Source: Aeromicrobium sp. (GTDB lineage Bacteria; Actinomycetota; Actinomycetes; Propionibacteriales; Nocardioidaceae). From it: a stretch of 64,000 bases of DNA. The notes under the pieces were generated by a model. The model had not been told where the DNA came from, did no database searches, and saw only the letters and a list, made by a program, of their open reading frames with translations. This document shows, one piece after another, positions 1 to 64,000 of this stretch. A program made the position numbers and the translations under genes. Numbering within the stretch: the stretch's first letter is position 1; every line of letters starts with the position of its first letter. The stretch spans positions 1 to 64,000 of the forward strand of contig NZ_JAGLCD010000017.1 in assembly GCF_023146395.1 (NCBI RefSeq), read 5' to 3'.

Positions 1-34
1 GCAACCAACGTGCTGACCGGTTACACCTAGGCCG

Positions 35-283
35 TCAGTCCTGTGGTGCCGCCCGCCGGGCCAGGACCCGGCCCACGGCCTCGAGCGCGTCGTCGAGACG
101 CGCGCCACGGCCCACCGCGACGCCGACCAAGAACGTCGTGAGCGGCGCGGCCGGTCGCACGACGGCGTGCGCGGCGTCACCGGCCAGGTCCAGCACGACG
201 CCGACCTCGACCTCCAGGTCCACGCCGAGCTCGCGACCCACGTCGGCGACCCACGCGGCCAGGACCGTGTCCTGGTCGCTCAC
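35..283 (-). CDS. DUF6457 small protein
   Basis: An 82-residue acidic protein of the DUF6457 type, a family usually found next to mobA-like genes. The function is not established. Its start codon overlaps the last codons of the mobA-like gene upstream (280-283), so the two are translationally coupled and probably belong to molybdenum cofactor metabolism. It has no signal peptide, membrane segment or cysteine. The 34 bases between its stop and the left edge of the window show no recognisable feature. The family call rests on sequence resemblance and context; a role in cofactor handling is inference. Confidence 0.65.
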   Translation of the reverse strand: MSDQDTVLAAWVADVGRELGVDLEVEVGVVLDLAGDAAHAVVRPAAPLTTFLVGVAVGRGARLDDALEAVGRVLARRAAPQD

Positions 284-825
284 AGGTGGATCCCGTGCCG
301 GGCAGCGTCCTCGGGGTGGTCGACGTCGTCGACGCCCACGTGGACCTCGCGCACGGCCAGTCCCGTGACCAGCTCCCGCATGCTTCTCCCCTCCTGCGCG
401 CCGCGCTGCGTGCGTGCCAAGAGCTCCGGGCCGGGGTACATCGCCAGCAGGTGCTGGCGGCGGCCGGTCGGGTCGACCGCGACCGCCGGCTCGCGCAGCG
501 CACGTAGCTGCGCGAACGCCGCCACGACCTCGGGCACGTCACTCGCGAGGACGGCCACGAGGGGGGCCGGGTCGACCAGTGCCGCGAGTCCGGCCGCGAC
601 GGCCGCGGCCGGGCCCGCCCCGGGCGGGTCCTCGACGGCGTGCAGGGCGCCGTCGACCGGCGGTCGGTCGCCGACGACCACGACGCGCCGGGCGTCGGCG
701 ACGGACTCGAGCGCGTGCTCGAGCAGGGTCGAGCCCCGGTGCACCAGCGCCGACTTGTCGATGCCGCCCAGTCGCGACCCGCGGCCGCCCGCCAGCACGA
801 TCGCGTCGAAGACGAGTGGTGTCAT
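280..825 (-). CDS. mobA: Molybdenum cofactor guanylyltransferase, MobA-like
   Basis: A 181-residue nucleotidyltransferase. The N-terminus has the MobA signature LAGGRGSRLGGIDK (residues 11-24), whose glycine loop and lysine bind GTP; a Ser-Asp-Val-Pro motif in the middle matches the metal-binding region. MobA transfers GMP to molybdopterin to give the MGD form used by DMSO-reductase-family enzymes, which fits the nitrate reductase gene a few kilobases away. The start at 825 leaves seven residues before the signature strand and has a CATGAT hexamer 7 nt upstream; an ATG at 837 in the same frame is an alternative. It is divergent from moeA, and its stop overlaps the DUF6457 start. A related enzyme such as MocA is possible but less likely. 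Confidence 0.8.
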   Translation of the reverse strand: MTPLVFDAIVLAGGRGSRLGGIDKSALVHRGSTLLEHALESVADARRVVVVGDRPPVDGALHAVEDPPGAGPAAAVAAGLAALVDPAPLVAVLASDVPEVVAAFAQLRALREPAVAVDPTGRRQHLLAMYPGPELLARTQRGAQEGRSMRELVTGLAVREVHVGVDDVDHPEDAARHGIHL

Positions 826-897
826 GATGCTGATCATGCCCGATCCGTCACGCGCGAGCGCCGTCATCACCCGGAGCAGGCCGACGAGGTGGACCGC

Positions 898-2148
898 GTG
901 ATTCCCGCCGACTCCCTGGTCGAGGTCGAGGAGCACCAGGCGCGCATCCTCGACGCTGTTGTCCGGCTGACGACCGAGCGGGTCGACCTGCGGTCCGCGG
1001 CGGGACGCACGCTGGCCGCCGACGTGCTCGCCGCTCGCGACGTGCCGACGTTCGACAACTCGGCCATGGACGGGTTCGCGGTCCGGTTCGACGACGTCGC
1101 CGGCGTCGCGCCGGGACGCCCCGTCGTCCTGGAGGTCGTGGCCGACGTGCCGGCCGGGTCCTCCCTGGACCCCGCCCTGCTGCCGGGGCAGGCCGTCCGG
1201 ATCATGACAGGCGCCGCCGTCCCCAGTCAGGCCGACACCGTGGTCGCGTTCGAGGACACGCAGGAGGGCCTGTCAGACGGCTCGGGACGCATCACCGTGC
1301 TCGCCGCACCCCGGGAGCGCGGCCGCCACGTGCGTCGTCGAGGCGAGGACGTCGCCGCCGGCGACCTCCTGCTGCGGGCGGGCACGCGCCTAGGGGCGAT
1401 GCAGGTCGCCGCGGCACTCTCGGTCGGGCACGTCGCCATCGAGGTCGCCCGCACCCCGCGCGTCGCGATCCTGTCGACGGGTGACGAGCTCGTCACGGAC
1501 GGCTCGGACCTGGCACCCGGCCAGATCCCGGAGTCGAACGGACCCATGCTCGCCGACCTCGCCCGGTCGGCCGACGCCACGGTCGTCCGGACGGGATCGG
1601 TCGACGACGACGACGCGTCGCTCCTGCGGGTCATCGATGAGCTCTCCGGGACCGCCGACGTCATCGTCCTGACAGGAGGTGTCGGCACGGGTGCCCACGA
1701 CGTCGTGAAGTCGGCGCTCGGCAGCGCGGGCCTGATGGACTTCCTCCGGGTGCGGATGCAGCCGGGCAAACCGCAGGGCTTCGGCGTCACGGCGACCGGG
1801 CAGCTCCTGTTCGGCCTACCGGGCAATCCGGTCAGTGCCGCCGTGTCGTGGGAGGTCTTCGTCCGGCCCGCACTTCTCGCCCTCCAGGGACGGTCGGGGC
1901 CGTCCCACCGGAAGGTCCGGCTCCGCGCCGCCACGGCCTGGCCCTCGCCGCCGGAGCGACGACAGTACGTCCCGGTCACGCTCGACACGACCGACCCCGC
2001 CGCCTGGCAGGTCCGCCCCGCGTCGTCGGGCCACTCCGGGTCCCACCTCGTCGGTTCGCTGGCGCGTGCCGACGCGTGGGCCGTGGTCCCGGCCGGCGTC
2101 GACCGCGTGGAGGCAGGCGCCCTCGTCGAGGTCATGCTGACCGTCTGA
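898..2148 (+). CDS. moeA: Molybdopterin molybdotransferase MoeA
   Basis: About 416 residues, the normal length for MoeA, which inserts molybdate into adenylylated molybdopterin. Visible landmarks are the N-terminal AMDGFAV, the central MoCF-binding domain with LTGGVGTGAHD, the MQPGKPQGFG segment and the GLPGNPVSAAVSWEVFVRP segment before the C-terminal beta-barrel domain. The start is uncertain: the frame is open far upstream, and I prefer the GTG at 898, with GTG 889 as an alternative, because homology begins just after it. Divergent from mobA; the space 826-897 must hold both promoters. Convergent with nirD, with 16 bases between stops. Its product would serve the NasA nitrate reductase in this window. 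Confidence 0.88.
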   Translation: MIPADSLVEVEEHQARILDAVVRLTTERVDLRSAAGRTLAADVLAARDVPTFDNSAMDGFAVRFDDVAGVAPGRPVVLEVVADVPAGSSLDPALLPGQAVRIMTGAAVPSQADTVVAFEDTQEGLSDGSGRITVLAAPRERGRHVRRRGEDVAAGDLLLRAGTRLGAMQVAAALSVGHVAIEVARTPRVAILSTGDELVTDGSDLAPGQIPESNGPMLADLARSADATVVRTGSVDDDDASLLRVIDELSGTADVIVLTGGVGTGAHDVVKSALGSAGLMDFLRVRMQPGKPQGFGVTATGQLLFGLPGNPVSAAVSWEVFVRPALLALQGRSGPSHRKVRLRAATAWPSPPERRQYVPVTLDTTDPAAWQVRPASSGHSGSHLVGSLARADAWAVVPAGVDRVEAGALVEVMLTV

Positions 2149-2164
2149 GCGCCGCTCCGCCAGG

Positions 2165-2521
2165 TCATGGGGCTGATGCGGTCGCTGCCTCCACGTGCAC
2201 CACACCGTCGCGCACCACGACCGGGTGCACCGCGACCCGCACGCTCTCGTCGTCGAGACACAGCCCCGTCCGGAGGTCGAAGACCTGTTTGTGCAGAGGC
2301 GAGGCCACCACGTCACGGTCGCCGCGGGTCCCCACGATGCCGCGCGACAGCACCGACGCCTGACCGAACGGATCGAAGTTGTCCAGGGCGAACACGTCGT
2401 CGGCGTACGTGCGGAACACCGCGACGACCTCGCCGTCGACCAGGGCCGTGACCCCGCCCTCGCGGTCGATGTCGTCCAGTCGGCAGATCGCGACGAGCCG
2501 CTGCATCGACGGGGCGGTCAC
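2165..2521 (-). CDS. nirD: Nitrite reductase small subunit NirD
   Basis: A 118-residue Rieske-fold protein, the small subunit of assimilatory NADH-nitrite reductase. As is usual in NirD, the Cys/His ligands of a Rieske cluster are missing: the first ligand region reads DNFDPFGQAS and the second SPLHKQVFDL, so it should not bind an iron-sulfur cluster. The start ATG overlaps the nirB stop (ATGA, 2518-2521), which indicates coupled synthesis of the two subunits. It is the last gene of the nitrate operon and is convergent with moeA. Confidence 0.92.
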   Translation of the reverse strand: MTAPSMQRLVAICRLDDIDREGGVTALVDGEVVAVFRTYADDVFALDNFDPFGQASVLSRGIVGTRGDRDVVASPLHKQVFDLRTGLCLDDESVRVAVHPVVVRDGVVHVEAATASAP

Positions 2522-5070
2522 GGCCGACCCACCGGGATCGAGGTCCCCAAAGAGACCGGACCCAGAGACACGGGGCCCGTGCTGGCCTCCGGCACGATCT
2601 GGTCCCGTGTGCTGCCGAAGCTGATGTTCGGGTCAGGGGTGTCGGGCGCGTTGACGAACGACACGAACCGGCGCAGCTTCTCCGGGTCCTCGATCGTGGC
2701 CTTCCACTCGTCGACGTAGGTGTCGACGTGGCGGGCCATCGCCTCCTCCAGCTCCGTGCCCAGCCCCAGGGCGTCGTCGACGACGACCTCGCGCACACGG
2801 TCGAGCCCGCCCTCCAGGCTGTCGATCCACGTCGACGTGCGCTGCAGACGGTCGGCCGTGCGGATGTAGTACATGAGGAACCGGTCGATCATCCGCACGA
2901 GCTCGTTGTCGTCGAGGTCCCCGGCGAGCAGCTGGGCGTGCGCGGGCACCGCGCCACCGTTGCCACCGACGTAGAGGTTCCACCCCTTCTCGGTTGCGAT
3001 CACGCCGAAGTCCTTGCCGCGCGCCTCGGCGCACTCGCGGGCACAGCCGGAGACGCCACCCTTGAGCTTGTGCGGCGAGCGCAGCCCTCGATACCGCAGC
3101 TCCAGCGCGATCGCCATCGCGACCGAGTCCTGTACACCGAAGCGGCACCACGACGACCCCACGCACGACTTCACGGTGCGCAACGCCTTGCCGTACGCGT
3201 GCCCGGACTCGAACCCGGCGTCGACGAGCCGCTTCCAGATCGCCGGGAGCTGCTCGGTCCGCGCGCCGAACAGGTCGATCCGCTGCCCGCCGGTGATCTT
3301 GGTGTAGAGCCCGAAGTCCCGCGCGACCTCACCGATCACGATGAGCTTCTCGGGGGTGATCTCCCCGCCCGGGATCCGCGGCACGACCGAGTACGTGCCA
3401 TTGCGCTGGATGTTGGCCAGGAACGCGTCGTTGGTGTCCTGCAGGACACGACGGTCAGGTGCGAGCACGTGGCCGTTGAGCTGGCTCGCCAGGACGCTGG
3501 CGACGACCGGCCGGCACACGTCGCAGCCGCGGCCACGTCCGTGCGCCTCGACGATCTCGTCGAACGTCCGGTAGCCATGGACCAGCACGACGTCGAACAG
3601 TTCGGCGCGGGTCATCGCGAAGTGCTCGCACAGCGACCGGTCGACGACCTTGCCCTGCGACGCGAAGTAGTCCTCGACGATCTTCTTGACCTGCGGCTTG
3701 CACGAGCCGCACGTCGATCCGGCCGTCGTGCAGGTCGTGACGCAGGCTGCGGACTCGCAACCGCCCTCGACCGCGCCCTCGATGTCGTCCTTCGTGACGG
3801 TGTTGCACGAGCACACGACGGCCTCGGCCGGCAACGTGACGCCCGGCGCGCCACTCGACGCCGGCAGGATGAGCTCCTCGGGGTTCTTCGGGAGCTCGAT
3901 CCGACTCGAGACCATCGCACGCAAGGTGCCGTAGGCGCTCGCGTCACCGACCAGGACGCCGCCGAGCAGGTGACGTCCGTCGTCGCTGATGACGAGCTTC
4001 TTGTAGACCCCGGCGACGGCGTCGGAGAACACCAGGTCGATGCTGCCCTCGGTCGTGCCGTGGGCGTCGCCGAAGCTCGCGACGTCGACCCCGAGCAGCT
4101 TGAGCTTGGTCGACATGTCGGCGCCCGTGAAGGTGCCGGCACCTTCGAGCAGGGCGTCGACCGCGATCTCGGCCATCGTGTAGCCCGGCGCGACGAGGCC
4201 GTACATACGGCCCTGGTGCGCCGCGCACTCCCCAATGGCCCAGACGTGCGGATCGCTCGTGCGGAGCTGGTCGTCGACCGCGACCCCACCGCGCTCGGCC
4301 ACCGCGAGCCCGGCCTGCCGTGCGAGCTGGTCGCGCGGACGGACACCCGCGGAGAAGACGACGACATCCAGCGGCACGGTCTCACCACCCGCGAACGTGA
4401 TGCCCGTGACGTGCTCCTCGCCCTCGATGCGCTCGGTCGCGACGCCCGTGTGGATCGTGAGGCCGAGCTTCTCGACGTGGCGACCCAGGATGCGCCCGCC
4501 CGCCTCGTCGACCTGCGCCGACATCAGGCGCGGGTTCATCTCGACGACGTGGGTGTCGAGGCCGAGCTGGCGCAGCGCATTGGCGGCCTCGAGACCCAGC
4601 AGGCCGCCGCCGATCACGACGCCGGTGCTGGCACGGGCCGCCGCGTCCCGGATGGCCTCGAGGTCCTCGATCGTGCGGTAGACGAACGCGCCCTCGAGGT
4701 CGTGACCCGGGACGGGCGGCACGAAGGGTGCCGATCCGGTCGCGAGCACGAGCTCGTCGTAGCCGATCGTCTCCCCGTCGTCGAGCGAGACCGTGCGGGA
4801 CGCCACGTCGAGTTCCGCGACGTTCGTGCCGAGCCGCAGTGTGACGCGGGGGTCCTCGTAGTCGCCGGACGGCAGCAGGCTGAGAGCGTCGGCGCCGACC
4901 TCGAAGAACGACGTCAGCGCGACGCGGTCGTACGCCGCGCGCGACTCTGCACCGAGGACGACGATGTCGTACGTCTCGGACAGTCCGCGTTCGACCGCGG
5001 CTTGCACGAAGCGGTGGCCGACCATTCCGTGGCCGACCACGACGAGGCGCTTGCGCAGGTGTGGACTCAT
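2518..5070 (-). CDS. nirB: Nitrite reductase [NAD(P)H] large subunit NirB
   Basis: An 850-residue enzyme that reduces nitrite to ammonium with six electrons from NAD(P)H. Domains in order: FAD/NAD-binding reductase module beginning with VVVGHGMVGH (residues 10-19) with a second GGGLLGLEAA loop; BFD-like [2Fe-2S] module with CSCN and CGSC pairs near residues 420-460; two ferredoxin-like and one siroheme/[4Fe-4S] half-domain with CVGSSWC (about 635) and GCAREC (about 680). Start choice: ATG 5079 overlaps the upstream stop (ATGA), but ATG 5070 has the ribosome-binding site AAGGG at the right distance, so 5070 is used. It follows a paralogous FAD reductase gene and overlaps nirD. Confidence 0.95.
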   Translation of the reverse strand: MSPHLRKRLVVVGHGMVGHRFVQAAVERGLSETYDIVVLGAESRAAYDRVALTSFFEVGADALSLLPSGDYEDPRVTLRLGTNVAELDVASRTVSLDDGETIGYDELVLATGSAPFVPPVPGHDLEGAFVYRTIEDLEAIRDAAARASTGVVIGGGLLGLEAANALRQLGLDTHVVEMNPRLMSAQVDEAGGRILGRHVEKLGLTIHTGVATERIEGEEHVTGITFAGGETVPLDVVVFSAGVRPRDQLARQAGLAVAERGGVAVDDQLRTSDPHVWAIGECAAHQGRMYGLVAPGYTMAEIAVDALLEGAGTFTGADMSTKLKLLGVDVASFGDAHGTTEGSIDLVFSDAVAGVYKKLVISDDGRHLLGGVLVGDASAYGTLRAMVSSRIELPKNPEELILPASSGAPGVTLPAEAVVCSCNTVTKDDIEGAVEGGCESAACVTTCTTAGSTCGSCKPQVKKIVEDYFASQGKVVDRSLCEHFAMTRAELFDVVLVHGYRTFDEIVEAHGRGRGCDVCRPVVASVLASQLNGHVLAPDRRVLQDTNDAFLANIQRNGTYSVVPRIPGGEITPEKLIVIGEVARDFGLYTKITGGQRIDLFGARTEQLPAIWKRLVDAGFESGHAYGKALRTVKSCVGSSWCRFGVQDSVAMAIALELRYRGLRSPHKLKGGVSGCARECAEARGKDFGVIATEKGWNLYVGGNGGAVPAHAQLLAGDLDDNELVRMIDRFLMYYIRTADRLQRTSTWIDSLEGGLDRVREVVVDDALGLGTELEEAMARHVDTYVDEWKATIEDPEKLRRFVSFVNAPDTPDPNISFGSTRDQIVPEASTGPVSLGPVSLGTSIPVGRP

Positions 5071-5075
5071 CGGTT

Positions 5076-6443
5076 TCATCCCTTCACCAGTTGAGAGAGC
5101 AGGTTCGTGCAGGTCGAGAGGCAGCCACCGCAGCCGGTCGTGGCCCGGGTGGTCTCGCGCAGCTCCTCGAGCGAGGAGCACGCCCGGACGCGGCCGACGC
5201 TGACCCCGGCGCATGCGCAGACCTCGGCGTCGTCGGGCAGCTCGGGCGGCGCCGAGGGGCGGGGGGTCATCAGGAGCTCGCCCGGCTCGCCGGCCGCGAG
5301 GACCGTGCGCTGGTCGAAGGCCTGCGTGATCAGGCCGACGCGGGAGAGGTCGCCGACCAGCGTCGCGGCGACCACGACTCCACCGTCGACGACGAGCTTC
5401 TTGTGCGTGCCGGTCACGGGGTTGGAGACCTCGACGACCTCGCCCTGAGCGGTCTCGGGCTCCCCCAGGACGGCGACGTCCAGGTCGGTCGCCCGCAGGC
5501 GCGCCACCGTGCGGTGACCCGTGTACGTCGCGGGTGACCCGGCGAACCGGTCGCCCAGGATCCGGGCCTGCTCCCAGGCCGGCGGGACAAGACCGGGCGT
5601 GCGACCGGAGTGCTCCGCGCAGTCGCCAATCGCGAAGATGCGCGGGTCGGACGTCGCGAGCGTGTCGTCGACGACGACGCCACGCGCGGTGACGAGCCCG
5701 GCCGCGTTGGCCAAGCGGATGCGCGGGCGGCTTCCGGCGGTCAGCACGACGAGGTCGGCGTCGAGCTCGTAGCCGTTGTCGAGACGCAGCCCCGACGGGG
5801 TCAACCGGGTCGCCCGGACGCCGACGTAGACCGCCGTGCCGAGCTGCTCGAGGCTGCGCGCCAGGATACGGCCGGCCTGCGGGTCGACCTGGCGTCGCAG
5901 GACGTGGTCGCCGACCTCGACGAGCTCGGCGCGCATCCCCCGGACGCTCAGCGCACGGGCGACCTGGAGGCCGAGCAGCCCGCCGCCGACGATCAGCGCG
6001 CTGGAGGACGCCGAGGCGGCGGCGATCAGACGGTCGCAGTCGGCCAGGGTGCGGAACGCGTGCACGCGCTCGTCCATGACCCCGTCGGCGTCGACCAGGC
6101 CCCGGATCGGCGGCAGCTCGGGGACGCTGCCGATCGCCAGCACGAGCCGGTCGTAGGGCACCCGCTCACCGTCGGCGAGCTCGACCTCCTGCACGCTGCG
6201 GTGGATCGCGACGACACCGGCGCCCAGACGCAGGTCGACCGCGTGCGCCGCGTACCAGTTCGCGCTCCGCAGCGAGATCGCCCCGGGACGGTGGGAGCCC
6301 TCGAGCACCGCCGACAGCAGGATCCGGTTGTACGGCGTGCAGGTCTCCTCGCCCAGCACGGTCACGTCCGACACACCGTGCTCGACGAGTCGCTCGACGA
6401 GGGCCACGGCCGCCATCCCGTTGCCGATGACGACGGTCCTCAT
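5076..6443 (-). CDS. FAD-dependent reductase with BFD-like [2Fe-2S] domain (nitrate reductase electron-transfer component)
   Basis: A 455-residue flavoprotein homologous to the N-terminal half of the NirB next to it. It starts VVIGNGMAAVAL (FAD loop), has a central GGGLLGLQVARAL NAD loop, an IFAIGDCAEH FAD-closing motif, and ends with a BFD-like cluster module (CACAG about 409, CGGCLSTC about 437). It has no siroheme domain, so it cannot reduce nitrite itself. Lying between nasA and nirB, it most likely carries electrons from NAD(P)H to the NasA nitrate reductase, as NasB/NasC-type subunits do. The start ATG 6443 has GAGGGG 7 nt upstream. Eleven bases separate it from the nasA stop. The electron-transfer role is inference from context and domain content. 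Confidence 0.82.
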   Translation of the reverse strand: MRTVVIGNGMAAVALVERLVEHGVSDVTVLGEETCTPYNRILLSAVLEGSHRPGAISLRSANWYAAHAVDLRLGAGVVAIHRSVQEVELADGERVPYDRLVLAIGSVPELPPIRGLVDADGVMDERVHAFRTLADCDRLIAAASASSSALIVGGGLLGLQVARALSVRGMRAELVEVGDHVLRRQVDPQAGRILARSLEQLGTAVYVGVRATRLTPSGLRLDNGYELDADLVVLTAGSRPRIRLANAAGLVTARGVVVDDTLATSDPRIFAIGDCAEHSGRTPGLVPPAWEQARILGDRFAGSPATYTGHRTVARLRATDLDVAVLGEPETAQGEVVEVSNPVTGTHKKLVVDGGVVVAATLVGDLSRVGLITQAFDQRTVLAAGEPGELLMTPRPSAPPELPDDAEVCACAGVSVGRVRACSSLEELRETTRATTGCGGCLSTCTNLLSQLVKG

Positions 6444-6454
6444 GTCGTCACCCC

Positions 6455-8500
6455 TCACGTCGACACCACGGCGGCGCACACCTTGAACTCGGGCATGCCG
6501 CTCGACGGGTCGAGCGCGTCCGACGTGAGCCGGTTGGCCCCGAGCCAGTGGAACGGGACAAAGATCGTGTCGGGCCGGATCGTCTCGACGACCCGGGCAG
6601 GGGCCCGCAGGACACCGCGTCGCGTGCGCACCGACACCGGGTCGCCGTCGTGGGCGCCGACCCGGAGAGCGAGGAACGGGTGCAGCTCGACGAACGGACC
6701 CGTGTCGGGCAGGTCCTTGATCCGCCGCGTCTGCGCACCGGACTGGTACTGGGCGAGCACGCGCCCGGTCGTCAGGTGCACGGGGAACTCGCCGTCGACC
6801 GGCTCGACGGGACCCGTGTGGTCGACCGCGACGAAGCGGGCCCGTCCGTCCGCGTGGAAGAAGGACTCCTCGAACAGGCGCGGGGTCCCGGGGTGATCGG
6901 CATCGGGGCACGGCCAGAACACGCCGTCCTCGGCGCGGATACGCGCGTAGTCGATCCCCGCGTAGTCGGCCCGACCGCCGGCGCTCGCCCGGCGGAGCTC
7001 GTCGAAGACCTCCTCGGGATCGGTCGGCCACGTCGACGCGGCACCGAGACGCTCGGCGATGCCAGCCATGAGCTCGAGGTCGGACCGCACGCCCTCGGTC
7101 GGCGTCACGGCCTGCTGGCGCAGGATGACGCGTCCCTCGAGATTCGTCATGGTTCCGGTCTCCTCGGACCACTGCGTCACAGGAAGCACGACGTCGGCCA
7201 GGGCTGCGGTCTCGCTCATGACGATGTCGGCCACGACGAGCAGGTCGAGCGCGGCGAGACGTTCGGCGACGCGCGCCGTGTGGGGCGCCGACACTGCGAT
7301 GTTGGAGCCCAGCACGAGCAGGCTGCGCGGCCCGCCGTCGGTGCCCAGGCTCATGAGCAGCTCGTAGGCCGAGAGGCCCTTGCCGGGCAGGCTGTCGGGA
7401 TCGACGCCCCAGACTCCCGCGACATGGGCCCGGGCGGCCGGGTCGTCGATCATGCGGTAGCCCGGCAGCTGGTCGGCCTTCTGGCCGTGCTCGCGGCCGC
7501 CCTGGCCGTTGCCCTGGCCGGTCAGACAGCCGTACCCCGCGAAGGGCCGGCCCGGCAGGCCCAGCGCCAGGGAGAGATTGACCCACGCCAGCACCGTGGC
7601 GGTGCCGTCGGCGTGCTGCTCGGCACCCCGGGCGGTCATGACCATGACACGGGGCGAGCTCATGAGGAGGCCGGCGAGCTCACGCAGCTGAGCGACGGCG
7701 ACGCCCGTCACGCGCTCCACCCGCTCGGGCCACCACGCCGCCGCGGCGGCCCGGACGTCGTCGAAGCCCGATGTGCGGGCCGCGACGTACTCCTCGTCGA
7801 CGCCCCCGGCGGCGTCGACGAGGTGCAACAACCCCAGGGCGAGCGGGAGATCGGTACCCGGCACGGGCTGCACGTGCACGTCGGCGCGATCGGCCGTGAG
7901 CGTGCGCCGCGGGTCGACGACCACGACGTGGGCACCGCGCTGCCGGGCGCGGTCGAGATGACGCACCGCCGGCGGCATCGTCTCGGCGAGGTTCGACCCC
8001 ACCAGGACCACGACGTCGGCCTGCTCGACGTCAGCCAGGGGGAACGGCAGCCCCCGGTCGACCCCGAACGCCTGGTTGCCGGCACTCGCGGCCGACGACA
8101 TGCACCAGCGGCCGTTGTAGTCGATCATCCGCGTGCCCAGGGCGACCCGTGCGAGCTTGCCCAGCTGGTACGCCTTCTCGTTGGTCAGACCCCCACCGCC
8201 GAACACCGCGTTCGCATCGGCACCGTGCTCGTCACGGATCGCCGCGAGCCGTTCCGCCACGACGTCGAGGGCCTCGTCCCACGACACCGCCGACCACACG
8301 TCCGTGGCCCGGTCTCGCACGAGCGGCGTCGTGAGCCGCTCGCGCGAGCCGCGCAGTCCCATGGCGGTCCAGCCCTTGCGGCACAGCGCACCCTCGTTGA
8401 CCGGGAAGTCCTCGCGGGCCTGCACCTCCAGACGGCGACCCTCACGGACGAGGGTCATGCCGCACTGGAGGCTGCAGTACGGGCAGTGGGTGTCGGTCAC
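6455..8500 (-). CDS. nasA: Assimilatory nitrate reductase catalytic subunit NasA
   Basis: A 681-residue molybdopterin oxidoreductase. The N-terminal [4Fe-4S] motif is C6-x2-C9-x3-C13 ... C40 (THCPYCSLQC and GALCRKG). The segment RWCMSSAAS near residue 132 holds the cysteine that ligates molybdenum in the NarB/NasA clade. There is no signal peptide or Tat motif, so the enzyme is cytoplasmic and assimilatory, and it lacks the long C-terminal extension with flavodoxin/BFD modules seen in some homologues; that function is supplied by the separate reductase gene downstream. The start is GTG 8500, directly adjacent to the narK stop. It needs bis-MGD, whose genes mobA and moeA lie at the left end of the window. 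Confidence 0.92.
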   Translation of the reverse strand: MTDTHCPYCSLQCGMTLVREGRRLEVQAREDFPVNEGALCRKGWTAMGLRGSRERLTTPLVRDRATDVWSAVSWDEALDVVAERLAAIRDEHGADANAVFGGGGLTNEKAYQLGKLARVALGTRMIDYNGRWCMSSAASAGNQAFGVDRGLPFPLADVEQADVVVLVGSNLAETMPPAVRHLDRARQRGAHVVVVDPRRTLTADRADVHVQPVPGTDLPLALGLLHLVDAAGGVDEEYVAARTSGFDDVRAAAAAWWPERVERVTGVAVAQLRELAGLLMSSPRVMVMTARGAEQHADGTATVLAWVNLSLALGLPGRPFAGYGCLTGQGNGQGGREHGQKADQLPGYRMIDDPAARAHVAGVWGVDPDSLPGKGLSAYELLMSLGTDGGPRSLLVLGSNIAVSAPHTARVAERLAALDLLVVADIVMSETAALADVVLPVTQWSEETGTMTNLEGRVILRQQAVTPTEGVRSDLELMAGIAERLGAASTWPTDPEEVFDELRRASAGGRADYAGIDYARIRAEDGVFWPCPDADHPGTPRLFEESFFHADGRARFVAVDHTGPVEPVDGEFPVHLTTGRVLAQYQSGAQTRRIKDLPDTGPFVELHPFLALRVGAHDGDPVSVRTRRGVLRAPARVVETIRPDTIFVPFHWLGANRLTSDALDPSSGMPEFKVCAAVVST

Positions 8501-10069
8501 TCAGACGTCCCGGTAGCGCGAGGCCGACCTGCGGAGGAAGACCGCCCAGGTCACGGCGGCACACACGACGTAGAAGGCCGTGAAGATCCAGAAGGCCGTC
8601 TTGGTCGCCGAGAGCGGGTCGCTGACCCACGGGCTGTTGAACGTGATGGGGATCAGGAAGCCGCCGATGGCCCCGATCGCGCCGACGATGCCCAGGGCCG
8701 CCGAGGAGCGCTTGCCCTCCGCGCGGAGGGCGTCGTCGCGCTCCGGCGTGCCCGGGCTCGTCGCGTGCTCGGCGTCGCGGCGGAAGATCGCCGGGATCAT
8801 CTTGTAGGTCGAGCCGTTCCCCATGCCGCTGAACACGAAGACCAGCAGGAACGCCGCCAGGAACCACGGGAAGACGGCGGCATTGGTGTCGACCGCCGAC
8901 CGCACCGCGTCGGGGAACTGGAACGCCGCGGGATCGGCGGCGATCGTCGCGAGCTGGTCCGGGGTCGGCGGCGCCGGCAGGGTCTGCAGGCGGCTCAGGG
9001 TCACCAGGACCAGGAGCGTCGACGCGATGATGCCGACGAACGAGACGAGCGTGATGCGAGCTCCACCGAACCGGTCGGCGAGCCGGCCACCGATCGGCCG
9101 GGCAGCCGAACCCACGAGCGCCCCGAGGAAGGCGTAGAACACGAAGTTGATCCCGATGCCCTCGACCCCCGGGACGGGCTGCCGCCAGAAGTTGAGCTTG
9201 ATCAGCAACGGCATCGCGGCCGAGTAGCCGATGAACGAGCCGAACGTGCCGATGTAGAGCAGCGACATGACCTGGATCGGACGGTGCGTGATGACCCGGA
9301 GCTGCTCGCGCGGTCGCGACTCGACGCCCTCGATGTTGTCCATGAAGAAGAACGCGCCGAGCGTCGCCACGACCGCGAGCGCGGCGTACAGCCACGCCGC
9401 ACGCTCGAGGTGGATGCCGCCCTCGCTCGCCTTCACGAGGCCGAAGATCCCGGCGCCGCCGACGATGACCGGCAGCAGGAACTGGATCAAGGCCACGCCC
9501 AGGTTGCCACCGGCCGCGTTGAGGCCGAGCGCGGCACCCTTCTTGTCAGGCGGGTAGAAGAAGTTGATGTTGGCCATCGAGGAGGCGAAGTTGCCCCCGC
9601 CGACGCCGGCCGTCGCCGCGATGAGGCAGAACGCCCAGTAAGGAGTGCCGGGCTGGGTCACGGCGTAGGCGAAGCCGAGCGTGGGCACCAGGAGCAGGGC
9701 CGCACTCATCATGGTCCAGTTGCGCCCCCCGAACTTCGGGACCGCGAGCGTGTACGGCACCCGCAGCAGCGAGCCGACCAGGTTCGGGATCGCGACCAGG
9801 AAGAACAGCTGCTCGGGCGAGAAGGAGAAGCCCTGCGACACCAGGAAGGCCGAGCTCACGCTCCAGATGAGCCAGACGGAGAAGCCGAGGTGCTCGGCGA
9901 AGATCGACCAGGCGAGGTTGCGCCGCGCGACACGGGCGCCGATCACCGTCCAGAAGGTCTCGTCCTCAGGTCTCCAGTCGCGGATCCACCGCCGTCGCAG
10001 GGGTGCCGGCGACGACGCGGTGTCGGACACCATGTCTGACACGGGGGGCTGTTGTTGCGTGGCGGTCAT
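8501..10069 (-). CDS. narK: Nitrate/nitrite transporter NarK (MFS)
   Basis: A 522-residue major facilitator protein with about 12 hydrophobic helices. The nitrate signature motifs are visible: GVGGGNFASSMANINFFYP and ALGLNAAGGNLGVALIQ. It would import nitrate (or exchange nitrate and nitrite) for NasA. A longer loop with residues such as TLPAPPTPDQLATIAADP lies between later helices. The start ATG 10069 is preceded by GAGGAG at 6 nt. It is the first gene of the nitrate operon; the promoter must lie in 10070-10207. I could not find a convincing GlnR-type site or -10 hexamer there. Confidence 0.93.
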   Translation of the reverse strand: MTATQQQPPVSDMVSDTASSPAPLRRRWIRDWRPEDETFWTVIGARVARRNLAWSIFAEHLGFSVWLIWSVSSAFLVSQGFSFSPEQLFFLVAIPNLVGSLLRVPYTLAVPKFGGRNWTMMSAALLLVPTLGFAYAVTQPGTPYWAFCLIAATAGVGGGNFASSMANINFFYPPDKKGAALGLNAAGGNLGVALIQFLLPVIVGGAGIFGLVKASEGGIHLERAAWLYAALAVVATLGAFFFMDNIEGVESRPREQLRVITHRPIQVMSLLYIGTFGSFIGYSAAMPLLIKLNFWRQPVPGVEGIGINFVFYAFLGALVGSAARPIGGRLADRFGGARITLVSFVGIIASTLLVLVTLSRLQTLPAPPTPDQLATIAADPAAFQFPDAVRSAVDTNAAVFPWFLAAFLLVFVFSGMGNGSTYKMIPAIFRRDAEHATSPGTPERDDALRAEGKRSSAALGIVGAIGAIGGFLIPITFNSPWVSDPLSATKTAFWIFTAFYVVCAAVTWAVFLRRSASRYRDV

Positions 10070-10207
10070 GCGGGCTCCTCGGTGCGAGTCGGTCGTACCG
10101 ATCCTCGGAGTCCGTCATGTCAGCGGTCGTTCCCCCGCGTGCCAGTTGCGTCAAACCTTCCTCACGCGCCCGCAGGGGCGACTGTGAGCAGGAGGCTCAG
10201 AAGGCAG

Positions 10208-10243
10208 CGACACCCGCCTCCCGGAGCCGGGAGACGGGTGTCG
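10208..10243 (-). terminator. Strong hairpin terminator after the microprotein gene
   Basis: Two 17-nt arms match at 16 of 17 positions and are separated by only AG, giving a very stable GC-rich hairpin. It lies 11 nt after the stop of the 41-residue secreted protein gene and before the narK promoter region, so it probably ends the microprotein transcript. No U tract follows on either strand. Confidence 0.7.
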
Positions 10244-10254
10244 GAGCGCGAGTG

Positions 10255-10380
10255 TCAGTGCCAGTCGATGGCCTGGGTGACGATGCCCCCCGGCTTCGCG
10301 GGGGCCGCGTCCGCCGGAGCAGCGACGCCCAGGACGGGCAGGACCGCGACGACCGCGGCGACGACGAGCTTCTTGACCAT
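10255..10380 (-). CDS. 41-residue secreted microprotein (hypothetical)
   Basis: A short gene with good coding signals: a GGGGGAG ribosome-binding site 6-8 nt before ATG 10380, and a terminator hairpin 11 nt after the stop. The product begins MVKKLVVAAVVAVLPVLG and continues into APADAAPA, a textbook Sec signal peptide with cleavage likely near residues 24-27. The mature part is only about 14-17 residues (for example KPGGIVTQAIDWH at the end). It has no cysteine. It could be a secreted peptide or a signalling leader; I recognise no family. It stands alone between the nitrate operon and the ATP synthase operon, with its own leader of about 80 bases. Confidence 0.6.
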   Translation of the reverse strand: MVKKLVVAAVVAVLPVLGVAAPADAAPAKPGGIVTQAIDWH

Positions 10381-10478
10381 GAGACTTCTCCCCCGGGCTC
10401 TCGGACCGGGTCGTCGGTGACCCGGCCGCTCTGCCGATCCTGCCCCGGCCCGCTCGGGGGCGTCAAGGGCCCGTCGGT

Positions 10479-10566
10479 GACGTTCAGAGAACGGTGCCCC
10501 CGACGTTCAGAGAACGGTGCCCCCGACGTTCAGAGAACGGTGCTTCTGACGTTCAGAGAACGGTGT
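10479..10566. repeat. Four tandem 23-bp repeats, each with a 13-bp palindrome
   Basis: Copies begin at 10479, 10502, 10525 and 10548 (the last is partial). The shared 18-nt core is GACGTTCAGAGAACGGTG; inside it CGTTC-AGA-GAACG is a perfect inverted repeat. Copies 1 and 2 are followed by a C run, copy 3 by TTCT. The copy at 10548 overlaps the last codons and stop of the DUF2550 gene, so the array looks seeded from that gene's 3' end. It may be an operator array, a transcription-end signal or a recent slippage expansion. Confidence 0.9.
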
Positions 10567-10996
10567 TGATGCCCCGCCCCGGGGGCGAGGACTCCAGCCA
10601 CGACAGCAGACCGGTCAGGGCCGGAGGCGTCAGCGACAGCCGGAGGCGGCGCTCGGAGCTCACCAGGTCGACCACGATCGACCCGGGAGCGAGCACGTGC
10701 GCCTCGGCCGTGTCGGGGTGGCGCCGCCCCGTGATCTCGACGCCACGTCGCGGCAGCACGATCGACGGCCGCCAGGCGAGCGAGAAGGTGCGGTACCACT
10801 CGAGGTGGTCGTCGTGATAGACCGCGGTACCGATGGACCAGCCAGCCGCGCCCGCGTCACGGCGACTGATCGTGAGCTCGAAGGCACCCGCGCGCCGTTC
10901 GATCGATCGTCGGCGCACGACCACGAGCGCCAGCAGGACGACGACCAGGACGACGACGAGCAGGAGGGAGTCGACCAGCCACAGCCAGAGCGGCAT
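10553..10996 (-). CDS. DUF2550 membrane protein
   Basis: A 147-residue protein with one N-terminal membrane helix (residues 5-27, rich in Leu and Val), then RRRSIERR on the cytoplasmic side, and a soluble domain of about 110 residues. This family is the regular neighbour downstream of atpC in actinobacteria (the position of Rv1312 in M. tuberculosis); its role is unknown. The gene follows atpC by 27 bases. Its last five codons and stop lie inside the fourth copy of the 23-bp tandem repeat. Confidence 0.85.
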   Translation of the reverse strand: MPLWLWLVDSLLLVVVLVVVLLALVVVRRRSIERRAGAFELTISRRDAGAAGWSIGTAVYHDDHLEWYRTFSLAWRPSIVLPRRGVEITGRRHPDTAEAHVLAPGSIVVDLVSSERRLRLSLTPPALTGLLSWLESSPPGRGINTVL

Positions 10997-11023
10997 GTGC
11001 GTCTTCTCCCTCCCGCGTCGTCG

Positions 11024-11412
11024 TCAGGAACGCTGCAGCACGCGCAGCTTGGCCTCGGCGCGCAGGGCAGCGAGATCGTCACCGTCGGCCGCAGCCCGCT
11101 CGAGCTCGGCGCGCGCGTCGGACTCCACGATCTCCTCGGCGAGGAAGGTGTCCTCGCTCAGGATCGACACCCGGTTGTCGGACACCGAGAGGAATCCGTC
11201 GCCGACCGCGGCGCGGACGCGCTCGCCACCAGCCGTCTCGATCTCGACGACACCCGGGACGAGCAGCGACAGCAGCGGAGCGTGGTTGGCCAGCACACCG
11301 AGGTCGCCCGACGCGGTGCGTGCGAGGACGCGAGCGGCCTCACCCGACCACACCACGCGGTCGGCCGCGACGAGCTCGACCTGGAGGGCCTGGCCCGATC
11401 CTGATGGGGCCA

Positions 11413-11413
<1 letters not shown>
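11024..11413 (-). CDS. atpC: ATP synthase epsilon subunit
   Basis: A 129-residue protein. Residues 1-90 form the typical beta-sandwich (LQVELVAADRVVWSGEA, GVLANHAPLLSLL), and the C-terminal part is a helical hairpin that in other species regulates ATP hydrolysis. The start ATG 11413 overlaps the atpD stop by one base (TGATG). It is the last of the eight ATP synthase structural genes and is followed by DUF2550. Confidence 0.95.
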
Positions 11414-12873
<1,460 letters not shown>

Positions 12874-13815
12874 TCACTCCTGACCAGCGGTGGCGTCGGC
12901 CAGCGCGTTGGCGCCGCCCACGATCTCGCTGATCTCCTGGGTAATGCCAGCCTGGCGGGCCTGGTTGGCAGTGCGGGTGTACTTCTCGATGAGGTCCTGC
13001 GCGTTGTCGGTGGCGGACTTCATGGCCTTCTGGCGGGCCGCGAGCTCGGAGGCGGCCGCCTGCAGCAGGCAGTAGTAGATGCGGCTGTTGACGTACTTCG
13101 GCAGCAGCGCGTCGAGCACCTCGGAGGCCGAGGGCTCGAACTCGTACAGCGGAAGGAGCTCGTGGTCCTCGGGGGCCTCCGTGCCCTCGACGACCTCGAG
13201 CGGGAGCAGACGGATCACGTCGGGCTCCTGCGTCAGCATGGACTTGAACCGCGTGAACACGATGTGCAGCTCGTCGACCGGGCGCACCTCGACGTCGGTG
13301 GAGGCGCCGGACTCGACGTCCTCCCCCTCGGCGAACGCCTCGACCAGCACCTCACCGATCGTGCGCGCGTCCTCGTACTGCGGCTTGTCCGAAAATCCCG
13401 TCCACGACGTCACGTGGTCGAGGTCGCGGAACTTGAAGTACGCCACCGACTTGCGACCGGCGAGGTAGAAGTCGATCTCCTTGCCCTCGCTGCGCAGCTT
13501 CTCAGCCAGGCGCTCGGTCTCCTTGAGCACGCTCGAGGAGTAGGAGCCGGCCAGACCACGGTCGCTCGTGATGACGAGCACCGCCGCCCGCGTCGGGTTC
13601 TCCTTCTCGGTCGTGAGCGGATGGTCGACGTTCGAGAACGTCGCGACCGCCGAGACCGCACGGGTCAGCTCACGCGCGTACGGCGCTGCCGCCGCCGCGT
13701 GCTGCTGCGCCTTGATGATGCGCGACGCGGCGATGAGCTCCATCGCGCGCGTGATCTTCTTGGTCGCCTGAGTCGACCTGATCTTCGCGCGTAGCTCTCG
13801 TACCGACGCTGCCAT
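12874..13815 (-). CDS. atpG: ATP synthase gamma subunit
   Basis: A 313-residue central stalk subunit. The N-terminal coiled-coil starts [20 protein letters not shown] and the C-terminal helix contains the conserved [21 protein letters not shown]-like end. An acidic insertion ([13 protein letters not shown], about residue 160) resembles the extra loop in mycobacterial gamma subunits that restrains ATP hydrolysis; that link is inference. The true start is ATG 13815, two bases after the atpA stop. Confidence 0.96.
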
Positions 13816-13817
13816 GG

Positions 13818-15458
13818 TCAGCCCCGCTTCTGCTTGACGATCTGCTCCTGCTCGACGTCCTCGTCGTCCAGGGCCTCGACGTCCATCGTGCCAGGCTTGA
13901 TCGACTCGCCCTCGCTGGTCTCGAACTGGTCGAGGAAGGACGTGTAGGCGTCCTCGAGCGAAGCGGCGGTGTCGTCCTCGAACTTCCCGGTCTCCCGGAT
14001 CGCGTCGAAGATCCCGCTGTGCGAGCGCTTGATGTAGTCGAGGAACTCGCGCTCGAAGCGGCTGACGTCCTCGATCGGCACGTCGTCGACCTTGCCGTTC
14101 TGGACCGCCCACAGCGAGACGACCTGCTGCTCGACCGCGAAGGGCTGGTACTGCCCCTGCTTGAACAGCTCCATGATGCGCTGACCGCGGGCCAGCTGCG
14201 CCTTGGAGGCGGCGTCGAGGTCCGAGGCGAACATCGCGAAGGCCTCCATCGCGCGGTACTGCGCGAGCTCGACCTTGAGCGAGCCGGTGACGGCCTTCAT
14301 CGACTTCTGCATCGCCGCGCCACCGACGCGCGACACCGAGATGCCGACGTCGACCGCGGGACGCTGGTTGGCGTTGAAGAGGTCCGACTGCAGGAAGATC
14401 TGGCCGTCGGTGATCGAGATGACGTTCGTCGGGATGTAGGCCGAGACGTCGTTGGCCTTGGTCTCGACGATCGGCAGACCCGTCATGGAGCCGGCGCCGA
14501 GGTCGTCGCTGAGCTTGGCGCAGCGCTCGAGCAGACGCGAGTGCAGGTAGAAGACGTCACCGGGGTAGGCCTCGCGGCCCGGCGGGCGACGCAGCAGCAG
14601 CGACACCGCGCGGTACGCCTCGGCCTGCTTCGACAGATCGTCGAACACGACCAGGACGTGCTTGCCCTGGTACATCCAGTGCTGACCGATGGCCGAACCG
14701 GTGTACGGCGCGAGGTACTTGAAGCCGGCCGAGTCGGACGCCGGAGCCGCGACGATCGTCGTGTACTCCAGGGCGCCGGCCTCCTCGAGCGCACCGCGGA
14801 CACCCGCGATGGTCGAGCCCTTCTGGCCGATCGCGACGTAGATGCAGCGAACCTGCTTGCTCGGGTCGCCCGACTCCCAGAACTCCTTCTGGTTGATGAT
14901 CGTGTCGATCGCGATGGCGCTCTTGCCGGTCTGGCGGTCGCCGATGATGAGCTGACGCTGACCGCGCCCGATGGGCGTCAGGGAGTCGATCGACTTCAGG
15001 CCCGTCATGAGCGGCTCGTGCACGCTCTTGCGCTGCACGACGGTGGGCGCCTGCAGCTCGAGCGCGCGGCGGCTGTCGGTCTCGATCTCGCCGAGGCCGT
15101 CGATCGGGTTGCCGAGCGGGTCGACGACGCGGCCGAGGTAGCCCTCGCCCACGGGGACCGAGAGGACCTCGCCCGTGCGGCGGACCTTCTGGCCCTCCTC
15201 GATGCCGGCGAAGTCACCGAGGATGACGACGCCGATCTCGCGGACGTCGAGGTTCAGCGCGAGGCCGAGGGTTCCGTCCTCGAACTCGAGCAGCTCGTTG
15301 GCCATGGCCGAGGGCAGACCCTCGACGTGGGCGATGCCGTCACCGGCGTCGGACACGATGCCGACCTCTTCGGTGCTGGCCGCGCTGGGCGTGTAGTCGG
15401 CCACGAACTTCTGCAACGCGTCCCGGATCTCTTCCGGACGAATCGAGAGCTCCGTCAT
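13818..15458 (-). CDS. atpA: ATP synthase alpha subunit
   Basis: A 546-residue F1 subunit with Walker [14 protein letters not shown] and the signature [14 protein letters not shown]. The C-terminus carries an extra tail of about 30 residues ([19 protein letters not shown] and onward) beyond the catalytic core; such an extension occurs in mycobacterial AtpA, where it suppresses ATP hydrolysis, though the sequence here is distinct and acidic. Gap of 34 bases to atpH. Start ATG 15458. Confidence 0.98.
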
Positions 15459-15492
15459 GGTGTGCCTGCCTTACTGGGTGGGATGCGAGACT

Positions 15493-16317
15493 TCAGCCCG
15501 CGAGCTGCCGGCGGGCAGCCTCGAGGCGACTGGACATGGTGCCGTCGATCACGTCGTCGGAGACGGCGACCGCAAGGCCACCGATGACGGACGAGTCGAC
15601 GACGACGTTGAGGTGGACCTCTCGGCCGTACCGGGCGGTGAGGGCCGCGGCGAGCCGGTCGTGCTCGGCCTGGCCGAGCTCGTGTGCGGTGCGGACCTCC
15701 GCGAGGAGGCGGCCGCGCCGCGCGGCGACCAGGTCGGCGAACCGCTGGAGCGTGCGCTCGAAGGAGGCCGAGCGCGCCCGAGCGGCCTGGCGGACGATGG
15801 CGACCGTGGCCGGCTGGACCTTGCCGTCCAGCACCGACCCGATCAGGTCGGCCTTGCCCGCGCCGGGGACCGACGTGTCGGACAGCGCCGACCGCAGCTC
15901 CGGGGCGGACGTGACCAGGCCGGCCACCGAGAACAGCTCGTCCTCGAGGGCGTCGACCTGACCGGCCTTCGCTGCGGCCGCCAGGATCGCGACGACCCCA
16001 GCGGTCTCCAAGGCGTCGGTGAGATCGCGACCCGCGCTCCACCGACTGCCGACCGCGGTGCGGACGACCTCGAGCGTGCTGGCCGCGACGGCCTCACCGA
16101 ACACCGACGAGGCCAGGCCGCGCTTGGCCTCGTCCTCAGTCGACGGATCGGTCAGGACCCGGCGCAGCGCAGGAGAGCTGTCGAGCGTGGCGACGACACC
16201 GAACAGCTGGCTGCCCAGCTGCTCGCCCGCGTCGCCGCTCGCCTCGACCGCGGACAGCACGGCGTCGAGCGAGCTGCCGGAGACGCCACGCAGGTGGCCG
16301 GGGGTGGACGCGGACAT
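15493..16317 (-). CDS. atpH: ATP synthase delta subunit
   Basis: A 274-residue peripheral stalk subunit. It resembles the actinobacterial delta form: a normal delta would be about 180 residues and this one has an added N-terminal segment. In mycobacteria atpH is a longer b-delta fusion (about 440 residues), but here a separate atpF exists and no membrane helix is visible in this protein, so it is not a fusion. The start ATG 16317 overlaps the atpF stop (TGATG). Confidence 0.93.
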   Translation of the reverse strand: MSASTPGHLRGVSGSSLDAVLSAVEASGDAGEQLGSQLFGVVATLDSSPALRRVLTDPSTEDEAKRGLASSVFGEAVAASTLEVVRTAVGSRWSAGRDLTDALETAGVVAILAAAAKAGQVDALEDELFSVAGLVTSAPELRSALSDTSVPGAGKADLIGSVLDGKVQPATVAIVRQAARARSASFERTLQRFADLVAARRGRLLAEVRTAHELGQAEHDRLAAALTARYGREVHLNVVVDSSVIGGLAVAVSDDVIDGTMSSRLEAARRQLAG

Positions 16318-16862
16318 CAGTTGGCCGACTCCCCTTCGAGCTCGGCGATGAAGCGCTCGACGGTGCGCTGGCTGCGCGCGTCGTCGTTCAGGGCCTCACC
16401 GACGATGCGGCCGGCGAGCTCGGTGGCGAGCGTGCCCACCTCGCTCTTGAGCTGCGCCACGACCTGCGCGCGCTCGGCCTCGACCTGCGCGTGCGCCGCC
16501 GAGGTGATGCGCTGAGCCTCGGCCTGCGCGTCGGCGCGCAGCTCCGCGAGGATCTGCGCACCCTGCTCCTTGGCCTCCTCGCGGATGCGAGCGGCCTCGT
16601 GCCGGGCCTCGGCGAGCTGAGCGTTGTACTGCTCGAGCGCCGCCTGCGCCTCCTTCTGCGCGGCGTGCGCCTCCTCGATGCCACCCTCGATCTCCGCCGT
16701 GCGGGCCGCGTAGGCCTTCTCGAAGCCGGGGACGACGAGCTTCCAGATGAGGACGAGGAGCAGCAGGAAGACGGCTGCGCTCAGGACGATCTCCGCGGCG
16801 TGCGGGATGAGGGGGTTGAGCTCCTCACCCTCGGTGGCCGCGACGAGTCGGGTCGAGATCAT
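16317..16862 (-). CDS. atpF: ATP synthase b subunit
   Basis: A 181-residue protein with one membrane helix (about residues 25-47, EIVLSAAVFLLLLVLIWKL) followed by a long Ala/Glu/Arg-rich coiled coil (AHAAQKEAQAALEQYNAQLA) and a conserved end. It forms the peripheral stalk with AtpH. The start ATG 16862 lies 40 bases after the atpE stop. Confidence 0.96.
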   Translation of the reverse strand: MISTRLVAATEGEELNPLIPHAAEIVLSAAVFLLLLVLIWKLVVPGFEKAYAARTAEIEGGIEEAHAAQKEAQAALEQYNAQLAEARHEAARIREEAKEQGAQILAELRADAQAEAQRITSAAHAQVEAERAQVVAQLKSEVGTLATELAGRIVGEALNDDARSQRTVERFIAELEGESAN

Positions 16863-16902
16863 GCGTGTGCCTTCTGTCGGAGTCGGTGGCTGGTGCTACG
16901 GA

Positions 16903-17106
16903 CTAGAGAACGAACGCGAGCGCCAGGCCGATGATGAAGAACTGCTCGGCGAGCACGAAGCCAAGAATCGCGAGCTGACGCAGCGTGCCCTGGGCCTCGG
17001 GCTGACGGGCGACGCCGGAGACCAGCGCGGCGAAGATCAGACCGACCGCGATACCGGGGCCGATGGCGGCCAGGCCGAGACCGATCATGTTCAGGTTGCC
17101 ATCCAC
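16903..17106 (-). CDS. atpE: ATP synthase c subunit
   Basis: A 67-residue hairpin of two membrane helices joined by the polar loop ARQPEA. The proton-carrying carboxylate is Glu54 ([10 protein letters not shown]). I place the start at GTG 17106 because AAAGGA lies 5-6 nt upstream and the product then begins [11 protein letters not shown], as in related species; a GTG at 17130 in the same frame would add eight residues. It lies 102 bases after atpB. Confidence 0.93.
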
Positions 17107-17208
17107 GGCAGTTCCTTTCGTCGTCGGCACGGTACGTCCGTGCCGATGTACAGGTGGGAATGTGAAGTTGTGTCGGTGCGGCGACCGACGGGCCCGATCC
17201 GGGTCGGA

Positions 17209-18006
17209 TCAGTGCTCGTCGGCGACCGCCTCACCGATGTACATGGACGCCAGCAGCGTGAAGACGTACGCCTGCAGGAACATCACCAGGATCTCCAGGA
17301 AGGTGATGCCGACGAAGAGGATCGCCGAGGCGATGCCCGCAGGGATGGCCAGCGCGTTCTCGGAGTGCAGGAGCAGGTACTCCGCGCCGAGCGAGAACAG
17401 CAGCAGGAGGAGGTGCCCGGCGAACATCGTGGCGAACAGACGCAGGGTCAGCGTGACCGGGCGGAGCAGGATGTTCGAGAGGAACTCCAGGGGCACGAGC
17501 AGCAGCAGGATCGGGCCCTTCATGCCGGCGGGGACCGTCTCGTGCTTGAGGTAGCCCACGAAGCCGTGCTGCTTGATGCCGGCGCCGTTGTAGACGACCC
17601 AGGTGATCAGCGCGAGGGCCAGGGGGAAGCCGATGTGCGACATCGTCGGGAACTGCACGACCGGGATCAGACCGTAGTAGTTGTTGACGAAGACGAACGT
17701 GAAGATCGCGAACAGGAACGGCACGAAGCGCTGGAAGTCGTGCGACCCGATGTTGTCGCGGGCGATGCCGTTGCGGACGAAGCCGTAGGCCATCTCGCCG
17801 GCGAACTGGAGCCGGCCCGGCACCACGGCGGCGGGTCGCGCCGCGGCGGCGAACAGGGCGACGATGAGGACCGCTGAGATCAGCAGGAGCACCATGGGCT
17901 TGGTGACCTCGAGCGCGCCGATCTCGAAGATCGCGGGAAGATTGAAGTCGGCCGGACCGGGGCTCGGCGGCGTGGAGGCTGCGGAGAGCGTGGAGGCGAG
18001 GATCAC
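17209..18006 (-). CDS. atpB: ATP synthase a subunit
   Basis: A 265-residue membrane protein of five or six helices, the proton channel stator. The essential arginine region is visible in LRPVTLTLRLFATMFAGHL. Start GTG 18006, with GGAAGAG upstream. The 138 bases between this start and the atpI-like stop contain a short perfect hairpin (18037-18053, arms CGCGAC/GTCGCG with loop GAAAA), possibly an mRNA element that sets expression of the following genes. Confidence 0.96.
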   Translation of the reverse strand: MILASTLSAASTPPSPGPADFNLPAIFEIGALEVTKPMVLLLISAVLIVALFAAAARPAAVVPGRLQFAGEMAYGFVRNGIARDNIGSHDFQRFVPFLFAIFTFVFVNNYYGLIPVVQFPTMSHIGFPLALALITWVVYNGAGIKQHGFVGYLKHETVPAGMKGPILLLLVPLEFLSNILLRPVTLTLRLFATMFAGHLLLLLFSLGAEYLLLHSENALAIPAGIASAILFVGITFLEILVMFLQAYVFTLLASMYIGEAVADEH

Positions 18007-18144
18007 TCGGTCTCTTCCTTAATCATGGCGCGGTCGCGCGACGAAAAGTCGCGATCCGGGCTTACGGCCAGCGTCATCAGCGGGTCCGGTCGGGCATGCC
18101 TGCGGGCCGCTGCGGGAAGGCTATCAGGCCCTCTCCGCGAACTC

Positions 18145-18537
18145 CTACTCGAGGTCGTAGATCGGGGTGCGGGAGCGTCGGACGGTCGTCAGGTGCAGGC
18201 CGATCCAGGCCACGGCGGTCACGACCATGGCGATGGCGACGGCCTCGCGCGTGAGGTGCTGACCGATCCCGTCCTCGTCCAGCAGGACCGCCAGCACCAC
18301 GATCGCAGCGACCGCCTTGACGGTGAAGAAGCCGAGGGCGATCGGCAGGGACGCCATCGGGCTCTTCTTCGCGAGCGGGTCGAGCAGGCCAGGGCTGGAC
18401 CCCAGGAACGCGACCACCAGGATCCCTCCGACGAGGCTCCCGTAGACCGCCTCACGGCCCCCGACGATCCCCGCGACGACCGCGGTGACGGCGATCAGGG
18501 CGAGGCACGGCACGACGACACGGCGCACGATCTGCAT
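18145..18537 (-). CDS. AtpI-like membrane protein
   Basis: A 130-residue protein with four predicted membrane helices (for example RRVVVPCLALIAVTAVVAGI and FFTVKAVAAIVVLAVLL). It occupies the position of the small membrane gene (Rv1303 in M. tuberculosis) between wecA and atpB, which is regarded as the actinobacterial AtpI equivalent, thought to help assemble the c-ring. Sequence similarity to AtpI itself is weak, so the name rests mainly on position and topology. Start chosen at ATG 18537 (MQIVRRV); the frame is open upstream to 18639 but that part is not hydrophobic and contains an inverted repeat. Confidence 0.7.
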   Translation of the reverse strand: MQIVRRVVVPCLALIAVTAVVAGIVGGREAVYGSLVGGILVVAFLGSSPGLLDPLAKKSPMASLPIALGFFTVKAVAAIVVLAVLLDEDGIGQHLTREAVAIAMVVTAVAWIGLHLTTVRRSRTPIYDLE

Positions 18538-18593
18538 GCCGCCATCGTCCCATCCCCCAGGGTCGCGGCGAACAGCCGCCGTGACCCCAGCCA

Positions 18594-18645
18594 CCAGATG
18601 TGCGCTGAAATGCGCGGTTCGCCGCCCTCCAGAGTGCACATCTGG
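18594..18645. repeat. Intergenic inverted repeat
   Basis: Perfect 10-bp arms CCAGATGTGC (18594-18603) and GCACATCTGG (18636-18645) with 32 bases between, followed by a further partial copy (CAGATCTGGG, 18649-18658). It lies between the wecA-like stop and the atpI-like start, so it may end the wecA transcript or be a small dispersed element. Confidence 0.65.
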
Positions 18646-18674
18646 GCGCAGATCTGGGTGCGGAGGTCAGGCTT

Positions 18675-19796
18675 TCAGGGGCCGACCTTCGAGCTGAGCT
18701 TGGGCGCCAGGATGATCGCGATGCCACTGAGCACGAGCAGCACCAGGAAGGCCACGATCGACTGCCAGCCGCTGAGCAGGCTGACGACGACGCTGCCGAA
18801 CGCGACCAGCCCGGCCACGGCGTACATCGACAGCACGGCCTGCGGATGGGAGTGGCCCATCTCGAGCAGCCGGTGGTGCAGGTGCATCTTGTCGGGACTG
18901 AACGGCGACCGACGCTCGCGCGTGCGCCGCACGACCGCGAGCACCATGTCGACGAACGGGATCGCCAGCACCATGAACGGCAGGATCAGCGGGAGCAGGG
19001 CGGGCAGGAAGTTCGCGTCCGCGTCGCCGACGCCCTGCGCGAGGCTGCTGGGCGGGAACTGACCCGTCAGGCTGATCGACGAGCACGCCATGACGAACCC
19101 GATCAGCATCGAGCCGGAGTCGCCGATGAACATCTTGGCCGGGAAGAAGTTGTGCGGCAGGATCCCCAGGCACACGCCGGCGAGCGCGACTGTCAGCATC
19201 GCCGCGGCGATCGCGCGCGTCTCGCCGTTCTCGACCGCGAGGATGAAGGCGAACACGAAGAAGGCGATGGCCCCGATCGCGACGATGCCGGCGGCGAGTC
19301 CGTCGAGGCCGTCGACGAAGTTGACGGCGTTGGCCGATCCCACGATCAGCACGATCGTCAGGAGCATCGCCTGGGCCTGGTCGAGCCCGATGAACGTGCC
19401 CGGCAGGGGGAGGTAGACGAACTGCACGCCGAGGGCCACGACCACGACCCCCGCGAGCACCTGGCCCGCAAACTTGGTGAGGGCGTCGAGCTCGATCAGG
19501 TCGTCGACGACGCCGACGGCGCAGATGAGCGCTCCCCCGGCCAGGATCGCGCGCACGTCGTGGAAGACCGTGGCATCGGCCGAGCCGAGGAACGGCAGGC
19601 GTTCGGCCAGGAGCGTGGCCGCCAGCAGGCCACCGAGCATCGCGGGCCCGCCGAAGTACGGCGTGGGCACGGCATGGACGTCGCGGTCACGCACCCGCGC
19701 CTGCGCGCCGACGCGCACCGCCACGAGCCGCGCGATCGAGGCCAGGAGGTACGTGACGCCGAGGGCGATGCCGAAGACCGCGAGGTACTCACGCAC
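18675..19796 (-). CDS. wecA: Undecaprenyl-phosphate GlcNAc-1-phosphate transferase, WecA-type
   Basis: A 373-residue polytopic membrane enzyme of the MraY/WecA family that transfers a sugar-1-phosphate to undecaprenyl (or decaprenyl) phosphate at the start of cell-wall glycopolymer synthesis. Diagnostic segments: VVDDLIELD (Mg-binding aspartates), NFVDGLDGLAAG, AKMFIGDSGSM and HLHHRLLEMGHSH. In mycobacteria the gene at this position (rfe/wecA) begins arabinogalactan linkage synthesis; the exact glycopolymer here is unknown. Start GTG 19796 with GGGGGAG upstream overlaps the sua5 end by eight bases. Confidence 0.92.
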   Translation of the reverse strand: MREYLAVFGIALGVTYLLASIARLVAVRVGAQARVRDRDVHAVPTPYFGGPAMLGGLLAATLLAERLPFLGSADATVFHDVRAILAGGALICAVGVVDDLIELDALTKFAGQVLAGVVVVALGVQFVYLPLPGTFIGLDQAQAMLLTIVLIVGSANAVNFVDGLDGLAAGIVAIGAIAFFVFAFILAVENGETRAIAAAMLTVALAGVCLGILPHNFFPAKMFIGDSGSMLIGFVMACSSISLTGQFPPSSLAQGVGDADANFLPALLPLILPFMVLAIPFVDMVLAVVRRTRERRSPFSPDKMHLHHRLLEMGHSHPQAVLSMYAVAGLVAFGSVVVSLLSGWQSIVAFLVLLVLSGIAIILAPKLSSKVGP

Positions 19797-20451
19797 CGGC
19801 CGCTCCCCCGGCCGGTGCGGGCTCGATCGTGTTGTTGAAGCGGTGCAGGTCGGCCAGGTCGATGGCCCCCTGCCGCAGGACGCGCGGGGTCGGGCCCGTG
19901 ACGTCGAGGATCGTGGACGGCACGCCACCGGGTGAGGTGCCCCCGTCGAGATAGACCGCGACGGAGTCGCCGAGCTGCTCCTGCGCCTCGGCGGCGGTCG
20001 TGGCGGCCGGCTGACCGGTGCGGTTGGCACTGCTCACCGCGAGCGGCCCGGTGGCGCTCAGCAGCTCGCGGGTCACGGCGTCGTCGGGCACGCGGACCGC
20101 GACGGTGCGGTGGGTCTCGCCGAGGTCCCAGTCGAGCGAGGCCTGCTGGTGGCACACGATCGTGAGCGCCCCGGGCCACAGCTCCTGCGTCATGCTGCGC
20201 AGCCACCCGGGCACCTCGGCGACGAGGGCCTCCAACGTGGACGTCGCGCCGATCAGCACGGGCGGGGGCATCGTGCGGTCGCGCCCCTTGGCGTCGAGCA
20301 GCCGTTGCACCGCGGCGGGTGAGAACGCGTCGGCTCCGACGCCGTAGACGGTGTCGGTGGGCACGACCACGAGCTCACCACCGCGGACGGCGGTACGGGC
20401 CGCCTCGACGCCGTCGCGCCGCTGTGCGTCGTCTCGGCAGTCAAAGATCAC
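19789..20451 (-). CDS. L-threonylcarbamoyladenylate synthase (Sua5/YrdC)
   Basis: A 220-residue YrdC-domain protein for the first step of tRNA t6A37 synthesis, from threonine, bicarbonate and ATP. The core reads GELVVVPTDTVYGVGADAF, with LWPGALTIV and VAVRVPDD. It lacks the C-terminal Sua5 domain, so it is the short TsaC/YrdC form. Start GTG 20451 has no ribosome-binding site but a TACCAT hexamer 6 nt upstream, so it may be leaderless. Synteny with M. tuberculosis Rv1301 supports the call, except that here prmC is 10.7 kb away because of the mce insertion. Confidence 0.9.
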   Translation of the reverse strand: MIFDCRDDAQRRDGVEAARTAVRGGELVVVPTDTVYGVGADAFSPAAVQRLLDAKGRDRTMPPPVLIGATSTLEALVAEVPGWLRSMTQELWPGALTIVCHQQASLDWDLGETHRTVAVRVPDDAVTRELLSATGPLAVSSANRTGQPAATTAAEAQEQLGDSVAVYLDGGTSPGGVPSTILDVTGPTPRVLRQGAIDLADLHRFNNTIEPAPAGGAAGA

Positions 20452-20457
20452 GACGTC

Positions 20458-20463
20458 ATGGTA
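20458..20463 (-). promoter_or_regulatory. -10 element TACCAT of the sua5 gene (leaderless)
   Basis: TACCAT ends 6 nt before the GTG at 20451; no Shine-Dalgarno sequence is seen. Confidence 0.5.
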
Positions 20464-20474
20464 GGCGAGGGCGG

Positions 20475-20954
20475 TCAGACCAGGCCGTGAGCCGCACCGG
20501 CGATCAGCACGAACCTCGCCGCACGCCCCACGAGGACCGAGGTCGCGAACACGACGACCCGCATCCGGGAGGCACCAGCGAGCACCGCGACGGCCAGCAG
20601 CGGAGGCACGCCCACGAAGGCCGAGGCCAGCACCGTCACGATGGCCCGCAGCGGGTCGTCGAGCCAGCCGATCAGCACGGCCCCCACCCGCTGGACCAGG
20701 CGGGCCAGCCGGCCGGTGCGCGGCTCGCGCGCCGGGCGGCGGCGACTCAGGTCGCGTCCGGCCCGCGCCGCCTGGAACAGGACGACCTTGCCCACGACGG
20801 TCCCGATCGAGAGCGCGACGACCATCCACACGACGTCCATGCCGTCGAGGAGCAACGCCGTCGCGGCGACGTAGGCCTCGGCGTTCAGCACCGGGATGAG
20901 GGCGGAACCGATGCCGTAGGCCAACGCGGCCAGCACCACCGCGGCCGTCGTCAC
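20475..20954 (-). CDS. VTT-like small membrane protein 1
   Basis: A 159-residue hydrophobic protein. It shares with the protein at 21611-22102 the motifs NAEAYV, ALS-GTV-GKVV-F--AR, SAF--VPPL, LAGASR and VGR, in the same order as the glutamate, glycine-rich and arginine elements of VTT (SNARE-associated/DedA, YqaA-type) domains, a fold linked to lipid scrambling. The family assignment is moderate. Start GTG 20954 overlaps the stop of the phosphatidyltransferase gene (GTGA), so the two are co-translated. About 40 Arg-rich residues in the middle form a cytoplasmic loop. Confidence 0.6.
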   Translation of the reverse strand: MTTAAVVLAALAYGIGSALIPVLNAEAYVAATALLLDGMDVVWMVVALSIGTVVGKVVLFQAARAGRDLSRRRPAREPRTGRLARLVQRVGAVLIGWLDDPLRAIVTVLASAFVGVPPLLAVAVLAGASRMRVVVFATSVLVGRAARFVLIAGAAHGLV

Positions 20955-21559
20955 ACGGCGACCTCGCGGCTCGCCTCGAGCTCGCGGATGCGCCGGACCA
21001 CACGGCGGGCGCTCCAGGCCTTCACCGACAGCTGGGCGATCACGATCACGAGGGCCAGCGGCAGCGATCCCACGACGACGGCCACGATGATGCCGATGTT
21101 GTTGAGCGCCTTGGCCGGGTGGGACCAGTTCAGTCGGTACACCAGGTCGTCGACCACGGCGAAGTAGTTCGGGCTCACGATCGGCCACAGCAGGAACGAC
21201 AGCGACAGCAGGCAGTCGAGCACCATGAAGTTGAGCAGGAAGATCCCGACCGGCACGGCGAGGTCCGGCTGCAGCAGGATCAGGTTCGCGGCGCAGACGG
21301 CGGTGCACAGACGGTCGCTGAGGATGTCGTGCACCGCGCCGGCCCGCGTCTCCTGACCGAGCAGCCGGGCCGCCAGACCGTCGGCGCTGTCACCGAGGTA
21401 GTAGACGAGGTACGCCGCGACGACCCACGGCAGCCGGTCGTCGCTCTGGAGCGCGACGAGGGCCAGCGCGAGGCTGACGACGGTGCGGACGACGGTGATC
21501 GCGTTGGGGACCGTGAGGAGGGGGCCGATGCCGTCGGCGACCACGGGTGTTCGTGCCAC
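20951..21559 (-). CDS. CDP-alcohol phosphatidyltransferase
   Basis: A 202-residue integral membrane enzyme. It contains the complete family signature D-x2-DG-x2-AR-x8-G-x3-D-x3-D, read here as DSADGLAARL followed by G-AVH-D-ILS-D. Enzymes of this family exchange the CMP of CDP-diacylglycerol for glycerol phosphate, inositol phosphate, serine or a similar alcohol; the substrate cannot be told from the sequence. Start GTG 21559 has TAGGGT 6 nt upstream and no ribosome-binding site. It lies between two paralogous VTT-like genes and next to an mce operon, which suggests a lipid-related role. Confidence 0.85.
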   Translation of the reverse strand: MARTPVVADGIGPLLTVPNAITVVRTVVSLALALVALQSDDRLPWVVAAYLVYYLGDSADGLAARLLGQETRAGAVHDILSDRLCTAVCAANLILLQPDLAVPVGIFLLNFMVLDCLLSLSFLLWPIVSPNYFAVVDDLVYRLNWSHPAKALNNIGIIVAVVVGSLPLALVIVIAQLSVKAWSARRVVRRIRELEASREVAV

Positions 21560-21565
21560 ACGTGG

Positions 21566-21571
21566 ACCCTA
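21566..21571 (-). promoter_or_regulatory. -10 element TAGGGT of the phosphatidyltransferase gene (leaderless)
   Basis: TAGGGT ends 6 nt before GTG 21559; no ribosome-binding site is present. Confidence 0.5.
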
Positions 21572-21610
21572 CGCCGCGCGCCGCCCGTGCGAGCGGACCC
21601 GGGTGCCGGT

Positions 21611-22102
21611 TCAGGACACCGCCTGGTGCAGCACGAACGCGATCGCGAGGTACTGCAGGGTCCGACCGATGAACACCATGAGCGAGAACAGCCACATCGG
21701 CTGGCGGGAGGCGCCGGCCAGGATCGAGACGATCGCGAGCGGCGGAACCATGAACGCCGACGACACGAACACGGTCGTGGCACCGAGGTAGGGCCGGTCG
21801 AGCAGCCCGAGCAACCAGTTGCTGAAGGTCCGGACCCGGGCGGTGAACCGGTTGCGCGGTGGCCCCGGCTCCCGCTCGCGGCGGCTCAACCGCCGCCGCC
21901 CCTTGCGCGCGAGGTCGAAGACCACGACCTTGCCCAGCACCGTGCCGACGCTCAGCGCCATGATCAGCCAGAACAGGAAGACCGGACTCTCGGTCAGCGT
22001 GCCGAGCACGATGACGTAGGCCTCGGCATTGAGGAACACCGGCAGGATCGACGAGCCCACGCCGAAGGCGAATGCCGTCGCGACCAGCGCGAGGTCTCCC
22101 AT
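21611..22102 (-). CDS. VTT-like small membrane protein 2
   Basis: A 163-residue paralogue of the protein at 20475-20954, matching it in the motifs PVFLNAEAYV, ALSVGTVLGKVVVFDLARKG, SAFMVPPLAIVSILAGASR and FIGRT. Predicted helices alternate with an Arg-rich loop (RRRLSRRERE). It would be a DedA/YqaA-type membrane protein; possible cargo is undecaprenyl phosphate or a phospholipid, by analogy to the wider family. Start ATG 22102 has TAGCCT 7 nt upstream. It is separated by 51 bases from the phosphatidyltransferase gene and by 57 bases from the end of the mce operon. Confidence 0.6.
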   Translation of the reverse strand: MGDLALVATAFAFGVGSSILPVFLNAEAYVIVLGTLTESPVFLFWLIMALSVGTVLGKVVVFDLARKGRRRLSRREREPGPPRNRFTARVRTFSNWLLGLLDRPYLGATTVFVSSAFMVPPLAIVSILAGASRQPMWLFSLMVFIGRTLQYLAIAFVLHQAVS

Positions 22103-22109
22103 GACCGGC

Positions 22110-22115
22110 AGGCTA
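22110..22115 (-). promoter_or_regulatory. -10 element TAGCCT of VTT-like gene 2 (leaderless)
   Basis: TAGCCT ends 7 nt before ATG 22102, with no Shine-Dalgarno sequence. It marks a transcription unit separate from the mce operon. Confidence 0.5.
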
Positions 22116-22134
22116 TCGGGAGCGCCGGACCGGG

Positions 22135-22182
22135 CTCAGCACGGGACCGCGACGGGGTCTCAGCACGGGATCGCGACAGGAT
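22135..22182. repeat. 24-bp in-frame tandem duplication at the mce operon's 3' end
   Basis: Two 24-bp units (22135-22158 and 22159-22182) differ at three positions. The period is eight codons, so the last eight codons and stop of the Mce-associated gene are repeated in frame just after the stop; the copy would encode DPVAVPC and a stop, the original DPVAIPC and a stop. Confidence 0.85.
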
Positions 22183-22717
22183 CGCCGGGCGCCGCGAGGT
22201 CGTCGACGAGCCAGGCGCCGTCGACCCGCAGCATCGACAGCTCGATCGAGGACAGGACGCACGTCGTGGTGGCCGACGAGCTCTGGGCGACGCGCTGCTG
22301 CGCGTAGAGGCTGACCACGACCTCGTCGGCGGAGGCCGCACGCGGCGACGAGGCGAGCACGGTGCCGCTCGACGAGGCTGCGAGAGCGCCGTAGGTCTCG
22401 CGCAGGCCGTCGATGATCGCGGCGTAGTCGTCCTGGAACGAGGCGGTGGCTCCGTCCTCGGCCCAGGCGGCGTCCTCGTCGAGCGTGGCGGCCTTCCACG
22501 TCAGGATCTGGACCGTGCGCTCCTCGGCGACCTCGCGGGCCTGACGTTCGGCGTCGTAGCGCTGGGCGTCGCCCCGCCACTGCCACGCCACGACGGCGAG
22601 CGCCACCAGCGCCAGCACCAGACAGGCGGCCAGGGCGAGCACGAGCGGGGACCGCTCCTGCCGCCGCAGACGGGTCGTCACCGACGCCGCGACCGAGCGC
22701 TCGGCCTCTCCCGTCAC
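22160..22717 (-). CDS. Mce-associated membrane protein
   Basis: A 185-residue protein with one N-terminal membrane helix (about residues 24-46, LVLALAACLVLALVALAVVAW), then a helical region (YDAERQAREVAEERTVQIL) and a small extracytoplasmic domain (ADEVVVSLYAQQRVAQSS). This is the layout of Mas proteins encoded at the ends of actinobacterial mce operons, which are thought to stabilise the Mce complex. Start GTG 22717 overlaps the mceF stop (GTGA). Confidence 0.75.
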   Translation of the reverse strand: MTGEAERSVAASVTTRLRRQERSPLVLALAACLVLALVALAVVAWQWRGDAQRYDAERQAREVAEERTVQILTWKAATLDEDAAWAEDGATASFQDDYAAIIDGLRETYGALAASSSGTVLASSPRAASADEVVVSLYAQQRVAQSSSATTTCVLSSIELSMLRVDGAWLVDDLAAPGDPVAIPC

Positions 22718-23817
22718 GGCGCCAGCACCCCGACCGGACCTGGCGCGTTGGCCGAGCCGCGCTGCTGCAGACCGAAGTCGGCGGCGCAGCCGCGGGAGGC
22801 GTCGACCGCGACCCGGGTCGGGTCGGTCGGCACGGGGTCCGGCGCGTACCGGCAGACCGCCTCGGCGAAGGGCCGGGTGTCGACCAGCATGACGGAGTTG
22901 AGGAAGCCGCCGTTGACCGTCGCGGCGAACTGACTGAATCCCTCGGGCAGGTCGGCCAGGAGCTGCCAGAGATGGGGCCGGTAGGGCAACGTCATGTCGG
23001 TGAACTCGCCCATCGCCGTGAGCATCGCCGGGAGCTTGAGCCCGACGGTGGAGGTGAACGACCGCAGCTCGGTCACGCGGCCGGGGGTGTCCTGCAGGAT
23101 GGCCCGCACCGTGGGGTCGTAGTCGGCGAGCCACCGGGTCAGGCTGACGGCGGTCGGCGCGAGCGTCCGCAGCTGCGGCTCGAGCTCGACGCCGGTGCGC
23201 AGCACGGTGCCGGAGCTCGCGATGATGCGTTCGGTCTCGGGCCAGGAGGCGTCGAGCGTCTCGAGGATCTGCTGCCCGGCGTCGACGACCGTCGCGAGGT
23301 CGTCGGGATCGGCGAACGCCACGCTGAGCTCGTCGAGCGCGACCTGCAGGTCCGCCGGCTCGACCTGCGACATCAGGGTGTCGATCGCGGCGAGCGACTC
23401 CGCGATCGTCGTGGGCGTCTGGGTGCGGTCGAGGGAGATGGTGTCGCCGTCGGCGAAGGCCGGTCCGTCCTCGCTGTCGGGCTGGAGGTCGAGGAACTGC
23501 TCACCGGCTGGCGAGAGGTTGCGCACCACCGCCCGGGCCGTGGCCGGCACCTCGACCCCAGGGTCCAGGGCGAGCTCGGCCTCGACCCCGGTCGAGGTCG
23601 TGCGGATCTCGACGACCTGCCCCACCTTGACCCCGCGGTAGGTGACCGACGACCGCTCGAACAGACCACCGGTCTGGGTCAGCTCGACCGTGACGGTCGT
23701 GGGCCGTTGCGCGATGGATCCGCCCAGGAACGACTGGTAGACGTACACCGTCGTGAGGACGAAGACGGCCAGGAGCGCGACCGCAGGGGCCAGGAGACTC
23801 AACGGCAGACGTTTCAC
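22714..23817 (-). CDS. mceF: Mce family protein MceF
   Basis: A 367-residue protein with an N-terminal helix (LLAPAVALLAVFVLTTVYVYQ), an MCE domain (TVTVELTQTGGLFERSSVTY, GVKVGQVVEI) and a helical C-terminal half, closing with CRYAPDPVPTDP and RGCAADFG. Six different Mce chains assemble into a hydrophobic channel across the periplasm that carries lipids to the YrbE permease. Overlaps mceE upstream and the Mas gene downstream. Confidence 0.9.
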   Translation of the reverse strand: MKRLPLSLLAPAVALLAVFVLTTVYVYQSFLGGSIAQRPTTVTVELTQTGGLFERSSVTYRGVKVGQVVEIRTTSTGVEAELALDPGVEVPATARAVVRNLSPAGEQFLDLQPDSEDGPAFADGDTISLDRTQTPTTIAESLAAIDTLMSQVEPADLQVALDELSVAFADPDDLATVVDAGQQILETLDASWPETERIIASSGTVLRTGVELEPQLRTLAPTAVSLTRWLADYDPTVRAILQDTPGRVTELRSFTSTVGLKLPAMLTAMGEFTDMTLPYRPHLWQLLADLPEGFSQFAATVNGGFLNSVMLVDTRPFAEAVCRYAPDPVPTDPTRVAVDASRGCAADFGLQQRGSANAPGPVGVLAP

Positions 23818-25004
23818 GAGGCCCCACCTCCGAGCGGCGCGAGCAGGTCCGCCAACGGGTTGCCGCCCGTGGGCGGCCCGGCGGCCGACGAACCGGAGGC
23901 CGGCGCCGGCAGCAGGCCCGTCAGCTGGCTGATCAGCGGCAGCTGCGTGAGGTCCTGCACCAGGTCGGGGGCCACCTCCGGGAGCGGGGAGCCGTCGCCG
24001 GACGGTGCGACGACCGTGAGGTCGCCGAGGCTCAGCGCCCCCCGGAACGTCAGATGGGTGTTGAGGAACGAGCCCGGCACGCCGGCCTGAAGCCCCGCCA
24101 CGAATGCGAGGATGCGCTCCACCCCGGCATCCAGCCGCGACTCGACCGAGGCGACCTCGGCGAAGATCGGGCCGGCCTGGGCGGCGATGGCCACGATGTC
24201 GTCACGGGTCTGCGCGATCGTGGGCACGACGACGTCGCCGAGCGCGTCGACGGAGGTCAGCAGGTCGACGAGCGCAGCGGTGTTCTGGTCGAGCACCTCG
24301 GCGGCCGGCGCGATCTCGGTGAGGGCGCGGTCGATCGTGCTCTGCCGGGCGGCCAGCACCCCGGACGCGTCGGCCACGGCGACGAGCGCCGCGTCGATCT
24401 CGGCGCTCATGTCGGCCACGCTGGAGGCCGTGGAGGTGATGCGGTGCAGCACGTCGCGCACGGTGTCCTCCCGACCACCGATCGCGAGGTTCGTCTCGTC
24501 GACGATGGTCTGGATCTGGCTCAGCCCGCCCCCGTTGATGAAGAGCGAAGCCGCTGACAACGTGTCCTCGACCGTGGGGGCCGCCGACGACCGGTCCGGG
24601 TCGACCCGATCGCCGTCCTGGAGCGTCGCCCGGTCGGCGGCGACAGCGGCCGGGTCCTCGACGACGTCGACGAAGAGCTCGCCGAGCGCGGTGGTCGTGC
24701 GCAGGCGGAAGTCGGCCGTCCGGCTGATCGGGGTGTCGGCGGCGATGTCCATCGTGACGACGGCCCTGAGGTCCTCGACCCCGATCGCGACGACGCGGCC
24801 CACCACGACGCCGTCGACCTTGACCGAGGCGCCTTGGGCGAGGTTGAGCGCGTCGTCGAACGTCGCCGAGACCTGGTAGGTCTCCCCCCGCATCGAGGTC
24901 CCCGGCAGCGGCAGGTCGGCGGCCGTCGTGCCGCAGCCGGCCAGGCCCGCGCCGAGGGCACCGAGCAGCACGCCGGTGATGAGGAGGTGTCGGGACCGGT
25001 TCAT
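23814..25004 (-). CDS. mceE: Mce family lipoprotein MceE
   Basis: A 396-residue Mce protein with a lipoprotein signal peptide: LGALGAGLAGCG has the lipobox LAGC, as expected for MceE. The MCE domain follows (VSATFDDALNLAQGASVKVD, GVVVGRVVAI), then a long helical domain and a Gly/Pro/Ser-rich tail (PAPASGSSAAGPPTGGNP). True start ATG 25004; the longer open frame upstream is antisense-like noise within mceD. Overlaps mceD by ATGA. Confidence 0.9.
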   Translation of the reverse strand: MNRSRHLLITGVLLGALGAGLAGCGTTAADLPLPGTSMRGETYQVSATFDDALNLAQGASVKVDGVVVGRVVAIGVEDLRAVVTMDIAADTPISRTADFRLRTTTALGELFVDVVEDPAAVAADRATLQDGDRVDPDRSSAAPTVEDTLSAASLFINGGGLSQIQTIVDETNLAIGGREDTVRDVLHRITSTASSVADMSAEIDAALVAVADASGVLAARQSTIDRALTEIAPAAEVLDQNTAALVDLLTSVDALGDVVVPTIAQTRDDIVAIAAQAGPIFAEVASVESRLDAGVERILAFVAGLQAGVPGSFLNTHLTFRGALSLGDLTVVAPSGDGSPLPEVAPDLVQDLTQLPLISQLTGLLPAPASGSSAAGPPTGGNPLADLLAPLGGGAS

Positions 25005-26086
25005 CGGCGCTCCCCTCGCAGCAGGTCGAGCAGGTCGAAGATCGAGGCCTGGTCGAGGGCGAGGTCGTCGCACAGCACCTCGACGGAGTGGCAGGCCTCC
25101 TCGATGGTCGAGCGCCCGGGCACCAGGTCGGCCGGCCGCGTCAGGAAGCGCAGGCGGCCGCGGCTGTCGATCGCGCCGGGCAGGTTCTGCGTCACGAGCG
25201 GTCCGTTCCTGAGCAGCTGGGTGATGTCCTGCTCGTGGGCGACGAGCTCGTCGGACAACGCGACGAAGTCGTCGATCTGGTCCGCGATCTGCTCGCGGTG
25301 CGCGGCGGAGAACTCGGTGAGCCCCTGGAGCATCGCGGTGACCGCGTCGAACGTGGCCTGGATCTGGAGCTTCTGCCCGTCGAGCATCACGGTGGCGTCG
25401 GTGACCTGGGTGACGAAGTTCCGGACGAGGGTGTCGTTCGCGGCCAGGGTCTGGGTCAGCGTGTCGAGGTTCGTGAGGTTCTGCTCGACCGCCGGCATCG
25501 AGCCCGAGAGCGACGCCAGCACCGTGGCGAGGTCGGACAGACCCGCGGCGATCGTCCCGCCGTTGCCCTGGAGGTTGGCCGCGCTCGCCGCGAGGAGGTC
25601 GTGGAGCGGACCCTCGGCCCCGCCCACTCCCCCGTCCGGACCGCCGAGCGCCGACGAGACGTCCTCGAGCGATCCCAGCAGCTGCTCGAACTCGACCGGA
25701 GTGCGGGTGCGGTCGGCCGCGATCACGGCGCCGTCCTGGATCTCCGGCCCGGAGGTGTAGGCCGGGGTCAGCTCGACGTAGCGGTCGGTCGCGACCGAGC
25801 GCGAGACGATGACCGCACCGACGTCCTTCGGGAGCTTGACGTCGCCGTCGACCACGACCTCGACCTCGACGTAGGCGCCGGCCGGCGTGATGGACTCGAC
25901 CGTGCCGACGCCGACCCCCCGGATGCCCACGTCGTTGCCCTGGAACAGACCGGTCGCGTCGGTGAACTGGATCGTGAGCCGCGTCTGGTCCTGCCCCAGC
26001 CCGAGGCACCCCCCGAGCAGGGGCAGGGCCAGCAGGAGGGCGAGCAGGGGGCGGAGGACCCCGCCGCTGCGCCTCGTGCGCGTCAT
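25001..26086 (-). CDS. mceD: Mce family protein MceD with lipobox
   Basis: A 361-residue Mce protein. The N-terminal helix ends LLLALPLLGGCLGLG, which reads as a lipobox (LGGC), so this chain may also be lipid-anchored; in mycobacterial operons usually only MceE is. MCE domain: RLTIQFTDATGLFQGNDVG, GVGVGTVESI. Start ATG 26086 overlaps the mceC stop (ATGA) with GGGAG upstream; a GTG at 26092 is possible. Confidence 0.88.
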   Translation of the reverse strand: MTRTRRSGGVLRPLLALLLALPLLGGCLGLGQDQTRLTIQFTDATGLFQGNDVGIRGVGVGTVESITPAGAYVEVEVVVDGDVKLPKDVGAVIVSRSVATDRYVELTPAYTSGPEIQDGAVIAADRTRTPVEFEQLLGSLEDVSSALGGPDGGVGGAEGPLHDLLAASAANLQGNGGTIAAGLSDLATVLASLSGSMPAVEQNLTNLDTLTQTLAANDTLVRNFVTQVTDATVMLDGQKLQIQATFDAVTAMLQGLTEFSAAHREQIADQIDDFVALSDELVAHEQDITQLLRNGPLVTQNLPGAIDSRGRLRFLTRPADLVPGRSTIEEACHSVEVLCDDLALDQASIFDLLDLLRGERR

Positions 26087-27069
26087 GAGCACTCCCGGCT
26101 GGGGCTGAGGCAGAACAGGTTGTCGGGGATCGCCGACGGGACGTGAAGATCGACCCAGGGGCCGTTGCCGGAGGCGTTCGCGAGGTACACCGTCATGTTC
26201 GACAGGCTCGTGACCGTGGCCAGGACGCTGTCGCGCATCGCGGAGAGGTGGTCCAGGGACTCGGTCAGGTTGACCATGAGCGGGTCGAGGTCGTCCGCGG
26301 TGTCGCTCAGGATGCCGCTGACCTGCGTGGCGAGGCTCTGCGCGTCGACGAGCAGCGCGTCGATCGCCGCCTGTCGGGAGGTCAGGGCGTCCAGCACGAG
26401 CGCCGACTGGTCCAGCAGGACCAGGATCTCGTCCTGCTGGTCGACGAGCATCCCGGTGAACGAGCCGGTGGCGTCCAGGAGGGCCCGCAGCTCGTCGGTG
26501 CGCTGGGCCGCGGCCGACGACAGGGCCGCGACCCCCTCGACCGCGGCGGTGGCCTCCTCGGGCGTGCGGCCGAGCACGTCGGCCAGCACCGTCATCGACT
26601 CCGCGAGCACGTCCTCGTCGAGGGCCTCGAGCTGCGTCTGGGCGCCCTCCACGACGTCCTGGAGGTTGTACGGCACCCGCGTGCGTTCGAGCGGGATCGT
26701 GTCGTCGGCCAACGTGCCGGTGCCGGCGGGGGTGACCTCGAGGTAGTGCGTGCCGAGCAGGGTCGCCACCTTCACGGCGGCCGACGAGTCACGGCCGACC
26801 GGGACGTCGGCGTCGATCGTGAACTCGACCGCGACGGCGTCCTCCGTCAGCCGGATGCCGGTGACCTCCCCCACGCCCACGCCGGCGACCTGGACCTCCT
26901 CGCCGACGCGCAGGCCCGCGGTGTGCTCGATGATCGCGGTCAGGTGACGCTTGCCGATCGAGGCGCTGCTGAGACCCACGACGAGCAGACCCAGGACGAG
27001 GACGCCGACGACGCCCATCAGGCCCACGGTCCGCGGGTCCCGCAGCCGACGTCCAGCACCGCGCGTCAT
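26083..27069 (-). CDS. mceC: Mce family protein MceC
   Basis: A 328-residue protein: membrane anchor (TVGLMGVVGVLVLGLLVVGL), MCE domain (LTAIIEHTAGLRVGEEVQVA, GVGVGEVTGI) and a long coiled-coil-like region (EEATAAVEGVAALSSAAAQR). It ends with two cysteines, CLSPSRECS, as MceB does. Overlaps mceB and mceD by ATGA. Confidence 0.88.
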   Translation of the reverse strand: MTRGAGRRLRDPRTVGLMGVVGVLVLGLLVVGLSSASIGKRHLTAIIEHTAGLRVGEEVQVAGVGVGEVTGIRLTEDAVAVEFTIDADVPVGRDSSAAVKVATLLGTHYLEVTPAGTGTLADDTIPLERTRVPYNLQDVVEGAQTQLEALDEDVLAESMTVLADVLGRTPEEATAAVEGVAALSSAAAQRTDELRALLDATGSFTGMLVDQQDEILVLLDQSALVLDALTSRQAAIDALLVDAQSLATQVSGILSDTADDLDPLMVNLTESLDHLSAMRDSVLATVTSLSNMTVYLANASGNGPWVDLHVPSAIPDNLFCLSPSRECS

Positions 27070-28076
27070 GAGCAGACCTCCGAGTAGGGGCCGGCCGGGT
27101 TGCCGAGCGAGATCGACGACCCGGGCAGGACGTCGAGGGTGATGACGCAGATGTACATGTTCAGCCAGGTGCCGGTGTTGGTCGGCCGCGTGAACGAGTC
27201 GAAGCCCAGCGGCGCCGAGGCGAACAGCTCGTCGAGTGCCGCCTGGTGGCCCACGAGCGTGTCGGCCACCGCGCGCAGGGAGCCGATCGCGGTGTCGACG
27301 TCGGGGCGGATCTCCTGGGTCAGGGACGCCGCGGCCTGCGCCAGCTCCGAGACACCGTCGAACGACCCGGTGATGACGTCGCGCTCCGCCGCGAGCCCCG
27401 TCATCAGGTCCGAGAGCGCGTCGACCGTGGTCGTGAACTGCGCCTCCTGGGCCGTGAAGCTCTCGAGCACGGGGGTCAGGTTGGTCAGCACGTCGCCGAT
27501 GACGTCGTCCTTGGCCGCGAGGTCCTGGGTCAGCCTGGCGGTCTCGGCCAGGAGCGCCTCGACCGTGCCCCCCTCCCCCTGCAGCACGGCCACGATCGAG
27601 GTGGCGAGCCGGTTCAGCGCTTCCGGCTCCAGGGTCTCGAACAGCGGCTCGAAGCCGTTCAGGAGGGCCGTGAGGTCGAAACCGGGATCGGTCTGGTCGG
27701 TGCCGAGGACGTCGCCGGCCGCCATCGGGGTGCCGGGCTCCTCACCGGGGATGAGCGAGAGGTACCGCTGGCCCAGGAGGTTCTGGTACCGGACCGAGAT
27801 CTGCGTCGTGTCCGAGACGGTCTGCCCCGCGCCGAGGGTGAACTCGACGCGGGCCCGGTCGGTGCCCTCCAGCCGGATCTGCTCGACGCGGCCCACGCGC
27901 ACCCCGGCCGCGCGGACGTCGTCGCCGGGGCGCAGGCCCGAGACCGACGTGAACTCGGCCGTGTAGCGGGTCGACTCGCCGCCGACCCGGTTCACCATCG
28001 TGTTGTAGATGACGAGCATGATCGCGAGCGCGACGACCGCGAAGATCGAGAACTTGATCCTGACGCCCCAGTTCAC
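27066..28076 (-). CDS. mceB: Mce family protein MceB
   Basis: A 336-residue protein with an anchor helix (IKFSIFAVVALAIMLVIYNT), the MCE domain (YTAEFTSVSGLRPGDDVRAA, GVRVGRVEQI) and a C-terminal domain ending GPYSEVCS. MceB proteins commonly end like this, with two conserved cysteines (NMYICVI and EVCS). Overlaps mceA and mceC by ATGA. Confidence 0.9.
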   Translation of the reverse strand: MNWGVRIKFSIFAVVALAIMLVIYNTMVNRVGGESTRYTAEFTSVSGLRPGDDVRAAGVRVGRVEQIRLEGTDRARVEFTLGAGQTVSDTTQISVRYQNLLGQRYLSLIPGEEPGTPMAAGDVLGTDQTDPGFDLTALLNGFEPLFETLEPEALNRLATSIVAVLQGEGGTVEALLAETARLTQDLAAKDDVIGDVLTNLTPVLESFTAQEAQFTTTVDALSDLMTGLAAERDVITGSFDGVSELAQAAASLTQEIRPDVDTAIGSLRAVADTLVGHQAALDELFASAPLGFDSFTRPTNTGTWLNMYICVITLDVLPGSSISLGNPAGPYSEVCS

Positions 28077-29314
28077 GGCTGCGCACCCCCCACGAACCCC
28101 CGCGTCAGGAGGTCGCCGATGCCGTTCGGGTCCGCGTCGGCGACGGCCTCGAGCTGCGCCAGGAGGCCCTGGATCTCGGCCACGAGTCCGGCGTCGTCGG
28201 CCGCGCTCGAGGTCGTGGGTGACGTCGAGCCGCAGTTGGGGCCGAAGGCGCGGTACTCCGGGGGTCCGAAGACGGCGCAGTCGGCGCCCGTGTACGGCGC
28301 GTCGGTGTTGACGACGATGTCGACCGTCGTCTCCAGGAAGCCGCCCGGGGTCGCCCCCGCATCGGGGTCGGTGAACGTCGAGGCGCCGACCGTCGAGAGC
28401 GCGACGAGGGAGTCGAAGGTCTTCGAGAAGCCGGCCCGGCGGTCGAACATCGTCTCGACGATCGGCGCCGACTGCGCGAGGGCCTTGACCAGGGCCTGCT
28501 GGTTTCCGGCGACGAGGAGCTGCGTCTCGTCGACGAGCGCGTCACCCCCGGTCAGGACCGTCGCGAGGTCGGTCTGACGATCGACGATCGTACGGGTCGT
28601 GACGAACGAGTTCTCGAGGGCGTCCAGGAGGTCGGGCGAGATCTCGGCGACCGTCGTGAGGTTGGTGGCCAGCAGCTCGAGGTCCTCCCGCACCTGCGGA
28701 AGCTGGGGCTCGAGCCGGGCCAGGTAGGAGTCGAGCGTCACGAGCGAGCTCCCGAGGGACTCGCCGCGACCGTCGAGCGCCTCTGCGAAGGCACCGAGCG
28801 TGGTGGCGAGCCTCGCCGGCTCGACGGCCGTGAGGATCTCGTAGCTCGCGTCCAGGGCGTCCTGGAGCTCCCGGGTCTCGGTCGAGGGGTCCTGCGGGAT
28901 GACGGCGCCCGCCCGCAGCGTCTCGCCGCCCGCGCCGCGCTCGGGCGGCACGAGGTCGACGAACGACGTGCCGAACACCGTGGCCGGGAGGATGCGGGCC
29001 GTGACCTGCGCCGGGAGCCGCTCCGCCTCGTCGGGATCGATCGACAGCCCCAGGCGCACGCCACCGTCGCGGGCGTCGATCGACGTGACCCGGCCGATGA
29101 TCGCGCCGCGGACCTTGACGTCGTTGCCCACCACGAGCGCCCCACCGATGTCGTCGACCTGGGCCGCGACCTCGACCCGATCGCTGAAGAGACCGCCCTG
29201 GACGGCCACGAAGGCGACGACGGCCAGCCCCGCGAGCACCAGGGTCGCGATGCCCCGCTGCACGAGGCTGCCGCGCCGGTGCTCGAGGTCGCGCGAGATG
29301 TAGGCCGCCGTCAT
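28073..29314 (-). CDS. mceA: Mce family protein MceA
   Basis: A 413-residue protein with an N-terminal membrane helix (GIATLVLAGLAVVAFVAVQG) and MCE domain (VEVAAQVDDIGGALVVGNDV, GAIIGRVTSI), then a long helical domain and a low-complexity end (STSPTTSSAADDAG) before EIQGLLAQLEAVADADPN. First Mce chain of the operon; seven bases follow the yrbEB stop. Confidence 0.9.
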   Translation of the reverse strand: MTAAYISRDLEHRRGSLVQRGIATLVLAGLAVVAFVAVQGGLFSDRVEVAAQVDDIGGALVVGNDVKVRGAIIGRVTSIDARDGGVRLGLSIDPDEAERLPAQVTARILPATVFGTSFVDLVPPERGAGGETLRAGAVIPQDPSTETRELQDALDASYEILTAVEPARLATTLGAFAEALDGRGESLGSSLVTLDSYLARLEPQLPQVREDLELLATNLTTVAEISPDLLDALENSFVTTRTIVDRQTDLATVLTGGDALVDETQLLVAGNQQALVKALAQSAPIVETMFDRRAGFSKTFDSLVALSTVGASTFTDPDAGATPGGFLETTVDIVVNTDAPYTGADCAVFGPPEYRAFGPNCGSTSPTTSSAADDAGLVAEIQGLLAQLEAVADADPNGIGDLLTRGFVGGAQP

Positions 29315-29321
29315 CGGTCAC

Positions 29322-30185
29322 TCACCCCGAGATCCGGACGCCCGGATCGCCGCCCCAGAAGAGCAGCGTCATGACCATGTTGAGCAGGACGACGACGACG
29401 ATGCTGGCGCGGATGGCCCGGCCGGTCGCCTCGCCGACACCCTCGGCACCACCGCGCGCCATGAATCCGTACCAGCAGTGGATGACCGCGACCGCGAAGG
29501 CGAACACGACGATCTTGACGACCGAGAGCAGGACGTCGGAGACCGCGATGAACGTGCCGAAGTAGTGCTCGTACGTGCCGCTCGGCTGACCGAACAGGAC
29601 CGTGACCGCCATCTGCGACGCGAGGTACGACCCCGCGAGGCCGATCATGTAGAGCGGGAGGATCGCCATCATCGTGGCGATGATGCGGGTCGTGACGAGG
29701 TACGGGATCGCCGGGACGGCCATGACCCCGAGGGCGTCGATCTCCTCACTCGTGCGCATCGACCCGAGCTGGGCCGTGAACCGGCATCCCACCTGCGCCG
29801 CGAGCGCGAGCGCCGCCACGAGGGGCGCGAGCTCACGGGTGTTGACGACCGCGGACACGAAGCCCGTGAGCGGGGCGAGCCCGATCGTCTCGAGGCCGTT
29901 GAAGCCCTCGATGCCGAGCGAGGTGCCCGCCGAGAGCGCGAGCAGCACCATGACGCCGACCGTGCCGCCGCCGACCAGGATCGCCCCGGTCCCCCAGCTG
30001 ATGTCGAGCAGGATGCGGAACGTCTCGGCGCGGTAGTGCCGCAGCGTCGTGGGCACCGCTGTCACGGCCCGCACCACGAAGGTCGCGAACGTGCCGACCG
30101 TCGCGACACGGTCGGTAGCGGCGTCGGACGCGCGCGTGAGGGCGCGGGAGGTCACGCGCGGGTGGCCGACCCGCTCGGTCGTCAT
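29322..30185 (-). CDS. yrbEB: MlaE/YrbE-family ABC permease, second subunit
   Basis: A 287-residue MlaE-type permease with about five membrane helices and the conserved ELAPLVAALALAAQVGCRFTA and ALGVMAVPAIPYLV segments. With YrbEA it forms the inner-membrane part of the Mce importer. The ATPase (MceG/MkL type) is not in this window, as is usual because it is encoded elsewhere and shared among mce operons. Start ATG 30185 overlaps the yrbEA stop. Confidence 0.93.
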   Translation of the reverse strand: MTTERVGHPRVTSRALTRASDAATDRVATVGTFATFVVRAVTAVPTTLRHYRAETFRILLDISWGTGAILVGGGTVGVMVLLALSAGTSLGIEGFNGLETIGLAPLTGFVSAVVNTRELAPLVAALALAAQVGCRFTAQLGSMRTSEEIDALGVMAVPAIPYLVTTRIIATMMAILPLYMIGLAGSYLASQMAVTVLFGQPSGTYEHYFGTFIAVSDVLLSVVKIVVFAFAVAVIHCWYGFMARGGAEGVGEATGRAIRASIVVVVLLNMVMTLLFWGGDPGVRISG

Positions 30186-31033
30186 GCGATCCTCGCCGGC
30201 ACGAGCATGACGTAGCCCTGCGTGATCGCGACGTTGACCACGGCGAGCACGATGACGGCGATGACGACGCACTGGTTGACCGCATCGGCCACGCCCTTGG
30301 GGCCGCCCGAGGCCGTGAGCCCCTTGTAGGCCGCGATGACCATGGCGAGGAAGCCGAAGATCACGGCCTTGCCCTCGGCCAAGATCAGGTCGGTCGGCTG
30401 GGCGAAGGCGATGAACGAGGAGAGGTACGCGCCGGAGCTGACCGATCCCCCGCCCACGTTGATGATGTAGCCGGTCAACATCGCCGTGGCTGCGACGACG
30501 ATGTTGAGCAGGAAGCCGACTGTCATGGCGGCCGCGACCCGCGGCGCGACGATGCGCTGGACGGGGTCCAGCCCCATGACCCGCATCGCGTCGACCTCCT
30601 CGCGCACGGTCTGCGCGCCGAGCTGGGCGCAGACCGCCGAGCCGACCGCACCGGCCATGAGCAGGGACGTGACGAGCGGGGCGGCCTGACGCAGGATGCC
30701 GATGCCGTTGACCGCTCCGGTGAACGAGACGGCTCCGATCTGCGACGCGACGGCCCCGACCTGGACCGCGATGATGATGCCGAACGGGATCGCCACCAGC
30801 ACCGTCGGCAGGAACGCCACGCGGGTCATGAACCAGGCCTGGTCGAAGTACTCACGCCACGAGAAGCGGCGCAGCACGATGTCGGTCGCCAGGTGGCGCA
30901 GGGCACCGAGGCCGAGGATCACCATCGCGCCGAACGTGTCGACGCCACCCCAGAACTTGCCGTGCGCGGAGCGAGCGAGCGCGGCGGACCGCGACGGCCT
31001 GCGCCTGACGGTCACACCCTCCTGCAGCCCCAT
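30182..31033 (-). CDS. yrbEA: MlaE/YrbE-family ABC permease, first subunit
   Basis: A 283-residue MlaE-type permease: SLLMAGAVGSAVCAQLGAQT, EEVDAMRVMGLDPVQRIVAP and five hydrophobic stretches. First gene of the mce operon; all nine genes run on the minus strand with overlaps of four bases, except for the seven-base gap before mceA. Start ATG 31033 with GAAGGGG upstream. Confidence 0.93.
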   Translation of the reverse strand: MGLQEGVTVRRRPSRSAALARSAHGKFWGGVDTFGAMVILGLGALRHLATDIVLRRFSWREYFDQAWFMTRVAFLPTVLVAIPFGIIIAVQVGAVASQIGAVSFTGAVNGIGILRQAAPLVTSLLMAGAVGSAVCAQLGAQTVREEVDAMRVMGLDPVQRIVAPRVAAAMTVGFLLNIVVAATAMLTGYIINVGGGSVSSGAYLSSFIAFAQPTDLILAEGKAVIFGFLAMVIAAYKGLTASGGPKGVADAVNQCVVIAVIVLAVVNVAITQGYVMLVPARIA

Positions 31034-31065
31034 GCGTCCCCTTCGCGTCGACCTTGCGCTGAGTC

Positions 31066-31094
31066 ACTGTAAACGGGAGTGACCTAGGTCACAA
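31066..31094 (-). promoter_or_regulatory. mce operon promoter with CRP/GlxR-like operator
   Basis: On the minus strand, -35 TTGTGA (31094-31089) and -10 TACAGT (31071-31066) are 17 bases apart, 33 bases before the yrbEA start. The -35 box and spacer are covered by a perfect 14-bp palindrome GTGACCTAGGTCAC (31079-31092). Read with its flanks it is AGTGACCTAGGTCACA, 15 of 16 matches to the GlxR/CRP consensus TGTGAnnTAnnTCACA. Bound protein would sit on the -35 region, so repression is the simplest prediction. Confidence 0.65.
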
Positions 31095-31141
31095 CGACTT
31101 TGAGCAGGGTCTCCGTCAAAAAATTTGGACGAATGTACCAC

Positions 31142-31981
31142 TCAGGGGCGCTGCGCGGTGACGAAACGCGGTCGACCGGCCAGATCGGCCCGGTCACGGA
31201 CGCTGCTCCAGCGCGGCGCGAAGACCGCGGGCGCCGACTCGCCCTGGGCGTCGGCGTGCTCGGCGGCCAGGATTCCGCCGCTGCGCAGGAGTCGCCACCC
31301 CACCTGCTCGACGACCCGCATCGCGTCGAGCCCGTCGTCGCCGGACCACAGCGCGAGCGCAGGATCGTGGTCGCGCACCTCGGGAGCGACGCTCTCCCAC
31401 GCGTCCAACGGGATGTACGGTGGATTGGCCACGACGGCGTCGACCGTGCCGTCGAGGTCGGCGAACGCGTCCGCCATGTCCCCCTGGCGCAGGTCGACCC
31501 CCGTGCCGACGAGGTTGCGCGAGGCCCACTCCGCGGCCGCCTCGTCGAGCTCGACGGCGTGCACCCGGGCGTGGGGCACCTCGTGCACGATGCTGAGCGA
31601 GATGGCGCCCGAGCCCGCGCAGAGCTCCACGACGACGGGCGCCGCGAGGTGCTGCACCTGCTCGATGACCCACCCGGTCATGACCTCGGTCTCCGGCCGC
31701 GGCACGAAGACCCCCGGGCCGACCTCGACGTCGACGTACCGGAAGGCGGCGGTGCCGGTGATGTGCTGCAGGGGCACGCGCCGGGCCCGCGCCTCGATCA
31801 TCTCGAGGTACGTGCGGCGCTGCATCTCCTGCACCGACGCGCGGCGCACCATCGCCCGTGGGACGCCGCAGACGTGCGACAGGAGCAGCTCCGCGTCGAC
31901 CTCGGGCGACGCGACGCCCCCGGTCCGCAACGTCGCGGCAGCCTGCTCGAGCAGCCGCTCGGCCTGGGTGCGGACGCTCAC
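31142..31981 (-). CDS. prmC: Release factor glutamine methyltransferase PrmC
   Basis: A 279-residue SAM-dependent enzyme that methylates the GGQ glutamine of release factors. Motifs: [14 protein letters not shown] (SAM loop) and [14 protein letters not shown] with the catalytic NPPY. The N-terminal helical domain for release-factor binding is present. Start overlaps the prfA stop (ATGA at 31978-31981), the normal arrangement with its substrate gene. Its stop lies 108 bases from the mce start; the two are on the same strand, with the mce promoter between them. Confidence 0.93.
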
Positions 31982-33051
31982 GACGTCTCCTTCCCGGGCG
32001 CCAGTGCGGCGAGCCGCTCGGCGAGATCGGCCTCGACCAGCGAGGCGATGACATCGTCGAGCGCGCCGTCCATGACGGCATCGAGGTTGTAGGCCTTGAA
32101 TCCGGTCCGATGGTCCGAGACCCGGTTCTCGGGGAAGTTGTAGGTACGGACGCGCTCGGACCGGTCCATCGTGCGGATCTGCGAGCGACGGGCCTGCGAG
32201 GCCTCGGCGTCCGCCGCGGCCTGCGCGGCCTCGAGGAGCCGCGAGCGCAGGATGCGCAGCGCCTGCTCCTTGTTCTGCAGCTGACTCTTCTCGTTCTGAC
32301 AGCTCACGACGATGCCGGTCGGCACGTGCGTGATGCGCACGGCGGAGTCGGTCGTGTTGACGCTCTGACCGCCCGGGCCCGACGACCGGAACACGTCGAT
32401 GCGCAGATCGGCGTCGTTGACCTGGACGTCGACGTCCTCGGCCTCGGCGAGCACCAGGACGCCCGCGGCCGAGGTGTGGATCCGGCCCTGGGACTCCGTG
32501 ATCGGCACCCGCTGCACGCGGTGCACGCCGCCCTCGAACTTCAGCAACGCGAACGGGGCCTGGCTCGGATCGGTGGCCCTGCCGGACTTGACCGCGGCCG
32601 TGACCGACTTGTAGCCGCCGAGGGCCGTCTCGGTGCTGTCGAGGACCTCGACCTTCCAGCCGCGCGTCTCGGCGTAACGGGAGTACATGCGCAGCAGGTC
32701 GGCGGCGAAGAGCGCCGACTCGTCGCCGCCCTCGCCGCCCTTGATCTCGACGATGACGTCCTTGCCGTCAGCCGGGTCGCGGGGCACGAGGAGTCGCTGC
32801 AGGCGCTCGCCGAGCTCGGCGACCTGCGTCTCCAGCTCGCCGACCTCGTCAGTCAGCTCGAGCTCCCGGGCCGCCTCCAGGTCGTCGGTGGCCTGCTGCA
32901 GCGCGCGGTGCGTGCGGACGATGCCCCCGAGCTCGGCGTACCGCTGTCCGACCCGCTTTGCCGTCGCGGGATCGGCGTGGACCGCGGGATCGGCGAGCCG
33001 CTGCTCGAGGTCGGCGTACTCCTCGAGCAACGAGGTGACGGCGTCGAACAT
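31978..33051 (-). CDS. prfA: Peptide chain release factor 1
   Basis: A 357-residue RF1 for UAA and UAG stops. The catalytic GGQ is in [18 protein letters not shown], and the domain order (coiled coil, codon-recognition domain, catalytic domain) and length are normal. Start ATG 33051 with AAGGAG at 6 nt. A strong hairpin terminator separates it from rpmE, so either read-through or a local promoter must supply it. Confidence 0.97.
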
Positions 33052-33101
33052 GGGGGCTCCTTGCGCTGCGTGGACCTGCGGCGGGACGGCTGGACAGACG
33101 A

Positions 33102-33139
33102 CGACGCCGGTCATCCCCAGGCGGGGATGACCGGCGTCG
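33102..33139 (-). terminator. Hairpin terminator between rpmE and prfA
   Basis: Perfect 17-bp inverted repeat (33102-33118 with 33123-33139) and a four-base loop AGGC. It starts nine bases after the rpmE stop. No U tract follows, as in other terminators of this window. Confidence 0.8.
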
Positions 33140-33147
33140 CGGAGCAG

Positions 33148-33354
33148 CTACTTCTTGCCGTAGCGCTTCTCGAACTTGGCCACGCGGCCGCCGGTGTCGA
33201 GGATCTTCTGCTTGCCCGTGTAGAACGGGTGGCAGGCCGAGCAGACGTCGGCGCGGAGCGTGCCCTCGGTGGCGGTGCTCTTGGTGGTGAACGAGTTGCC
33301 GCAGGTGCAGGTGACCTGGGTCTCGACGTACGCGGGATGGATGTCGCTCTTCAT
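33148..33354 (-). CDS. rpmE: 50S ribosomal protein L31 (zinc-binding form)
   Basis: A 68-residue protein that begins [20 protein letters not shown]. The cysteines CTCG and CSAC with HPFYTGKQK define the C+ type, which binds zinc; many actinobacteria also have a zinc-free paralogue under Zur control, not seen here. Start ATG 33354; the upstream part of the frame is a leader with a hairpin, not coding. Confidence 0.96.
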
Positions 33355-33378
33355 GGTGTCCTCTCCGTGACGCTGGGT

Positions 33379-33447
33379 CGTGCGCAGGGCTGCGCACGTG
33401 AACCAGGGCCGACGTCCCATTCTGCCACCCGCGACGTCTCAAACCAA
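33379..33447 (-). promoter_or_regulatory. rpmE promoter and 5' leader hairpin
   Basis: TTGGTT (33447-33442) and CAGAAT (33424-33419) are spaced by 17 bases, giving a start near 33412. The leader of about 58 bases contains a perfect 9-bp hairpin CGTGCGCAG/CTGCGCACG (33379-33398), 24 bases before the start codon. It may help control L31 synthesis; there is no direct evidence. Confidence 0.45.
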
Positions 33448-33525
33448 GCGGGCCCCGCAGCACGAGCTCCGGTGACGGCGTGACGCACGCGCCGCTCTGG
33501 TCTGCGCCGCGTGTCAGGACACCCG

Positions 33526-34008
33526 TCAGGCGGGCAGGAGCTTCTCGATGTCGCCCGCGATCTTGGCCGGCGACGTGGTCGACCCGTACCGCTTGATGAC
33601 CGTGCCCTCGGGGTCGACCAGGAACTTGGTGAAGTTCCACTTGATCTTCGACGGTCCCACGCCACCCTTCTCCTTCTTGAGCCACTGGTAGAGCGGGTGG
33701 GCGCCGTCGCCGTTGACCTCGATCTGGGAGAACATCGGGAACGTCACGCCGTAGTTCTTCTCGCAGAACGCCGCGGTCTCGGCGTCACCGTCGGGGTTCT
33801 GGTGGCCGAACTGGTCGCAGGGGAACCCCAGCACCACGAGTCCACGGTCGACGTAGGTCTTGTACAGCTCCTCGAGCCCGGTGAGCTGCGGGGTGAAACC
33901 GCACTGGGTCGCGGTGTTGACGACGAGGAGCACCTTGCCACGGTAGTCGGCGAGCTGGCGCTCGGCGCCGTCGATGCCGGTGGCGGAGAAGTCATGAGCA
34001 GTGGTCAT
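33526..34008 (-). CDS. Glutathione peroxidase family protein
   Basis: A 160-residue thiol peroxidase. The catalytic cysteine lies in NTATQCGFTPQ (Cys in place of selenocysteine), with the second family motif GFPCDQFGHQNP and KWNFTKFLVD. In glutathione-free actinobacteria such enzymes are reduced by thioredoxin; this is known of the family, not shown here. I chose ATG 34008 since TAGGGT lies 7 nt upstream and the eight extra residues of the longer frame show no conservation. Part of a small insertion between rpmE and rho. Confidence 0.92.
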   Translation of the reverse strand: MTTAHDFSATGIDGAERQLADYRGKVLLVVNTATQCGFTPQLTGLEELYKTYVDRGLVVLGFPCDQFGHQNPDGDAETAAFCEKNYGVTFPMFSQIEVNGDGAHPLYQWLKKEKGGVGPSKIKWNFTKFLVDPEGTVIKRYGSTTSPAKIAGDIEKLLPA

Positions 34009-34015
34009 GCGCACC

Positions 34016-34021
34016 ACCCTA
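34016..34021 (-). promoter_or_regulatory. -10 element TAGGGT of the peroxidase gene (leaderless)
   Basis: TAGGGT ends 7 nt before ATG 34008, and there is no ribosome-binding site. The remaining bases up to 34138 contain only short inverted repeats such as GGTCCC/GGGACC. Confidence 0.5.
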
Positions 34022-34138
34022 GAGCGCGCCACGGAACTCGGCAGGTGAGCCAGCGCACCCCATGGCCCGACCCGACCGGGCCCTAGGACCCAGACGGAAC
34101 GGTCCCCATGGGCCAGGGACCAGTGGGCCCTGTTCCTC

Positions 34139-34144
34139 TAGTGT
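34139..34144 (+). promoter_or_regulatory. Possible -10 element TAGTGT for the DUF1059 gene
   Basis: TAGTGT lies 64 bases before ATG 34209 and would give a leader of about 58 bases. No clear -35 box is visible. Confidence 0.35.
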
Positions 34145-34208
34145 GTCAGGGGCGACCGGTCGGACCACTGACGGATCGACCTGGGAGGGTCGCCAAGGGA
34201 GATGCACC

Positions 34209-34385
34209 ATGAAGACCTTTGCCTGCGGGGACGTCGTCCCCGGCTGTGACGCCACCTGGGTCTGCGACAGCGAGGACGACGTCCTGCATGCCGTCGCGAT
34301 CCACGCGCGCGACGACCACGGCCTGATCGAGGTGCCGGCCGATCTGGTCGCGGCTGTGCGGAGCCAGATCCGCGACGTGGCGTGA
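34209..34385 (+). CDS. DUF1059 small protein
   Basis: A 58-residue protein of the DUF1059 family (MKTFACGDVVPGCDATWVC). It has three cysteines, C6, C13 and C19, and ends in a helical segment with LHAVAIHARDDHG. The function of DUF1059 is unknown; a metal- or redox-related role is sometimes suspected from the cysteines. GGGAG sits about 8 nt before the start. Its stop overlaps the GTG of the EAL-CBS gene (GTGA), so the two are coupled. Confidence 0.8.
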   Translation: MKTFACGDVVPGCDATWVCDSEDDVLHAVAIHARDDHGLIEVPADLVAAVRSQIRDVA

Positions 34386-35419
34386 TCGCGCCAAGCTCCC
34401 TCACCCCCTTGCACGACCACACCTCGATGACCGGCCCACCCCTGGGACTGCGCCCCGTGCTCGACGTCGCCCGGCGCACCGCAGCCGGGTTCGAGGCCAG
34501 CGCGGCCCCCGGCGTCCGCGCGGTCGACGCGGTGACCGCCGCACTCGACGCCCGCGCGACCTTGCCGCCGAACACGTTCCTGACGCTCGCACCGGACCAC
34601 GCGGCCCTGACCGACCGCGCCTGGCTCGCTGCGGTGACGGAACCGGGCGACCTGACCGGCGTCGTCGTGCACGTCGACGACCCGCAACGACTCCCCGCCA
34701 CCGGCTTCGACCACGTGCGCGTGGTCCGGGAGGCCGGTGCGCTGCTCTCGACCGGCGACCGCGATCGCGGTCAACCGACCCTGCGGACGATCGCCGACCT
34801 GCGCCCGGCCATCGTCCGGCTCGGTCGCGCCTGGGTGCGCGGCACCGACGTCGACCCGCACAAGCGTCGCGCGGTGGCCACGACCGGCGAGCTCGCGTCC
34901 CAGCTGGACGCCTGGATCCTCGCCGACGACGTCCGGACCACCGACGAGCTCAAGGCCTTGGCCGAGCTCGAGGTCCCCCTCGCGCAGGGGCCCGTGATCG
35001 GGGCGGTCACCTGGCCGTGGCCCGCCGTGTCACGCGCCGCCCACGGGGCCCTGGCGTCCACGACCCGTGAGCACGACCGGGTCGAGTCCGTGCGCGAGCT
35101 CCTGCAGCGGGCGTTCACGACCAGCGACGACCGACGAGCCGCGACAGAGGCTGCGCGCTCCGGCTACGACCTGACGGTCGTGCTCGACGACCGAGGCCGC
35201 CCCGTGGCGCTGCTCGTCCTGCGCGACGGGCGGTGGGGCACCGAGCGACCGTTCACGATCAACGTCGATACCGCCCCCGCGGCAGCGCTCGACCGGGCCC
35301 GGCACCGCGTGCCCGGACAGGAGAACGCCCCGCTCGTCTGTACCGACGCGGCGGGGCGTTTCTGCGGGATCCTGCGCCCGGACCGGCTCGCCGCGCACCT
35401 GGCGACGAACCGGCCCTGA
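34382..35419 (+). CDS. Degenerate EAL-domain protein with C-terminal CBS-like region
   Basis: A 345-residue protein whose first 230 residues follow the EAL phosphodiesterase order but lack the catalytic groups: the EAL motif is replaced by FEAS, no DDFGTG is found, LKID reads VRLG, and AEGVE reads ADDVR; only QGPVIG resembles the end QGY motif. It is therefore expected not to hydrolyse c-di-GMP. The last 115 residues (SGYDLTVVLDDRGRPVALLV) look like a CBS pair. Start GTG 34382 overlaps DUF1059; an ATG at 34427 is the alternative. It ends six bases from the rho stop (convergent). Confidence 0.65.
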   Translation: MIAPSSLTPLHDHTSMTGPPLGLRPVLDVARRTAAGFEASAAPGVRAVDAVTAALDARATLPPNTFLTLAPDHAALTDRAWLAAVTEPGDLTGVVVHVDDPQRLPATGFDHVRVVREAGALLSTGDRDRGQPTLRTIADLRPAIVRLGRAWVRGTDVDPHKRRAVATTGELASQLDAWILADDVRTTDELKALAELEVPLAQGPVIGAVTWPWPAVSRAAHGALASTTREHDRVESVRELLQRAFTTSDDRRAATEAARSGYDLTVVLDDRGRPVALLVLRDGRWGTERPFTINVDTAPAAALDRARHRVPGQENAPLVCTDAAGRFCGILRPDRLAAHLATNRP

Positions 35420-35425
35420 CGAAGG

Positions 35426-37300
35426 TCAGACGAGGCGGCGGACGACCTCGGCATTGGTGGCGGCCGCCCCGAGGCGCTCCAGCACGGCGGCGACGGCCAC
35501 CGAGGGAGCCAGCTCGGTCAGCTCGCGACGCCAGGCCCGCGCGGCCGCGAGCTCGTCGGCAGACTGCAGCAGGTCGTCGTGGCGCGTGCTCGAGGCCACC
35601 GGGTCGATCGCCGGGAACTGACGCTTCGAGGCCGCGTCGCCGTCGAGCCGCAGCTCGGTCGTGACGGTGCCCCGGACCTCACCGAGGATGAGGTCGTCGA
35701 TGCGTGAGCCGGTCTCGACCAGGGCCGTCGCCAGGACCGTCAGCGAACCGCCGTCCTCGAGGTTGCGGGCCGCGCCCAGCAGGCGCTTGGGGGCGAACAG
35801 GGCGGAGGCGTCGACGCCGTCGGCGAGCACGCGGCCCTGACCGGCCGCAGCCTGGTTGTACGCACGGCCCAGGCGCGTGATGCCGTCGATCAGCACCACG
35901 ACGTCGTGACCGAGCTCGACGAGCCGCTTGGCCCGCTCGATCGCGAGCTCCGCGACGGTCGTGTGGTCGCCGGCCGGGCGGTCGAACGTCGAGGAGATGA
36001 CCTCGCCCTTGACCGACCGCTGGAAATCGGTGACCTCCTCAGGCCGCTCGTCGACCAGGACGATCATGAGGTGGCACTCGGGGTTGTTCGCCGTGACGGC
36101 GGCCGCGAGCTGGCGCAGCACGCTGGTGTTGCCGGCCGCCGGAGGCGCGACCAGAAGACCGCGCTGACCCTTGCCGATCGGCGCGAACAGGTCGACGACC
36201 CGGCCCACGACGTTGTGCTGGTCGGTCTCGAGGCGCAGGCGCTGGGTGGGGAACACCGGGGTCAGCGACTCGAACTCGGAGCGGGCCTTGGCCTCCTCGA
36301 GGGTCATGCCGTTGACGGAGTCGACCCGGACCATCGGGTTGAACTTCTCCTTGCGCTCGCCCTCACGCGGCTGGCGGACCTGACCCACGACGGCGTCGCC
36401 GCGGCGAAGTCCCCACTTGCGCACCATCGACAGCGAGACGTAGACGTCGTTCTCGCTCGGGAGGTAGCCGGTGGTCCGGACGAAGGCGTAGTTGTCGAGG
36501 ATGTCGACGATGCCGGCGGCCGGGACGAGCACGTCGTCCTCGGTGACCTGGACGTCACCGTCGGCGCCGCGACCACCGCGGCCACGGCCGCGTCGGTTGC
36601 GGCGGCGTCCGCCGTTCTCGTCGTCGTCGTGCGAACCCTGGTCGGAGGACCGGTTCTGCTGGCCGCCCTGACCCTTCTGGTCGCCCTGGTTCTGCTGGTC
36701 GCCCTGACCCTTCTGCTGCTTGGCCTGGCCCCCGCCCTTGTCGTTGCTGCCCTTGTCGTTGCTGCCCTTGTCGTTACCGGCCTTGTCGTTACCGCCCTTG
36801 TCGTTGCCGCCCTGCTGGCCGCGGCCCTGACCGCGCTCGGGGCGATCGGACTGGTCCTGCTTGGCACCACGGTCCTGCTTCGAGGCGCGGTCCTGCTTGG
36901 ACGCGCGCTCCGGCTGCTCATCGGCAGCCGAGTCGGACTTCTGGGCGGCCGGGGCCTGCTTGGCCGGACGATCCCCCGCGTCCTTGGCGGATCCGCGCCC
37001 GGAACGGGCCGGTTTCGACGCCTGCTCGCCAGAGTCGTCGCCCTGAGGCGTCGACGCCGTCGCCGCCGGAGCGGCCTTGGGGGTCTCGCCGCGCGCGGCC
37101 TTGATCGCGTCGATCAAGGCTCCCTTGCGCAGCGTGTTCGCGCCCTCGATGCCGAGCTCGGCGGCGATCTCCTGGAGCTCGGCGATGACCTTGCCGCCGA
37201 GCGCACCCCCGCTGCTGCGGCGGGCGGGACGAGTCGCGGCCTGCGCCGTGGCGGGCTCAGGGGTGGTGGGCTCCTGGGGAGCCTGGGTCGTGTCAGTCAC
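35426..37300 (-). CDS. rho: Transcription termination factor Rho
   Basis: A 624-residue Rho hexameric helicase. The C-terminal 400 residues are standard: RNA-binding fold, P-loop region GLLVAPPAAGNTSVLRQLA, VLIDGITRLGRAYN and GGSLTVLATALVETGS. The P-loop reads PPAAGNTS rather than the common PPKAGKTT, so the Walker lysine is replaced by Asn; Rho proteins of some actinobacteria differ here as well. Between the N-terminal Rho_N domain and the core lies about 200 residues of low-complexity Gln/Asp/Lys/Gly sequence with repeated NDKG units and an Arg-rich patch. Start GTG 37300. Confidence 0.95.
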   Translation of the reverse strand: MTDTTQAPQEPTTPEPATAQAATRPARRSSGGALGGKVIAELQEIAAELGIEGANTLRKGALIDAIKAARGETPKAAPAATASTPQGDDSGEQASKPARSGRGSAKDAGDRPAKQAPAAQKSDSAADEQPERASKQDRASKQDRGAKQDQSDRPERGQGRGQQGGNDKGGNDKAGNDKGSNDKGSNDKGGGQAKQQKGQGDQQNQGDQKGQGGQQNRSSDQGSHDDDENGGRRRNRRGRGRGGRGADGDVQVTEDDVLVPAAGIVDILDNYAFVRTTGYLPSENDVYVSLSMVRKWGLRRGDAVVGQVRQPREGERKEKFNPMVRVDSVNGMTLEEAKARSEFESLTPVFPTQRLRLETDQHNVVGRVVDLFAPIGKGQRGLLVAPPAAGNTSVLRQLAAAVTANNPECHLMIVLVDERPEEVTDFQRSVKGEVISSTFDRPAGDHTTVAELAIERAKRLVELGHDVVVLIDGITRLGRAYNQAAAGQGRVLADGVDASALFAPKRLLGAARNLEDGGSLTVLATALVETGSRIDDLILGEVRGTVTTELRLDGDAASKRQFPAIDPVASSTRHDDLLQSADELAAARAWRRELTELAPSVAVAAVLERLGAAATNAEVVRRLV

Positions 37301-37429
37301 AGATGGATTTCCCTCTAGACGATGGTCTCGCCACGTCCGCGCGACGGCGGTCAGAGAGGAACGATTCGAACCGAACGGTTCCCGTGGCGTGCCGAGGAGT
37401 GTGTTCTCGACTCCGGCGCTGTCAGCCTA
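37301..37429 (-). promoter_or_regulatory. rho promoter and long 5' leader
   Basis: The -10 hexamer TAGGCT (37429-37424) overlaps the TAG stop of thrB. It predicts a leader of about 115 bases that holds a near palindrome GAACCG-AA-CGGTTC (37368-37381 on the plus strand). Long rho leaders are used for autoregulation in other bacteria; here this is inference. Confidence 0.4.
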
Positions 37430-38302
37430 GCACCGGACGGTCGCGCCCTCGGCGTCGACGTCCAGGTGGTGCAGGGCCCATCCGGCCGGCAGGGCGTCGT
37501 CGATGCCCCGGGCGAACGCGAGCACGGTCGGGCCGGCGCCCGAGATGACCGCGGGCACGCCCTCGACGCGCAGCGAGCGCACGAGTCGGTAGGACTCCGG
37601 CATCGCCGTGCTGCGGTAGGGCTGGTGGAGCCGGTCCTCGGTGGCCGAGATCAGCCGGTGCGGCGCGTGCAGCAACGCCGCGACCAGCAGCGCCGACCGC
37701 CCGGCGTTGAAGACCGCGTCGGCATGCGGCACGCGCTCGGGCAGCAGGCCACGGGCCTCGGCCGTGGAGACCGCCGTCGGCGGCACGAACACCGTGACCG
37801 GGACCTGGCAGTCGAGCCGTTCGACCGCGGCTGCCGCACCGTCGACCCAGGAGATGGTGAGACCGCCGAACAGGGCCGGGGCGACGTTGTCGGGATGTCC
37901 CTCCAGATCGGTCGCAAGCTGGAAGAGGGCCGCGTCGTCCAGGCGGTCCTCACCCTCGACGAGGGCCCGTGCCGCGACGATCCCGCCGACGATCGCGGCC
38001 GCGCTGGAGCCGAGGCCACGTCCGTGCGGCACGACGTTGCGGCACGTGAGACGCAGGCCGACGGGTCTCTCCCCCAGGAGATCGAAGGCCGCGTGCATCG
38101 CCCTGACCACGAGATGGGTCTCGTCGAGCGGCACCTCGCCCTGGCCCGCGCCGGTGACGTCGATGTGAAGACCTGAGTCGGCCGCCTCGACCGTGATCTC
38201 GTCGTACAGGTCCAGGGCGAGCCCGAGGGCGTCGAACCCGGGGCCGAGATTGGCACTCGTGGCGGGCACCCGCACCGTGACCGGGGTCGTGCGCACGGTC
38301 AC
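37427..38302 (-). CDS. thrB: Homoserine kinase
   Basis: A 291-residue GHMP kinase that phosphorylates homoserine. The ATP-binding signature is [17 protein letters not shown]; the N-terminus [18 protein letters not shown] is the other diagnostic motif. Start GTG 38302 overlaps the thrC stop (GTGA). Last gene of hom-thrC-thrB. Confidence 0.96.
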
Positions 38303-39363
38303 CGAAGCCCTGCGGTCTCGGCCGCCGCGTCGACGTCGACGTCGATCACGGCGTCGACCAGGTCGCCCCGGTGGGCCATCGCGGTGTCGATGTCCTTGAG
38401 CCCGTGTCCCGTGACGGTGACGGTGATCGTGAGCCCGGGCTCGATCTCGCCGGCTGCCGCGGCCGCGAGCAGACCGGCGACGCCCGTGGCCGACGCGGGC
38501 TCGACGAAGATGCCCTCGCGGGCGCCGAGCTCACGCTGCGCCGCGAGGATCTGCTCGTCCTGGACCATGTCGATGCGTCCGCCCGACTCGTCGCGGGCGT
38601 TCTCGGCAAAGGTCCAGGAGGCCGGGTTGCCGATGCGGATCGCGGTCGCGACGGTGTCGGGCTCGGGCACGACCCGGCCCAGCACGATGGGTGCTGCGCC
38701 CGCGGCCTGGAAACCCCAGATGCGAGGGCGGCTCGTCGTGACCCCGGCGGCCTCGTACTCGACGAAGCCCTTCCAGTAGGCCGTGATGTTGCCCGCGTTG
38801 CCGACCGGCAGCACGTGCAGGTCCGGGGCCTGGCCGAGCACGTCCGCGATCTCGAACGACGCCGTCTTCTGACCCTCGATGCGGATCGGGTTGACGGAGT
38901 TCACGAGGGCGACCGGGTACTCCTTGGCCAGCCCGCGCGAGAGGTCGAGGCAGTCGTCGAAGTTGCCGCGCACCTGGATGATGTCGGCCCCGTGCATGAC
39001 GGCCTGCGCCATCTTCCCGGCCGCGATGCGCCCGTGCGGCACGAGCACGATGGGCGTGAGGCCCGCCCGGGCCGCGTACGCCGTCATCGACGCGGAGGTG
39101 TTGCCGGTGGACGCGCACACGACCGCCTTGGCGCCCTGGGCGACCGCCGCCGAGATCGCGGTCGTCATGCCGCGGTCCTTGAACGATCCCGTGGGGTTCT
39201 GGCCCTCCACCTTGACGTAGACGTCGCCCCGGACGACCTGCGACAACCAGGCCGAGTGCACGAGCGGGGTTCCGCCCTCACCGAGCGTCTGCGCCTTGAC
39301 GTCGTCGTCGAACGGCAGCCACTCGCGGTACTCCTCGATGACGCCCCGCCACGGCCTGGCCAT
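38299..39363 (-). CDS. thrC: Threonine synthase
   Basis: A 354-residue PLP enzyme that makes threonine from phosphohomoserine. The PLP lysine is in [11 protein letters not shown]; the phosphate-binding glycine loop is [13 protein letters not shown]. The short form (no N-terminal extension) is typical of actinobacteria. Start ATG 39363 overlaps the hom stop (TGATG); GTG 39366 is possible. Confidence 0.96.
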
Positions 39364-40685
39364 CACTGACCTCCCTCGACACGCATGACCGACGAGACGC
39401 CACGCACCACGTCCAGGCCCCGGAGCGCCTCGACGGTGGCGGCGAGCGACGCGTCCTGCGCCTCGTGCGTCACGATGACGAGCTGGGCGTCGGAGTCGTG
39501 TCCCTCCTGGCGCAGCGTGCGGATCGAGACCCCGAACCGCGCGAACTCCTGCGCGATCGTGGCGAGCACGCCGGCCCGGTCGTCGACGTCGACCACCAGG
39601 TGGTACTGCGTGCGGGCCCGGCCGATGGGCACGAGCTCGACGTCGGCGTGCGAGGTCTCCCCCGGTCCGAACACGTCGCTGACGCGATTGCGGGCGACCG
39701 AGACGACGTCGCCGAGCACCGCGCTGGCCGTGGGAGCGCCGCCGGCGCCCGGGCCGTAGAACATGAGCTGACCGGCGGCCTCGGACTCGACGAACACCGC
39801 GTTGAACGCGCCTCGCACGCTGGCGAGCGGGTGCTCGAGGGGCACCATGGCCGGATGGACCCGGGCGCTCACAGCCGGTCCCTCGGGGGTCTCGATCTGC
39901 TCGCAGATCGCGAGCAGCTTGACGACCGACCCCATCTCGGCGGCCGACCGCACGGCCTCGGCCGTGACCGACCGGATGCCCTCGCAGTGCACGTCGTCGA
40001 GGGTCAGGTTGGTGTGGAACGCCAACCCGGCCAGGAGCGCCGCCTTCGCCGCGGCGTCGTGGCCGTCGACGTCGGCGGTGGGATCGGCCTCGGCGTAGCC
40101 CAGGCGCTGGGCCTCCGCGAGGGCCTCGTCGAAGCTCTGACCCTGGGTCGACATCTGGTCGAGGATGTAGTTGGTGGTGCCGTTGACGATGCCCAGGACC
40201 CGGCTCACCCGGTCGCCCGCGAGCGACTCACGCAGCGGGCGCACGATCGGGATCGCGCCGGCGATGGCCGCCTCGAAGGAGAGGTCGCGCTGCGCCTTCT
40301 CGGCCAGGGCGAACAGACCGGCACCCTGGTCGGCCAGCAGCGCCTTGTTCGCCGTCACGACCGACGCCCCGTGCTCGAGCGCGGTGCGGATGAGGTCGCC
40401 CGCCGGGTCGATGCCGCCGAGGACCTCGATCACGATGTCGAGGTCGCCTGCGCGCACGAGCGCCTCGGCGTCGTCGGTGAACACCTCCGGCGGCAGGCCG
40501 AGTCCGCGGTCGCGGGTCACGTCGCGCACGGCGATCGCGGCAAGCTCGAGGGGCACCCCGACCCGCCGCGCGAGCTCGTCGGCGTCGCGCGTCAGGCGTC
40601 GGGCCACCTCCGTGCCGACGACACCGCACCCGAGCAGTGCGACGCGCAACGGATGGTCACGAGGGGGACGATCGACGGAGTTCAC
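39363..40685 (-). CDS. hom: Homoserine dehydrogenase
   Basis: A 440-residue NAD(P)-dependent enzyme that reduces aspartate semialdehyde to homoserine. N-terminal nucleotide-binding fold [19 protein letters not shown], catalytic core [11 protein letters not shown] and [19 protein letters not shown], and a C-terminal ACT domain ([18 protein letters not shown]) which in related species gives threonine feedback inhibition. Start GTG 40685 has TAGGCT 7 nt upstream, which suggests a leaderless message. Confidence 0.96.
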
Positions 40686-40692
40686 GGGAGTC

Positions 40693-40698
40693 AGCCTA
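40693..40698 (-). promoter_or_regulatory. -10 element TAGGCT of the hom-thrC-thrB operon (leaderless)
   Basis: TAGGCT ends 7 nt before GTG 40685; there is no ribosome-binding site. Confidence 0.5.
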
Positions 40699-40758
40699 TC
40701 GGCGGGCGGCTCCACCCCGTGCGCCGCGCTCCGTACCCATCCGCCACGCCGCTCGTTG

Positions 40759-40764
40759 TAGCAT
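40759..40764 (+). promoter_or_regulatory. Possible -10 element TAGCAT for the secreted protein gene
   Basis: TAGCAT is 35 bases before ATG 40799; the leader would contain the GAGAGGAG ribosome-binding site. Confidence 0.4.
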
Positions 40765-40798
40765 CGGCCGCCACGAGGGCGCCGCGAGAGGAGCATGT

Positions 40799-41344
40799 AT
40801 GGCATCCGACAGGTGGCAGCGGATCCGCAGGTGGGCGCGACGCCGACGTACGGCGCTGCTCGTCGGGGGCGCTGCCCTCGCGCTGGTCGCGATCGCGGCG
40901 TACCTGATCTACGACATCGCCACCGAGCCCGTCGTGGGCGGCGACTCCACGGCCTCCGACCCGTTCACGGTGCCGTCGGGGACCCCCACCCTCCCGCCCC
41001 CCGGGACGAATGGCACCACCGGGCTCGACCCCGCCGCGTTCGGCCTGCCGACCGGCGGCCTGTCGGTCGGGTGCGACGTCACGAGCTTCACGATGTCGTT
41101 CACCTCGGACGCCCCGATCGCGATCGCCGGATACCTGTCCTCCGGCGGCGAGAGCGGCTACTTCCCGAACGACGCCACGGGATCGGTCACGCTCCAGCAG
41201 TGCCCGACGGACCCGTCGGTCCTGATCATCGCCCAGGCGGGCCCGACGGCCTCGAGGATCACGTGCACCACGACCCGGTCCGGCCGGGTCGTCGAGACGC
41301 AGACCGCCTCGGGGTCCTACGGCATCGTCGCCTGCTACGCCTGA
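40799..41344 (+). CDS. Membrane-anchored secreted hypothetical protein
   Basis: A 181-residue protein: a basic start (MASDRWQRIRRWARRRR), one membrane helix (TALLVGGAALALVAIAAYLI), a Pro/Thr/Gly-rich linker (SGTPTLPPPGTNGTTG) and an extracytoplasmic domain with four cysteines (C148-C182 region excluded; seen in VGCDVTS, LQQCPTD, ITCTTTR and VACYA), perhaps two disulfides. I know no family. It runs opposite to its neighbours and separates lysA from hom, which are adjacent in mycobacteria. AGGAG lies 6 nt before ATG 40799. Its stop is only four bases from the lysA stop. Confidence 0.7.
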   Translation: MASDRWQRIRRWARRRRTALLVGGAALALVAIAAYLIYDIATEPVVGGDSTASDPFTVPSGTPTLPPPGTNGTTGLDPAAFGLPTGGLSVGCDVTSFTMSFTSDAPIAIAGYLSSGGESGYFPNDATGSVTLQQCPTDPSVLIIAQAGPTASRITCTTTRSGRVVETQTASGSYGIVACYA

Positions 41345-41348
41345 GTCG

Positions 41349-42743
41349 TCACACGACGTCGAGGGCGAGCAGGTCGTCCTCGGTCTCACGCCGCACGATC
41401 ACCCGGGACTCGCCCTCGCGCACCGCGACGACGGGCGGGCGCGGCACGTGGTTGTAGTTGCTCGCGAGCGAACGGCAGTAGGCACCCGTGCCGGGCACGG
41501 CGAGCAGGTCGCCCGGTCCCAGGTCGGCCGGCAGGTACTCGTCCTTGACCACGACGTCACCTGACTCGCAGTGCTTGCCCACGACCCGGCTCAGCACCGC
41601 TGGCGCGTCGGAGAGGCGCGAGGCGAGGGTCGCGGAGTAGTCGGCGCTGTAGAGCGCGGCGCGGATGTTGTCGCTCATCCCGCCGTCGACCGCGACGTAG
41701 CGACGCGAGGCACCACCGTCGAGGGCGACGTCCTTCGTGGTGCCGACCGTGTAGAGCGTGAAGGTGGACGGACCCACGATCGCCCGACCGGGCTCGATCG
41801 AGAGCTTCGGCACCCCGATGTCGAGGGCGTGGCACTCGTCGTCGACGATCTTGGTGATCTCGCGAGCGAGGTCCTCGGGCCGGCGCGGGTCGTCCTGCGT
41901 CGTGTAGGCGATGCCGAAACCGCCGCCGAGGTCGAGCTCGGGCAGCGTGACGCCGAGCTCCCGCTCGATCTCGGCCTGCAGCCGCAGCACCCGACGCGCC
42001 GCGACCTCGAATCCGTCCGTGACGAAGATCTGGGACCCGATGTGCGAGTGCAGGCCCAGCAGCTGCAGGCCCGAGGCCGTCGTGATGCGCCGGACCGCCT
42101 CGAGCGCCTGGCCGCCGGCGATCGAGAAGCCGAACTTCTGGTCCTCGTGCGAGGTCGAGATGTACTCGTGGGTGTGGGCCTCGACGCCGGCGGTGACGCG
42201 AACCATGACCCGGACCGTGGCGTCCATCTCCTCGACGAGGCGCGTCAGGCGGTCGATCTCGTCGAACGAGTCGACGATGATGCGACCGACCCCGACCTCG
42301 ACCGCCCGCCGGAGCTCGGCCTCGGACTTGTTGTTGCCGTGAAAGGCGATCCGCGCGGGCGGGAACTCCGCCCGCAGCGCTACGGCGAGCTCTCCGCCGG
42401 TGCAGACATCGAGGTTGAGACCCTCCTGCGCGACCCACCGCGCGGTCGCGACGCACAGGAAGGACTTGCCGGCGTAGAACACGTCGGCGTTGCTGAACGC
42501 GTCACGGAACGCCCGGGCCCGCTGGCGGAAGTCGTCCTCGTCGACGACGTACAGCGGCGTGCCGTGCTCGGCCGCCAGCTCGGCGGCGGACTCCCCCGCC
42601 ACCGTCAGGACCCCGTCGGTCTTGGCCGCGTGGCGCGACCAGAGGTGGGTGACGAGCTGGTTGACGTCGTCCGGGCGGTGCAGCCAGGCCGGACCGCGGT
42701 CGCCGGCTTGTCCGTGCAGGGCGCCGGCCTCGTGGGAACGCAT
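41349..42743 (-). CDS. lysA: Diaminopimelate decarboxylase
   Basis: A 464-residue PLP enzyme, last step of lysine synthesis. PLP lysine in VFYAGKSFLC, GLHSHIGSQI, DLGGGFGIAYT and the CESGD motif near the C-terminus are all seen. Start ATG 42743 is preceded by GGAGGAGGATGG. It follows argS by 17 bases, as in M. tuberculosis (Rv1292-Rv1293). Confidence 0.97.
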   Translation of the reverse strand: MRSHEAGALHGQAGDRGPAWLHRPDDVNQLVTHLWSRHAAKTDGVLTVAGESAAELAAEHGTPLYVVDEDDFRQRARAFRDAFSNADVFYAGKSFLCVATARWVAQEGLNLDVCTGGELAVALRAEFPPARIAFHGNNKSEAELRRAVEVGVGRIIVDSFDEIDRLTRLVEEMDATVRVMVRVTAGVEAHTHEYISTSHEDQKFGFSIAGGQALEAVRRITTASGLQLLGLHSHIGSQIFVTDGFEVAARRVLRLQAEIERELGVTLPELDLGGGFGIAYTTQDDPRRPEDLAREITKIVDDECHALDIGVPKLSIEPGRAIVGPSTFTLYTVGTTKDVALDGGASRRYVAVDGGMSDNIRAALYSADYSATLASRLSDAPAVLSRVVGKHCESGDVVVKDEYLPADLGPGDLLAVPGTGAYCRSLASNYNHVPRPPVVAVREGESRVIVRRETEDDLLALDVV

Positions 42744-42760
42744 GGCCCCATCCTCCTCCA

Positions 42761-44425
42761 TCACATCCGGTCGGGAGCACCCACTCCGAGAAGACCGAGT
42801 CCGTTGGCCAGGACCTGTCGCGTCGCGGCCACCAGAACCAGGCGCGACCGGTGGACGTCGGCGACCTCCTCGTCGCCCATCGGCAGGACCCGGCACACGT
42901 CGTAGAACTTGTGGAACTTCGACGCGGTGTCCTCGAGGTAGCGCGCGACCCGGTGCGGCTCCCGCAGCTCCGCGGCCCGCGTGACGAGGCGCGGGTACTC
43001 CGCGAGCGCGCGCAGGAGGTCACCCTCCTGCGGGGTGTCGAGGAGCTCGGGCACCAGGACGTCGACGTCCGGCGTGATGCCGAGATCGCCGGCGTTGCGC
43101 ACGATCGAGGAGAGCCGCGCGTGCGCGTACTGCACGTAGTAGACGGGGTTGTCACTGCTGCTGCTGGCCCAGAGGTCGAGGTCGAGGTCGATCTGGGAGT
43201 CGGTCGAGTACCGGGCCAGCGCGTAGCGAGCGGCGTCGACCCCGATCGCGCCCACGAGGTCCTCCAGCGTGATGACGGTGCCCGCCCGCTTGCTCATGCG
43301 CAACGGCTCGCCGTCCTTGAGCAGGTTGACCATCTGGCCGATCAGGATCTCGAGGTTCACGCCCGGCTCGTCGCCGAACGCGGCGCACATCGCCATCATC
43401 CGCGAGACGTAGCCGTGGTGGTCGGCGCCCAGCATGATGATCGCGCGGTCGAAGCCCCGCTCGCGCTTGTCGAGGTAATAGGCCAGGTCGCCCGAGATGT
43501 AGGCCGGCTCGCCGTCGGACTTGATGACCACGCGGTCCTTGTCGTCGCCGTAGTCGGAGGTGCGCAGCCACCGCGCGCCGTCGCGCTCGTACATCTTGCC
43601 GAGCTCCTCCAGCCGGCCGATCGCACGGTCCACGGCCCCCGACTCGTGCAGGTCGTTCTCGTGGAAGTAGACGTCGAAGTCGACCCCGAAGTCGTGCAGG
43701 CTCTGCTTGATCTCCCCGAACATCCGCTCGACGCCCTCAGCGCGGAACGTCTCGACGGCCTCGGCGTCGGGCAGGTCCGTCGCCCCGGGACGTGCGACGA
43801 CGACCGCATCGGCGATGTCGTGGATGTACTGGCCCCCGTACCCGTCCTCGGGCGCCGCCTGGCCACGGGCCGCGGCCAGCAGCGAGCGCGCGAAGCGGTC
43901 GATCTGCATGCCGTGGTCGTTGAAGTAGTACTCGCGCGTGACGTCGGCGCCGATGTTCTCCAGCAGCCGCCCGAGCGAGTCGCCGACGGCGGCCCAGCGC
44001 ACACCGCCGATGTGGATCGGACCGGTGGGGTTGGCACTGACGAACTCGAGGTTGACCTTCTGTCCCGCGTAGGCGTCGCTGCGGCCATAGGCCGGACCGG
44101 CGGCCAGGACCTGGGCGGCCACGGCACCCTGGGCGCCCGCCGCGACCCGCACGTTGAGGAAGCCGGGCCCGGCGACCTCGACCGAGGCGATGCCGTCGTT
44201 CTCGGCGAGCACGTCGGCGAGGTCCTGCGCGAGCTCGCGCGGTGGACGGCCGGCCCGCTTGGCGAGCTTCAACGCGATGTTGGTCGCGTAGTCGCCGTGC
44301 TCCTTGACCTTCGGACGCTCGACGAGCACCTCGGTCGGCAGCGGTTCCGGCGAGCTCAGGCGCCCGTCGCCCGCCAGGCGGCCGAGGGCGGACACGATCA
44401 CGTCACTGAGCTGCTCGGGAGTCAC
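42761..44425 (-). CDS. argS: Arginyl-tRNA synthetase
   Basis: A 554-residue class I synthetase. The HIGH motif is in [16 protein letters not shown] (HIGG) and the KMSKS equivalent is RMSKRAGT; the N-terminal additional domain for the tRNA D-loop is present. Start GTG 44425 has TAGACT 6 nt upstream. It heads the argS-lysA unit and lies 500 bases from a tRNA-Arg gene, a natural partner though not a required one. Confidence 0.97.
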
Positions 44426-44431
44426 CCGCGG

Positions 44432-44437
44432 AGTCTA
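44432..44437 (-). promoter_or_regulatory. -10 element TAGACT of argS (leaderless)
   Basis: TAGACT ends 6 nt before GTG 44425. The upstream regulator gene ends at 44435, so this element overlaps its stop codon. Confidence 0.5.
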
Positions 44438-44842
44438 TCGACGCCCGTTCCGGACCAGCTCCGCCACGGTGGCCACCAGGTGGTCCGGGTCGAACGGCTT
44501 GACGAGGTAGGCGTCGACGCCGGCGTCCCAGCCGCGCTGGACCGAGGCGGGATGGCCCTGCGTCGTCACCATGATCACCGTGAGGTCCCGCAGGGCAGGA
44601 TCGGCGCGGATCGCCTGGGTCGCGGCGAGGCCGTCCATGCGCGGCATCATGACGTCGATCGTGACGGCGTCCGGCAGCGACGCGCTCCCGCGCAGGATCT
44701 CGAGGGCGTCCACACCGTCGAACGCCTCCTCGACCTCGAATCCGGCGAGCTCGAGATTCATCCGGATGAGGAACCGGATCGAGGCGGTGTCGTCGACGAC
44801 CAGCACGCGTCGGCCGGTCCCGGCGCCCGTCAGCTCCTCCAC
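44435..44842 (-). CDS. Single-domain CheY-like response regulator
   Basis: A 135-residue receiver domain with no output domain. VLVVDDTAS gives the acidic pair, VTIDVMMPRMDG the phosphoacceptor Asp, MVTTQG the switch Thr and YLVKPFDP the conserved Lys. No histidine kinase lies nearby. I prefer GTG 44842 to the earlier GTG 44851 because TACCGT lies exactly 7 nt upstream of it. The target is unknown; stand-alone receivers often act in phosphorelays or on c-di-GMP or stress pathways. Confidence 0.88.
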   Translation of the reverse strand: MEELTGAGTGRRVLVVDDTASIRFLIRMNLELAGFEVEEAFDGVDALEILRGSASLPDAVTIDVMMPRMDGLAATQAIRADPALRDLTVIMVTTQGHPASVQRGWDAGVDAYLVKPFDPDHLVATVAELVRNGRR

Positions 44843-44849
44843 CTGTCTC

Positions 44850-44855
44850 ACGGTA
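44850..44855 (-). promoter_or_regulatory. -10 element TACCGT of the response regulator gene (leaderless)
   Basis: TACCGT ends 7 nt before GTG 44842; it also supports that start. Confidence 0.45.
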
Positions 44856-44916
44856 TCGGCGGTCCGGTAGGCTCGGCGCGGAAACGGACGGTCCGGTGCA
44901 CGCTGCCGGGCCCCGG

Positions 44917-44988
44917 GCCCCCGTAGCTCAGGGGATAGAGCGCCGCCCTCCGGAGGCGGAAGCGCAGGTTCGAATCCTGCCGGGGGTA
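44917..44988 (+). tRNA. tRNA-Arg(CCG)
   Basis: A 72-nt cloverleaf: acceptor GCCCCCG/CGGGGGT, D-arm GCTC-8-GAGC, anticodon arm CCGCC-CTCCGGA-GGCGG with anticodon CCG, variable AAGC and T-arm GCAGG-TTCGAAT-CCTGC, discriminator A. CCA is not encoded. It reads the CGG arginine codon, which is common in this GC-rich genome. No integrase or attachment duplication is seen. Confidence 0.97.
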
Positions 44989-44998
44989 CTCGCTGGAC

Positions 44999-45029
44999 GA
45001 GGGCCCGGACCCCAGCGGTCCGGGCCCTC
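44999..45029 (+). terminator. Hairpin terminator of tRNA-Arg
   Basis: Perfect 13-bp stem (44999-45011 with 45017-45029) with a five-base loop CCAGC, 10 bases after the tRNA. There is no T run after the stem. Confidence 0.8.
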
Positions 45030-45133
45030 TGTCGTGTCACGGGCCGATCGGCGTCGGACCGCGGAGCCCCGGTCTGGCGCCGAGCGGTCGTGACCAGCGC
45101 CCCTCGGCTTGCCTCGCACCGTGCGAGGGTCGC

Positions 45134-45139
45134 TAGCGT
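45134..45139 (+). promoter_or_regulatory. -10 element TAGCGT of the MerR/thioesterase unit (leaderless)
   Basis: TAGCGT ends 7 nt before ATG 45147; no ribosome-binding site is seen. Confidence 0.5.
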
Positions 45140-45146
45140 CGCGCAC

Positions 45147-45539
45147 ATGCGGGTCTCCGAGCTCTCCGACCGGACGGGCGTGTCCATCCACCGTCTCCGG
45201 CGGTGGGAGTCGTCCGGACTGCTGCACGCCCAGCGCGATCCCCACGGCGTCCGCCGCTTCGACGAGACCGCCGTCCGCGTCGTGACGTTCGTGGCCATGG
45301 CGCGTGACCTGGGCTTCGGCCTCGACCACATCGGGCGGCTCGTGCCGGACTTCGCCGCGGGCCGGCTCAGCATCGACGAGCTGGTCGAGCACCTGCAGAC
45401 CCGTCTGACCGAGATCGACACGCAGATCACCGACCTCGAGGACCAGCGCCGACGCGTCGTCGACCACGTCGCGTGGTTCGACGCCCGACGCCCCATCACC
45501 CCCACCTCCGCCGCCCCGACCCCCAAGGAGCCCCCGTGA
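45147..45539 (+). CDS. MerR-family transcriptional regulator
   Basis: A 130-residue regulator: N-terminal winged helix RVSELSDRTGVSIHRLRRWE, then FVAMARDLGFGLDHIGRLV, a dimerisation coiled coil (LQTRLTEIDTQITDLEDQRR) and a Pro-rich tail. There is no cysteine, so a metal sensor of the MerR type is unlikely. The stop overlaps the start of a thioesterase gene (GTGA), so that gene is a probable target. Confidence 0.85.
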   Translation: MRVSELSDRTGVSIHRLRRWESSGLLHAQRDPHGVRRFDETAVRVVTFVAMARDLGFGLDHIGRLVPDFAAGRLSIDELVEHLQTRLTEIDTQITDLEDQRRRVVDHVAWFDARRPITPTSAAPTPKEPP

Positions 45540-45988
45540 ACGCCGCCGAGTCCCACCCCCTCATCGATCCTGACCTGGCCTTCATCCGCGACGCCGTCGC
45601 CGAGATGCCGATCGCGCGCACGCTCGGGGTCGAGATCGTCGAGGTGCGTCGCGGCCACGTCGAGCTGCGCACCCCCATCGCCGAGTCGATGACCTTCCGT
45701 CCCGGGCAGCTGCAGGCCGCCGCGGTGTTCGCCGCCGGGGACTGCGCGGCCGTGGCAGCGGCCGGGACGCTGGTGGGCCCGGGCTCCTGGGCGGCGACGA
45801 TCGACGGCACGATCAAGCTCGTCGCGCCGGCCACCGGCACCGGTCTGCGCGCCGTCGGCCGGGTCGTCTCCGCCGGGCGGCTGCTCACGACGTGTGCGGC
45901 GGACGTCTTCGCGGTCGACGGCGACGAGGAGCGACTCTGCGCCACGTGGCTCGGCACGGCCCGTACGATGGCGCCTCGCCTGGACTGA
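45536..45988 (+). CDS. PaaI-type hotdog thioesterase
   Basis: A 150-residue hotdog-fold protein with the PaaI-family layout (LGVEIVEVRRGHVELRTPI, FRPGQLQAAAVFAAGDCAAV, GRLLTTCAADVFAVDG). It probably hydrolyses an acyl-CoA; the substrate is unknown. Start GTG 45536 with AAGGAG upstream, coupled to merR. Confidence 0.8.
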   Translation: MNAAESHPLIDPDLAFIRDAVAEMPIARTLGVEIVEVRRGHVELRTPIAESMTFRPGQLQAAAVFAAGDCAAVAAAGTLVGPGSWAATIDGTIKLVAPATGTGLRAVGRVVSAGRLLTTCAADVFAVDGDEERLCATWLGTARTMAPRLD

Positions 45989-46024
45989 GGCCGGTCCGAC
46001 GCTCTGCCCGGACACGGCGCGGGG

Positions 46025-46867
46025 TCAGGTGAGGGAGTCGTCCAGGAACTGCACGACCTGCTGCGCGAAGACGTCGTTGTCGTCGCCAGCCACCATGTGC
46101 CCTGCCTTGGCCTCGCGCACCGTGGCGTGCGGGATGAGCCGCTGCAGCTCCTCGGCCCCCTCGGCCGACACGACGTCGGACTGGGTGCCGCGCACCAGCA
46201 TCGTCGGCGCCACGACGCTCGCCGCGGCGGCCTTCAGCCGCTCGTGCTGGGTGGCCCGACTGGGCTCGTCGCGCACCGTCAGGAAGGCGGGGTCCCAGTG
46301 CCAGTGCCAGCGACCGTCGTCCCACTGGCGGACGTTCTTGCGCAGCCCGTCGAGATTGCGGGGCCGTGGCCGGTGCGGGTTGTAGGCGGCGATCGCGTCT
46401 GCGACCTCCTCGAGCGAGGCGAACCCGTCGGGTGCAGAGGCCATGAAGTCGAGGATCCGCTGCACCCCCGCCGGCTCCACCTGGGGCGCGACGTCGACGA
46501 GCACGAGCGCTCGAGCGACCACGGCCTTCTCCCCGACGGCCACCAAGGACGTGATGCCGCCCATGGACGCGCCGACCAGCACGGGTTCGACGGCGAGCCC
46601 CGTGACGACCTGGGCCAGGTCCGCGACGAGAGCGTCCATCGAGTAGTCGCCGTCGGGCGCCCAGGCGCTGTCGCCGTGACCGCGAGCGTCCAGAGCGATC
46701 GTCGTCCAGCCCGCGGCCGCGAAGCGCGCACCGCTGCGGTGCCACGAGTGCCGCGTCTGCCCACCGCCGTGGAGCAGGAGCACGACGCCCTGCTCGTCGC
46801 TCGCCACCCATCGGTCGGCCGCGAGACCGCCCGCGAGCCCCGGCAGGTGGAGCTGCTCCGATCCCAC
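46025..46867 (-). CDS. Alpha/beta hydrolase
   Basis: A 280-residue hydrolase. Nucleophile elbow GASMGGITS (Ser), oxyanion region LLLHGGGQTRHSW and GHM near the end (AGHMVAGDDN) supply the catalytic residues. The start GTG 46867 has GGAGG upstream; the longer open frame is not coding. The substrate is not known; neighbours give no hint. Confidence 0.85.
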   Translation of the reverse strand: MGSEQLHLPGLAGGLAADRWVASDEQGVVLLLHGGGQTRHSWHRSGARFAAAGWTTIALDARGHGDSAWAPDGDYSMDALVADLAQVVTGLAVEPVLVGASMGGITSLVAVGEKAVVARALVLVDVAPQVEPAGVQRILDFMASAPDGFASLEEVADAIAAYNPHRPRPRNLDGLRKNVRQWDDGRWHWHWDPAFLTVRDEPSRATQHERLKAAAASVVAPTMLVRGTQSDVVSAEGAEELQRLIPHATVREAKAGHMVAGDDNDVFAQQVVQFLDDSLT

Positions 46868-46953
46868 GGTTCCTCCGCTCGACGCACCTGAGCACGACCG
46901 ACGGTCGTCGGCCGCACGCAACGCCTCGCACGGTAGCCGACCGCGGCCGGTGG

Positions 46954-47799
46954 TCAGCGCCCGGCTGCGAGAAGCTCCGCCAGGGTCAGCGGCGCGCGGC
47001 CGGTCAGGTCTCGGACGTCGCCGGAGACCAGGTCCTGCTCCCCCGACGCGATCGAGGTGTAGGTCGAGACCCAGGCGTCGAGCTGCCAGTCGGGCGCCCC
47101 GTACACCGCCCGGGAGGCGTACGCCTCGGTGACGGTCTCGTCGTGGAAGCGCACGTCGGTGCCGGTGACGGCACCGATCGTCGCGGCCACCTCGGCCATC
47201 GTCAGCGACTCGCGACCCGTCAGCTCGTACGTCCGACCGCGGTGGGCCTGCGGGTCCTGCAGCACCGCCGCGGCGCACCGCGCGACATCGGCCCGCGCCA
47301 CCGGCGCGTAGCGTCCCTGGCCGGCAGGGCCACGGATGACGCCGTCCTCACCGACCAGGTGCGGGGCGAGGTCGAGGTAGAAGGAGTCGCGCAGGAACGT
47401 CCAGTCCAGTCCCGACCCACGGAGGTGCTCCTCGGTCGCCCCGTGGTCGCGCGCCAGCGTGAACTCGGCCTGCGGCCCTGCCGCGTGGAAGGACGTGTAG
47501 ACCACGTGCCGCACGCCGGCCCGGGCCGCGGCGTCGATGAAGGCACGGTGCTGCTCGACACGGTCGGCGCTCTCGTGCGCCGAGACCATGAAGAGGAGCT
47601 CGACCCCCGCGAGCGCCGCCGCGCAGGACCTGGGGTCGGCATAGTCCGCAGCGCGCACCTCGGCACCGGGGAGCGCCGGCGCACGGTCGGGAGCGCGCGC
47701 CAGGAGTCGTTGCGACGCGCCGGCCTCGGCCGGCAGGCGGGCCACCGCACCGCCCACGGCGCCGGTGCACCCGGTCACGGCGACGACGGGAACGGTCAC
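46954..47799 (-). CDS. NmrA-like NAD(P)-binding protein
   Basis: A 281-residue atypical short-chain dehydrogenase fold (VTGCTGAVGGAVARL, YTSFHAAGPQAEFTLARDHG) of the NmrA/YtfG quinone reductase or redox sensor type. It has no classical YxxxK. Start GTG 47799 with GAGGAAG upstream. Stands alone; divergent from the membrane protein gene at 47847. Confidence 0.8.
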   Translation of the reverse strand: MTVPVVAVTGCTGAVGGAVARLPAEAGASQRLLARAPDRAPALPGAEVRAADYADPRSCAAALAGVELLFMVSAHESADRVEQHRAFIDAAARAGVRHVVYTSFHAAGPQAEFTLARDHGATEEHLRGSGLDWTFLRDSFYLDLAPHLVGEDGVIRGPAGQGRYAPVARADVARCAAAVLQDPQAHRGRTYELTGRESLTMAEVAATIGAVTGTDVRFHDETVTEAYASRAVYGAPDWQLDAWVSTYTSIASGEQDLVSGDVRDLTGRAPLTLAELLAAGR

Positions 47800-47834
47800 G
47801 CACTTCCTCCTCGGTCGGGCTGTGCCCGCCACCC

Positions 47835-47840
47835 TAGGCT
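47835..47840 (+). promoter_or_regulatory. -10 element TAGGCT of the membrane protein gene (leaderless)
   Basis: TAGGCT ends 6 nt before ATG 47847; no ribosome-binding site is seen. Confidence 0.5.
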
Positions 47841-47846
47841 GGCCGC

Positions 47847-48818
47847 ATGTCTCGCGCCCGGATCCCTGTCCTCGCGGTGGCCGTCCTGCTCCCGCTGCTC
47901 GTCCTGGCAGCCCTGGTCGTGCGCCCCGTACCGGCGGACCCGACGGACGCCCCGGTCGTGCTGGTGGCCGACCCGATCGTGGCCGGCGGCCTGCTCGACG
48001 TCCTGGAGTCCGACGGCGACCGGACGCTCGAGGTGCTGACCGGGACCACGATCGAGTCGGCGCGCCAGCTGGTCGAGGACGGCATCGTCATCGCCGCGGT
48101 CAGGGTCGACCTGGAGTCGGCGAGCGACGTGCTCTACGTGGCCGGAGCGAACGGCTCGCAGGTCAACGATCCGGTCGTCACCGCGATCACGGACCTGCTC
48201 GACACGTTCGACCGGGACGTCGCGGTGCTGGACGTGCACCCGGCCGACGTCCCTGTCGCCACGCCGGGAATTCTGGTGGGCACGGGCCTGGTGCTCGGCG
48301 TCGTGCTGATGCTCGTGCGCCAGTGGGGCGCACGCGTGCGTCGCGGCGCTCGGCCGCCCCGACACCTGGCGGAGCGCATCGGCACCGATGCGCTGCTGTA
48401 CGGCGTGACGCTGGGCCTCGCCGCGGTCGCCCTCGGCCTGCCCGGGTCGCCGCCGCTGTGGATCGTGCTGGGCACCGCCGTGGTCGTCGCCGCCGCGACG
48501 ATCACGGCCACGGCGGTCCGCACGATCGGCCCCTGGGGTCTCGGCGTCGTCGCGGCCCTGTTCCTGCTCCCGATCTGGGTCCTGGTCCGTGCACCGCACC
48601 CGCTGCTGCTCCCGGCCGGGTTCGAGGCGGTCGGTCAGTGGATGCCGCACGGCGCGGCTGCCGAGATCACCCAGCGCATGGCCCTGTTCGGCGACGCCGC
48701 CAGCACCCGCCCCTGGATCGTGCTGCTCGGATGGGCCGTCGCGGGCGCCCTCGCGCTCGCCCTGACCCGCCGTGCCGCACCGACCGAGCCTGCCGAGCCC
48801 GCCGCCATCGAGGGCTGA
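47847..48818 (+). CDS. ABC-2-like polytopic membrane protein
   Basis: A 323-residue protein: N-terminal helix (LAVAVLLPLLVLAALVV), an extracytoplasmic domain of about 110 residues, then five helices (for example GILVGTGLVLGVVLMLVRQW, IVLLGWAVAGALALALT). The layout recalls YhgE/Pip or ABC-2 permease-like exporters, but there is no adjacent ATPase, so the function is open. Convergent with the epimerase gene. Confidence 0.6.
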   Translation: MSRARIPVLAVAVLLPLLVLAALVVRPVPADPTDAPVVLVADPIVAGGLLDVLESDGDRTLEVLTGTTIESARQLVEDGIVIAAVRVDLESASDVLYVAGANGSQVNDPVVTAITDLLDTFDRDVAVLDVHPADVPVATPGILVGTGLVLGVVLMLVRQWGARVRRGARPPRHLAERIGTDALLYGVTLGLAAVALGLPGSPPLWIVLGTAVVVAAATITATAVRTIGPWGLGVVAALFLLPIWVLVRAPHPLLLPAGFEAVGQWMPHGAAAEITQRMALFGDAASTRPWIVLLGWAVAGALALALTRRAAPTEPAEPAAIEG

Positions 48819-48826
48819 GACCCCGG

Positions 48827-49786
48827 TCAGAGGAGCCCCTCCTCGCGGAGCCAGCGCTCGGTCCGAGCCATGCCGACGGCGAGGTCGACCTGCGGCTCGT
48901 AGCCGAGCAGGCGACGGGCCTTGTCGATCGAGTACGTCCCGGTGCGACAGAAGTACCGCACCGCCACGGGGCTGATCTCGGTCGCCGGGTCGATCAGGCG
49001 GGCCGGCACCGCAGCGCCGGCGGCGATCGCGAGCGCGAGCGGTGTCGGCAGCAGCACGGGCCGGCGGCCGAGCATCCGGTGGTAGTGGCCGAAGAACTCC
49101 GCCGTCGTGACACCCACACCGCCTGCCAGCGTGAAGACGTGCCCGACCGCTTCCGGCCGCAGGGTCGCCCGGCTGACTCCCTCGATTAGGTCGTCGACGT
49201 AGACCGGACTGTGGATGCCGCGTCCGTGGGCCGGGAGGAAGAACTGACGTCTACGGATCAGCTCGACCGGCAGCAGGGTCCACGGACGCGATCCGGGCCC
49301 GTAGACGTCGCCCGGCCGCACGATCGTGACGCCGATCTGCCCGGCCGCGTGAGCCTGCAGCACGACCTGCTCGGACGCGATGCGTGTGTCGACGTACGGA
49401 TTGCCGTCAGGCCGGACGGGATGGTCCTCGGTCACGCCGTCGGGGAATCCGAGGTCCGAGAAGACACGGATCGACGACAGGTGCACGAACCGGGTGACGC
49501 CGGCAGCGACCGCGGCGTCGAGCACGTGTCGGGTGCCGACGACGTTGACCTGCCAGGCCTGGTCGAGGCTGGGCGAGTTGGAGACGATCGCTGCGGTGTG
49601 GACCACGACGTCCACGCCCTCGAGCTGGTCCCGCCACCCGTCGGGCTCGCCGACGTTCCCAGCCACGACGCCTCGAGCCGGATCGGCAACCAGGTCGACG
49701 CCCCAGGTCTCGTGGCCGTCGGCGGCGAACCGCTCGATCAGGTGTCGTCCGATGAAGCCGCTCGCGCCTGTCACGAAGATCCGCAT
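48827..49786 (-). CDS. NAD-dependent epimerase/dehydratase-like protein
   Basis: A 319-residue extended short-chain dehydrogenase. MRIFVTGASGFIGRHLIERF binds NAD, LSSIRVFSD gives the Ser region, and RPGDVYGPGSRPW a substrate loop. In the active site, the usual YxxxK reads PYVDTRIASE, with Arg instead of Lys. This could reduce activity or mark a subfamily (3-beta-hydroxysteroid dehydrogenase-like proteins also look like this). Start ATG 49786; the longer frame is unlikely. Confidence 0.8.
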   Translation of the reverse strand: MRIFVTGASGFIGRHLIERFAADGHETWGVDLVADPARGVVAGNVGEPDGWRDQLEGVDVVVHTAAIVSNSPSLDQAWQVNVVGTRHVLDAAVAAGVTRFVHLSSIRVFSDLGFPDGVTEDHPVRPDGNPYVDTRIASEQVVLQAHAAGQIGVTIVRPGDVYGPGSRPWTLLPVELIRRRQFFLPAHGRGIHSPVYVDDLIEGVSRATLRPEAVGHVFTLAGGVGVTTAEFFGHYHRMLGRRPVLLPTPLALAIAAGAAVPARLIDPATEISPVAVRYFCRTGTYSIDKARRLLGYEPQVDLAVGMARTERWLREEGLL

Positions 49787-49812
49787 GGGGGCAGTGTGAC
49801 CGCCGCCGGACC

Positions 49813-49836
49813 ATCTGACAGCCATTCCGGTCAGAT
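49813..49836. promoter_or_regulatory. Inverted repeat between epimerase and crcB
   Basis: Arms ATCTGAC and GTCAGAT (7 of 7) with 10 bases between, in the divergent promoter region. It may be an operator for either gene. Confidence 0.35.
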
Positions 49837-49844
49837 CGGGCGCT

Positions 49845-49850
49845 TATCCT
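49845..49850 (+). promoter_or_regulatory. -10 element TATCCT of the crcB pair (leaderless)
   Basis: TATCCT ends 6 nt before GTG 49857; no ribosome-binding site is seen, and no fluoride riboswitch. Confidence 0.45.
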
Positions 49851-49856
49851 CCTCAC

Positions 49857-50216
49857 GTGGACCGCACCCGGGAGCTCGCCCTCGTCGCCGTGGGCGGAGC
49901 CGTCGGCACGCTCGTCCGGTACGCGCTCGACGACTGGGTCGGTGCCGTCCAGGATCTTCCGCTGTCGACGCTCCTGGTCAACCTCCTGGGATCGCTCGCG
50001 CTCGGCGTGCTCGTCGGTGCCGGCGTGCCAGAGCGGCTCCGGCTGCTGCTCGGCACCGGCCTGCTCGGCGGCTTCACGACCTACAGCGCGTTCGCGGTGC
50101 AGGTGCAGGACCTCGGGTCCCGCGGCGATCTCCTGCTCGGTGCCGGCTACGCCCTCGTGACGGTGGCGGGCGGCTTCGCGCTGGCCGTCGTCGGCCTCCG
50201 GTGGGGGCGACGGTGA
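49857..50216 (+). CDS. crcB: Fluoride channel CrcB/Fluc, first subunit
   Basis: A 119-residue protein with four helices. GGAVGTLVRYALDDW, LLVNLLGSLALGVLV (the Asn of the fluoride pathway) and GLLGGFTTYSAFAVQV (the FTTYSAF motif) are diagnostic. Exports fluoride. Start GTG 49857. The next gene is a second crcB, overlapping by GTGA, so the channel may be a heterodimer, as is common in Gram-positive bacteria. Confidence 0.93.
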   Translation: MDRTRELALVAVGGAVGTLVRYALDDWVGAVQDLPLSTLLVNLLGSLALGVLVGAGVPERLRLLLGTGLLGGFTTYSAFAVQVQDLGSRGDLLLGAGYALVTVAGGFALAVVGLRWGRR

Positions 50217-50569
50217 GCGGGTCCGCCCTGGCCCTGGGCGTGGCCCTCGCGGGCGGCCTCGGCGCCGGGCTCCGACACCTCGTCGACCAGCTGGTTCCGG
50301 CCCGTGAGCGGCTTCCCTGGGCGCTGCTCGTCATCAACACGACCGGCTCGTTCTGCCTCGGCGTCCTGGTCTCGGTGTGCACCACGCCCGGGTGGCACGC
50401 CGTCGTGGGCACGGGCCTGCTCGGTGGCTACACGACGTTCAGCTCGGCAAGCCTCGACGCCGCGGTCCGCTGGATCGACACCGGCCGGGGCGACGCGCTG
50501 CGTTCTGCCGGTCTGATGGCCCTGACCTGCGTCGTCGCGGCGGTCGCCGGGGTCGCGATCGGAGCCTGA
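50213..50569 (+). CDS. crcB: Fluoride channel CrcB/Fluc, second subunit
   Basis: A 118-residue partner of the first Crc[32 protein letters not shown] and [20 protein letters not shown]. It keeps the pathway Asn and the TTFSS motif. Start GTG 50213, with RBS-like GGGGGCGA inside the first gene. It ends 43 bases before dapD. Confidence 0.92.
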
Positions 50570-50599
50570 GCCGTCGCGGCCGGCCGACCGGCCTGTCGG

Positions 50600-50605
50600 T
50601 AGCGT
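50600..50605 (+). promoter_or_regulatory. -10 element TAGCGT of dapD (leaderless)
   Basis: TAGCGT ends 7 nt before ATG 50613; there is no other obvious ribosome-binding site. Confidence 0.5.
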
Positions 50606-50612
50606 GGGGCCC

Positions 50613-51554
50613 ATGACGAGCGAGCACCCCGGCGCCCACGCCTTCGGACTGGCCACCCTCACCGAGGACGCCACGGTCCTCGACGTCTGGTACCCCGAGC
50701 CGCGCCTCGGTGCCCCCGGCGAGCACGATCACGAGCCCGAGATGCTCACCGCGGCCGAGCGCGACGACGCCGTCCGCGGCGTGCGCGTCGTCGTGGTCCA
50801 CACGGTCATCGACGACCTCGCCGAGGCCCCGACCGACGCCTACGACGTCTACCTGCGCCTGCACCTGCTCTCGCACCGCCTGGTCCGGCCGCACGGCCAG
50901 AGCCTCGAGGGCATCTTCGGACTCCTCAGCAACGTCGCGTGGACCTCGCTGGGACCGGTCGCCGTCCCCGAGCTCGACGTCACGCGTGCCCGGGCCCGCG
51001 CGCACGGCCACCACCTGGCAGTCACGAGCGTCGACAAGTTCCCGCGCATGACCGACTACGTCGTGCCGTCCGGCGTCCGCATCGCCGATGCCGATCGCGT
51101 GCGCCTCGGCGCGCACCTCGCCGAGGGCACGACCGTCATGCACGAGGGCTTCGTGAACTTCAACGCCGGCACGCTGGGCCATGCGATGGTCGAGGGCCGC
51201 ATCTCGGCCGGCGTCGTCGTCGGCCACGGCAGCGACGTGGGCGGCGGTGCATCGATCATGGGCACACTCTCCGGCGGCGGCTCGCAGGTCATCAGCATCG
51301 GCGAGAACAGCCTCCTGGGCGCGAACTCCGGCGTGGGCATCAGCCTCGGCGACGACTGCGTCGTGGCCGCCGGCTGCTACGTCACGGCCGGCAGCAAGGT
51401 CACACTGCCGGACGGCAGCGTGGTCAAGGCCGCGGACCTGTCGGGCCAGGACGGCCTGCTGTTCCTGCTGAACTCCGAGACCGGCCGGCTGGAGGCCCGT
51501 CCCCGCGGTGACCGCGCCGGCATCGAGCTCAACGCCGACCTGCACGCCAACTGA
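50613..51554 (+). CDS. dapD: 2,3,4,5-tetrahydropyridine-2,6-dicarboxylate N-succinyltransferase
   Basis: A 313-residue left-handed beta-helix enzyme of the actinobacterial DapD type: [39 protein letters not shown] and [19 protein letters not shown] contain the hexapeptide turns. Third step from aspartate semialdehyde in the succinylase branch to DAP, used in peptidoglycan and by lysA 8 kb away. Start ATG 50613 supported by the -10 hexamer. Confidence 0.94.
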
Positions 51555-51573
51555 TCGGGAGCACCACCACCTC

Positions 51574-52398
51574 GTGAAGCTGCGCTGGCTGCTCGCCGGA
51601 GCCCTCGGCCTGACGGTCGTCACGGTCGCCGCGACGCTGCACGACCGTGAGCCCAGCCGGGCCGAGTACTGCGTCGCCGACGTCGAGGGCACCCGGGCGC
51701 AGATCGACCTCGAGCAGGCGCGCTGGACCTCGCTCATGGCCGCGATGGCCCAGAACCGGGGCCTGCCCCCGCGGGCCACGACGATCGCGATCGCAACGGC
51801 GTACCAGGAGTCGCGGATCCACAACATCGACTACGGTGACCGCGACTCGATCGGACTGTTCCAGCAACGCCCCTCCCAGGGGTGGGGAACCGTCGAGGAG
51901 ATCCTGCAGCCGCCCTACTCCATCGGGAAGTTCTACGACGGCCTCGTCGAGATCCCCGACTACACGACGCTCGAGATCACGGTGGCAGCCCAGGCCGTGC
52001 AGCGTTCCGCCTTCCCGCGGGCCTACGCCCAGCACGAGCCGGCCTCGCGGTCACTCGCCTCGTCGCTGCGGGGCTACAGTCCGGCGGCGTTCACGTGCCA
52101 GCTCAACGAGTCAGGCGTCGGCAGCGCCACCGCGGTGCTCGCCGACGTCAATGCCGCCTTCGGCGATCTCGGCGGCGCGGTCACGGGAGACGAGGTCGTC
52201 ACCCGGTTCACGGGGCCACCGGAGGACACCCGCATCCGGGGCTGGGCACTGGCGCACTACGCCGTGGCCAACGCCTCGCACCTGGGCATCACGAGCGTCT
52301 CCTTCGACGGTCGGCGCTGGAGCGTCGCCGACTCCCCCGAGGGCTGGACCTCATCGCCCGACGCCGCCGCCGACACCGTCGTGATCCGGACTCGCTGA
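51574..52398 (+). CDS. Lysozyme-like secreted protein
   Basis: A 274-residue protein: N-terminal helix (LRWLLAGALGLTVVTVAATL), then a lytic-transglycosylase-like core with IAIATAYQESRIHNIDYGDR and SIGLFQQRPSQGWGT (Glu in AYQES as catalytic candidate), and a C-terminal domain. Such proteins are common in actinobacteria and annotated as hypothetical. The enzyme activity is unproven. Start GTG 51574 lies 19 bases after dapD; a link to peptidoglycan would fit. Confidence 0.7.
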   Translation: MKLRWLLAGALGLTVVTVAATLHDREPSRAEYCVADVEGTRAQIDLEQARWTSLMAAMAQNRGLPPRATTIAIATAYQESRIHNIDYGDRDSIGLFQQRPSQGWGTVEEILQPPYSIGKFYDGLVEIPDYTTLEITVAAQAVQRSAFPRAYAQHEPASRSLASSLRGYSPAAFTCQLNESGVGSATAVLADVNAAFGDLGGAVTGDEVVTRFTGPPEDTRIRGWALAHYAVANASHLGITSVSFDGRRWSVADSPEGWTSSPDAAADTVVIRTR

Positions 52399-52405
52399 GC
52401 CCGGG

Positions 52406-53218
52406 TCACCCGATGTCGCGGCGGAACGTCGTGGACCGGCCCACGACGGCCAGGACCGCGATGTAGGCGACCATCACGACGGCCCCGCCCCACTGCGGGA
52501 GCAGGTCGGTGCCGCCGCCCTCGCCCCCGAACGAGCTGAAGAAGCTCGACCCGAGCACGGCGTCGGCCGCCGCACCCGGGAGGAACTTCGAGACCTCGCT
52601 CGTGGCGTCGAACGCGCCAAGCGCGACACGCGCGATCGGCTCGATGAGCTGGGTGAACGCCAGCACCACGACGATCGCCGCGACCTGGTTGGTCAGGACT
52701 GAGCCGAACGCGACTCCCATCATGGTCCAGAGCGCCATCACGACGACCGACAGCACCAAGGTCTCGATGACCTCGCCGTCACCGAGGAACGCGCCGTCGC
52801 CTGACAGCGCGAGCACCGGGCCACCCACGGCCACCACGGTGCCGGTCGCCAGGACTCCGTACGCCAGACCGAGCGGGATGCTCGACACGAGCTTCGCGAC
52901 GAGCAGCACCGACCGGCGCGGCTCGACCAGGAGGCTTCCGGTGATGGTCTTGTGCCGGAACTCCGCCGTGACCGCGAGGCTGCCGACGACCAGCGGGAAG
53001 ACGTAGCCGATCGGGCTGGTCAGCGCGTAGATGCTCTGGGCGACCTCCCGCGGCGACAGGAAGTCGCTCGGCTGGGAGGAGGACCCGGTGTCGACCGTGA
53101 GCGAGAACGCGAAGACGCCGGCGATGAAGGCCAGGTACGCGACCATCACGAGGGCGAGGACCCACCACAACCGGGTCGAGAAGAACTTGCGGGACTCCGC
53201 GACGAGTGCCGTGATCAT
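52406..53218 (-). CDS. ABC transporter permease (ABC-2 type)
   Basis: A 270-residue membrane protein with six helices (LWWVLALVMVAYLAFIAGVF, VAAIVVVLAFTQLIEPIARV, GGAVVMVAYIAVLAVVG). Partner of the ATPase upstream; its start ATG 53218 overlaps the ATPase stop (ATGA). The exported substrate is unknown. Convergent with the lysozyme-like gene. Confidence 0.85.
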   Translation of the reverse strand: MITALVAESRKFFSTRLWWVLALVMVAYLAFIAGVFAFSLTVDTGSSSQPSDFLSPREVAQSIYALTSPIGYVFPLVVGSLAVTAEFRHKTITGSLLVEPRRSVLLVAKLVSSIPLGLAYGVLATGTVVAVGGPVLALSGDGAFLGDGEVIETLVLSVVVMALWTMMGVAFGSVLTNQVAAIVVVLAFTQLIEPIARVALGAFDATSEVSKFLPGAAADAVLGSSFFSSFGGEGGGTDLLPQWGGAVVMVAYIAVLAVVGRSTTFRRDIG

Positions 53219-54198
53219 GCCGCACCTCCGTTCGGACCCGGCGCCGCCGGCGGGGGCGGCGGGGCCACGTCGGCAGACGACGGGCCGCCGAAGTGGGTCG
53301 TCGGGGCGTCCGAGGACTCGGTGAGGCGCAGGAAGACCGCTTCGAGGTCGGCGCCGTGGTCGGCGAGCTGGTGCACCTCGAGGTTCGCCGCGTGGAGCGC
53401 CGCACCGATCTCGGCGGCGTCGACGTCGTGGACGACGTGGTGCTCCAGGTGCGGGTCGACCCGCCATCCCCGCTCGTTCAGCACGCGGTCGGCAGCCTGG
53501 TAGTCGGCCGTGCGCACGAGCACGTCGCGCGACGCGAGCTGCTCGAACTCGGTGAGCGTGGAGGCGTGGATGAGCCTGCCGCTGCCGATCACGACGACGT
53601 CGTCGACCGACTGCTGCACCTCGGCCAGCACGTGGCTCGAGACGAGCACGGTGCGCCCGTCGGCCGCGAGCGCGCGCAGGAGCCCGCGGAGCCAGGCGAT
53701 GCCCTGCGGGTCGAGCCCGTTGGCGGGCTCGTCGAGGATGATGATCGACGGATCGCCCAGCAGCGACGCCGCCAGCCCGAGGCGTTGTCGCATGCCCATC
53801 GAGTAGCCGCCGACGCGCCGCTTCTTGGCGCCCTCGAGGCCCACCAGCTCCAGGACCTCGTGGCAGCGCGCATCGGGCACCCCGACCTGCGGGGCCAGGG
53901 TGCGCAGGTGACCCAGGCCCGTGCGGCCGGGGTGGAAGCTCGACGCCTCCAGTGCCGCGCCGACGAGCTGGGCCGGGCGCCGGATGGTGCGGTACTCGCT
54001 CTCCCCGACGATCGCGCGGCCCGAGGTCGGCTGCATGAGCCCCAGGAGCATGCGCAACGTCGTGGTCTTGCCCGATCCGTTGGGCCCGAGGAATCCCGTG
54101 ACCCGGCCCGGCGCGACCGCGAACGAGAGGTCGTCGACGGCGGTGACGGCGCCGAAGCGCTTCGTCAGGTGCTCGATGGTGATGGCAGGTGCGGTCAC
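53215..54198 (-). CDS. ABC transporter ATP-binding protein
   Basis: A 327-residue ATPase: Walker A LGPNGSGKTTTLR, signature YSMGMRQRLGLAASLL, Walker B IIILDEPANGLDP and switch HVLAEV. It has a C-terminal extension of about 90 residues ending in a Pro/Gly-rich tail (APPPPPAAPGPNGG). Resembles exporters of lantibiotic/daunorubicin type. Start GTG 54198 with GGGGGAG upstream; a possible -10 TAAGGT lies at 54232-54237. Confidence 0.9.
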   Translation of the reverse strand: MTAPAITIEHLTKRFGAVTAVDDLSFAVAPGRVTGFLGPNGSGKTTTLRMLLGLMQPTSGRAIVGESEYRTIRRPAQLVGAALEASSFHPGRTGLGHLRTLAPQVGVPDARCHEVLELVGLEGAKKRRVGGYSMGMRQRLGLAASLLGDPSIIILDEPANGLDPQGIAWLRGLLRALAADGRTVLVSSHVLAEVQQSVDDVVVIGSGRLIHASTLTEFEQLASRDVLVRTADYQAADRVLNERGWRVDPHLEHHVVHDVDAAEIGAALHAANLEVHQLADHGADLEAVFLRLTESSDAPTTHFGGPSSADVAPPPPPAAPGPNGGAA

Positions 54199-54231
54199 GA
54201 CTCCCCCGTCGTCGTCAGCTGGTCCACCCCG

Positions 54232-54237
54232 ACCTTA
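54232..54237 (-). promoter_or_regulatory. Possible -10 element TAAGGT of the ABC exporter
   Basis: TAAGGT is 33 bases before GTG 54198, leaving room for the GGGGGAG ribosome-binding site. It directly follows the leuA terminator. Confidence 0.4.
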
Positions 54238-54252
54238 GCGAGGATCGCGGCA

Positions 54253-54295
54253 GACCCGATCTCGACCCGCGCCGGGCGCGGGTCGAGATCGGGTC
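54253..54295 (-). terminator. Perfect 20-bp hairpin terminator of leuA
   Basis: Arms 54253-54272 and 54276-54295 are perfectly complementary over 20 bases, with loop CGG. The hairpin starts 12 bases after the leuA stop and has no U tract. Confidence 0.85.
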
Positions 54296-54307
54296 ACACG
54301 CGGCGTC

Positions 54308-56080
<1,773 letters not shown>

Positions 56081-56128
56081 TCAAGCGGTCGGCGACGACG
56101 AGACCCCGCGGCGAGGTGTCCGACCTGA

Positions 56129-56197
56129 TCAGACCTCGACGCGGCAGCGAAGGAGCCCTTCGACGGGGCTCAGGAGAACGAGATTCGCGATACGCAT
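56129..56197 (-). CDS. leuA leader peptide (attenuator)
   Basis: A 22-codon reading frame upstream of leuA that begins MRIANLVLL and contains five Leu codons (CTC, CTC, CTG, CTC, CTT) and four Val codons, well above chance. The mRNA that follows can form alternative stems (GAGCCC/GGGCTC; CGAGGT/ACCTCG), the expected layout of transcription or translation attenuation by leucine supply. Promoter hexamer TACGCT lies 9 nt before its ATG, so the message starts at or near that codon. The frame is too short for certainty. Confidence 0.65.
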   Translation of the reverse strand: MRIANLVLLSPVEGLLRCRVEV

Positions 56198-56205
56198 GTC
56201 CCGGC

Positions 56206-56211
56206 TAGCGT
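56206..56211 (+). promoter_or_regulatory. -10 element TAGCGT of the GST-like gene (leaderless)
   Basis: TAGCGT ends 6 nt before ATG 56218. It overlaps the leuA leader promoter (TACGCT on the other strand), so the two divergent promoters share a GCTAGCGTAGC core and may compete. Confidence 0.5.
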
Positions 56212-56217
56212 AGCAGC

Positions 56218-57180
56218 ATGACGACCCCCAGCTCCGCGGACTCCGACCTCTCCACCACCGGCGCCTACGTGAAGGCTGGCGCCGACTTCGACCGCGACAT
56301 GGACTACATCCCCGACCGGATCACGCGCGACTCCGCCGACTGGCCCGTCGAACCCGGTCGGTACCGCCTCGTCGCGGCCAAGGCCTGTCCGTGGGCCAAC
56401 CGCGCCATCATCGTGCGGCAGCTCCTCGGCCTCGAGGATGTCATCAGCCTCGGCCTGGCCGGGCCGACGCACGACCGGCGGAGCTGGACCTTCGACCTCG
56501 ACCCCGGTGGTGTCGACCCGGTGCTGGGGTACGAGCGCCTGCAGGAGGCGTACTTCGCACGCTTCCCGGCCTACCCCAAGGGCATCACGGTGCCCGCGAT
56601 GGTCGACGTGCCCACCAAGCAGGTCGTCACGAACGACTTCCCCTGGATCACGCACGACCTGTTCTTCGAGTGGCAGGAGTTCCACCGCCCGGACGCACCG
56701 AACCTCTGGCCGGACGACGTCCGCGAGGAGATGGAGTCGGTCATGAAGCGGGTCTTCACCGAGGTCAACAACGGCGTGTACCGCTGCGGGTTCGCCGGGT
56801 CCCAGGAGACCTACGAGGCGGCGTACGAGCGGCTCTGGACCGCGCTCGACTGGCTCGAGGACCGCCTGGCCGACCGCCGGTACCTGATGGGCGACACGAT
56901 CACGGAGGCCGACGTGCGCCTCTTCACGACGCTGGCGCGCTTCGACGCGGTCTACCACGGCCACTTCAAGTGCAACCGCAACAAGCTCACCGAGATGACG
57001 AACCTCTGGGGCTACGCACGGGACCTGTTCCAGACGCCCGGCTTCGGCGACAACACCAACTTCGACCAGATCAAGGCGCACTACTACGTCGTGCAGACCG
57101 ACATCAACCCGACGCAGATCGTGCCGCAGGGGCCCGACCCGTCGGTGTGGCAGACCCCGCACGGGCGCGACCGCCTCTGA
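56218..57180 (+). CDS. Glutathionyl-hydroquinone reductase family protein (Xi-class GST)
   Basis: A 320-residue protein of the YqjG/ECM4 class: YRLVAAKACPWANRAIIV holds the catalytic cysteine (CPWA), with YLMGDTITEADVRLFTTLAR in the all-helical domain. The family reduces glutathionylated hydroquinones; actinobacteria usually make mycothiol, so the thiol partner here is uncertain. Start ATG 56218. Convergent with iclR. Confidence 0.88.
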   Translation: MTTPSSADSDLSTTGAYVKAGADFDRDMDYIPDRITRDSADWPVEPGRYRLVAAKACPWANRAIIVRQLLGLEDVISLGLAGPTHDRRSWTFDLDPGGVDPVLGYERLQEAYFARFPAYPKGITVPAMVDVPTKQVVTNDFPWITHDLFFEWQEFHRPDAPNLWPDDVREEMESVMKRVFTEVNNGVYRCGFAGSQETYEAAYERLWTALDWLEDRLADRRYLMGDTITEADVRLFTTLARFDAVYHGHFKCNRNKLTEMTNLWGYARDLFQTPGFGDNTNFDQIKAHYYVVQTDINPTQIVPQGPDPSVWQTPHGRDRL

Positions 57181-57195
57181 GGCGACGGCCCCGGA

Positions 57196-57942
57196 TCAGG
57201 CGCGGAGCCGCTGCGTGATGCGGGCGGCGGCCTGCGCGACCTGGGCCCCGAGGTCGTCGAAGCGCGACGGCTCGATGCGGCTCGAGGGGCCGGAGATCGA
57301 GACCGCCGCGACCGGGGATCCGGTGTGGTCCAGCACCGGCGCTCCGAGCGAGCTGATGCCGGAGGACAGCCCGCCGACGTTGACCGACCAGCCGCGCTCG
57401 CGGATGTGCGCGAGCTCGTCGCGGATCCGGTCGGGATCGGTCAGCGAGTCGGGGGTGCGGGGCACGAGCGGGCCGTCGAGGTAGCGGTCGATCCGCCCGG
57501 CGTCGCAGGCCGACAGGAAGGCGAGGCCCGTCGCCGAGGCGTGCAACGGGATCCGCTCCCCCAGGGGGAGGAAGGCCCGGAGCGAGTGCGCGGTGTCGAG
57601 GCGCTCCAGCAGCACGAGCTCGTCGCCGTCGGGGGCGACGAGGTGGATCGTCTCGGTCGTCGACAACTGCAGCTCGTGCATGACCGGCACCGCGACGTCG
57701 CGCAGACTCTCGCGCGCGCCCATGCCGCCCGTGACCGAGAGGGCCCGCAGCGTCATGCTCCAGCGCGTCGGCGCCGAGGAGGACGACTCCGCCCACCCCA
57801 CCTCCTGCAGCGTGAGCAGGCAGCGCTGGACGGTGCTCTTGGGCAGCTCGACCTCGCGGGCCAGCTCGGAGAGCCCCACGGGCTGCAGGCGGGCGACGCC
57901 CTCGAGCACCCGGAACGCGGAGACGACGCTCGTCGTGGCCAT
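57196..57942 (-). CDS. IclR-family transcriptional regulator
   Basis: A 248-residue regulator: N-terminal winged helix (LARLQPVGLSELAREVELPK region, residues about 15-35) and C-terminal effector domain (PLGERIPLHASATGLAFL, GLSSGISSLGAPVLD). Divergent from the matC-like and matB genes with 112 bases between. AAAGG lies 6 nt before ATG 57942. A likely controller of the malonate genes, responding to a small organic acid; inference from position. Confidence 0.9.
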   Translation of the reverse strand: MATTSVVSAFRVLEGVARLQPVGLSELAREVELPKSTVQRCLLTLQEVGWAESSSSAPTRWSMTLRALSVTGGMGARESLRDVAVPVMHELQLSTTETIHLVAPDGDELVLLERLDTAHSLRAFLPLGERIPLHASATGLAFLSACDAGRIDRYLDGPLVPRTPDSLTDPDRIRDELAHIRERGWSVNVGGLSSGISSLGAPVLDHTGSPVAAVSISGPSSRIEPSRFDDLGAQVAQAAARITQRLRA

Positions 57943-57982
57943 ATTTGCCTTTCGCGGGAAGTGTGTTCTACGTTACATCGTA

Positions 57983-58021
57983 CGGTCCACCAGTTAGACC
58001 ATTGTGCCATCTGATGGACCG
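57983..58021. promoter_or_regulatory. Probable IclR operator in the divergent promoter
   Basis: Arms CGGTCCACCAG (57983-57993) and CTGATGGACCG (58011-58021) match at 10 of 11 positions as an inverted repeat, 17 bases apart. This lies midway between the two start codons, where an IclR dimer of dimers could control both genes. Confidence 0.55.
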
Positions 58022-58054
58022 TTTGTCATCCCCGACCGTCGACCGGAGACCTTC

Positions 58055-59422
58055 ATGTTCGAACAACTTCTCGCGCTCGCGATCTTCATCGCAGTGTTCG
58101 CGATCGCGGCCGTGCGCAACGTCAACATCGGCATCGCGATGTTCCCTGTCGCCTGCGTCGTCGGCATCTGGATCGCCGACATCGCGCTCGACGACGTCGT
58201 GGCCGGCTTCCCCCTGAGCATCCTGGTGCTCCTGGTCGGCGTGACGTACTTCTTCGGCATCGCGCACAGCAACGGCACGATCGACTGGCTCATCGAGTCC
58301 TCGCTCGCGAAGGTCGGCGACCGCGTGGCCCTGCTCCCCACCGCCTTCTTCGTGTTGACCGGACTGATCTCGGCGATGGGTGCGCCTCTCGGCGGTCTCG
58401 TGATGGCGCCCATGGGCATGAGCGTGGCGCACAAGCGCGGCATCGACCCGATGCTCATGGCACTCGCGATGGGCTGCGGCTTGAGTGCCGGCGCTTTCGC
58501 ACCGACCAGCCTGTTCGGCATCATCACGTGGGGCACCGCCGACTCGGCCGGCATCGAGCTGAGCCCGCTGCTGCTGTTCGGCGTCGCCATCGCGATCAAC
58601 CTCGTCCTGCTCGTCGTGGCGCACGTCCTGTTCGGCCGCGGTCGTCGCCGTGCCGCCACCCCGGAGTTCGCCAAGGCCATGGTCGCCCGCGGCGAGGCCC
58701 AGAGGAACGCCCTGCCGACCTACGGCCAGTCCTCGCTCGACCTGGAGCCCGACCGCGCGAACAGCGGCGACGGCGACGGCGAGCGTGGTCCGGTCGGCCG
58801 GCCCACCGGCCTGCAGTCCCTGACGCTCGCGGCGATGGTCGTGCTGGTGGCGCTCGTCGTCGTGCTCGCCCTGCGCGACGCCGATCCCGACATCGGCGTC
58901 ATCGGCTTCGCTCTCGGCGCGGCGCTCGCGCTCCTCGACCCGAAGGCCGGCAAGGCCGCGATGTCGCGGATCGACTGGGGCTCGGTGCTGCTGGTCGGCG
59001 GCATCATCACCTACGTCGGCGTCCTGACGCAGATGGGCGTGATCGACCTGCTCGGCGAGAAGGCCGCCGCCGTCGGCGCACCCGTCATCGCCGCCCTGAT
59101 GCTGTGCGCGGCCGCCGGGCTGATCTCGGCCTTCGCCTCGACGACCGGCATGCTCGCCGCCCTGGTGCCGCTCGCCCTGCCGCTCATCTCCGAGGGCGGC
59201 ATCCCCGGGTGGGCCATGATCTGTGCGATCGGCGTGTGCGCCTCGATCGTCGACGTGTCACCCTTCTCCACGGTCGGCGCCACGTACGTCGCCACCACGG
59301 TCGACGAGGAGCAGCGACCCCGCATGACGACCCTGCTGACACGGTGGGGCCTGTCGATGGTCGTGATCGGCCCCGTCGCCCTCACCCTGACCCTCATCCT
59401 TCCCGGAATGGCCTTCTCATGA
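58055..59422 (+). CDS. MatC-like dicarboxylate (malonate) carrier
   Basis: A 455-residue secondary transporter with about 12 helices of the CitMHS/SLC13 class. MatC N-terminal region (NVNIGIAMFPVACVVGIWIA) and paired hairpins with conserved Ser/Gly turns (GLISAMGAPLGGLVMAPMGM, FASTTGMLAALVPLALPL, VSPFSTVGATYVA) are visible. Start ATG 58055 with CGGAGA upstream. Coupled to the ligase gene by ATGA, so the cargo is probably malonate or a methylmalonate-like acid. Confidence 0.8.
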   Translation: MFEQLLALAIFIAVFAIAAVRNVNIGIAMFPVACVVGIWIADIALDDVVAGFPLSILVLLVGVTYFFGIAHSNGTIDWLIESSLAKVGDRVALLPTAFFVLTGLISAMGAPLGGLVMAPMGMSVAHKRGIDPMLMALAMGCGLSAGAFAPTSLFGIITWGTADSAGIELSPLLLFGVAIAINLVLLVVAHVLFGRGRRRAATPEFAKAMVARGEAQRNALPTYGQSSLDLEPDRANSGDGDGERGPVGRPTGLQSLTLAAMVVLVALVVVLALRDADPDIGVIGFALGAALALLDPKAGKAAMSRIDWGSVLLVGGIITYVGVLTQMGVIDLLGEKAAAVGAPVIAALMLCAAAGLISAFASTTGMLAALVPLALPLISEGGIPGWAMICAIGVCASIVDVSPFSTVGATYVATTVDEEQRPRMTTLLTRWGLSMVVIGPVALTLTLILPGMAFS

Positions 59423-60834
59423 CGTTCCTCGCCGCACTGCGCGACACCACCCGACCCGACGACGACCACGCGGTCCGGATCGACCAGGACTCGCTCTCGT
59501 GGTCGGGGCTGCGCTCGGCCGCCTCGACCTTCGCGGGGACGCTCCCGGGTGCCGGTCCGGTGGCGGTCTGCGCCGAGCCCACGCTCGAGACCGTCGTCGC
59601 CGTCACGGGGTGCCTGCTGGCCGGGGTGCCCGTGGTGCCGGTGGCGCCGGACTCCGGCCCGGCCGAGCTGGCCCACGTCCTGGACGACTCGGGAGCGACC
59701 AGCTGGGTCGGACCCGCCCGCGACGGGGTGAGCCTCCCGGTCCGGTCGGTCGACGTGCGCCCGGCGGCCGAGGTCGCGCTGCCGCCGCCGGTCGACGAGG
59801 AGGCCGTCGCGACGATCCTCTACACGTCCGGCACGACGGGGGCGCCGAAGGGGGTCCTGATGAGCCAACGAGCGCTGCGCGTCGGCATCGACGGCCTCGC
59901 GCAGGCCTGGGGGTGGACCGACGCCGACACCGTCGCGCACGGCCTGCCGCTGTTCCACACCCACGGACTCGTGCTGGGGGTGCTCGGGTCGCTGCACCTC
60001 GGTTCACGCGTGCTGCACACCGGCAAGCCCACGCCGGAGCGCTATGCGGCCGCCGACGCCACGATGTACTTCGGTGTGCCCACGATCTGGGGCCGCGTCG
60101 CCCGCGACCCGGAGTCCGCACGCCGGCTCGCCTCGGCGCGCCTGCTCGTCTCGGGAAGCGCACCCCTACCGGTGCCGGTGTTCGAGCGGCTCCGCGAGCT
60201 GACGGGGCAGTCGCCGATCGAGCGCTACGGCATGACCGAGACCCTGCTGACGCTCAGCACCCGCGCCGACGGCGAGCGCCGGCCCGGGTGGGTGGGCCTG
60301 CCGGTCGCGGGGGCCGAGACTCGCATCCGCGCCGAGGACGGCTCCGACGCTCCCGCCGACGGCGAGACGATCGGCCGGCTCGAGGTGCGCGGCGAGATGC
60401 TCTTCGACGGCTACCTCAACCTGCCGGAGGTCACGGCCGAGGTGTTCACCGACGACGGCTGGTTCATCACGGGCGACCTCGCCGTCGTCGACGCCGGCGG
60501 ATTCCACCGCATCGTGGGTCGCGAGTCGGTCGACCTCATCAAGTCCGGCGGCTACCGCATCGGAGCGGGCGAGATCGAGACCTCGCTCCTGGCGCGCCCC
60601 GAGGTGCTCGAGGTCGCCGTGGTGGGCCTGCCGGACGAGGACCTGGGCCAGCGGATCGTCGCATACGTCGTGACCGAGGCTGCCGCGCCGTCCGACGAGC
60701 TCGCCGCCGCTCTCGTGGCCCACGTCGCCGACGACCTCTCGTGGCACAAGCGGCCGCGCGAGATCGTGTTCGTCGAGGCGCTCCCCCGCAACCACATGGG
60801 CAAGGTCCAGAAGAAGCAGCTCCTGCCCCACTGA
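59419..60834 (+). CDS. matB: Malonyl-CoA synthetase (MatB-like acyl-CoA ligase)
   Basis: A 471-residue ANL-family ligase: LYTSGTTGAPKGVLMSQ (AMP-binding), ERYGMTETLL, DGWFITGDLAV, GRESVDLIKSGGYRIGAGE and a catalytic lysine in GKVQKK. Length and the ERYGMTE segment resemble MatB, which activates malonate with CoA and ATP. No malonyl-CoA decarboxylase (matA) follows, so the product may feed biosynthesis instead of breakdown. Coupled with the carrier by ATGA. Confidence 0.82.
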   Translation: MTFLAALRDTTRPDDDHAVRIDQDSLSWSGLRSAASTFAGTLPGAGPVAVCAEPTLETVVAVTGCLLAGVPVVPVAPDSGPAELAHVLDDSGATSWVGPARDGVSLPVRSVDVRPAAEVALPPPVDEEAVATILYTSGTTGAPKGVLMSQRALRVGIDGLAQAWGWTDADTVAHGLPLFHTHGLVLGVLGSLHLGSRVLHTGKPTPERYAAADATMYFGVPTIWGRVARDPESARRLASARLLVSGSAPLPVPVFERLRELTGQSPIERYGMTETLLTLSTRADGERRPGWVGLPVAGAETRIRAEDGSDAPADGETIGRLEVRGEMLFDGYLNLPEVTAEVFTDDGWFITGDLAVVDAGGFHRIVGRESVDLIKSGGYRIGAGEIETSLLARPEVLEVAVVGLPDEDLGQRIVAYVVTEAAAPSDELAAALVAHVADDLSWHKRPREIVFVEALPRNHMGKVQKKQLLPH

Positions 60835-60843
60835 CCCCCGGTG

Positions 60844-60932
60844 GGCGGTGAGTGGCGCGCCGAATCACCGTCTCCATTGGCGCGTCGCTCACCGCCGGCC
60901 TGCGGCATCGCCGCGTAGGTCACCGCCCGCCA
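60844..60932. repeat. Repeat element, first cluster (three half-sites)
   Basis: GGCGGTGAGTGGCGCGCCGA at 60844 and its inverted partner ending GCTCACCGCC (60876-60896), then a third half-site (about 60911-60929) in the same inverted direction. The family consensus is roughly GCGGTGACCTACGCGCCRAA. It lies between matB and the flavodoxin gene. Confidence 0.75.
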
Positions 60933-60947
60933 CCCGGCAGGCCGCGT

Positions 60948-60953
60948 TAGCGT
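60948..60953 (+). promoter_or_regulatory. -10 element TAGCGT of the flavodoxin-like gene (leaderless)
   Basis: TAGCGT ends 6 nt before ATG 60960; no ribosome-binding site is seen. Confidence 0.5.
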
Positions 60954-60959
60954 TTCGAC

Positions 60960-61409
60960 ATGTCCCGTCTGCTCGTGGTCCAGCACACGCCGACCGAGAA
61001 CCTCCGGACGATCGCGGACGCCGTGCTGGCCGGGGCGCGGCACCCGGACCTGGAGGGCGTGGAGGTCCAGGTCCTACCGGCGCTCGAGGCCGGGATCGAC
61101 GACGTGCTGGCCGCAGACGGCTACGTGCTCGGGACGCCGGCGAACTTCGGGTACATCTCCGGGGCGATGAAGCACTTCTTCGACACGGTCTACGACCACG
61201 TGCGCGAGGAGACCGCCAAGCGTCCGTTCTCGTACTGGATCCACGGCGGCTACGACACGACCGGCGCCGAGCGCGCGATGGAGCAGATCACGACCGGGCT
61301 CGGCTGGACCCTCGTGGCCGAGCCGCTGGTGTTCACGGGCGAGGTCACCGAGGACCGCCTCGAGGCCGCCACCGAGCTCGGCGGCACCGTCGCCGCGACG
61401 CTGTCCTGA
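60960..61409 (+). CDS. Flavodoxin-like NAD(P)H-dependent oxidoreductase
   Basis: A 149-residue flavodoxin-fold protein. Flavin phosphate loop QHTPTENLRTIADAVLAG, GTPANFGYISGAMKHFFD (the NQO/WrbA-type second loop) and SYWIHGGYDTTGAERAMEQI are visible. Such proteins reduce quinones or other small molecules. It lies between two clusters of inverted repeats, unlike its neighbours, which may mark a mobile gene. Confidence 0.8.
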   Translation: MSRLLVVQHTPTENLRTIADAVLAGARHPDLEGVEVQVLPALEAGIDDVLAADGYVLGTPANFGYISGAMKHFFDTVYDHVREETAKRPFSYWIHGGYDTTGAERAMEQITTGLGWTLVAEPLVFTGEVTEDRLEAATELGGTVAATLS

Positions 61410-61419
61410 CCCCGGGCGG

Positions 61420-61532
61420 GCGGTGACCTGCGCGCCGAACCGGCTCGCGGGCGGTGACCTACGCGCCACATTGCGGGTCAGTTCGGCGCACAGGTCACCG
61501 CTCCTCGCACGGTTTGGCGCGTACCTCACCGC
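61420..61532. repeat. Repeat element, second cluster (four half-sites)
   Basis: Half-sites at 61420-61440 and 61451-61471 (direct) and at 61481-61501 and 61512-61532 (inverted). Sites 1 and 3 differ at one of 21 positions when inverted. The last site forms the stop codon of the thioredoxin-reductase-like gene (61526). Confidence 0.8.
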
Positions 61533-62509
61533 CCGGCGGTGGGGGCGAGGAGCGCGGCGCGGTCGGCGACCATCAGGTCGGCGACGCACACACCGCCGGC
61601 CAACGCGCCGGCACCGATCGCGTTCGCGACCGAGGCCATGGCCATCGGCAGGTCACGGTGGTGGGCCGCGTCGCCGGCCGCGTAGACGCCCGGGACGCTC
61701 GTGCGAGCGAACGCGTCGACCAGGATCGACCCCATCGCCGAGACCTCGAGGCCCAGCTGCTCGGCGAACGGGGCCGCCTGGTGGACCGTCGGCGCCACGA
61801 AGACGCCGTCGAGCCGCACCGGGTCGGCAGCCGCGAGGTGCACCACGAGCCCCTCCCCCTGCGGCGTCACGCGCTCGACGACCTGGTCGTGCACCGTTGC
61901 GCCGTACGCGTCCAGCACGGCTCGCGTCTCGGCGTCCACCGCGGTGCCGTGGGAGAACACGTCGAACGTCCGCGAGATCCGCGGGAAGAACCCGGCCAGG
62001 TGCAGGAGGTGGCCGGGGACCGTGCCGATCACGCCGGCGGCGCCGCCACTCAGCTCGTGCCCGTGGCAGAACGGGCAGTGGGCGACCCCGCGACCCCAGA
62101 GCTCGGTGAGCCCCTCGATGGGCGGCAGCTCGTCGCGCACGCCCGTGGCCAGCACGACGTGGCGCGCCCGGCGCGTCGATCCGTCGTCGAGCACGGCCGT
62201 GAAGTCGTCTGCCTCCCCCGTCAGCGACACGACACGGGCCGCGACGCTGGTGACGGTGCCGTAGGCGGCGATGTCACGCCGGGCCGCGGCACGGAGCTCG
62301 GCCGGATCCTGGCCGTCGTGACCGATCAGATTGTGCAGGTGTCGCTCGGGCGCGTTGCGGTACACGCCCGAGTCGAGGTGCAGCACCGTGCGGTGCACCC
62401 GCGCCAGGCTCAGCGTGGCCTGCAGACCTGCCGGGCCACCACCGATCACCAAGGCGTCGTGCTGTGCGGTGTCGTGCAGCGGGCTGTCGTGCTGTGCGGT
62501 GTCGTTCAT
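61526..62509 (-). CDS. Thioredoxin-reductase-like FAD oxidoreductase
   Basis: A 327-residue two-domain flavoprotein: DALVIGGGPAGLQATLSL (FAD), VVLATGVRDELPPIEGL, redox pair in GRGVAHCPFCHGHEL (CPFC) and VPGVYAAGDAAHH. CPFC instead of CATC groups it with TrxR-like/bacillithiol or AhpF-like reductases, whose partners are unknown. The first 20 residues contain a 10-residue duplication HDTAQHD. Start ATG 62509 with GGGAG upstream. Divergent from the merR gene below, its likely controller. Confidence 0.85.
   Translation of the reverse strand: MNDTAQHDSPLHDTAQHDALVIGGGPAGLQATLSLARVHRTVLHLDSGVYRNAPERHLHNLIGHDGQDPAELRAAARRDIAAYGTVTSVAARVVSLTGEADDFTAVLDDGSTRRARHVVLATGVRDELPPIEGLTELWGRGVAHCPFCHGHELSGGAAGVIGTVPGHLLHLAGFFPRISRTFDVFSHGTAVDAETRAVLDAYGATVHDQVVERVTPQGEGLVVHLAAADPVRLDGVFVAPTVHQAAPFAEQLGLEVSAMGSILVDAFARTSVPGVYAAGDAAHHRDLPMAMASVANAIGAGALAGGVCVADLMVADRAALLAPTAGR
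62456..62505. repeat. 30-bp tandem duplication at a gene's 5' end
   Basis: The 20-base stretch starting GTCGTGCTGTGC occurs at 62456-62475 and again at 62486-62505, period 30, giving the repeated HDTAQHD in the N-terminus of the reductase. Confidence 0.85.
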
Positions 62510-62562
62510 GGGTTTCTCCCGAGTCTGACGTGCGCGACGAGTTGCCGTCGGACCCGAGTGTG

Positions 62563-62586
62563 TGACTTCATGTCAACATGAAGTCA
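62563..62586. promoter_or_regulatory. Perfect palindromic operator over the merR start
   Basis: Arms TGACTTCATGT (62563-62573) and ACATGAAGTCA (62576-62586) are perfectly inverted, with CA in the centre. The start codon of the MerR gene (62578) lies inside the right arm, so a bound regulator would block its own start. The reductase start is 53 bases away on the other strand. Confidence 0.7.
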
Positions 62587-62985
62587 AGTGCCGACGCGCC
62601 CTCGGCGCGGTGGAGCATCGGCGACACCGCCGCGAAGTTCGATCTGCCGACCCACGTGCTGCGGCACTGGGAGGACGTCGGCCTGCTCCGGCCGGCCCGC
62701 GACTCCGGCGGACGGCGACGCTACGACCAGAACGACGTCGTGCGCATCGCGGTCATCGTGCGCAACCGGGAGGCCGGCATGGGGCTCGACCAGATCCGGG
62801 TCCTGCTCGACGAGGACGCCCCCGACCGTCACCAGGTGCTGCTCGACCACGTCGCCGACCTGGATCGCCGCATGGCCGAGATGCAACGATCGCGCGAGAT
62901 GACGATGCACGCCTTCGACTGCACGAAGCACGACATCACCACGTGCCCGCAGTTCGCCGGACTCGTGGCCGATCTCGTCGGCTGA
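62578..62985 (+). CDS. MerR-family regulator with two C-terminal cysteines
   Basis: A 135-residue regulator: winged helix RWSIGDTAAKFDLPTHVLRHW, GGRRRYDQNDVVRIAVIVR, coiled coil LLDHVADLDRRMAEMQRSRE and then DCTKHDITTC, with two cysteines eight residues apart. It is neither the SoxR (CxxC) nor the mercury MerR arrangement, but a redox or metal sensor is plausible. No ribosome-binding site precedes ATG 62578, so the message may be leaderless. Confidence 0.85.
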   Translation: MKSSADAPSARWSIGDTAAKFDLPTHVLRHWEDVGLLRPARDSGGRRRYDQNDVVRIAVIVRNREAGMGLDQIRVLLDEDAPDRHQVLLDHVADLDRRMAEMQRSREMTMHAFDCTKHDITTCPQFAGLVADLVG

Positions 62986-62987
62986 GC

Positions 62988-64000
62988 TCAGTTCCGGCGC
63001 AGCAGGGAGCGCGGCAGGACGCGCGCCCGCCGCCGGTCCGCCGGAGTGGCCCGCGCGAGCAGGTGCTCCACGACGCTGACCGCGTCGGCCCGGCTGGCCG
63101 CAGCGGTACCGACCGCGACCCGTCGCGGTCCGTACCGCTGTGCCTCGAGAAGCGTGCGGAGTCGCTCGAGCGCGTCACGCGCCTGCGTCTCCACGTGCTG
63201 GGACAGCTCGTCCACGTGCGCGCTCAGCGTCGTGCTGGGATCGGAGGCGATACCGACGTCGTCCGCGGTGGCGACGATCTCGCGCCACCAGTCGTCCGGC
63301 GTGGAGGACCGCCGGAGCCGTCGTCGCCGCAGCGCAGCACGCGCGAGGGCGGGCGCCACCGCCAGGGCTCCGAGGATCGCCACCAGGAGCAGCACCGTGC
63401 GACCCACGTCCGTGCTCCGCTCCACGGGGGCCGCGGCCACCGACGACGGATCGGTCTGCGGCGTCGGGGTCGGCACCGCCTGGGTGGGCTCCGGGACCGG
63501 GACGGAGGTGGTCGGCACGGGCGCGGACGAGGTGTCGTCGTCCTCGTCTGCGTCCGGATCGTCGACGATGCCCGGCGTCGGCTCGAACTCGACCCATCCC
63601 ACGCCGTCGACGTAGATCTGGGGCCACGCGTGGAGCTGGTCGGTCGTGACACGGTAGCGCTCCTCGTCCGGATCGGCACCGGGCCTGGGCTGCGCGCGAG
63701 TCCCGGGGGCGTAGCCGACCATGATCCGGGCGGGCACCCCCACCGACCGGGCCATGACCGCCATCGCGGACGAGAAGTGCACGCAGTAGCCGCTCCGCTC
63801 CTGGAGGAAGCGCTCGATGACGGCGATCCCGTTGCCGTCGTAGTCGCCGTCGACCGGCGCGGTCTCGGAGTACTCGAAGGCACCGGACCGGAAGAAGTCC
63901 TGCAACGCCTGGGCCTTGGCGTAGGCGCCCACGGCGCCGCCGGTCACCAGCTGGGCGGCGTCGGTGATCGACTGCGGCAGGTCGTCAGGAAGCTCGAGGT
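62988..64000 (-). CDS. Transglutaminase-like protein, TgpA type (5' part beyond the window)
   Basis: The frame is open through the right edge (64000), so the N-terminus is missing; the visible part is about 337 residues. It has a transglutaminase core with catalytic Cys in QERSGYCVHFSSAMAVMARS and His in LHAWPQIYVDGVGWVEFEPT. Then a Pro/Thr linker (PTTSVPVPEPTQAVPTPTPQ), a membrane helix (TVLLLVAILGALAVAPALAR) and a cytoplasmic tail. In actinobacteria such genes follow a moxR ATPase and DUF58 gene, which would be to the right of the window. Confidence 0.85.
   Translation of the reverse strand, partial: LELPDDLPQSITDAAQLVTGGAVGAYAKAQALQDFFRSGAFEYSETAPVDGDYDGNGIAVIERFLQERSGYCVHFSSAMAVMARSVGVPARIMVGYAPGTRAQPRPGADPDEERYRVTTDQLHAWPQIYVDGVGWVEFEPTPGIVDDPDADEDDDTSSAPVPTTSVPVPEPTQAVPTPTPQTDPSSVAAAPVERSTDVGRTVLLLVAILGALAVAPALARAALRRRRLRRSSTPDDWWREIVATADDVGIASDPSTTLSAHVDELSQHVETQARDALERLRTLLEAQRYGPRRVAVGTAAASRADAVSVVEHLLARATPADRRRARVLPRSLLRRN

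Follow-up and report, generated by a model that had tools for sequence, protein, structure and literature searches.

A MerR-family regulator and a divergent dithiol-oxidase-like enzyme of Aeromicrobium, with a predicted operator that includes the regulator's start codon

Two divergent genes near the end of the window (the whole 64-kb stretch of Aeromicrobium sp. DNA that was analysed) very likely constitute, taken as a whole, a self-contained module of a MerR-type switch and the enzyme that it would control (Table 1). The switch probably has a single target and is probably directed at thiol-active or thiophilic toxicants. The predicted operator, the layout of the promoter around it, the start codon inside it, the conserved cysteines of the regulator and the identity of the partner all emerge from the comparison of related loci. 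Both the mechanics of MerR promoters and a leaderless MerR mRNA that diverges from a leaderless target (CvkR) are known; what appears to be new here, judging from sequence, is the unusual compactness, a subfamily for which no report was found, and an informative swap of partners. Among openly licensed papers, judged by their titles and the beginnings of their abstracts, none was found that deals with this pair of regulator and enzyme.

Table 1. Features of the regulator-enzyme locus (positions in the window)
Feature	Position	Strand	Details	Basis
FAD/NAD(P)-type oxidoreductase	61526-62509	-	327 aa; CPFC at 145-148 (C145, C148)	ORF, Pfam, NCBIfam, PDB search
Shine-Dalgarno-like GGGAG	62516-62520	-	6 nt before the enzyme ATG	by eye
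Probable -35 of the regulator's own promoter, TTGCCG	62542-62547	+		column conservation; inference
Predicted -10 of the enzyme promoter, CACACT	62557-62562	-	read as 62562-62557; 19 bp from the -35	sequence and conservation
Predicted operator palindrome, TGACTTCATGT-CA-ACATGAAGTCA	62563-62586	.	24 bp; perfect 11-bp arms (11/11), 2-bp centre; regulator codons 1-3 inside	sequence and conservation
Predicted spacer of the enzyme promoter	62563-62581	-	19 bp, read as 62581-62563	sequence
Regulator start codon, ATG	62578-62580	+	inside the palindrome	ORF
MerR-family regulator	62578-62985	+	135 aa	ORF, Pfam, alignment, predicted fold
Predicted -35 of the enzyme promoter, TTGACT	62582-62587	-	read as 62587-62582; inside regulator codons 2-4	sequence and conservation

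The predicted operator and the two start regions

The sequence-only reading had described a 24-bp palindrome with perfect 11-bp arms that contains the ATG of the regulator, and this description is accurate. The palindrome has no second copy in the window with up to three mismatches, and the pattern TGACTTNATGTNNACATNAAGTCA has no other site with up to three mismatches in the 2.82-Mb draft genome (83% complete). Taken alone it is weak evidence, because similar palindromes arise by chance at about 0.6 per shuffled window: perfect arms of at least 11 bp with a spacer of at most 4 occur at 3 sites in the window, as compared to a mean of 0.6 and a maximum of 4 in 30 dinucleotide shuffles. The weight must therefore come from the comparison with other genomes.

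The regulator was identified in 47 of the 149 genomes of the family and in 62 of the 394 genomes of the class (E-value of 1e-20 or better); six weaker class matches (G271, G323, G497, G355, G409 and G436) do not enter the loci compared below. It was also found in named records of Nocardioides, Microbacterium, Knoellia, Janibacter, Promicromonospora, Rhodococcus, Streptomonospora and others; these named loci represent the best 80 of 569 relatives, a selection that favours close kin of the window and thereby inflates the share of oxidase partners. In the phylum-wide profile search, a score of 85 bits against the window protein was the lower limit, and MerR homologues below it were regarded as generic and left out. 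After the removal of loci present in more than one collection, 149 non-redundant loci were available. When an operator-like site is taken as a 24-mer with at most 6/24 mismatches to a partly degenerate consensus, an in-frame start codon lies at the equivalent place within the operator in 142 of the 149 loci (ATG in 140), its position relative to the operator being fixed. In the first set of loci the same holds for 81/83 (79 with ATG, 2 with GTG). At least nine of the eleven arm positions match in 110/149 loci, and all eleven in 67/149. In a distant clade the right arm with its ATG is kept and the left arm is less symmetric; none of the 12 loci of the methyltransferase groups B, C and D (described below) reaches nine arm matches. 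When one mismatch was allowed, the site pattern was present in 35 of the 47 regulator-bearing genomes of the family, at one place per genome, versus none of the 102 regulator-free ones. The other 12 regulator-bearing genomes are without the site at this stringency, and five of them (L015-L018, L021) carry CGACTTCAGGT instead. This conservation supports the proposal of the sequence-only reading that the palindrome is an operator lying over the regulator's own start codon.

Read on the minus strand, the palindrome represents, on the evidence of the aligned loci, the 19-bp spacer of the enzyme's predicted promoter, in the MerR layout TTGACT-19 bp-NAnnnT. TTGACT is kept in 130 of the 141 loci with an assigned start (the 8 loci without one do not enter the promoter counts), and the -10 box, with A at position 2 and T at position 6, in 136 of the 141; in most loci this box reads CAnnnT and not TAnnnT. 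Spacers of 19-20 bp are described as the rule for MerR promoters (PMC9909328), and a palindromic operator in a spacer of that length is what the predicted elements at 62557-62587 display. The sequence-only reading had missed the coincidence of palindrome and promoter spacer.

In the loci with a methyltransferase of type A as the partner, the divergent ATG is found at -29 from the regulator ATG in 13/15 cases, which leaves a 28-nt gap between the two start codons; since the divergent gene then starts 8 nt beyond the -10 box, both genes look leaderless there. In the window the two open reading frames are 68 bp apart, and the predicted leader of the enzyme mRNA is about 40 nt long and contains a Shine-Dalgarno-like sequence. 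By eye no such sequence was seen ahead of the regulator ATG, and the regulator mRNA is predicted to be leaderless, with the ATG at its very 5' end. The candidate region for the -10 box of the regulator's own promoter lies within 62566-62573. A comparable organization has been described for CvkR, the MerR-type regulator of a type V-K CAST in Anabaena, of which the leaderless mRNA also diverges from that of a leaderless target; CvkR differs in its operator motif, in the 82-nt spacer between the start codons and in its CRISPR-transposon target, and it is described as a repressor (PMC9938897).

The overlap has left a trace in the protein. The first three codons of the regulator read ATG AAG TCA. 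At the third position 72 of 76 genes have TCA, whereas the same GC-rich genes use this codon for only 22 of the 497 serines encoded from codon 5 on. In one locus (L027) the MerR domain begins some 55 residues later, and the N-terminus is still MKSS. In the predicted structure of the window protein the first ten residues have a mean pLDDT of 61, versus 89-98 in the later blocks. The conserved first residues reflect a constraint on the DNA and not on the protein; a protein function of the conserved N-terminus was rejected on the basis of the codon 3 usage and the low predicted confidence.

Six loci in Knoellia and Janibacter, in which regulator and enzyme are 1.2-3.4 kb apart, give an indication of which of the two genes the operator serves. 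A Y-family DNA polymerase gene (impB/mucB/samB) is located between the two in all six cases (the copy in L138 scores 122.7 bits against Pfam IMS). The operator takes the variant form CTTCAGGT-NN-ACCTGAAG, and in 6/6 loci the enzyme gene is preceded by TTGCCT-19-[CG]AnnnT with the variant palindrome inside and the ATG 6 nt after the -10 box. At the regulator's own start region a degenerate copy of the operator is found, and the usual in-frame start was counted in only 1/6. Since the operator stays with the enzyme, it seems to belong first to the enzyme's promoter, which suggests that its main role lies there. The start codon within the palindrome would then follow from the compact, divergent and leaderless layout.

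These data also bear on the proposal that the palindrome, instead of being an operator, acts as an RNA hairpin or terminator or arose simply by chance. The rate at which similar palindromes appear in shuffled sequence is in its favour, but the palindrome is conserved across genera, the site is absent from all 102 regulator-free genomes of the family, and both the symmetry and the promoter spacing are kept when the site has moved with the enzyme gene. We hold this proposal to be scarcely credible, and a chance palindrome or terminator was rejected in substance on the basis of conservation.

The regulator and its cysteine loop

The assignment to the MerR family, made earlier from the sequence alone, is confirmed by Pfam matches well above the cut-offs (PF13411, 67.8 versus 21.6 bits; PF09278, 41 versus 25.4 bits). 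The predicted structure (mean pLDDT 93.1) shows the MerR helix-turn-helix, a helix from 84 to 114 and another from 124 to 134, with the loop between them bounded by C115 and C123, and matches the structures of CadR, SoxR, NmlR, MtaN and CueR. The two cysteines in DCTKHDITTC (C115-x7-C123) are the only ones in the window protein. Both are invariant in the 83 homologues of the first set, and C-x7-C is present in 148 of the 149 non-redundant loci, L090 being the exception; D119 is kept in 146/148 and the proline after the second cysteine in 141/148. Operator start and cysteines are therefore both conserved in homologous pairs, as the sequence-only reading needed.

That reading had also considered the cysteine spacing to be atypical of SoxR, and had suggested a new thiol or metal sensor. 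The two conserved cysteines are indeed different from the situation in SoxR. SoxR has four cysteines, which hold a [2Fe-2S] cluster. The window regulator shares with SoxR the fold (match to 2zhg) and a redox-type theme, but it scores only 33.8 bits against the SoxR family, with a cut-off of 116.9 bits, and a SoxR-like iron-sulphur sensor was rejected since there are only two cysteines. The spacing itself is not new, because the Cu(I) sensor CueR has C-x7-C as well: the C-x3-D-x3-C-P of the regulator aligns with C112, D116 and C120 of CueR and the proline that follows. A thiol or metal sensor thus remains a fair guess, where "new" holds for the subfamily with its partners and not for the cysteine spacing. 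The best NCBIfam match is also CueR, at 53.1 bits, where the cut-off is 147.4. Opposite Ser77 of CueR the pairwise alignment places Q86, only two positions from a gap of 5 residues.

The loop residue before D119 is a histidine in 99 of the 103 loci with an adjacent oxidase partner. Four oxidase-type loci in a deep clade carry Glu or Asp at that position, and three loci with a type-E methyltransferase, located in a shallow clade, carry His. As judged from a quick tree, the residue tracks the phylogeny of the regulator and not the partner, which argues for one kind of signal that is answered by two chemistries.

The partner enzyme and its replacements

The divergent gene was earlier described as encoding a thioredoxin-reductase-like enzyme with CPFC. 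The orientation, the fold and the CxxC motif stand; the relation to thioredoxin reductase itself does not, as the protein scores 80.3 bits against TIGR01292 (TrxB, NCBIfam), far below the cut-off of 343.45 bits, for which reason a true thioredoxin reductase was rejected. The top match in the PDB is the uncharacterised oxidoreductase 3fbs (E-value 1.7e-47), followed by GliT (4ntc), DepH (4nte and 4jn9) and 4ntd, with E-values from 5e-45 to 2e-44 (4.6e-45 for GliT, 2.1e-44 for DepH). The entry 4ntd, listed as a thioredoxin reductase, is presumably HlmI. The unnamed Pyr_redox_2 protein 7br0 and the putative thioredoxin reductase 4fk1 come next at about 1e-32, and the remaining thioredoxin reductases follow from 1.5e-16. 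GliT and DepH, together with 4ntd, are thus the best-scoring named relatives in the PDB. With the dithiol oxidases GliT, HlmI, DepH and DnoP the enzyme has in common a TrxR-like FAD protein sequence with a CxxC, the motif essential for their activity; the motif reads CPFC or CPYC in all 51 partner enzymes of the first set that were examined. On this basis the protein is most like the dithiol-oxidase branch of the thioredoxin-reductase fold. A difference is that the available text of PMC11317636 and PMC3826145 mentions no divergent MerR gene for these oxidases.

Over the 149 loci the partner is an oxidoreductase in 109 cases (103 adjacent, 6 separated) and a SAM methyltransferase in 30, with 10 other or unreadable; these labels were assigned by similarity, that of L061 on a 51-residue piece, and the methyltransferase gene of L084 lies upstream on the same strand and is not divergent. 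The 25 methyltransferases of the first set fall into the groups A, B, C and D, which separate at 40% identity over 75% of the length, with a detectable similarity common to all 25. A group E was found at three loci, in Streptomonospora, Halopolyspora and Rhodococcus. The two members of group E that were scanned score above the Pfam cut-offs for both thiopurine S-methyltransferase and TehB, the scores for the former (41.2 and 31.4 versus 26 bits) covering the N-terminal third only. The representative of group D passes the cut-off of TehB. The single representatives scanned for groups A, B and C reached no cut-off of an S-methyltransferase family and have generic domains; that of group A retrieves generic methyltransferases from the PDB, MitM first. 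On a quick tree (129 columns, with many open forks and long branches) oxidase and methyltransferase have been interchanged at least three times.

The clustering of 52 oxidase-type neighbourhoods recovered the enzyme in 50 and the regulator in 42, the next clusters comprising at most 24 loci. Those next clusters carry two or three genus labels (one of 4 loci has four), unlabelled MAGs being counted as one label.

Proposed switch and the nature of its signal

In the mechanism that we propose, a dimer of the regulator would bind the 24-bp palindrome and keep the enzyme promoter shut, because the palindrome fills the over-long 19-bp spacer between TTGACT and CACACT. Upon encounter of the C-x7-C loop with its signal, the regulator would twist the DNA in the manner of MerR proteins, such that RNA polymerase could start, and the enzyme would then help to neutralise the toxicant sensed. 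The bound dimer would at the same time cover the start region and the start codon of the regulator gene and, as the latter lies at the 5' end of a predicted leaderless mRNA, would thereby limit synthesis of the regulator itself. We hold the DNA side of this proposal firmly and the signal loosely, since the loop would suit an organic thiol reagent no less than a soft metal and since the largest methyltransferase groups appear generic in the family search. The signal is the least certain part; we would guess first at a toxicant that is thiol-active or thiophilic, for instance an antibiotic of the dithiol or disulfide type, an electrophile, or a species of a soft metal or a chalcogen.

The enzymes under the regulator can be compared with known protections against dithiols. 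Dithiol oxidation and S-methylation are both reported to protect against dithiols of the holomycin type: HlmI closes the disulfide of holomycin, and S-methylated intermediates pile up without it (PMC3826145). In P. aeruginosa, the bacterial dithiol oxidase DnoP is reported to be induced by gliotoxin through zinc depletion (PMC11317636). A regulator that has either an oxidase-like enzyme or a methyltransferase as its partner would fit these two protections. For E. faecalis exposed to gliotoxin a MerR-family protein is listed in a table row, which shows no link to the present family (PMC10533825).

Three proposals on the signal have to be weighed. The regulator might be a soft-metal sensor of the CueR kind, in which the two cysteines hold one ion (Cu+, Ag+, Au+ or Hg2+) and the enzyme is induced since such ions damage or oxidise thiols. 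With CueR and the MerR metal sensors it shares the N-terminal helix-turn-helix, the long dimerisation helix, the C-x7-C loop followed by a proline and an operator in a 19-20 bp spacer; it differs in an operator that carries the regulator's start codon. The alignment of the loop, including the central aspartate, and the rank of CueR among the NCBIfam matches agree with this proposal, as would the Q86 that the pairwise alignment puts at the position of Ser77 of CueR, where CadR and MerR are described as having a cysteine (PMC9909328). Against it, the score remains far from the CueR cut-off and the partner enzymes belong to thiol or methyl chemistry, where CueR controls copper export. Furthermore, no gene cluster other than those of enzyme and regulator recurs in most of the 52 oxidase-type loci, and no copper gene was noticed in these neighbourhoods (the neighbours being unannotated). 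We regard a CueR-like metal sensor as a serious candidate, though one that we would not favour outright. Somewhat less probable, in our estimate, is a dedicated sensor of dithiol or disulfide toxins (gliotoxin, dithiolopyrrolones) or of the zinc starvation that these cause, which would control a detoxifying enzyme, a dithiol oxidase in some genera and an S-methyltransferase in others. The position of GliT and DepH among the closest PDB sequences, the repeated switch between oxidase-like and methyltransferase partners, the type-E proteins that pass the thiopurine S-methyltransferase cut-off and the precedent of DnoP are in line with it; the generic nature of the representatives of the three larger methyltransferase groups is not, and neither is the induction of DnoP via zinc depletion, in an article (PMC11317636) of which the available text does not contain the word MerR.

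It is also conceivable, if rather unlikely, that the regulator senses disulfide or electrophile stress in general, with C115 and C123 forming a disulfide or becoming alkylated and the enzyme restoring the thiol balance. A partner of the redox type would suit such a function, as would two invariant cysteines, one at each end of the loop between two predicted helices. Yet the conservation of D119 and of the proline is more reminiscent of the shaped binding loop of the metal sensors than of a bare disulfide, and methyltransferase partners are not predicted by general stress sensing.

A broader proposal, which we consider doubtful at present, is that this actinobacterial MerR subfamily as a whole is a dedicated sensor of dithiol and disulfide antibiotics, or of the metal withdrawal that they cause, with interchangeable means of detoxification: oxidation as by GliT, or capping by a methyltransferase. 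The operator and the -35 box of the target would lie within its first four codons, and the N-terminus MKSS/N/T would be a by-product of DNA recognition.

For the single-target switch preferred here, the swap of partners is informative: one regulator is paired with a thiol oxidoreductase in some loci and with one of several divergent methyltransferases in others, a natural experiment that points to the class of the toxicant. The N-terminus of the regulator provides a clean case of first residues that are dictated by an operator and by the -35 box of the neighbouring gene, and a trap for readers who would deduce a protein function from their conservation. If the proposed mechanism is true, environmental actinobacteria would possess a single-target reporter switch for thiol-active toxicants, and a regulator would be at hand for a branch of dithiol-oxidase-like enzymes of which the control is little known.

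Variant regulators, partners and operators

In one of the loci compared (L027), the MerR domain of the regulator is separated from the MKSS start, which the operator encodes, by some 55 residues rich in Ser, Pro and Ala. A relative of the regulator at another locus (L090) lacks the C-x7-C motif, and its divergent partner is a beta-lactamase-fold protein. At L081 the operator palindromes are doubled in tandem, a CTTCAGGT-type palindrome lying immediately upstream of the usual CATGT-type palindrome.

Duplication and taxonomic placement

The regulator is present twice in one genome (G231), in near-identical copies (L058 and L061); in L061 the match to the methyltransferase partner is limited to a 51-residue piece. 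L097 lies on a contig from a MAG classed as Alphaproteobacteria. Its regulator row and that of L026, which comes from the family to which the window belongs, are identical; the placement of L097 is probably a binning error.

Repeats and palindromes in the window

Allowing at most 2 mismatches, the sequence GCGGTGANNTNCGCGCC has 13 matches in the window (4.6 expected by shuffles), 7 of which fall in the two intergenic segments tabulated below. These 7 copies, which occur on both strands, flank a flavodoxin-like gene (60960-61409) on either side. Eight exact copies were found in the draft genome, whereas the reversed control gave 0. The repeat is perhaps a small interspersed element or a terminator family.

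Additional repeats and palindromes
Feature	Position	Strand	Source
Intergenic repeat GCGGTGANNTNCGCGCC	60845-60926	both (the two segments together)	pattern matching
Intergenic repeat GCGGTGANNTNCGCGCC	61420-61532	both (the two segments together)	pattern matching
Further perfect palindrome, arms at least 11	54262-54286		window scan
Further perfect palindrome, arms at least 11	33108-33133		window scan
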